DNA from: a virus
DNA length: 20,476 bases
IMG/VR virus record: IMGVR_UViG_3300025849_000281
Coordinates: 1-20,476 of that record
Direction: 5' to 3' (one strand)
In this document: piece by piece, positions 1 to 20,476 of the stretch
How positions within the stretch are numbered: position 1 is the stretch's first letter
Layout of the letters: every line of letters begins with the position of its first letter
Program-made: the position numbers and the translations under genes
The notes under the pieces: generated by a model
The model's database searches: none
What the model was told of the DNA's origin: nothing
What the model saw: only the letters and a program-made list of their open reading frames with translations

Positions 1-3000
1 TGTTTAATCTCATCACGTGTAATTTTATCATTAGGCTCAAAGATATATGGCTTAGCAAGTGTGTTAAGTTGACTACGTAAGTAGATAACCAAACGTGCTA
101 CGTTAATTCTATCTAAAGCACTTGCGCCTCTTGCACGAGTTTTTTGTCCAAAGTTAACAAGACCTGCACCTGTAATAAACGTAATTGGGTTCACACTGTT
201 TGAATACAAAGTGTCTCTTTGTCCTTCATTAAGTGCTACACTTACAAATTCGCCTTCGTTATTAATATAACCTGTTGAACTTGCATTTGTAATTCCGCCA
301 CGTCTTGTACCTGCTGGTGCAAACCATGGATAACTTACTTGATCGCTTAATGCTATTGTGCGTAGCATCATGTGTGAAGCTGGAACTACAACATTGTTAC
401 CAAAGTTGTCGCTTGCAAATCCTGCAGGATAAAATACACCTAAGTATTCATCTCTACTTACAAGTCCGTTGTCATTATCTTCTACTGCTGTATTAACGTT
501 TGTTCCCCACTCATTTAATGAAGTTGCATCTGGTTTTAGTCTCATTGGACTATCACCTAAGATAAATGCTGTTAAGCCTCTGTCATTATTAAGTGAAATC
601 ATTTCGCCAATTAGTTCTGGATAACCTGGTGTTGCCATTAAGTTAAACAATCTTGATTCATCATCTCTAATTTCATCATTGTTATTAACTACTGCTTGGA
701 TTGCTTGTACAACTACTTTACGTTGTGCTTTACGTCCAAAGCTACCTGAACCGTCTGCTTGATTAGCTGAATCAGTTACCCATCTGTGTGGATAGTAACC
801 GCTCATTGGTACAGCGCCTGCAACGCCCATACGTAAATTATCTGCTGAAGTATCAATGTAGTTACGCTCAAAACGCTTAACATTAAATCCGCTTCTACGT
901 AGGTTCCATAACAACATACCTTTTGGATATAGTGCCGGATCTGGAGCATCTGGGTCTAAGTAGTTACTTGCTACTAATTCTGCAATTGTTCCACTTGGTG
1001 CAACTGTTGCTGTACCACCTGATGTTCCGTAACGTGCATCATCAAAAAGTATACCGTCTTCAGTAGTTTGATCACTAGTGTCGATTGGTGCTCCCCATTT
1101 CTGAGCAGTTGTTCCGCTTAATGCACTGTTGTATTTGTATATTGTTGGATAGTTTTCTAAGTCTGCTGTACTAACCCAAAGATCGCCTGTTACAAGTGCG
1201 CTACCATCTGATTGTACAGTTGGCATACTTGCTGAAACAATAGGTCCTTGATCATCTGCACTTGGATATGCTGTTGCATCATTGTAACCTACCCATGTAG
1301 TACCGTTATGATACATAATATCAACTTCGTCTACAATTGAATTATACCAACGCTGTCCGTCTGCTGCCAACGATGTTGGAGCATTGTCACTTGCAGTATA
1401 TGTTAGTACACGCCAATTTGAAGCTGCAAATTGTTTTGGACTTGTAGCATTTGTTGTTCCATCTACAAAGGATAATCCTGGTGTAGAAGATGAATCAGTT
1501 GCTACATACGGCTTAAACCCAATAGTGTTTAATAATCCGCTTGTATCTACTAAGTTAATTTCGCCGCCTTGTGAATGTGAAATAACAACTTTATTTGCTG
1601 CATCTACACTTGCACTTACGTTTGCAACACCTGCTGCTGTAATTGCACTTGCAATTGTGTCTGCATCTGCTGTTGATCCAGCAGTAGTAGTTACTGTAAC
1701 TGTAACTGGTGCTGACATTGTTGCGCTACCTTTGTTGCTAGACGACATAGTAAATGTAAATGGTCCGCCTGCTCCTGGGGAAACTGCTGTAATTGCTGCA
1801 CTCTTAACTTGAGTAGCACCTGTTGACTGTCTACGATAAATTGTAAATGTACCTAATGGCTGTGCGTCATTTGCAACATTTGTTTTTGCAAAAAGATCGC
1901 CAATTGCTAAATTAGCTCCGCCACCTGTACTATCTAATCCATATAATGCTGATGCATTATTGTCGTACATTGGAGTTGTTTTTGTGTCCCATAGTAGTGT
2001 TTCTGTATTCCAAAGTTTAGTAACAAGTTTTGCACCTGCATTTGGAGTTGTAGTTTTTAACCATACACTACCTGTAGGTCTTGGTGTTGTATCACCTGAT
2101 TTAAATTCTGGCACACTAGTATGTGCTGAAATTTGTAATGCTGGTGGGTTGTATGTTCCTGCTGTAAGTCCTAGTGCAGTAAGTTTATCAGCATCACCTC
2201 CGATAACAACTGGACCGCCTAGTGTACTATCAGAAGCACCTGAACTTGTACCGTCACTGTAAATTTCTAAAAACCCGTCTACAACGTTTGCTGTAATGCC
2301 AGGAATTAATGCACCATTAATGTTATTTTTAACATCAGTAATTGTATTTGCGCCAACACTAATTGCAGTACTATTAATTTCAATGTCTGCTGCAGGTGAT
2401 CCTAAAGTTGGATTAGCAACTGTGCCTTTTACTGTTGGCCAGCTCTTAGTCCAATTATCACTGCCTAGTTCTACCCAAGAACCGCTTGCATTTTTGTACC
2501 AAATTTTATTAAGTGTTGTAACTGCTACAACTGCATAATCGCCTATTGCACCAATTGATGCTTTTGGAGTATAATCTGCACCATCGTAGTCTACAACGTC
2601 AGCTGGTTTTGAAATAACTGTAGGAACTTTATTTGAAAAAGTTTGTCCGCCTGCAGTATTAACTGCGTTTGCATTCCACTGTTGTAATCCAAATAATGAA
2701 TCTTGTGTATCAAACCAATATGTTCCAGCTAACGGATTAGCCGCTGGTGCTGTTGCTGTTGGACTTAGTTCACCTAAATCAATATCAGCACGTACAACGT
2801 ATGCTCTGTTGCTTACACCTAATAATGAATAAGCTGCTTGTAATCCGTATTCGTTTAACTCGCCGCCGTGTACTGGGTTATTACTGCTATCTACTTGGAA
2901 AGTTGGATCTCCAAATGTATCAGCTAAATCTCTTTGTGAAGTTAGCAAGTATGGTTTACCTGCGTTTGCTTTTAATGTACCTTGAGCTGTTCCTGTTCCT

Positions 3001-3122
3001 GCTGCATTAGTTTTATTACTAGCAGAAGCAACAAAAATCATTGGTACGGTACCTGGCTCAGCTGGTGTGTAAAAACTTTCGTCTATTACGCTGACCTGTA
3101 CTCCTGGTGATGTCAATGCCAT
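1..3122 (-). CDS. gp18: Contractile tail sheath protein (T4 gp18-like), C-terminus off the window
   Basis: Forms the contractile outer tube of a T4-type tail. The start is set by ATG at 3122 (protein begins MALTSPGVQVSVIDES), preceded by an AGGAG site about 8 bases upstream and a CTAAATAC late-type box. The frame is open to base 3, giving at least 1040 residues, against about 660 for T4 gp18. The N-terminal ~120 residues (VQV.VID, PGTVPMIFVA, SQRDLADTFGDP, GLQAAYSLLGVSNRAYVVRADIDL) and the part after residue ~730 (KGMLLWNLRRSGFNVKRFERNYID, then RLFNLMATPGYPELI, and LAKPYIFEPNDKITRDE at the edge) are typical sheath sequence. Between them lies a Thr/Ala/Asp-rich insertion of about 600 residues. 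It includes two stretches (about 244-324 and 470-538) that resemble flagellin/hook IN modules and several WYKNASGSW/MYHNGTTWVG-type strand repeats. Identity as sheath is firm. The role of the insertion, probably surface decoration of the tail, is inferred. Confidence 0.9.
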   Translation of the reverse strand, partial: MALTSPGVQVSVIDESFYTPAEPGTVPMIFVASASNKTNAAGTGTAQGTLKANAGKPYLLTSQRDLADTFGDPTFQVDSSNNPVHGGELNEYGLQAAYSLLGVSNRAYVVRADIDLGELSPTATAPAANPLAGTYWFDTQDSLFGLQQWNANAVNTAGGQTFSNKVPTVISKPADVVDYDGADYTPKASIGAIGDYAVVAVTTLNKIWYKNASGSWVELGSDNWTKSWPTVKGTVANPTLGSPAADIEINSTAISVGANTITDVKNNINGALIPGITANVVDGFLEIYSDGTSSGASDSTLGGPVVIGGDADKLTALGLTAGTYNPPALQISAHTSVPEFKSGDTTPRPTGSVWLKTTTPNAGAKLVTKLWNTETLLWDTKTTPMYDNNASALYGLDSTGGGANLAIGDLFAKTNVANDAQPLGTFTIYRRQSTGATQVKSAAITAVSPGAGGPFTFTMSSSNKGSATMSAPVTVTVTTTAGSTADADTIASAITAAGVANVSASVDAANKVVISHSQGGEINLVDTSGLLNTIGFKPYVATDSSSTPGLSFVDGTTNATSPKQFAASNWRVLTYTASDNAPTSLAADGQRWYNSIVDEVDIMYHNGTTWVGYNDATAYPSADDQGPIVSASMPTVQSDGSALVTGDLWVSTADLENYPTIYKYNSALSGTTAQKWGAPIDTSDQTTEDGILFDDARYGTSGGTATVAPSGTIAELVASNYLDPDAPDPALYPKGMLLWNLRRSGFNVKRFERNYIDTSADNLRMGVAGAVPMSGYYPHRWVTDSANQADGSGSFGRKAQRKVVVQAIQAVVNNNDEIRDDESRLFNLMATPGYPELIGEMISLNNDRGLTAFILGDSPMRLKPDATSLNEWGTNVNTAVEDNDNGLVSRDEYLGVFYPAGFASDNFGNNVVVPASHMMLRTIALSDQVSYPWFAPAGTRRGGITNASSTGYINNEGEFVSVALNEGQRDTLYSNSVNPITFITGAGLVNFGQKTRARGASALDRINVARLVIYLRSQLNTLAKPYIFEPNDKITRDEIK

Positions 3123-3152
3123 TTCGTTTCTCCTATTGGACTGTTATTAATA

Positions 3153-3160
3153 GTATTTAG
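3153..3160 (-). promoter_or_regulatory. Late-type promoter box for the sheath gene
   Basis: Read on the minus strand this is CTAAATACTATTA, which matches the core and downstream part of the T4 late consensus TATAAATACTATT. It ends 31 bases before the sheath ATG, leaving room for a leader with the AGGAG ribosome site. The assignment is by similarity and position. Confidence 0.6.
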
Positions 3161-3182
3161 CAGTTACACAGAAAAAGATAGG

Positions 3183-3188
3183 TATAAT
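3183..3188 (+). promoter_or_regulatory. Possible -10 box upstream of the HNH-type gene
   Basis: A perfect TATAAT sits 40 bases before the HNH ATG, but no good -35 hexamer lies 16-18 bases upstream. A strong Shine-Dalgarno-like AGGTGAGG follows at 3211-3218. The gene needs its own promoter because all its neighbours run the other way, so a weak or activator-dependent promoter is plausible. Confidence 0.3.
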
Positions 3189-3228
3189 AGTACCAGAAAA
3201 GGTATCAAAAAGGTGAGGTAAATACAAT

Positions 3229-3564
3229 ATGCGACCATTGTGCAAATGCGGACAACGTCCTGCAGCTATAAATTATAAAAAAGGCAAAAAAGTCTATTAT
3301 AGAAAGCTATGCGAGCGTTGCTTACGTAACGGTGTTAATCATGGTGTACCATTATGGAAACAACGAGGTTACGAGAAAAAGAATATTTGCGAAAAGTGCG
3401 GTTATACTAGTAAACACTTAGAACAATTTAATGTGTTCCATATTGACGGAAATTTAAAAAATTGTAGCCCAACTAATCTAAAAACTATATGTGCAAACTG
3501 CCAAAGAATTATGCAGAAGCAAGGAGTTCGTTGGAAACAAGGCGATCTTGTACCTGACTTTTAA
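3229..3564 (+). CDS. Small HNH-type zinc-finger endonuclease-like protein
   Basis: A 111-residue basic protein with two Cys-pair clusters: C5/C7 with C28/C31, and C54/C57 with C88/C91. Between the second pairs is an HNH-like core FHIDGN (H71, D73, N75) followed by N83 in TNLKT. This is the layout of small phage HNH proteins. The last His of a canonical HNH motif, expected right after the CxxC, is Q92 here, so cleavage activity is not assured. It lies alone on the plus strand between the sheath gene and the dNMP kinase, and its last 56 bases overlap the 3' end of the kinase gene on the other strand. It could be a homing-type free-standing nuclease, or a DNA-binding protein that has lost nuclease activity. 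A strong AGGTGAGG site supports the start. Confidence 0.6.
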   Translation: MRPLCKCGQRPAAINYKKGKKVYYRKLCERCLRNGVNHGVPLWKQRGYEKKNICEKCGYTSKHLEQFNVFHIDGNLKNCSPTNLKTICANCQRIMQKQGVRWKQGDLVPDF

Positions 3565-4120
3565 GTTGTTCTAATGTACCGTGATTATCTATTACAGAAT
3601 CAAAATTTATATTAGCCCAAGCCCATTCTGACTTATGTACATCTTTAGGTTCTACTCCTATATCTTGATACATACGAAACCAAACTGGATCTGCTCCCCT
3701 ACGTACTCTCCATACCTTACCATTTAGTTTTGTAATCATTTTTGCTTCATTAGGAAATCGTACATCTGGAATTACAAAATTTTTCTTAGGATTTTCTATT
3801 AATTGTTGCTTTACTAAACTAACCCATATACCATCAAAGAATCCGTTACGCATACAATCTGTACCAAACTCTTGTAATACTAACCTTGGAGTTACTGTGC
3901 GTTTAGTTTCTTTTGTCCAAAACTCGTCTTGAGTTTCTCGCCATTCTCTTGACTCTGACGAGTCGCCTTCTAACATCTCTCGATCCCAACCAAACACAGT
4001 AGCAACACCGTCTTTAAGTTTATCTGCAAAAGAGATTTTAGTAAACCCGTGTTGTTCAACAAGTATATCAGCGGCTGTACCTTTACCTGATCCAATTAGA
4101 CCACAAATACCAATAATCAT
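3509..4120 (-). CDS. gp1: Deoxynucleoside monophosphate kinase (T4 gene 1 type)
   Basis: Transfers phosphate from ATP to deoxynucleoside monophosphates in the cytoplasm to feed phage DNA synthesis. The 203-residue protein opens with MIIGICGLIGSGKGT, a P-loop at residues 7-15, then KISFADKLKDGVATVFGWDREMLEG, a typical substrate-side segment of this family. It also has DVRFPNEA, the conserved D-x-R-F-x-N-E stretch. T4 gp1 is about 240 residues, so this is a compact but complete version. The start has an AGGAAA site. Uniquely in the window, it is preceded by a perfect sigma70-type promoter, which fits early expression. Its 3' end overlaps the convergent HNH gene by 56 bases. Family assignment is strong, while exact base specificity cannot be read. 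Confidence 0.85.
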   Translation of the reverse strand: MIIGICGLIGSGKGTAADILVEQHGFTKISFADKLKDGVATVFGWDREMLEGDSSESREWRETQDEFWTKETKRTVTPRLVLQEFGTDCMRNGFFDGIWVSLVKQQLIENPKKNFVIPDVRFPNEAKMITKLNGKVWRVRRGADPVWFRMYQDIGVEPKDVHKSEWAWANINFDSVIDNHGTLEQLKSQVQDRLVSNELLASA

Positions 4121-4145
4121 AATAATTTCCTAAGTTAATGTTACT

Positions 4146-4174
4146 ATTATATGATATATTTTATGCGTTGTCAA
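4146..4174 (-). promoter_or_regulatory. Consensus sigma70-type promoter for the dNMP kinase
   Basis: On the minus strand the site reads TTGACA (4169-4174), a 17-base AT-rich spacer, then TATAAT (4146-4151). Both hexamers and the spacer length match the bacterial housekeeping consensus exactly. It occupies the short gap between the stop of the upstream small gene and the kinase start, with the -10 box 25 bases before the ATG. It would be read by unmodified host RNA polymerase. Confidence 0.85.
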
Positions 4175-4177
4175 CCG

Positions 4178-4423
4178 TTAATCGTATCCTAATTTGGCAA
4201 CTGATTCTATTTCTTCAGATAATATTTCGGCTTCGCGAGCTTTGTATGCGGCTTCAAATCCTACAGAGCCGTATTCCATTCTCTCGTTATTACCCCAAAG
4301 TCTTTTAAAATATGAATCGTATAATTGTTCGACAGTAGCGTCTGATTCGGATATGTCAATTAGTTTGCCTTTGACTAACCAGTTGAGTCTGTTGGCTTCT
4401 TTACGTACAAATGGACTGCACAT
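4178..4423 (-). CDS. Small protein of unknown function (81 aa)
   Basis: I do not recognise this protein. It is acidic to mixed-charge and predicted helical (VEQLYDSYFKRLWGNNERMEYGSVGFEAAYKAREAEILSEEIESVAKLGYD), with no membrane segment. The minus-strand reading is preferred over the overlapping plus-strand frame because it has a near-perfect ribosome site (AAGGAGG, 7 bases before the ATG) and a GTAAATAC late-type box upstream. It also fits the strand of both neighbours. It lies between the gp13-like gene and the dNMP kinase, ending just before the kinase promoter. Late expression suggests a virion or assembly role, but nothing in the sequence proves it. Confidence 0.65.
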   Translation of the reverse strand: MCSPFVRKEANRLNWLVKGKLIDISESDATVEQLYDSYFKRLWGNNERMEYGSVGFEAAYKAREAEILSEEIESVAKLGYD

Positions 4424-4446
4424 TGTGGGACCTCCTTGTTACATAT

Positions 4447-4454
4447 GTATTTAC
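4447..4454 (-). promoter_or_regulatory. Late-type promoter box for the 81-aa gene
   Basis: The minus strand reads GTAAATACATA, 23 bases before the ATG at 4423 and followed by the AAGGAGG site. The TAAATA core matches the other late-type boxes in the window, though the first base differs from the GATAAATA form. Confidence 0.4.
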
Positions 4455-4491
4455 AAGGAACCTAAATCGTTAGCGTTAACTTCGAAGTGTT

Positions 4492-5241
4492 TTAGCCTAT
4501 TAGGAAACTGTATCCTGCACCACCAGCAACTTGTGTTTTAACTTCTTCTTCAAGTTTATCCATTTCGCTTTGCGCTTCTGCTTTTAAACTTTGACCGTTT
4601 AAACTTGTTCCACCTTGTGGTCCAGCAATAGTAGCAAATTTTTCTCTTGCTTCTCCTAACATATATTTACAGGCTGCTAATGTATAATCTTTGATCCATT
4701 GTTGAGTTAGATAATCATTCATTAGTTGATCGTCTGGACGATAATTGTAACAGTATAATAGTAGTGTTTCTTCAGCTCGCGGACGTTGTAATAGTGTTAA
4801 TTTTTTAGTCTGTGTGTTCCATTTAAATTCTATAAATGATCCAAACATTCTTCCTACTAGTTCTTGGTATTGACTAAACATATCATATGTAGCTAATCCG
4901 CCCATATTAGAACTTGATAGTAAATATGCGTTTGTGTAGGCTAAGTTAAAAGGTTCAAATATACTTCCACCGTCACCTCCACCTGATCTAGCACCAACAC
5001 TTCTACGGAACAGTTTTCTAACTTCTACTATTTCGTTTGGTAATGTATACTCATTTTGATCTATAACAGTTGGCATAAAGAAATACGACTCTTCTACACT
5101 ATTGTCGCTACGTTGTCTAAAACGTGTGAGTGCTTTTTTTAATGCTGTTTCGTAGTGAATAGGATCGAGCTCAACATCGACCATGCCTCCACCTAGCATT
5201 GCGTGTACGTAATCAAATATTTCTTGCTTTTGTATTGCCAT
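4492..5241 (-). CDS. gp13: Neck / head-completion protein, T4 gp13-like
   Basis: A 249-residue soluble protein. The N-terminal helical part (IFDYVHAMLGGGMVDVELDP, then HYETALKKALTRFRQRSDNSVEESYF) followed by DQNEYTLPNEIVEVRKLFRR has the layout of phage head-tail connector and neck proteins of the gp13 kind. In those, an N-terminal helix bundle precedes a beta sandwich. An FGSFIEFKWNTQTKKLTLLQRP stretch and a short C-terminal helix follow. The start is supported by GGAG upstream and a GATAAATACTATT late promoter. Directly across the divergent gap lies the gp14-like gene, its usual partner. In cyanophage-type genomes such proteins are often only called structural, so the gp13 name rests on architecture and context. 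A conserved virion protein is near certain. Confidence 0.6.
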   Translation of the reverse strand: MAIQKQEIFDYVHAMLGGGMVDVELDPIHYETALKKALTRFRQRSDNSVEESYFFMPTVIDQNEYTLPNEIVEVRKLFRRSVGARSGGGDGGSIFEPFNLAYTNAYLLSSSNMGGLATYDMFSQYQELVGRMFGSFIEFKWNTQTKKLTLLQRPRAEETLLLYCYNYRPDDQLMNDYLTQQWIKDYTLAACKYMLGEAREKFATIAGPQGGTSLNGQSLKAEAQSEMDKLEEEVKTQVAGGAGYSFLIG

Positions 5242-5258
5242 AGTTTAAGTCTCCAATA

Positions 5259-5267
5259 GTATTTATC
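5259..5267 (-). promoter_or_regulatory. Late promoter for the gp13-like gene
   Basis: On the minus strand this is GATAAATACTATT, identical to the T4 late consensus except for the first base. It ends 17 bases before the gp13-like ATG at 5241. It is framed by a perfect 6-base inverted repeat, CCAATA (5253-5258) and TATTGG (5269-5274). Confidence 0.75.
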
Positions 5268-5283
5268 GTATTGGCTTACTAAC

Positions 5284-5291
5284 GATAAATA
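5284..5291 (+). promoter_or_regulatory. Late promoter for the gp14-like operon, overlapping its start
   Basis: GATAAATA on the plus strand is the same core as the divergent late box 17 bases away. Its last base is the A of the first possible ATG (5291). Late transcripts normally begin several bases downstream of this box, so RNA would start at or near the second ATG (5297), giving a leaderless message from this promoter. Confidence 0.65.
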
Positions 5292-6433
5292 TGTATATGC
5301 CAAGATTAAGTTTATACAAGCCACAACGCGGTAATGATTATAGTTTTATAGACAAGCAAGTCTATGAAATGTTCACGGTTGGTGGCACGGATATTAATAT
5401 CCACAAGTTCCTAGGTGCTGAAAATCCTAGTGATGCAGATGCAACTGCTGATCAGCCACAATACGATGCTGTTAAAGAAACTAATATACAAGATTTATTA
5501 TTTCTTGAAAATAGAGATCGTAAGTACGATCCCGATGTTTATACAATGCGTGGCATTTATAATGTGCAAGATATTGATTTTAACCTTAGCCAATTTGGTT
5601 TATTTTTAAGTAATGATACACTATTTTTAACAATACATATTAATAGTAGTGTAAAAACTCTTGGCAGAAAAGTAATGGCAGGTGATGTAGTTGAATTACC
5701 ACATTTAAAAGACGAATATGCACTAAATGATTTATCATTTGCTCTTAAACGCTTTTATGTTGTAGAAGATGTAAACAGAGCTGCAGAAGGTTTTTCACAA
5801 ACTTGGTATCCGCATTTATATAGATTAAAATTAAAACAAATAGTAGATAGCCAAGAATTTAAAGAAATACTCGACTTACCTGCAGAAGAAGGTGCTACAG
5901 GTGGAGACACACTACGTAGTTTGCTTAGTACATATGATAAAGAAATGCAAATTAATAATGCTGTAGTTGCCCAAGCAGAAGCTGATGCACCTAAGGCAGG
6001 ATATGACACTAGCCATTACTATAGTTTGCAACTTGACAAAAATGGCAATACAGAATTAGTAGACACAGACGGGGACAATATACCCGATACTATGCAAAGT
6101 CCTGTTAAGTCAGGATACAACGGATATTTATTAGGTGACGGAATACCAACTAACGGCGAAGCATTTGGACACGGTATATCATTTCCATCTAATACTACAA
6201 CTGGTGATTTCTTCTTGCGTACAGACTTTTCGCCAAATAGACTATTTAGATTTGACGGTACTCGTTGGGTTAAACAAGAAGACAATGTACGCATGACACT
6301 AACTGGTACAAACACACGCACACATCAAAAAGGTACTTTTGTAAACAATACTACAACAAATACTATTGCAGGTGAAACAGTTGAAGAAAGACAGAGTTTG
6401 TCAAAAGCACTTAGACCAAAGGCAGATGAATAA
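5291..6433 (+). CDS. gp14: Neck-type virion structural protein, T4 gp14-like
   Basis: A 380-residue protein. The core (LLFLENRDRKYDPDVYTMRGIYNVQDIDFNLSQFGLFLSNDTLFLTIHINS, then GDVVELPHLKDEY, then ALKRFYVVEDVNRAAEGFSQTWYPHLYRLKLKQI) follows the gp14 order of a KFG-type strand, a GD-V-ELP element and a final YRLK strand. The C-terminal third (FDGTRWVKQEDN) is an extra linker/beta region not in T4 gp14 (256 aa). MPRLSLYKP starts at the second ATG (5297), and either start is possible because the late promoter overlaps the first. No Shine-Dalgarno site is seen. The stop overlaps the next ATG (TAATG). Divergent from the gp13-like gene and two genes before gp15, this keeps a 13-14-15 grouping. It is certainly a virion protein, and the gp14 name is likely but not proven. 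Confidence 0.6.
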   Translation: MYMPRLSLYKPQRGNDYSFIDKQVYEMFTVGGTDINIHKFLGAENPSDADATADQPQYDAVKETNIQDLLFLENRDRKYDPDVYTMRGIYNVQDIDFNLSQFGLFLSNDTLFLTIHINSSVKTLGRKVMAGDVVELPHLKDEYALNDLSFALKRFYVVEDVNRAAEGFSQTWYPHLYRLKLKQIVDSQEFKEILDLPAEEGATGGDTLRSLLSTYDKEMQINNAVVAQAEADAPKAGYDTSHYYSLQLDKNGNTELVDTDGDNIPDTMQSPVKSGYNGYLLGDGIPTNGEAFGHGISFPSNTTTGDFFLRTDFSPNRLFRFDGTRWVKQEDNVRMTLTGTNTRTHQKGTFVNNTTTNTIAGETVEERQSLSKALRPKADE

Positions 6434-7512
6434 TGAGATATAAAGATTTAAAGATAGTAGAAAATTTTAAACCCGGTGATGAACTATGTGCAGGTATTGT
6501 CAGGTTAAAAAAGAAGCAAAAAGATATGGATGCTGACTCATTTAAAATGTTTTACGGAGATAGCTGGAAAAGATTAGAACACAATATAAAAAGATATTTA
6601 CAACAATTTCCAGATCCGGCAGTAGCCGCTAAAATTAAGAAATGTTGGCTAGCCGCTGGACAAGCAGATTTTGGATTCGGAGACGGTGATGGCGTAATTG
6701 GTGGAAATAAAAAAGGTACAGATAATAACGGCGTAATTGGTGGAAATAAAAAAGGTACAGATAATAACGGCGTAATTGGTGGAAATAAAAAAGGTACAGA
6801 TAATAACGGCGTAATTGGTGGAAATAAAAAAGGTACAGATAATAACGGCGGTACAGATAATAACGGCGGTACAGATGTTAAAGGTGGACAAACAATTAAT
6901 GATAAGTTTGGTACTGAAATGGCCACATTTGGAAATTTCCTAGACAACAATGACTTGGAAGGTGCTTTAGCATTCCTAGACGGAAATCCAGGATTTGCAA
7001 AAGCAATTGGACCAAAGTTTAGAACAGATATTCAATCTGCTTTAGATGCTGCAGAAGCAAAAGAACAAAATAGAATTGCACAAGAAAAAGCTGACAAGGA
7101 AGCTGAAGAAGCCAAACGTATTGCAGACGAAAAGGCAGCAAAAGAAGCTAAAGAAAAAGCCGATGCAGCTGCAGAAGCTAAACGTATTGCAGATGCAGAA
7201 GAGAAAAAACGACTTGATGCTATCGAAGCTGAAAAGAACGCAGCAGAAGCTAAGAGATTAAAAGACGCAGCTGATGCAAAAGCTGAACAAGAACGTCAGC
7301 AAGCAGAACTTGATAAGTTAGAAAAAGAAGCTGAAGAAGCTCGTATTGCAGCTGACAAACTAGAAAAAGAAAGAATAGAAGCTGAAAAAGAAGCCAAGCG
7401 TATAGCTGCTGAAAAAGAAGCAGAAGATTTAAAAAAACCTAAATCCAACTCTCCACAAACAGATGATACACCAGGGGATGTTGAAGAATTTGACTGGGAG
7501 GATTTACAATGA
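6433..7512 (+). CDS. Repeat and coiled-coil protein of unknown function (359 aa)
   Basis: I do not recognise a family. There are four parts. Residues 1-86 form a compact basic domain beginning MRYKDLKIVE. Residues 87-144 are four identical copies of GVIGGNKKGTDNN plus one short GGTDNN, encoded by perfect DNA repeats. Residues ~150-204 form a small domain with NFLDNNDLEGALAFLDGNPGF. Residues ~205-335 are a very long Ala/Lys/Glu helix (AKRIADEKAAKEAKEKADAA type), TolA-like only in composition, which would form a rigid rod or coiled coil. The C-terminus DVEEFDWEDLQ is acidic. It is translationally coupled to both neighbours (TAATG before, ATGA after), inside the gp14-gp15 operon. A virion or assembly scaffold role is plausible by position. 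Confidence 0.75.
   Translation: MRYKDLKIVENFKPGDELCAGIVRLKKKQKDMDADSFKMFYGDSWKRLEHNIKRYLQQFPDPAVAAKIKKCWLAAGQADFGFGDGDGVIGGNKKGTDNNGVIGGNKKGTDNNGVIGGNKKGTDNNGVIGGNKKGTDNNGGTDNNGGTDVKGGQTINDKFGTEMATFGNFLDNNDLEGALAFLDGNPGFAKAIGPKFRTDIQSALDAAEAKEQNRIAQEKADKEAEEAKRIADEKAAKEAKEKADAAAEAKRIADAEEKKRLDAIEAEKNAAEAKRLKDAADAKAEQERQQAELDKLEKEAEEARIAADKLEKERIEAEKEAKRIAAEKEAEDLKKPKSNSPQTDDTPGDVEEFDWEDLQ
6691..6864 (+). repeat. Perfect in-frame tandem repeat: 4 x 39 bp plus an 18-bp partial unit
   Basis: The units start at 6691, 6730, 6769 and 6808. Each begins GGCGTAATTGG and ends GGTACAGATAATAAC, and all four are identical base for base. At 6847-6864 an 18-base short unit keeps only GGC plus the last 15 bases, and a diverged start of another follows at 6865. 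Each unit adds 13 residues, so copy-number change keeps the frame. The lack of any silent difference points to recent expansion by slippage or recombination. Confidence 0.97.
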
Positions 7513-8288
7513 GATGGAATGATTTAAAAACTGTGGTAGTAGAATCAGGTGAGAAAGTAATTATTGCTGTTACATTTGCAAGTGGTAAAAAAATTACCAT
7601 AAGAAATGTACCAAAGTCGTTAACTACTATGCCCAACTTTGATGCTAAAGTACAAGCATCAGCTAAAAAAGCAAAGCCTCAAGAAACATACAAAAGTTGG
7701 GGAATAGTTGGTGATTCAGAAGCTGATAAAATTGATTCGGTATCTAAAGCATCAAACTCAAAAGATGGCAAAGACAAAGATAGTTTTGAAGCAAGTGATG
7801 TAGAAAAAGAAGCTATGAAAAATGTCTTAAATTTACATAGACTGATTATGAATACTATGGAAAAAAGCATTTGGAAAGGATTAGAACAAAATCCTAATTA
7901 TGATTTAGGAGAAAAACACTACTTAGAAAGATCAGTTGATCCTAAATTCCCTACAGGCGTATCATTTGAGTATACCATAGGCGGTAAACAATTTAAAATT
8001 AATGACATCAAAGACGAAATTGGTATTGATGTAATAATAAACACTAAAAATCCTAAAAAAGACGAGTATGGATATGAGCATGCTGAAGGTTGGCCAAAAA
8101 CACTGTATGACTGGAATAGTATGAAGGAAATAACAATTGATGCTGTAAATGCACGGGAACACATCACAACAGTTGGGCCACAGCAACCTAAACAAAAAGT
8201 TGACGGGCCTTTGCGTATTGCGATTTCACCTAAATCATTTTTCTATAGAAATGCTGTAACTGTAACACCAAGTACGGAAAACAACTAA
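7509..8288 (+). CDS. Protein of unknown function with MRWxDLK start (259 aa)
   Basis: I do not recognise a family. Its start, MRWNDLKTVVVES, mirrors MRYKDLKIVE of the preceding gene. A short beta-rich N-terminal part (EKVIIAVTFASGKKITIRNVP) is followed by a Ser/Lys/Asp-rich linker (~60-100). Then comes a helical region (EKEAMKNVLNLHRLIMNTMEKSIWKGLEQNP) and a mixed C-terminal domain with FEYTIGGKQFKINDI and GPLRIAISPKSFFYRN. There is no signal peptide or membrane segment. It overlaps the previous gene by ATGA and the gp15 gene by TAATG, so it is co-translated with neck and tail-completion proteins. A minor virion component or assembly factor is the natural guess. Confidence 0.75.
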   Translation: MRWNDLKTVVVESGEKVIIAVTFASGKKITIRNVPKSLTTMPNFDAKVQASAKKAKPQETYKSWGIVGDSEADKIDSVSKASNSKDGKDKDSFEASDVEKEAMKNVLNLHRLIMNTMEKSIWKGLEQNPNYDLGEKHYLERSVDPKFPTGVSFEYTIGGKQFKINDIKDEIGIDVIINTKNPKKDEYGYEHAEGWPKTLYDWNSMKEITIDAVNAREHITTVGPQQPKQKVDGPLRIAISPKSFFYRNAVTVTPSTENN

Positions 8289-9766
8289 TGCAACACTTTT
8301 ATGACGGACAGATAAGACGCTACATAACCCAAATGGTTCGTCTTATGAGTAACTTTAGTTACAAAGACGGCAAAGGAAATCTTACACAAATACCGGTTAT
8401 GTACGGAGATCTAACACGTCAGGTTGCAAACATTATACGTGACAACAGTGAAAATAAAATACCAAGTGCTCCACGCATGGCTGTTTATATTACTGGACTT
8501 GCAATGGATACAGCAAGACTTGCTGATTCAAGTTATATTAACAAAGTTAACATACGTGAACAAGCGTATGATGCTAATGGTAACGAATATTTAAACAAAG
8601 AAGGCAAGAACTATACAGTTGAAAGACTAATGCCTACACCTTATACCCTTACAGTTAATGTGGATATCTGGAGTTCAAATACCGATCAAAAATTACAAAT
8701 ATTAGAACAAATATTAATGTTGTTTAATCCTAGTTTAGAAATACAAACTACAGACAACTATATTGATTGGACAAGTTTAAGTGTAGTTAATTTAGAAAAC
8801 TTAACTTTTAGTAGTAGAAGTGTTCCAGTCGGAGTTGACAGTGAAATAGATGTAGCAACAATGACTTTTAACACTCCGATTTATATTAGTCCACCTGTTA
8901 AAGTAAAACGCTTAGGTGTTATTACACAGGTAGTACAAAGTATTTTTAATGAAACCAAAGGCACTATTGATTTAGATCTTGCAAGACCTATTACTCAAGC
9001 ATACGACGATGCACCAGTTCCACAAAGTGATGTAACAACTAGAATCGCAGTTACTGGTACGGGCGAAATTGAAGAGCAGATTACAAGCGAAGGTATATTA
9101 AAGACTGATGTAGATTCTTTAGTAACAACAGGACATGACAATTACGGATTATTAGTAATTGGAAATACTGCTAAATTAATTAACAAAGGTGTTGTTGGAG
9201 CAGAAACATGGACTGGTTATATTAGTGATATGCCGTTTAATTTTAACAGCGGAGTTACTGAATTACGTTTAAGACGTACAGACATTGCTAACGAACTAGT
9301 AGGTACTGTAGTTATAAATCCACTAGATGAATACGAATTAACTATTTCATGGGACGCTGATAGTTTTCCTGCAGATACAATCATGCATGGACCAAATGGT
9401 GATAGAAACAAAATAGATTATATTATTAATCCTTATAAAACAAATCCGACTTCGTTAAAGTCAGGAAACCCGCGTATATTAATACTAGACAGTATTAACA
9501 CTAGCGCCAAAGTAGGTGATGCTGGATATGATGGCCCTGATGCTTGGAAGAATAATGATGGTTCAGATTTTATTGCTAATGTCAACGATATCATTGAATG
9601 GGATGGCACAAAATGGCATATTGTATTTGATGCTAGTACAGACGACAGTACTGTTGTTTATACAACTAATCTTAATACAAGTAAGCAATATAAGTACGAA
9701 AATGATGAATGGTTACTAGCATATGACGGCGAATACCAAAACGGCACCTGGCGCCTAGCATTTTAA
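8288..9766 (+). CDS. gp15: Tail sheath stabiliser / tail completion protein, T4 gp15-like
   Basis: In T4, gp15 caps the finished tail tube and sheath and joins the tail to the neck. The first ~230 residues match its pattern: QHFYDGQIRRYITQMVRLMSN (T4: YFYNSSFRRYATLMGDLFSN), QIPVMYGDLTRQVANIIRDN, PRMAVYITGLAMD, then PTPYTLTVNVDIWSSN, LQILEQILMLFNPSLEIQ, and SVPVGVDSEIDVATMTFNTPIYISPPV. T4 gp15 is 272 residues and this protein has 492. The added ~260 residues are beta-rich and end in NDIIEWDGTKWHIVFD and YENDEWLLAYDGEY segments, suggesting small surface-exposed repeats. It starts by TAATG overlap with the gene before it and ends 13 bases before the Nudix gene. Confidence 0.8.
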   Translation: MQHFYDGQIRRYITQMVRLMSNFSYKDGKGNLTQIPVMYGDLTRQVANIIRDNSENKIPSAPRMAVYITGLAMDTARLADSSYINKVNIREQAYDANGNEYLNKEGKNYTVERLMPTPYTLTVNVDIWSSNTDQKLQILEQILMLFNPSLEIQTTDNYIDWTSLSVVNLENLTFSSRSVPVGVDSEIDVATMTFNTPIYISPPVKVKRLGVITQVVQSIFNETKGTIDLDLARPITQAYDDAPVPQSDVTTRIAVTGTGEIEEQITSEGILKTDVDSLVTTGHDNYGLLVIGNTAKLINKGVVGAETWTGYISDMPFNFNSGVTELRLRRTDIANELVGTVVINPLDEYELTISWDADSFPADTIMHGPNGDRNKIDYIINPYKTNPTSLKSGNPRILILDSINTSAKVGDAGYDGPDAWKNNDGSDFIANVNDIIEWDGTKWHIVFDASTDDSTVVYTTNLNTSKQYKYENDEWLLAYDGEYQNGTWRLAF

Positions 9767-9779
9767 AATAACTATTAGT

Positions 9780-10217
9780 ATGAAAGATAATATTACTGTA
9801 TGCAGTGGAGCGTTGTTCTATGCTCAAAACACCAAACGCTTCTTATTTCTACATAGAGTTCAAGGACGTACAGGAAACCTATGGGGATTAGTAGGCGGCA
9901 CCAACGAAAAAGCTGAAACACCATGGGAAGGTTTAAAGAGAGAAATCTTTGAAGAAATTGGTACTACTGAAATTAAAAAAACAATGCCTTTAGAAACATT
10001 TGTAAGTAATGATACTAATTTCTTATTCCATACATATCTTTGTGTTGTTACTGAAGAATTTTTACCTAAGTTAAATCACGAACACGATGGTTATGCTTGG
10101 GTAAGTTTTGGACAATGGCCAAAACCTTTACACAACGGATTAAAGAATACACTTAACAATAAAACTAATCAACGCAAACTTGAAACAGTATTTCGAGTTA
10201 TAGATTTAATGGATTAA
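9780..10217 (+). CDS. Nudix hydrolase
   Basis: Hydrolyses a nucleoside diphosphate linked to another group; the substrate cannot be read from sequence. The 145-residue protein holds a full Nudix box at residues 40-62 (G40-x5-E46-x7-R54-E55-x2-E58-E59-x-G61), so the Mg-binding glutamates are present. The fold around it is complete: an N-terminal strand VCSGALFYAQ, GNLWGLVGG before the box, and FLFHTYLCVV after it. Overall length is normal for the family. It follows gp15 by 13 bases without a clear ribosome site and is 3 bases before the cupin-like gene. It is therefore read with the structural operon, an unusual place for a nucleotide-metabolism enzyme. Roles in pool cleaning or alarmone/NAD-type turnover are known for phage Nudix proteins but not shown here. 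Confidence 0.88.
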   Translation: MKDNITVCSGALFYAQNTKRFLFLHRVQGRTGNLWGLVGGTNEKAETPWEGLKREIFEEIGTTEIKKTMPLETFVSNDTNFLFHTYLCVVTEEFLPKLNHEHDGYAWVSFGQWPKPLHNGLKNTLNNKTNQRKLETVFRVIDLMD

Positions 10218-10220
10218 CTT

Positions 10221-10583
10221 ATGGAAAATTTACAAAGTACATCACAAAAAACAGAATGGGGATACGAGTTAGTATGGGCAAGTGCTGAAAACTATGGTGC
10301 AAAAATGCTAGTGTTTACTCAACCAGGCAAAACTCCGTTTGCATTTACAAAGAAACAAGAACGCACTTGGTTTGTTAATAGTGGTAATATAAAGCTGCGC
10401 TGGATAGATACTAATAAAGGTCAGCTATACGAAGCAATTTTAAACGAAGGCCAAACATATCATGTTCCCCCTCATCAACCTGTTAGTATCGAAGCACTGA
10501 GTGGAGAAACTAGTATTACTGAAGTTAACAATGGTACGTTTGAAAATGATAAATGTATAATACTTAAACCTGAAGGTATATAA
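10221..10583 (+). CDS. Cupin-fold protein lacking the usual metal ligands
   Basis: A 120-residue single-domain protein with the strand pattern of small cupins of the mannose-6-phosphate isomerase C-terminal type: WGYELVWASAENYGAKMLVF, then PGKTPFAFTKKQERTWFVNSGNIKLRWID, then LNEGQTYHVPPHQPVSIEALSG. In active cupins the first motif has HxH. Here that position is F40-A-F42, and the second-motif His appears to be V88, while E47 and nearby H81 and H85 remain. It probably keeps the barrel but binds metal differently or not at all, acting as a sugar or ligand-binding or scaffold protein. It is tightly packed, 3 bases after the Nudix gene and with a TAATG overlap to the next. The fold call is by pattern only. 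Confidence 0.65.
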   Translation: MENLQSTSQKTEWGYELVWASAENYGAKMLVFTQPGKTPFAFTKKQERTWFVNSGNIKLRWIDTNKGQLYEAILNEGQTYHVPPHQPVSIEALSGETSITEVNNGTFENDKCIILKPEGI

Positions 10584-10852
10584 TGTTTCCAAAGTTAAAA
10601 GAATCTACGAAGTTTAAAAAAGATCTAGAACGTTTTACTTTGGCATTAAATAATTGTCCTGAAGAATACAAAGGACGAATGCAAGAGTTATACAATGATT
10701 GGACAACTAATGCAGATCAGATAGATATTGGACATGATTTAAACTTAGGTGCAACTATTGATCCTAAAAGTTTGAAAGATACAAGATTTACTTTGAATCG
10801 TACTAGAACACAACTTTTAGATTTGATGAAAAAATTATCTTTAAATTACTGA
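10583..10852 (+). CDS. Small protein of unknown function (89 aa)
   Basis: I do not recognise it. It is a helical, charged soluble protein (FPKLKESTKFKKDLERFTLALNNCPEEYKGRMQELYNDW, ending TRTQLLDLMKKLSLNY). Its ATG overlaps the cupin-like stop (TAATG), so it is the last gene of the plus-strand operon. Its 3' end overlaps the convergent fibre gene by 12 bases, with no room for a terminator. The gene is supported by coupling and plausible codon use, while function is unknown. Confidence 0.65.
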   Translation: MFPKLKESTKFKKDLERFTLALNNCPEEYKGRMQELYNDWTTNADQIDIGHDLNLGATIDPKSLKDTRFTLNRTRTQLLDLMKKLSLNY

Positions 10853-12415
10853 TATACGTTTAACGGTTATAGCACCAACCATAGATGCATGCAGTGTACA
10901 TTGATATCTATAGTTACCCGAAATAGTTTCTGGCACTTCCCAATATAATGTCCCGGCATCTTTTCCGTTAGCACTTGCTCCTGTACTTACATTACCAATA
11001 ACATCAACGTGTACAAGGCCTGTTGAGTATGCGGTTCCAGTACCATCTTGTATTTCAAATGGATGTCCGCCAATGCCGTCTAGATCAAACGCAATAGTCA
11101 TACCACCAATAGCATATAACGTAGGATTGTTTCCACTATATCCATGGCTGTCAACACTATATGCAGTATTACCTACATTATTCATTCTAATCATTGCCAT
11201 AGCAGGCATATAACTTTTATCAATAGTTCTACCAGTTCTGCCAACTTCTTCTAAGTTGTCATAACGTGTTACGCCCAATGTACCTGTAAAGTTAATTGTA
11301 ATAGTATCGTTTGATGCACTTGTTGATATGTTTGTTCCACCTGCAATAGTCATAGTATCTGTTATACTATTTGCAGTAAGTGAACCTGCATCACCGTTAA
11401 ATTGATACCATAAGTTTTGATCTGGATCTCCGCCGCCACCGCTTACTGTGTCTGGACCCCATGAATCGCCGTCCCATACAAGTGCTTGGCCTGTTGCCGG
11501 AGCAGTTGCATCTACGTTTGCTAAACTTGCTAAAGTAGAACTAGTATCTAATGCATCGGTTATTCCATAACCAGCAATAGTAGTCGGCTTTGCACCTAAG
11601 TCTGCAAAGTTTACAACAGCATCAGTTATTCCATACCCTGCTATAGTAGTTGGTTTTGTACCTAAATCGGCAAAGTCTACTACTGCATCGGTTATTCCAT
11701 ATCCTGCTATAGTAGTTGGTCTACTTGTTAAACTACTAAACACACCGTCAAATAATAAAGTTGTAGTGTCTGTTAAGTCACTTACGTCTGCTGGAATAGT
11801 TGGTGTGTTTTGTAAGTTATTATAGTTTAAGAAATAGATACTATCTTGGCCATCTAATGTGTCTGCATCTGTTCCTGCACCACCTGTTGTAGCGTCAGTA
11901 CCAGGTGACCATTTAGCGCCGTCCCATTTTAATACATTACCTGCTACAGGAGTTGTATTAGTTGTATCAACATCAGTTAAATCGTCAATACTTAGACTAG
12001 GAGTAGCCCCTGTTATAGTTAATGTTTTACCTGATATTCCTGTGCTTACATTTCCTGCACCTGCAAAAGTAATTGCATCAGTTGTGCTGTCAGCTGTAAC
12101 ATTGCCAGCATCACTATTAATTGTTACAAATACATTTTGATCTGGATCACCTAGTGTTCCAGTCATATTTAAAGTAACAATATCTCCTGTTACTGCACTT
12201 GACATATTTGTACCACCAGCAATAGTAAGTGTGTCTGTTGGACTATTTGCTGTAGTTGATCCTGTATCGCCTGCTACTGTTTTAAATTGATCAACATTGG
12301 CTGCTGCTACAGCTCCGCTGTCGACTAGCCATGCTGTACCATTCCATTTCCAAGTGGTAGTGCCGTCTGTAAATGTATCGTCTAGTACCGGTGATGCCGG
12401 AAAATTTAATGCCAT
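10841..12415 (-). CDS. Tail fibre-like virion protein with a C-terminal cupredoxin-like domain
   Basis: A 524-residue protein. It begins with a short fibre-type segment (FPASPVLDDTFTDGTTTWKWNGTAWLVDSG). Three diverged beta repeats built on DTLTIAGGTN...TLG follow, then a LDGQDSIYFLNYNNLQNTPTIP element, then three 22-residue PTTIAGYGITDAV..FADLG.K repeats typical of phage fibres. The last ~100 residues are different. GHPFEIQDG (H451) and YRYQCTLHASMVG (C506, H509, M512) match the His/Cys/His/Met ligand set of type 1 copper proteins, with the C-x2-H-x2-M spacing of amicyanin. It has a late-type AATAAATA box and an AGAGG site. The likely place is the virion surface, with host contact inferred. 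The copper-site idea is a hypothesis. Confidence 0.8.
   Translation of the reverse strand: MALNFPASPVLDDTFTDGTTTWKWNGTAWLVDSGAVAAANVDQFKTVAGDTGSTTANSPTDTLTIAGGTNMSSAVTGDIVTLNMTGTLGDPDQNVFVTINSDAGNVTADSTTDAITFAGAGNVSTGISGKTLTITGATPSLSIDDLTDVDTTNTTPVAGNVLKWDGAKWSPGTDATTGGAGTDADTLDGQDSIYFLNYNNLQNTPTIPADVSDLTDTTTLLFDGVFSSLTSRPTTIAGYGITDAVVDFADLGTKPTTIAGYGITDAVVNFADLGAKPTTIAGYGITDALDTSSTLASLANVDATAPATGQALVWDGDSWGPDTVSGGGGDPDQNLWYQFNGDAGSLTANSITDTMTIAGGTNISTSASNDTITINFTGTLGVTRYDNLEEVGRTGRTIDKSYMPAMAMIRMNNVGNTAYSVDSHGYSGNNPTLYAIGGMTIAFDLDGIGGHPFEIQDGTGTAYSTGLVHVDVIGNVSTGASANGKDAGTLYWEVPETISGNYRYQCTLHASMVGAITVKRISVI
11553..11716 (-). repeat. 66-bp fibre repeats encoding TIAGYGITDA
   Basis: Equivalent points fall at 11553, 11619 and 11685 (66-base spacing). 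Each unit codes for PTTIAGYGITDAV plus FADLG.K, with the third copy truncated on its far side. Unlike the 39-bp repeat at 6691, the copies have many silent differences, so they are older. Confidence 0.85.
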
Positions 12416-12432
12416 AATAAACCTCTACTAAT

Positions 12433-12440
12433 ATTTATTC
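12433..12440 (-). promoter_or_regulatory. Late-type promoter box for the fibre gene
   Basis: The minus strand reads AATAAATATTAG, ending 17 bases before the fibre ATG at 12415 and followed by an AGAGG ribosome site. The core matches the late boxes near 5.2 kb. Confidence 0.6.
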
Positions 12441-12443
12441 ATA

Positions 12444-14957
12444 TTACGATTTTGAAATTGTAACTCCGCCTGATATATTATACGGTTGTCTACCGTATTT
12501 ACTATATAAAAATTTATTAGGTGCCCCTAATAACGATGTTCCAAATTCTGTATAATCGGAATCTGAGCCTGTTGAAAATAATGTTGGCTTTGATTCACTT
12601 AAAATTTTATCTTTTACACCCTTAGGAGATAGTGTTGGCTGTACTGTAAGATACTGTGCCATTACACCTGCTACTTGCGGTGCTGCCATACTAGTTCCAT
12701 TAATTAGTGCTATTTTATAACTTGTATTTGGAGTATAATCACCTGTGGTGTATATTGATGTTGTACTACATGTACTTATTATATTTGTTCCTGGCGCATA
12801 ACAAGTTAATCTTGGACCTCTACTAGAACTATTACTAGTTTTATCTAAAAAGGTTGCTCCGCTTTGTTGTGTTGTTGAATCTGAATTGCCTACTATAATA
12901 GCTTCGTCACTATGTGGACTAGAACCTCTATGATAATAGTAAGTGGTTGCTCCGTATACTACATTATTATCGTAGTCGACACCTCCTACAACATCTCCTT
13001 TATAATAATCGTTGCCTGCAGCAATTACTACATGTATTCCTGCATCGATCATATCTTCGATTTCAGCATCAACTGAAGGAACTCTAGCAGGAATAATTCT
13101 ATTTTCACCATTTACTGGAACTACTATTCCAGTAGCTTGCCAAAGAGCAAGATTAGCTACATAATCAACTCCCCAAGTCCAAGCAGATCCTCTATAATTT
13201 CCACTTGTAGGACTGCCACCTATAGTAGCACTGTATCCCCAACTCATGTTGACTATGGTTGGTCTTCCATTTGTTTTTGCTGCATGCCATAATCTGATAG
13301 CATCAAATGCATCTGAAATAGGAATGCCTGAATTAGGGTCTGATGGTGCTTCTAGTCCTGCTAACTTTTGAGAATATATATGTGCCTTTTTAGCCCAGCC
13401 GTATGTTTTGCCAGCTGCAATACCTGCACAGTGTGTACCGTGACCATCAAAATCTCTATAATGATTTACGTTTTGTGTACCTGACAATCCGCTCTCTGTA
13501 TACCAATCAATTTGTTGTACACGAGATGTTCCTCCACTTGAAGAAACAACATAGCCTGATGCACCTGCTAAACTCGGATTGTCTTGTGCTGGTGTATTCC
13601 CGTCTTGGAATATACTTCTAATTGTTGTTAACGAAGGCTTACTAATAACAGGAGCAATATATGAATTGTGTAATGCGTAACCTAACGGATTATTAGATTG
13701 TATACCTGCCGGAGTACGCATACTATCGCTCCATTCAGGACTAAGACTTCCACCTTCCCATAAACTTGTGTATTCAAACATACAAAAATTTAGTAGATAC
13801 AAGTATTCCTTAGCTGCTACTTCAAATGCATCTCCACTAGTTTTAAAAGCACCCGGACTTGGCTCGTAGCCTGATGGATCCCACATGCCTGCGTCATACG
13901 CTTCTACCATTGCATTATACAAAGGACCAGTTGCCCAGTCAGCACTTATAAAAGGATACATTTTTAATGTTTGTGCATCTAACCCATGCATATGTAATGT
14001 ATGGAATACGTGTTCGATAACTTCCTGTGCATCTATATCACCATCACCATAACCATCACCAGTTGAATTTAAATACCACACCATATCGTTTTGAACAGTA
14101 TTATCAAACAAGTCTGTTAGATTCCAAAATATAATGCCAGCATCTGTTAAAAAATTTGTGCTATAGTCTGAGCCAGCACCTCTTGCTACTCTTTGTATTG
14201 TTGGTACCCCTGCATGATATGTTCCTGTGTCACCACTTAGATTTTGTATTAATGCTCGTTGTGCTGATCCGTTTATTCCGGCGCCATTTGGATCTGTAAA
14301 AAGTTCAAACATACGTCCGACTTTTTCTAGCCACGCATCTGGTACTGCTGTTTGGCCACCTACTGTGCCAGCACCCATTATTCTTACACCATTTACAGTA
14401 ACTTCACGTTTGAAGAAATCACTACCGTCTCCGACAACATTAATAATTGCACCGTTATTATATTCTGGATCAACTGCTGCTCCTCCGTCTATAAATTCTG
14501 GATGATCAACTTGTAGTCCACTGTCTTGAATTACAATGTCAACTCCGGTACCATCTAATGCATATGGATATTGGTTAGATGCTGTTGCACCATCACTGTA
14601 TACATTAGTAGCTTCTATACAACGTCTTAATCCCCAATTTACTTTATCTGTTTCTAGTACAGTAGGTTTAGTAAAATCAGAAGTTTGTGTTGCTTTAATT
14701 CCAATTTGAATATCGTTTCTTTGATCAGGTGGTATTTCTACACTTAATACTCTTTCGTCGCTTAATAATTCTTGTGCTTCTTCATCAGTAAGCATCCAAT
14801 GAGTCATTCTTTTACTGCCGGGTCTAGCATTTGCAACTTCAATAGCTCTACTAGGTATAGCAGAACTATCGCCGTATTCAGTAGCCATTTCGTTGTCAAA
14901 CTCGGCTAGATCTACGCCTCTATTTACAACAACAATATATTCTCTTTCGTTACTCAT
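12444..14957 (-). CDS. Subtilisin-like serine protease (peptidase S8) with a large insertion
   Basis: An 837-residue protein. Residues 1-120 look like an inhibitor-type propeptide (REYIVVVNRGVDLAEFDNEM, MTHWMLTDEEAQELLSDERVLSVEIPP). The subtilase catalytic set is intact: D145 (IVIQDSGLQVDHPEF), H506 (GHGTHCAGIAAG), oxyanion N649 (IAAGND) and S756 (NGTSMAAPQVAG). D145 and H506 are separated by 361 residues, against about 32 in subtilisin. The insertion carries a 12-residue EF-hand-like loop at 301-312 (D-G-Y-G-D-G-D-I-D-A-Q-E), immediately followed by the His-rich EHVFHTLHMHG (315-325). No signal peptide is present, so it is probably a virion or cytoplasmic protein. It sits between the propeller and fibre genes. 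Likely roles, all inferred, are cleavage of host surface proteins on contact or of tail proteins during assembly. Confidence 0.88.
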   Translation of the reverse strand: MSNEREYIVVVNRGVDLAEFDNEMATEYGDSSAIPSRAIEVANARPGSKRMTHWMLTDEEAQELLSDERVLSVEIPPDQRNDIQIGIKATQTSDFTKPTVLETDKVNWGLRRCIEATNVYSDGATASNQYPYALDGTGVDIVIQDSGLQVDHPEFIDGGAAVDPEYNNGAIINVVGDGSDFFKREVTVNGVRIMGAGTVGGQTAVPDAWLEKVGRMFELFTDPNGAGINGSAQRALIQNLSGDTGTYHAGVPTIQRVARGAGSDYSTNFLTDAGIIFWNLTDLFDNTVQNDMVWYLNSTGDGYGDGDIDAQEVIEHVFHTLHMHGLDAQTLKMYPFISADWATGPLYNAMVEAYDAGMWDPSGYEPSPGAFKTSGDAFEVAAKEYLYLLNFCMFEYTSLWEGGSLSPEWSDSMRTPAGIQSNNPLGYALHNSYIAPVISKPSLTTIRSIFQDGNTPAQDNPSLAGASGYVVSSSGGTSRVQQIDWYTESGLSGTQNVNHYRDFDGHGTHCAGIAAGKTYGWAKKAHIYSQKLAGLEAPSDPNSGIPISDAFDAIRLWHAAKTNGRPTIVNMSWGYSATIGGSPTSGNYRGSAWTWGVDYVANLALWQATGIVVPVNGENRIIPARVPSVDAEIEDMIDAGIHVVIAAGNDYYKGDVVGGVDYDNNVVYGATTYYYHRGSSPHSDEAIIVGNSDSTTQQSGATFLDKTSNSSSRGPRLTCYAPGTNIISTCSTTSIYTTGDYTPNTSYKIALINGTSMAAPQVAGVMAQYLTVQPTLSPKGVKDKILSESKPTLFSTGSDSDYTEFGTSLLGAPNKFLYSKYGRQPYNISGGVTISKS

Positions 14958-14965
14958 TATAATAC

Positions 14966-16267
14966 TTATACCTTATACAAATATGCAACACCACTGTTGT
15001 CAGCACCTACGTCATCTTCAGTTTTTACACCGACACACAATCTAGTACTATTCATACTCATTACATCACCAAATTTATCATTATCTACATTGCCAAATGC
15101 ATTTGGATTGTCCAGAGTTTTTATAAGTGATCCGTCTGACATACTAAAAATGTAAACAACTCCGCTAGACTGACCAGCTGCTGTATCTTCGTCTTGTGCG
15201 GTTACTGCACAGTAACTATTATTAATAGCAACTTCTGAACCAAAGTAATCGTTATTTACAGTACTATATGCATTTGGATTTGATAGTCTTCTTAATAGTG
15301 TCCAAGATCCTCCAGATAACTCATATATAAATGCATTACCACTATTTGTTCCGTCAATATCTTCTCCTGGTGCTCCTACTATAATATAGTTTCCACTTAT
15401 GTCAACACTATATCCAAACTGGTCAAAGTTATCAGTTCCAATAGCTGGTCCGTTTGGATTAGGATTTAAAATTGTTTGTACTGCTCCTGTAGCGTTTGTT
15501 ATAATATGTATTGCACCACTATCACCGCCGCCTGTTGCACCAGCTGTATTTTCTCTCCAACTTCCGACGACTGTATATGTATCATTCATTGCAAGTGTTT
15601 GTACATTGCCGCCTAATTGATCTCCAGGATATTCATCTTCTGCATCAATGTTTGGGTTTTTGATAGAATGTAACAAACTACCGTCACTAGTATCAAATAT
15701 ATAAATCCAACCAGTATCGTCACCTATGCCAACTTCATCTTCACGTGGAGCTGCAACTGCCGCATAGTTTTCAGATATAGCTACACTACTACCGAATGCA
15801 TCACCGTTTGGATTAACTTCAGTTGTTGTAGGATTTGGATTTGCAAGTGTAAAAAGCAAACTGCCATCTGTAATGTCAAATATATAAGCTGCACCTGTAT
15901 CTGTATCTGCACCAATATCTTCTCTTTCTGCACCTGCAATAATATAGCTGTCAGAACATGCAACTGCTGTACCAAATTGGTCGCCTTCTCCTAAACCCGG
16001 AGGTGCAGTAGTACTAGGATTATCAATAGTATATTGTATTAAGCCTGCACTATTAAACACATAAACTTTACCGTTTTGTGAAGCTGCCGCATCACTTTCA
16101 ATACTACCAATAACAACGTAACTATTATTAACAGCAACACTGTTTGCAAAATAGTCATCCTGTTTTACATCGTACGCATTAGGGTTATCAATTTGTTTGA
16201 TAAACTTAAATTCCGATTGCGGACTACTAAAAAATATGTTACTAGTTAAAGATCCTAAACGAGGCAT
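14966..16267 (-). CDS. Seven-bladed FG-GAP-type beta-propeller, likely tail adhesin
   Basis: 433 residues made almost wholly of seven repeats on the plan D.FG.SVAI..NY..VGA..ED......G..YIFD..DGSL. They begin near residues 38, 96, 156, 216, 280, 340 and 397. Most blades are joined by an NPN(A/P/I) motif. Acidic ED loops in each blade are the kind that bind calcium in integrin-type propellers. The short N-terminal strand FKFIKQIDNPNAY probably closes the ring against the last blade. There is no signal peptide, no membrane segment and no extra domain. It lies 6 bases after the fibre/cupredoxin gene and 8 bases before the protease start, on the same strand, with only a weak ribosome site. Binding to a host surface polymer is inferred from the fold and the neighbours. 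Confidence 0.85.
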   Translation of the reverse strand: MPRLGSLTSNIFFSSPQSEFKFIKQIDNPNAYDVKQDDYFANSVAVNNSYVVIGSIESDAAASQNGKVYVFNSAGLIQYTIDNPSTTAPPGLGEGDQFGTAVACSDSYIIAGAEREDIGADTDTGAAYIFDITDGSLLFTLANPNPTTTEVNPNGDAFGSSVAISENYAAVAAPREDEVGIGDDTGWIYIFDTSDGSLLHSIKNPNIDAEDEYPGDQLGGNVQTLAMNDTYTVVGSWRENTAGATGGGDSGAIHIITNATGAVQTILNPNPNGPAIGTDNFDQFGYSVDISGNYIIVGAPGEDIDGTNSGNAFIYELSGGSWTLLRRLSNPNAYSTVNNDYFGSEVAINNSYCAVTAQDEDTAAGQSSGVVYIFSMSDGSLIKTLDNPNAFGNVDNDKFGDVMSMNSTRLCVGVKTEDDVGADNSGVAYLYKV

Positions 16268-16273
16268 TGGCTG

Positions 16274-17740
16274 TTATCCATAGTTTGTATAACCACCTAA
16301 CACAGTCCATGTTGTACCTACTCTTAATAAAGAGAACGTAATTACGTCTATTGAATTTGCGTTTCCTGTAGGTGCAAGAGTTTCAACCCAATTTATTGTT
16401 TGGGCTACTCCGTCAATTTGTACTGCATTTGGCACATACGGTGTTGCACCTTGACGTAATACAAGAACAACGTTTAACGCTCTATCAGAAGTCGTTGGTA
16501 CATTAGTTATATTTGCTGTAAAGTTTGCTGCAATAGAAGTATGATCAAATATTGCATTTGTAGCAAAGTCGTGTGCAACAACTCCAGTTGCTCCAGTCAA
16601 CGACGATAATATTTCAGATTGTTTTGATATGTTTTCTAATAATATTCCGTCCGGTGCATCTAATGTAATAGTTGAAGCACTATCAAATACTGCTCCGCCT
16701 GCTCCGCTATTAGTAAAACTAGGTGTTGTAAGACTTGCAAAAGTTACGCTATCTGATGTATTCAGACTTTGGTCATATGATCCACCACCGCCTCCACCGC
16801 CGCCTGTGCTATTAATAGTTAGTGTATTACTGGCTTCGTCGATAGTCATTGTAATATTTGTGCCAGCTGTAAAGTTTAGTGTATCTGATTTTGTAGATGC
16901 ATCTATACTTTGGGCGCCGCCTGTAATTTGTACACTACTAAATGTACTAAAATCTGGTACAGGAGCAGTTGGTTGTACCCATTGACTACTGTCAGTATCA
17001 GTAATGTAAACAAATAATGATCCAGTCGCACTATCGAACCAAATGCTTCCTTCACTAGGTGACCCTGGCGGCGTATCACTTATATCAACACTTGCTCCTC
17101 CACCACTGCCTGAGCCTGTACCAGGATCTGCTACTGCAATACTATTACCTTGATTTGTATGAAAATGACACCAATAATATAGTGTGTCTGGTGCACTACT
17201 TTTAACAGTAAATAAAACTTTTTTTGTTGTTGCACGTTGAAAATTATCTGTGTAGTATCTCATTGATACAGGATCGTCGTCTAGTAAATAAACTATACCT
17301 GGATTGTAATGTGCGCCACCTTCAATTAGATCGCCATTAGGCGTAGTTGCAAACATTAACGGATGCCATAAATTAGCATATGAATTATTTGTTTCGTCAG
17401 ATTGATCAAATAGATACGTATATCCTCTAACTAAATTTAACTGAGGTTTTTCTACTCCGTCAATATAAAACACACCAGTTGCTTGACCGTTTGCTGTGTC
17501 AACGCCTACTGTGACTGTTCTTTCAAGTAATGCTACACCAGCGTCTGCAAGTTGTTGCGATAGGTTCCCTGATGTTAGTAGAGTATATCCGCCGGCTAAC
17601 TTGCCGCTGTAAACTCTAAGTGTATTTGCTTGTTTATCGTAAAAAACTTCACCACTTGCACCAACGTTTCTGTCAAGAAAATCGTCTGGTCTTGGTATGA
17701 TCCGAATTCTATCTACTACTGGTGCTGAATTTGATGACAT
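16274..17740 (-). CDS. Fibre-like virion protein with an internal cupredoxin-like domain
   Basis: 488 residues. Residues 1-70 (IIPRPDDFLDRNVGASGEVFYDKQANTLRVYSG) are a common marine phage virion start. Residues ~75-205 look cupredoxin-like: NLVRGYTYLFDQSDETN, WHPLMFATTPNG (H126) and TLYYWCHFHTNQGNS (C191, H194, Q197). A Gly/Ser linker and an EGSIWFDSATGSLFVYITD..QWV strand repeat follow. Then come beta repeats with a run of eight glycines, and a C-terminal domain (~365-488; SLTGATGVVAHDFATNAIFDH ... VLVLRQGATPYVPNAVQIDG) found at the ends of many phage fibres. A late-type GATAAATAC box and a GAGGAAA site precede the start. It is the first gene of the adhesion set. Confidence 0.78.
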   Translation of the reverse strand: MSSNSAPVVDRIRIIPRPDDFLDRNVGASGEVFYDKQANTLRVYSGKLAGGYTLLTSGNLSQQLADAGVALLERTVTVGVDTANGQATGVFYIDGVEKPQLNLVRGYTYLFDQSDETNNSYANLWHPLMFATTPNGDLIEGGAHYNPGIVYLLDDDPVSMRYYTDNFQRATTKKVLFTVKSSAPDTLYYWCHFHTNQGNSIAVADPGTGSGSGGGASVDISDTPPGSPSEGSIWFDSATGSLFVYITDTDSSQWVQPTAPVPDFSTFSSVQITGGAQSIDASTKSDTLNFTAGTNITMTIDEASNTLTINSTGGGGGGGGSYDQSLNTSDSVTFASLTTPSFTNSGAGGAVFDSASTITLDAPDGILLENISKQSEILSSLTGATGVVAHDFATNAIFDHTSIAANFTANITNVPTTSDRALNVVLVLRQGATPYVPNAVQIDGVAQTINWVETLAPTGNANSIDVITFSLLRVGTTWTVLGGYTNYG

Positions 17741-17761
17741 TCTATTTCCTCGTTACTGTAT

Positions 17762-17770
17762 GTATTTATC
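17762..17770 (-). promoter_or_regulatory. Late promoter for the adhesion gene set
   Basis: The minus strand reads GATAAATACATAC, ending 21 bases before the ATG at 17740, with GAGGAAA between. It lies in the gap after the small gene ending at 17778 and can drive the fibre, propeller and protease genes. Confidence 0.7.
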
Positions 17771-17777
17771 CGCGAAT

Positions 17778-17999
17778 TTAGAATATCCTTCTGTAGTAAT
17801 GCTTCCAGGTAGCTGCCCAATCTTCAAATGCTCTTTCGTCAGTAAAGTTTATTTGGTCTTTATCATGACTTATTTTTACTCTAAATGCGGCAATATGAGG
17901 ATATCTACGTTGCCATTCTAAAAAATGTTGGTGAGCCATATTACCAACTTTATCTGTTCTATTTGCGTAAGGACATATTTCAACTCTTACAAATGCCAT
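17778..17999 (-). CDS. Small protein of unknown function (73 aa)
   Basis: I do not recognise it. It is a basic, aromatic-rich soluble protein (MAHQHFLEWQRRYPHIAAFRVKISHDKDQINFTDERAFEDWAATWKHYYRRIF), probably a small alpha/beta fold. An AGGAGAAACTA ribosome site supports the start at 17999, which directly abuts and overlaps by one base the stop of the J-domain gene. The two are probably co-expressed. The overlapping opposite-strand frame has no such signal. Confidence 0.65.
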   Translation of the reverse strand: MAFVRVEICPYANRTDKVGNMAHQHFLEWQRRYPHIAAFRVKISHDKDQINFTDERAFEDWAATWKHYYRRIF

Positions 18000-18262
18000 T
18001 AGTTTCTCCTACTATAAGGGCCGTATTTGCTACCAAACATTGCCTTAAAAAATTCGTCTGCTGATTTATTATTTTCATTTATACTACTTGTATTTTTGTT
18101 TACATTAGATATAAAACGATACGCTTCAAGTAGCTCATTAAATACTTTTGAATCTCCACCACGATCAGGATGGTGTTGCATTGACAATTTCCTAAACTTT
18201 CGCTTTACTTCAGCTTGTGGAGTGTTTACATTTATATTTAACATATCGTAGTATCTTTGCAT
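17999..18262 (-). CDS. J-domain (DnaJ-like) co-chaperone
   Basis: 87 residues, of which the first ~60 form a J-domain: YYDMLNINVNTPQAEVKRKFRKLSMQHHPDRGGDSKVFNELLEAYRFISN. The HPD tripeptide (31-33) that stimulates Hsp70 ATPase is intact. The remaining ~30 residues are a Ser/Asn linker and a short FFKAMFGSKYGPY motif, with no zinc-finger or substrate domain. It probably recruits the host DnaK to a specific job such as virion assembly. The first ATG is needed to complete helix I (YYDML). A GTAAATAC box lies 3 bases before it and GGAAG just beyond, so leaderless or read-through translation is possible. Confidence 0.85.
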   Translation of the reverse strand: MQRYYDMLNINVNTPQAEVKRKFRKLSMQHHPDRGGDSKVFNELLEAYRFISNVNKNTSSINENNKSADEFFKAMFGSKYGPYSRRN

Positions 18263-18265
18263 ATA

Positions 18266-18273
18266 GTATTTAC
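18266..18273 (-). promoter_or_regulatory. Possible late-type box at the J-domain gene
   Basis: The minus strand reads GTAAATACTAT, close to the late consensus, but the box lies only 3 bases from the ATG and overlaps the stop of the upstream gene. If used, it would give a nearly leaderless message, as at 5284. It could also be chance in AT-rich sequence. Confidence 0.3.
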
Positions 18274-19034
18274 TTCCATTTATATGTTTTCAATTTAGAT
18301 GCATTTGATATCCATTTATTGTCAATTGTTGCGGCACGTAATCTTAAGTTATCTATATCGTTTTTATTGTACTCTCTTACTATAGCATTTACTTCGTGTT
18401 TTTTTACAAGTATATATTGGCATAGCGGAGTACCTGCAGGTATTATAATTTCATCGTTTAACGAATGCCAAAATACTTGAACATTTAAAAAATTAGGACC
18501 AAAATCTGGATCTAAAAATCCTATACTTGCAGTAAAATTTTTATTATCAGGATATGGTATAGGCATACTCATTAAGTAATATCCTTTAGGAATGTATGCT
18601 ACCCAAGGTGATTGTATTTTAATAACTGTACTTAGATGTTTTGAATCTGGATTAAACTTAGCATAAAGTTCTTCTGGATGCTGATTAACATAAGGCCAAA
18701 TCCAAGTATGATCGGCATCGACTCTACTTTGATCAACTGGAGTTGTCCAACTAAAACTGTTACCGTCGCCGTTTGTTTTAATAGCAATATCTTGCCAAGA
18801 CTTCTGTATCCATCCAGTTTTTTGAATTTGATTAATTCCCGGACATCTTGTGATATGACTAAATCTTTGAGTTATGTTATCTGATCGTTGCCTAATGTCT
18901 TTATAGTCTTGTACTGCCTTTTTAACCCACTCAAATTTAATATTTGTAGCTGGTTCTATAGGCATAAGTTGTGTTATTTCCGGAAGCAAACTAACAAATT
19001 CCAACTTAGGTGTTTTTTTAAAAAAATTAAACAT
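18270..19034 (-). CDS. Unknown protein with a dUTPase-like C-terminal signature (paralogue 1)
   Basis: 254 residues, clearly related to the protein encoded at 19446-20192. Both share a start of MF-FKK-PK-EF-S, a CPGI...K.G(W/F)I motif, W.D..IKT.G, (S/T)PW...PKG, and a C-terminal LDP...LNV...W...AG.....I. Here that last part reads ASIGFLDPDFGPNFLNVQVFW, then IIIPAGTPLCQYILV. This resembles the dUTPase/dCTP deaminase pattern GLIDSDY..QL...V.N......I.PG.R.AQ. The N-terminal half has no match I recognise. A functional dUTPase is not claimed. It starts 8 bases inside the previous gene. Confidence 0.6.
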   Translation of the reverse strand: MFNFFKKTPKLEFVSLLPEITQLMPIEPATNIKFEWVKKAVQDYKDIRQRSDNITQRFSHITRCPGINQIQKTGWIQKSWQDIAIKTNGDGNSFSWTTPVDQSRVDADHTWIWPYVNQHPEELYAKFNPDSKHLSTVIKIQSPWVAYIPKGYYLMSMPIPYPDNKNFTASIGFLDPDFGPNFLNVQVFWHSLNDEIIIPAGTPLCQYILVKKHEVNAIVREYNKNDIDNLRLRAATIDNKWISNASKLKTYKWK

Positions 19035-19446
19035 ACATTGTTGCTTTATACTTTTTATCTAGTTCGTCTAAATGTTTATCTCTGCTTAGTGTCCAAGATA
19101 AAATATTGTCTACATGAATTACAAATGGATTTCTATCAGGCATAGAAATTAACCTTACATACTGATCTTCTAAAACTTCTTCGCCGTTAACTACTTCAGC
19201 TGTTAAAGGGGTATCTTCCCATTCGTAATTTTCGAAGCCAATTCTCGTTGCCACTTTACGAACCATTTCATTTTCTTGGTTAGTGTATTCTATTATAACT
19301 TCGCGTTCTCCTGCTACAGTGTTTAACCAATGTATATGCTTATGCCTATCTTTTTGAACTTTTCGAGCAGTGTAATCGTCTTTTGCTTCTCGAATAGTCT
19401 GAGAATAAGTTACAAAATCATCAGTGTTAGTTTCTTGTAATGGCAT
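19027..19446 (-). CDS. Unknown protein (139 aa) between the two paralogues
   Basis: I do not recognise it. It is an acidic protein with a helical N-terminus (TYSQTIREAKDDYTARKVQKDRHKH) and a beta-rich middle (REVIIEYTNQENEMVRKVATRIGFENYEW, QYVRLISMPDRNPFVIHVDNILSWTL), ending in a short helix. A strong AGGAGGAAC ribosome site precedes the ATG. It overlaps the upstream paralogue by one base (TAATG) and the downstream one by 8 bases, so the three are made together and may act together. Confidence 0.65.
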   Translation of the reverse strand: MPLQETNTDDFVTYSQTIREAKDDYTARKVQKDRHKHIHWLNTVAGEREVIIEYTNQENEMVRKVATRIGFENYEWEDTPLTAEVVNGEEVLEDQYVRLISMPDRNPFVIHVDNILSWTLSRDKHLDELDKKYKATMYV

Positions 19447-20192
19447 TAGTTCCTCCTAAAATGTTTGTTGTACATATTTTTTAATAATGCTTTGTTTACT
19501 TTAAATCCGTGAATTTGATAATATGTTCGTTTTTCAAACCATTCTAAATCATGTTTAGTTGCATCTCTAACTTCGTAATCATACGATTCTTCAGTTAACG
19601 GAATTAAGTGTGCAAGGGCGTGTCCTGCTTTAAGTTCAGTTTCTCCGTGTTTTTTATTCCAGTATCCTTGAACATTAAGCTCTGTACTTATGCTTGGGTC
19701 TAGTATACCGGTCGCTGCATCAAATTCGTAGGTATCTGAATACGCTACTGCTGTCATTAAAAATTTCATACCTTTTGGGGCAATAACATTCCAAGGAGTG
19801 TTAAATTTTACTATAGGTGCAATACTATACGGACGCTTTGGTAAAAATTTTGTAATATCATATGGATGAGTGCCTACAGGATCTCCGTCTCTCATAGTCG
19901 CTAAAACTTCGCTTGGATGCACATAACCAAACGCTTCGTTTTCGCCTTGTGTTTTTATAACTGTATCGTGCCACAAAGGAATTATAAATCCGTGTTTATA
20001 TAAATCAAAAATTCCTGGACACTGTTGTAAATGACTAGGAACCTTATAATTTTTTCGTCTAATGTAATCGTCTTTACATGCTTTCATCCATCTTGGTGAA
20101 AATTTACTAGCAGGAATAATAGGATATATGTCTGCTAATCCAGGCACTTTACTAAAAAATTCTATTTTTGGTTTTTTCTTTTTAAAAAACAT
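19446..20192 (-). CDS. Unknown protein with a dUTPase-like C-terminal signature (paralogue 2)
   Basis: 248 residues, paralogous to the protein at 18270-19034 along its whole length: FFKKKKPKIEFFSKVPGL, PASKFSPRWMKACKDDY, QCPGIFDLYKHGFIIPLWHD, VIKTQGENEAFGYVHP and TPWNVIAPKG. Then ATGILDPSISTELNVQGYW and ETELKAGHALAHLIPL, where the dUTPase-like Q position is H. It begins with a very basic MFFKKKKPK. It is directly downstream of a 2OG-Fe(II) oxygenase (stop 3 bases before the ATG), with a weak ribosome site. Function is unknown. The pairing with an oxygenase suggests a role in modifying a host or phage molecule, which is only an inference. Confidence 0.6.
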   Translation of the reverse strand: MFFKKKKPKIEFFSKVPGLADIYPIIPASKFSPRWMKACKDDYIRRKNYKVPSHLQQCPGIFDLYKHGFIIPLWHDTVIKTQGENEAFGYVHPSEVLATMRDGDPVGTHPYDITKFLPKRPYSIAPIVKFNTPWNVIAPKGMKFLMTAVAYSDTYEFDAATGILDPSISTELNVQGYWNKKHGETELKAGHALAHLIPLTEESYDYEVRDATKHDLEWFEKRTYYQIHGFKVNKALLKNMYNKHFRRN

Positions 20193-20195
20193 AAT

Positions 20196-20476
20196 TTACC
20201 TATAGTTAAAGTTTATTGCTACTCTCCTCGGAGTAGTAGTTGGCGTTGTACTTGCATGATATGTTAAACCATCAAAAATAATTAGTTTATTTTCTTCTGG
20301 AGTGCTAGTAGTATTAACTGTTAAATCTATTTTATCTTTATAATCTTTTGAATTAACTCCTGAAGTTAAATCGTATTTTTCGTTATATATTATAGTATCG
20401 CCGTCGGAGTTGTTTAGATATAGTATACCTGTTTTATGAATTTCTTGCCAATCAGTATGCGGTTCATGTTGTATTG
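20196..20476 (-). CDS. 2OG-Fe(II) oxygenase, C-terminal part only
   Basis: Ninety-three residues at the right edge, with the start off the window. The piece holds the double-stranded beta-helix iron site: HTDW (the H-x-D pair), then LYLNNSDGDTIIYNE, then EENKLIIFDGLTYHAS with the distal His, then RRVAINFNYR with the Arg that binds 2-oxoglutarate. All ligands expected for Fe(II)/2-oxoglutarate hydroxylases of the prolyl-hydroxylase kind found in marine T4-like phages are present. The stop is TAA, 3 bases before the next ATG. The substrate (protein, nucleic acid or small molecule) cannot be told. Confidence 0.85.
   Translation of the reverse strand, partial: IQHEPHTDWQEIHKTGILYLNNSDGDTIIYNEKYDLTSGVNSKDYKDKIDLTVNTTSTPEENKLIIFDGLTYHASTTPTTTPRRVAINFNYR

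What the first reader, a model, noticed from the sequence alone, without database searches (positions are those of the whole stretch)
10841..17740. A compact host-contact module: fibre, propeller, protease, fibre
Four same-strand genes with short gaps encode a cupredoxin-like fibre protein, a seven-bladed FG-GAP propeller, a subtilase and a second cupredoxin-like fibre. Late boxes precede the first and last genes. Binding and cutting functions together suggest an adsorption apparatus that both recognises and degrades a proteinaceous host surface layer.
Basis: inference. Interest (0 to 1): 0.55.

Follow-up and report, generated by a model that had tools for sequence, protein, structure and literature searches.

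The report
Roaming enzyme-like domain in phage tails
The four neighbouring phage genes are a real tail/host-contact cassette, but the striking part is hidden inside its protease: a 313-residue, enzyme-like domain of no known family that keeps jumping, whole and in frame, between different tail proteins of unrelated marine phages.

Summary
The four genes are there as described. In relatives, fibre-subtilase-fibre is a recurrent cassette; the propeller is an optional extra (7 of 44 subtilase ORFs). The same module sits C-terminally or at a third site in other subtilases, inside giant baseplate proteins of cultured cyanophages, in tail-fibre proteins, and once as a gene of its own (120 distinct modules, 40 flank combinations). 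Near-identical subtilase genes carry unrelated module alleles or none; cultured S-RIM12 phages differ by a clean 957-bp in-frame module. Trees and synonymous sites show repeated horizontal exchange. The module is under purifying selection (dN/dS about 0.14) and keeps a putative metal site (H86, E150-x2-E153-H154-x2-H157-x2-H160, E222-Y223) in at least 119 of 120 copies. Its confident model resembles gluzincin metallopeptidases only weakly (Z 7.4) and lacks HExxH. Best reading: a mobile metalloenzyme-like domain displayed on the adsorption apparatus. Mobility is well shown; catalysis and virion location are inferred.

The parts
17763..17769 (-). late-promoter-like box ATAAATA before fibre f1
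   Evidence: ends 22 bases before the start codon; consensus match only
16274..17740 (-). f1: 488-aa tail fibre/baseplate-type protein with cupredoxin-like segment (H126, C191, H194, Gln197)
   Evidence: PHROGs phrog_708, phrog_9729; ligand conservation
14966..16267 (-). FG-GAP propeller, seven repeats; accessory gene of the cassette
   Evidence: PF14312 E 6.4e-46; present in 7 of 44 subtilase loci
12444..14957 (-). subtilase (S8), 837 aa; catalytic Asp145, His506, Ser756, oxyanion Asn649, invariant in 20 of 20 aligned relatives
   Evidence: PF00082, alignment A2, Foldseek of the modest model to aqualysin I, E 7e-10
13533..14471 (-). inserted mobile module, subtilase residues 163-475, between Asp145 and His506
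   Evidence: empty site in L014-L017; same module in other proteins; alignment A1; model pLDDT 92.6
13992..14024 (-). putative metal-site helix of the module: E150-x2-E153-H154-x2-H157-x2-H160 (subtilase residues 312-322)
   Evidence: E150 120/120, E153, H154, H157 and H160 119/120; coordinates
14214..14216 (-). module His86 (subtilase residue 248), invariant
   Evidence: 120/120
13803..13808 (-). module Glu222-Tyr223 (subtilase residues 384-385), invariant, on the second helix; possible third ligand
   Evidence: 120/120 each
12432..12438 (-). late-promoter-like box ATAAATA before fibre f2
   Evidence: ends 16 bases before the start codon
10841..12415 (-). f2: 524-aa fibre with gp9-connector-like C-terminal region and full cupredoxin-like ligand set (H451, C506, H509, M512)
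   Evidence: phrog_677 E 7e-69; 14/14 conserved

Best explanation
The window holds a late-expressed tail/adsorption cassette (fibre, optional propeller, subtilase, gp9-like fibre). Its subtilase carries, in the loop between catalytic Asp and His, a self-contained 313-aa domain that is exchanged as a unit, in frame, among tail proteins of unrelated marine phages (shown by sequence). The most likely working is that this domain is a metal-dependent hydrolase or hydrolase-like domain with a gluzincin-type fold (inferred) that the phage displays at the tail tip (inferred from the carrier proteins) to attack something common to many hosts' envelopes during adsorption or penetration, for example a peptide bond of an envelope protein or of peptidoglycan (inference). 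Subtilase loops and baseplate proteins serve as interchangeable docking sites: because the domain folds on its own and joins through short linkers (start DPEYNNG, end ASGYVVD), insertion leaves the carrier intact, so recombination can spread it. Steps shown: boundaries, empty sites, allele swaps, transfer between carriers and phage lineages, purifying selection, conserved putative metal residues. Steps inferred: metal binding, catalysis, substrate, presence in the virion.
For: Empty site: L014-L017 have the same subtilase (89-90% identical) without the 313 residues. Allele swap: L002 and L008 subtilase genes are mostly 95-100% identical in DNA before the module and 78-100% after it, but 32-73% per 60-base block inside; backbone 97% vs module 49% amino-acid identity, pS 0.16 vs 0.64. 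Reverse discordance: L005-L160 backbone 58% (pS 0.65) vs module 92% (pS 0.31); window-L002 backbone 54% (pS 0.64) vs module 85% (pS 0.44). Cultured phages: 7 S-RIM12 records lack, 19 S-RIM12/Syn33 records carry, the module (clean 957-bp insertion). 120 distinct modules in 40 flank combinations; third subtilase site and C-terminal site; own gene in L163. Trees: 32 context changes on the module tree; the module data reject window+L001+L082 (AU p 0.003) although the backbone groups them with L014/L017 (92/92). Constraint: dN/dS about 0.14. Putative metal residues conserved in 119-120 of 120, in a pLDDT 92.6 model; the 49 listed VIA-align rows are zincin-type metallopeptidases or lethal-factor-family structures. 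Carriers: cyanophage baseplate wedge proteins, PHROGs tail families. The window's own sheath and neck proteins resemble jumbo phages at 36-45%, not the Kyanoviridae that carry its 85%-identical module.
Against: No activity, metal or virion data. The best Z is 7.4, below the level the tool calls safe, and Foldseek alone finds nothing significant in PDB. The canonical HExxH is absent in every module aligned, so an inactive, binding-only domain is possible. Some contigs are metagenomic, so single chimeras cannot be excluded (the cultured isolates are not open to this objection). The model of the whole subtilase is only moderate (pLDDT 66.6), so the geometry of module and active site is unknown.
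Confidence: 0.55

Rival explanations
1. The module is a non-catalytic receptor-binding or adhesion domain built on a metallopeptidase-like scaffold; swapping it changes which surface ligand the phage touches.
For: It sits in tail fibre and baseplate proteins; alleles are swapped in otherwise identical genes, as receptor-binding domains are (Smug et al., PMC10684548, passages seen); HExxH is missing.
Against: A-type copies stay about 80% identical across phages with very different structural genes and dN/dS is about 0.14, unlike a fast-diversifying specificity domain; charged and His residues of the putative site are near invariant.
Confidence: 0.27
2. The module is a selfish or neutral passenger, an intein-like or otherwise mobile protein insert that is tolerated because it sits in surface loops.
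For: Presence/absence polymorphism, many insertion sites, no obvious link to one carrier.
Against: Strong purifying selection. It ends proteins and is a gene of its own, which a splicing intein could not do. No homing-endonuclease family hit.
Confidence: 0.08
3. The module regulates or matures its carriers: an intramolecular chaperone or processing protease that trims tail proteins during assembly.
For: It is covalently joined to tail proteins and inserted between catalytic residues of the subtilase; some phage tail proteins are processed by fused domains (recalled).
Against: Carriers exist as lineages without it: empty subtilases and S-RIM12 isolates lacking it keep intact carriers. No shared cleavage site was looked for.
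Confidence: 0.1

Closest known systems
Domain mosaicism of phage receptor-binding proteins and endolysins (Smug et al. 2023, PMC10684548; passages seen)
   Same: Recently exchanged protein fragments, at least 50% identical, in otherwise unrelated tail proteins; enzymatic domains among them.
   Different: Here one family-less, putative metalloenzyme domain moves into the catalytic core of a protease, into baseplate giants and into fibres, also across phage lineages; no passage seen names it, and 'cyanophage' does not occur in the main text.
Ig-like domains scattered over phage structural proteins (recalled; related papers seen in search listing only)
   Same: Optional, portable domain on many virion proteins.
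   Different: The module is 313 aa, mixed alpha/beta, with conserved acidic and His residues, not a small beta sandwich.
Gluzincin zinc metallopeptidases: Pro-Pro endopeptidases (PPEP), lugdulysin (M30), M1 aminopeptidases, M34 fold
   Same: Weak but consistent fold similarity; long helix with His/Glu pairs and a second helix with a Glu.
   Different: EHxxH in place of HExxH in all sequences shown; 6-12% sequence identity in the structural alignments; no Pfam, NCBIfam or significant PDB sequence match.
Peptidase S8 subtilases
   Same: Carrier enzyme with intact Asp-His-Ser and Asn.
   Different: A 313-aa foreign domain between Asp and His; virally encoded within a tail-gene cassette.

Membership tests
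Peptidase S8 (subtilase) | Profile match over the catalytic domain | tested here: met
   PF00082 E 8.2e-25, residues 486-789
Peptidase S8 (subtilase) | Asp-His-Ser triad and oxyanion Asn | tested here: met
   D145, H506, S756, N649 invariant in 20 of 20
FG-GAP beta-propeller | FG-GAP profile and about seven repeats | tested here: met
   PF14312 E 6.4e-46; seven repeats counted by eye on starts listed
Cupredoxin (type-1 copper) | His, Cys, His, Met ligand set | tested here: met
   f2: 14 of 14. f1 differs: His/Cys/His in 9 of 10, fourth residue Met in 7 and Gln in 3
Cupredoxin (type-1 copper) | Match to a cupredoxin profile | tested here: not met
   No such Pfam family for the window f1 and f2 or for 14 f2 homologues at E up to 0.1
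Gluzincin metallopeptidase (M34/PPEP-like) | HExxH motif | tested here: not met
   ExxEHxxH instead; E150 120/120, E153, H154 and H157 119/120
Gluzincin metallopeptidase (M34/PPEP-like) | Gluzincin fold | tested here: inconclusive
   VIA-align Z 7.4, 156 residues, rmsd 4.9 to PPEP-2; Foldseek not significant
Gluzincin metallopeptidase (M34/PPEP-like) | Bound zinc and proteolysis | not testable with these tools
   needs protein
Recently mosaic phage protein (Smug et al.) | Shared fragment at least 50% identical in otherwise unrelated proteins | tested here: met
   about 80% identity across subtilases and baseplate giants
Intein | Internal position only, splicing out of the host protein | tested here: not met
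   C-terminal copies and a stand-alone gene
T4 gp9 baseplate-fibre connector (f2) | Profile match over the protein | tested here: inconclusive
   phrog_677 best stretch covers residues 284-519 only

The most novel reading that the evidence does not exclude
A new family of virion-borne metalloenzymes with an ExxEHxxHxxH helix spreads as a protein-level cassette through the ocean's phages: one warhead-like domain, docked in whichever tail protein is at hand, with gain, loss and allele replacement between phages of unrelated lineages.
Probability: 0.4. Interest if true: 0.85.

Novelty: new variant of a known kind. Interest (0 to 1): 0.68.

Why it matters
Most phage tail genes in the ocean have no assigned function. 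Here is a single domain that evolution has moved again and again into the host-contact machinery of very different phages while conserving it strongly, which points to a general job at the cell surface. Cultured Synechococcus phages that naturally differ by this one domain already exist, so its effect on adsorption and infection can be tested without building anything.

Tried and rejected
Four-gene unit: rejected, because the propeller is in only 7 of 44 subtilase ORFs. Plain long subtilase: rejected, because residues 163-475 are a separate domain with empty sites. Intein: rejected. Common bacterial domain: one relative in the genome-contig scan (pattern-limited), in Litorivicinus; 1 of 369 genomes of its class and 1 of 398 of its phylum, the same genome both times; no plasmid hit. 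Anti-phage defence: no PADLOC hit for the module. A viral scan with the Litorivicinus module found nothing. Fold search in BFVD: nothing significant. Whole-subtilase model: pLDDT 66.6, too weak to place the module relative to the active site. Site repeats at the junctions: none seen by eye in the S-RIM12 pair. Literature: nine searches listed no paper whose title or shown abstract describes this module; only PMC10684548 and PMC3037559 were opened, passages only. Rows dropped before counts: the module tree left out the Litorivicinus copy, copies under 270 residues and identical copies; the 120-module set left out copies not reaching profile positions 25-285, and the locus duplicates L084 and L086. 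Searches were capped: 80 of 227, 80 of 193, 80 of 82 relatives kept.
Full report
What is there. The four genes lie on the minus strand in the order fibre f1 (17740-16274), propeller (16267-14966), subtilase (14957-12444), fibre f2 (12415-10841), with gaps of 6, 8 and 28 bases. Pfam gives FG-GAP_2 for the propeller and Peptidase_S8 for the protease; PHROGs gives tail families for both fibres. ATAAATA boxes end 22 and 16 bases before f1 and f2; such boxes are rarer in the window than chance predicts (5 against 12.6), and three of the five lie 16-22 bases before a start codon on the same strand (the third, at 5260, precedes the gene starting at 5241). The cupredoxin-like call rests on conserved ligands, not on a profile match.

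Is the set conserved? Among 44 subtilase ORFs from viral contigs and the window, f2-like proteins lie directly downstream in 32; directly upstream is f1-like in 23, the propeller in 7 (with f1 beyond it), another fibre with f2-type repeats in 6, something else in 4, and the contig ends in 4. Near-identical contigs are included, so these are not 44 independent events. Fibre-subtilase-fibre is thus a recurrent cassette and the propeller an accessory.

The hidden module. tblastn of the protease against cultured phages gave, best of all, residues 158-461 at 82-84% identity inside a baseplate wedge protein of Synechococcus phages, not in a protease. Compared with 80 viral contigs, the same stretch lay between the catalytic Asp and His in some subtilases, at the C-terminus in others, and in giant tail proteins. 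Aligned copies start at DPEYNNG and end at about ASGYVVD. The carrier's triad is intact in 20 of 20. In L154 the module lies between His191 and the Ser motif at 784, a third site. In L163 it is a gene of its own, next to a fibre-like gene and a gene that looks like a T4-type lysozyme (the latter judged by eye).

Evidence that it moves. (i) Empty site: L014-L017 carry the same subtilase without it, aligned DNA 83-98% identical per 150-base block between window and L014. (ii) Allele replacement: in L002 and L008 the subtilase DNA is mostly 95-100% identical before the module and 78-100% after it, with 32-73% per 60-base block inside; amino-acid identity 97% outside, 49% inside. (iii) The opposite discordance: L005-L160 58% outside, 92% inside; window-L002 54% outside, 85% inside, with synonymous differences lower inside too (0.31 vs 0.65; 0.44 vs 0.64), so recency and not only selection is at work. 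(iv) Trees: on a tree of 79 modules the 22 carrier contexts need 32 changes (21 is the least possible; shuffled mean 49.6); the Asp-His slot alone needs 11, of which well-supported branches force 4. The subtilase backbone joins window, L014, L017, L001 and L082 (92/92), while the module data reject window+L001+L082 (AU p 0.0028), window+L082 (0.0044) and, marginally, window+L001 (0.046). (v) Cultured phages: 26 records of S-RIM12 and Syn33 match the baseplate gene above 94%; 7 lack the module, 19 have it (four are RefSeq duplicates). In one pair a 957-bp in-frame insertion separates flanks 92.5% and 97.7% identical. (vi) Lineage: the window's sheath and neck proteins resemble jumbo phages (Atu_ph07, Phosso, PA5oct) at 36-45%, yet its module is 84.6% identical to that of S-RIM12, a member of the Kyanoviridae.

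How wide is the family? 85 of 50,697 phage records, no plasmid of 72,556, one bacterium, Litorivicinus, at 38% identity in a 687-aa frame. A second, 44-48% identical type fills the same subtilase slot and further proteins. From 237 module-bearing ORFs (duplicate loci included) I kept 120 distinct full-length modules, 35-100% identical to the window's; they fall into 40 left/right flank combinations, 40 of 120 in the subtilase Asp-His slot. Several combinations hold one row or a cut end, so 40 is an upper estimate of carriers. One carrier type with clear PHROGs hits is 'baseplate wedge subunit', another 'tail fiber protein'; 3 of 9 carriers scanned had no hit.

What it may be. No Pfam, NCBIfam or PHROGs family; PDB sequences only at E 0.11 or worse. 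AlphaFold2 on 49 copies gives pLDDT 92.6. Foldseek finds nothing significant; the second look by VIA-align lists 49 entries, zincin-type metallopeptidases or lethal-factor-family structures throughout, best PPEP-2 with Z 7.4, 156 residues, rmsd 4.9. Z under 8 may mean only a common arrangement. Independently, H86, E150, E153, H154, H157, H160, E222 and Y223 are kept in 119 or 120 of 120 copies: helix 144-163 carries E-x2-E-H-x2-H-x2-H and helix 213-231 carries E222. That is what a metal site on a gluzincin-like pair of helices would look like, but with EHxxH where gluzincins have HExxH (motif recalled). So 'it looks built like a metallopeptidase' is tenable; 'it is an M34 or PPEP member' is not, since a defining motif was tested and not met. 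dN/dS is about 0.14 (249 of 253 A-type pairs finite), so it is functional, not debris.

Mechanism, with certainty. Shown: an independently folding (predicted), sharply bounded domain moves in frame among tail-type proteins. Inferred: it is displayed on the tail, binds metal, and acts on an envelope component shared by unlike hosts. The argument for a shared target is that it stays about 80% identical while its carriers and phages differ, unlike specificity domains. Subtilase and module together would then give one protein two cutting functions. I put metal-dependent hydrolysis near 0.55, binding only near 0.27.

Known and new. Exchange of enzymatic domains among receptor-binding proteins is well documented (PMC10684548, passages read). 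New here is the domain, its putative metal motif, its use of the catalytic core of another enzyme as a docking site, and the natural plus/minus pairs in culture. Virion proteomics exists for S-SM1, S-PM2 and Syn9 (PMC3037559, passages); whether module-bearing carriers were tested there I could not see.

Noticed in passing
10841-12415 and 16274-17740: Both fibre proteins carry conserved type-1-copper-like ligands; f2 keeps His/Cys/His/Met in 14 of 14 relatives, f1 varies Met/Gln at the fourth position. Why fibres should bind copper is unexplained.
   Followed up: partly
3-3122 and 4492-5241: Tail sheath (1040 aa or more, open at the window end) and neck protein are nearest to jumbo phages Atu_ph07, Phosso and PA5oct, not to marine T4-like cyanophages.
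   Followed up: partly
6433-7512: A 359-aa protein with four near-perfect repeats of NGVIGGNKKGTDN followed by a long charged Ala/Glu/Lys stretch.
   Followed up: no
3229-3564: A 111-aa plus-strand frame with Cys pairs that looks like an HNH-type endonuclease by eye, beside the sheath gene.
   Followed up: no
14718-14957 (subtilase residues 1-80): N-terminal 80 residues are well predicted (block means of pLDDT 74-91) within the weak whole-protein model and look like a subtilisin propeptide (resemblance by eye).
   Followed up: no
L085:9998-12058: Litorivicinus sp. frame with the module at its N-terminal side and a dockerin-like repeat near its end, the only bacterial relative found.
   Followed up: partly
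L076 module end: The entry motif DPEYNNGP recurs right after the module's exit (SGYVVSNGSTQDPEYNNGPL), possibly a scar of an earlier insertion.
   Followed up: no
L163:5929-6930: Module as a gene of its own, about 20 extra N-terminal residues, between a fibre-like gene and a lysozyme-like gene.
   Followed up: partly
L083 (Syn33) and L165-L168: The cyanophage baseplate protein carries, upstream of the module site, a YHYH-like stretch (HSKVLGMSFDGYPIYGPYGY), name recalled.
   Followed up: no

Follow-up and report, generated by a model that had tools for sequence, protein, structure and literature searches.

A nomadic domain in the Asp-His loop of a phage subtilase and in other tail and baseplate proteins

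Subtilases hold their catalytic Asp and His close together in sequence, and the phage gene studied here raises the question of what a stretch of more than 300 residues is doing between them. The gene comes from an IMG/VR virus record of 20.5 kb that contains T4-like tail genes (the whole stretch is referred to as the window), in which Pfam and PHROG matches identified a tail sheath stabiliser, a head-tail adaptor and a gp9-like connector. No match to isolated phages was found for the whole window at the DNA level; at the protein level, marine cyanophage proteins resemble those of the window.

The subtilase and its place in the baseplate operon

The window protein is assigned to the S8 family by its match to PF00082 (E 8.2e-25), by its fold and by the order of Asp, His and Ser, which together with the oxyanion Asn lie in conserved motifs. 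D145, H506, N649 and S756 occupy the positions given in the preliminary description and none of them varies in an alignment of 45 subtilase rows. The full-length protein was modelled with AlphaFold2 (pLDDT 82, pTM 0.67, a moderate value that leaves the relative placement of the domains uncertain); the model superposes on aqualysin I (4dzt) over 269 of 276 residues with a Z score of 36.7 at 2.3 A, and since the aligned range, residues 102-821, spans the insertion, the S8 fold closes around it in the model. The model thus supports a subtilase fold that is intact around the insertion, with the triad kept. Among the structures compared, only those of pro-enzymes (3afg, 3whi, 3wiu, 1r6v) have alignments that start at residues 1-4, a hint of an N-terminal prodomain, and no signal peptide was seen. 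The enzyme is probably an ordinary serine protease that works alongside the inserted domain. In five related subtilases that carry the domain at the C-terminus (L003, L009, L041, L059 and L146), HGTL or HGTM replaces HGTH and GTSF replaces GTSM, with the triad kept.

The subtilase gene belongs to a tightly spaced run of four genes encoding a tail-fibre-like protein, an FG-GAP repeat protein, the subtilase and a gp9-like connector (Table 1). The FG-GAP repeat protein had no PHROG match; integrin-like beta-propellers are a known home of such repeats. The tail setting assumed in the preliminary description is borne out both by this tail/baseplate operon and by related phages. In S-CREM1 and S-H38 an insert-free subtilase lies between genes for a 'baseplate wedge subunit and tail pin' and a gp8-like protein, a slot resembling the one in which Syn33 and S-RIM2 have their gp10-like gene with the domain, and in S-SCSM1 a related S8 protein is annotated as baseplate wedge subunit and as virion protein. 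The virion proteome of S-SCSM1 has been measured (PMC9602691), and the virion-protein annotation is taken to mean detection by mass spectrometry. Our literature search found no virion proteomics of domain-bearing phages.

Several other features of the window were noted, the first two of them by eye. The gp9-like protein (10841-12415) and the tail-fibre-like protein (16274-17740), both on the minus strand, contain short cupredoxin-like Cys-x-x-His strings (YRYQCTLHASM and YYWCHFHTNQG) that recall copper proteins, and a small plus-strand ORF (3229-3564) overlapping a gene on the opposite strand has CxxC pairs and an HNH-like string and looks like a free-standing HNH endonuclease. In the plus-strand protein at 6433-7512, GVIGGNKKGTDNN is repeated four times in tandem, and a long stretch rich in Lys, Glu and Ala comes after the repeats. 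Two similar proteins are encoded close together on the minus strand (18270-19034 and 19446-20192), the first of which matches phrog_7084, a family whose function is not known.

Table 1. Positions of the subtilase, its inserted domain and the neighbouring operon genes in the window.
Feature	Position	Strand	Basis
S8 subtilase gene with nomadic domain, 837 aa	12444..14957	-	ORF and translation, PF00082, S8 fold
N-terminal prodomain-like part, residues 1-90	14688..14957	-	strand/helix order in model; pro-enzyme alignments
Catalytic Asp145	14523..14525	-	sequence and alignment
Catalytic His506	13440..13442	-	sequence and alignment
Oxyanion-hole Asn649	13011..13013	-	sequence and alignment
Catalytic Ser756	12690..12692	-	sequence and alignment
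Inserted DNA (5 nt in close relative L173)	13521..14488	-	blastn against L173
Nomadic domain, residues 163-470 (DPEYNNG ... SGYVV)	13548..14471	-	same edges in dozens of carriers; AlphaFold2
EF-hand-like loop DGYGDGDIDAQE, residues 301-312, not a conserved EF-hand	14022..14057	-	conservation; low pLDDT
Invariant helix motif ExxEHxxHTxH (E312, E315, H316, H319, H322)	13992..14024	-	copies 44-100% identical, bacterial included
Invariant K383-E384-Y385 on later helix	13803..13811	-	conservation and AlphaFold2 model
gp9-like baseplate wedge/tail fibre connector, next operon gene	10841..12415	-	phrog_677, E 7e-69
FG-GAP repeat protein, directly upstream of subtilase in operon	14966..16267	-	PF14312, E 6e-46, six repeats
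Tail fibre/baseplate-like protein, first of four-gene run	16274..17740	-	phrog_708 and phrog_9729

Extent, predicted fold and conserved residues of the inserted domain

The catalytic Asp and His of the window protein are 361 residues apart, in agreement with the approximate value of 360 given earlier and far above the 45-48 residues of most uninserted relatives. The insertion itself is real, although the 361 residues first ascribed to it overstated its length by about 40: the inserted DNA amounts to about 968 nt, roughly residues 157-479, and the domain within it to about 308 residues (roughly 310). In four close relatives (L172-L175) the protease core is 91% identical to that of the window, the insert is absent and Asp and His are 40 residues apart. 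A blastn comparison with one of them, L173, gave 89% DNA identity on both sides of the insertion across all 8 kb of that contig, with 968 nt in the window facing 5 nt in L173. Since the loop of L173 is slightly shorter than in typical uninserted relatives (40 versus 45 residues) and the next relatives of the window have the domain in the same loop, this difference likely reflects a loss in the L173 line, although the direction is not proven. An equivalent pair was found among phage isolates, where the gp10-like baseplate wedge protein of S-RIM12_RW_07_1112 contains the domain and that of S-RIM12_W1_24_0910 does not (953 versus 2 nt; identity of the flanks, 96.6% and 99.4%). Close relatives thus differ in having or lacking the domain as a discrete unit.

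The check for a separate domain that had been proposed earlier gave a clear result, as the insert alone is predicted to fold with confidence (AlphaFold2 pLDDT 85, pTM 0.87). Searches with the single sequence and with profiles against Pfam, PHROG and PDB sequences returned nothing credible for the domain, Foldseek with the domain model gave no match at E <= 0.001, and a fold search in predicted viral structures likewise retrieved nothing. Upon structural re-ranking, gluzincin metallopeptidases took every top rank, with PPEP-2 (6fpc) the best at Z 6.8 and other neighbours from M34, M9 and M30, but scores in this range (Z 5.0-6.8) can reflect merely a common arrangement, and the resemblance of the predicted domain to the gluzincin fold is suggestive and modest.

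The residues that are conserved in the domain bear on this resemblance and on an EF-hand reading put forward in the preliminary description. Both strings on which that reading was built, DGYGDGDIDAQE (residues 301-312) and the following EHVFHTLHMHG (residues 315-325), are present in the translation, and the His/Glu cluster after the loop is invariant across the domain family. The resemblance to an EF-hand is weak, and the EF-hand itself did not hold up. A 12-residue EF loop has oxygen ligands at positions 1, 3, 5 and 12, while the window loop has Tyr at position 3, position 1 is Asp in only 36 of 53 copies, and the loop is absent from L234, L240 and L249, although a divergent copy of the domain sits in the very same Asp-His loop of these proteins. 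Moreover, a strand and coil precede the loop in the models, which predict the exit helix and lack the entering one, so that there is no helix-loop-helix. Conservation and predicted structure thus both speak against an EF-hand, and it was rejected. In contrast, H248, E312, E315, H316, H319, T320, H322, K383, E384 and Y385 are among the residues that are invariant in copies down to 44% identity, and the His cluster may still bind a metal.

In the model, one helix holds E315 and H319 at a spacing of four residues and a later helix holds E384, an arrangement like that of gluzincin ligands, making E384 a candidate third metal ligand. However, the HExxH motif of gluzincins was not found; the domain has E-H-x-x-H, invariant in all copies. 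Since the His and Glu of HExxH are swapped, membership in the gluzincins is not claimed, and a site of this kind would be unusual and could be inactive; a literature search on EHxxH metalloproteases found none. We only tentatively suggest an undescribed family of EHxxH...E metalloenzymes with a use at the bacterial surface, which cyanophages may have acquired as a nomadic virion enzyme that hops between tail and baseplate proteins and can lodge even in active-site loops of a different enzyme. A similarly doubtful alternative is a non-catalytic module binding the host surface or a polysaccharide, maybe with a degenerate peptidase fold, that spread for host range. The lack of a canonical HExxH and the tail and baseplate location of the carriers would agree with a binding module, as would the finding that, of all phage proteins, those of the tail and baseplate and the receptor-binding ones show the strongest recent domain mosaicism (PMC10684548). 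On the other hand, ligand-type residues (E312, E315, H316, H319, H322, E384 and H248) are invariant down to 44% identity and dN/dS is low, unlike what is seen in a fast-changing receptor-binding surface.

Bacterial relatives of the domain were rare in the genome searches (1 of 396, 4 of 177 and 1 of 387 genomes) and form the C-terminus of Actinomycetota lipoprotein-like proteins and of secreted proteins of Opitutales. In three Actinomycetota MAGs (L085, L086 and L087) the lipoprotein-like gene lies beside one for a secreted protein of about 1300 aa with an HExxH string (HEYEHSI), which is possibly its functional partner. The baseplate locus, the S-SCSM1 annotation and the secreted bacterial relatives, considered together, point to, rather than prove, an action of the domain outside the cell.

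Carriers of the domain and its movement between them

A search of viral contigs yielded 146 related places, 80 of which were kept at 74-91% identity, and clustering by flanks placed the phage carriers into 13 clusters. Within subtilases the domain has four seats: the Asp-His loop as in the window, another place in the Asp-His region in a second group, a position between the Asn and the Ser, and the C-terminus. Outside the subtilases it is carried by the gp10-like baseplate wedge protein of Syn33, S-RIM2 and S-RIM12 (copies 82-84% identical to that of the window), by the gp7-like wedge initiator of RB11-B and by other baseplate wedge and tail fibre proteins, and two copies are nearly bare (324 and 334 aa). 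The flanks in the gp10-like carrier map to positions 120-704 and 702-1300 of the phrog_708 profile, indicating a clean insertion with nothing lost. Most members of the phrog_708 family (e.g. S-SM1, Syn19 and P-SSM4) align over 82% in at least two pieces, as expected if they lack the domain.

This distribution bears directly on the earlier idea that the window subtilase is gated by the insertion through the sensing of calcium or another metal. The location in the Asp-His loop and the presence of an EF-like string and a His cluster gave that idea its appeal, but many carriers of the domain have no subtilase and those that do have it at four places, so that the domain is not a dedicated regulator of the window enzyme. 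Together with the missing entering helix and the absence of the EF-like loop from the three proteins with a divergent copy in the same loop, this makes gating of the protease highly improbable.

L062, with the domain in the Asp-His loop, and L060, with a C-terminal domain, have 97.5% DNA identity over 903 nt, compared with 65-83% in other aligned stretches, and in three further pairs (L047/L034, L040/L064 and RB11-B/L053) the DNA match is confined to the domain within the stretches compared. The DNA match between carriers often ends at the edges of the domain (about 0.9 kb). Among 153 subtilase pairs the median identity was 48% for the core and 79% for the domain, and the two were uncorrelated (Spearman 0.08, p 0.35). 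At least 30 changes of carrier among the phage rows were counted on the domain tree, a quick tree with several long branches. The domain is thus common, at high DNA identity, to otherwise unrelated virion proteins, as in mobile (mosaic) virion domains of phages, and a median dN/dS of 0.17 among its copies shows purifying selection. Whole-protein matches gave one place per phage record in 113 of 113 cases. Of the 12 large contigs with the domain, 11 have a single copy; the twelfth, L004 (record G929), has a second, partial match at the contig end.

In-frame insertion into many proteins and polymorphism for presence and absence would also be seen with inteins and with other elements that home or splice themselves out. 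However, some copies of the domain form the C-terminal end of their carrier or make up nearly the whole protein, leaving no C-extein of the kind that an intein requires; the edges (DPEYNNG...SGYVVD) lack the Cys/Ser start and the His-Asn plus Cys/Ser/Thr end; and there are neither a common flanking target site nor terminal repeats spanning the cassette, the longest direct repeat being located at one edge only. An intein was therefore rejected, and elements of this kind are very improbable. Target-site microhomology was also rejected: HPEF of the subtilase resembles the cassette start DPEY, but the flanks have no common target site, and PE[YFW] occurs within 40 aa in only 8 of 42 carriers, mostly subtilases using their own motif. 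In L072 a second DPEYNNGPLI, the usual cassette start, follows directly after the domain end (from about aa 911), as if it were the remnant of an earlier copy.

It is conceivable, though in our view rather less than probable, that most carrier switches represent gene conversion, in which copies long resident at fixed sites are exchanged, instead of new insertions. Some sites do hold near and divergent copies; L005 and L234 have similar subtilase flanks and the domain in the same loop, with domains 86% and 45% identical to that of the window, a pattern that suggests replacement in place. In contrast, the clear presence/absence pairs and the many unrelated proteins among the carriers speak against this reading. 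Exchange and new insertion are not mutually exclusive, and some of the changes on the tree may be exchanges. The best explanation of these patterns, in part observed and in part deduced, is that the domain is gained, lost and exchanged between carriers and is usually present once per genome.

In summary, the window gene would encode a tail- or baseplate-associated S8 (proteinase K-like) pro-subtilase of a T4-like cyanophage with a nomadic domain of about 308 residues in its Asp-His loop. The domain appears to be an independent module that is hung on whichever virion protein tolerates the insertion, and on the tail exterior it would act on the surface of the cell as the phage adsorbs or enters. 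E315, H319 and E384 (with H316, E312 and H322) would form a putative metal site, and the module may be a hydrolase or have evolved from a hydrolase into a binding domain. We favour this explanation as a whole, a virion-borne, surface-acting module that is possibly a metalloenzyme and has a flexible attachment point, with moderate confidence; the conservation could equally mean a binding surface.

Comparison with known systems

The occurrence of one conserved, normally single-copy module on many unrelated virion proteins means that display on the cyanophage tail can be decoupled from the carrier, and the S-RIM12 isolates with and without the domain provide a natural pair for testing its role in the infection of Synechococcus. 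Should the metal site prove real, the domain would add a metallopeptidase-like family that is unusual in its swapped motif. Smug et al. (2023, PMC10684548; available passages) described recent domain mosaicism of tail proteins, receptor-binding proteins and endolysins in phages, and the present case is similar in the recent exchange of a domain between virion proteins. It differs in that one large uncharacterised domain, unmentioned in those passages, has many unrelated carriers and also enters loops of an intact enzyme. Thus, while domain mosaicism of phage tails is known, the nomadic domain, its seats and its possible metal site appear to be undescribed in the literature searched.

With S8A subtilases such as proteinase K and aqualysin I (PF00082) the window enzyme has in common the order of the triad, the profile match, the fold and a prodomain-like part; in contrast to them it is phage-encoded in a baseplate operon, has no signal peptide that could be seen and contains a foreign domain of about 310 residues in the Asp-His loop. 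The gluzincins (PPEP-2, the peptidase domains of M9 collagenases and M30 lugdulysin) are the best structural neighbours of the domain and likewise have a Glu/His-rich helix followed by a helix with a Glu, but the domain has EHxxH, lacks HExxH and has no detectable sequence similarity to them. A counterpart with a different carrier is the gp10-like wedge protein of Syn33, S-RIM2 and S-RIM12 (phrog_708), which, unlike the window protein, is no protease and yet has a domain 82-84% identical to that in the Asp-His loop of the window subtilase.
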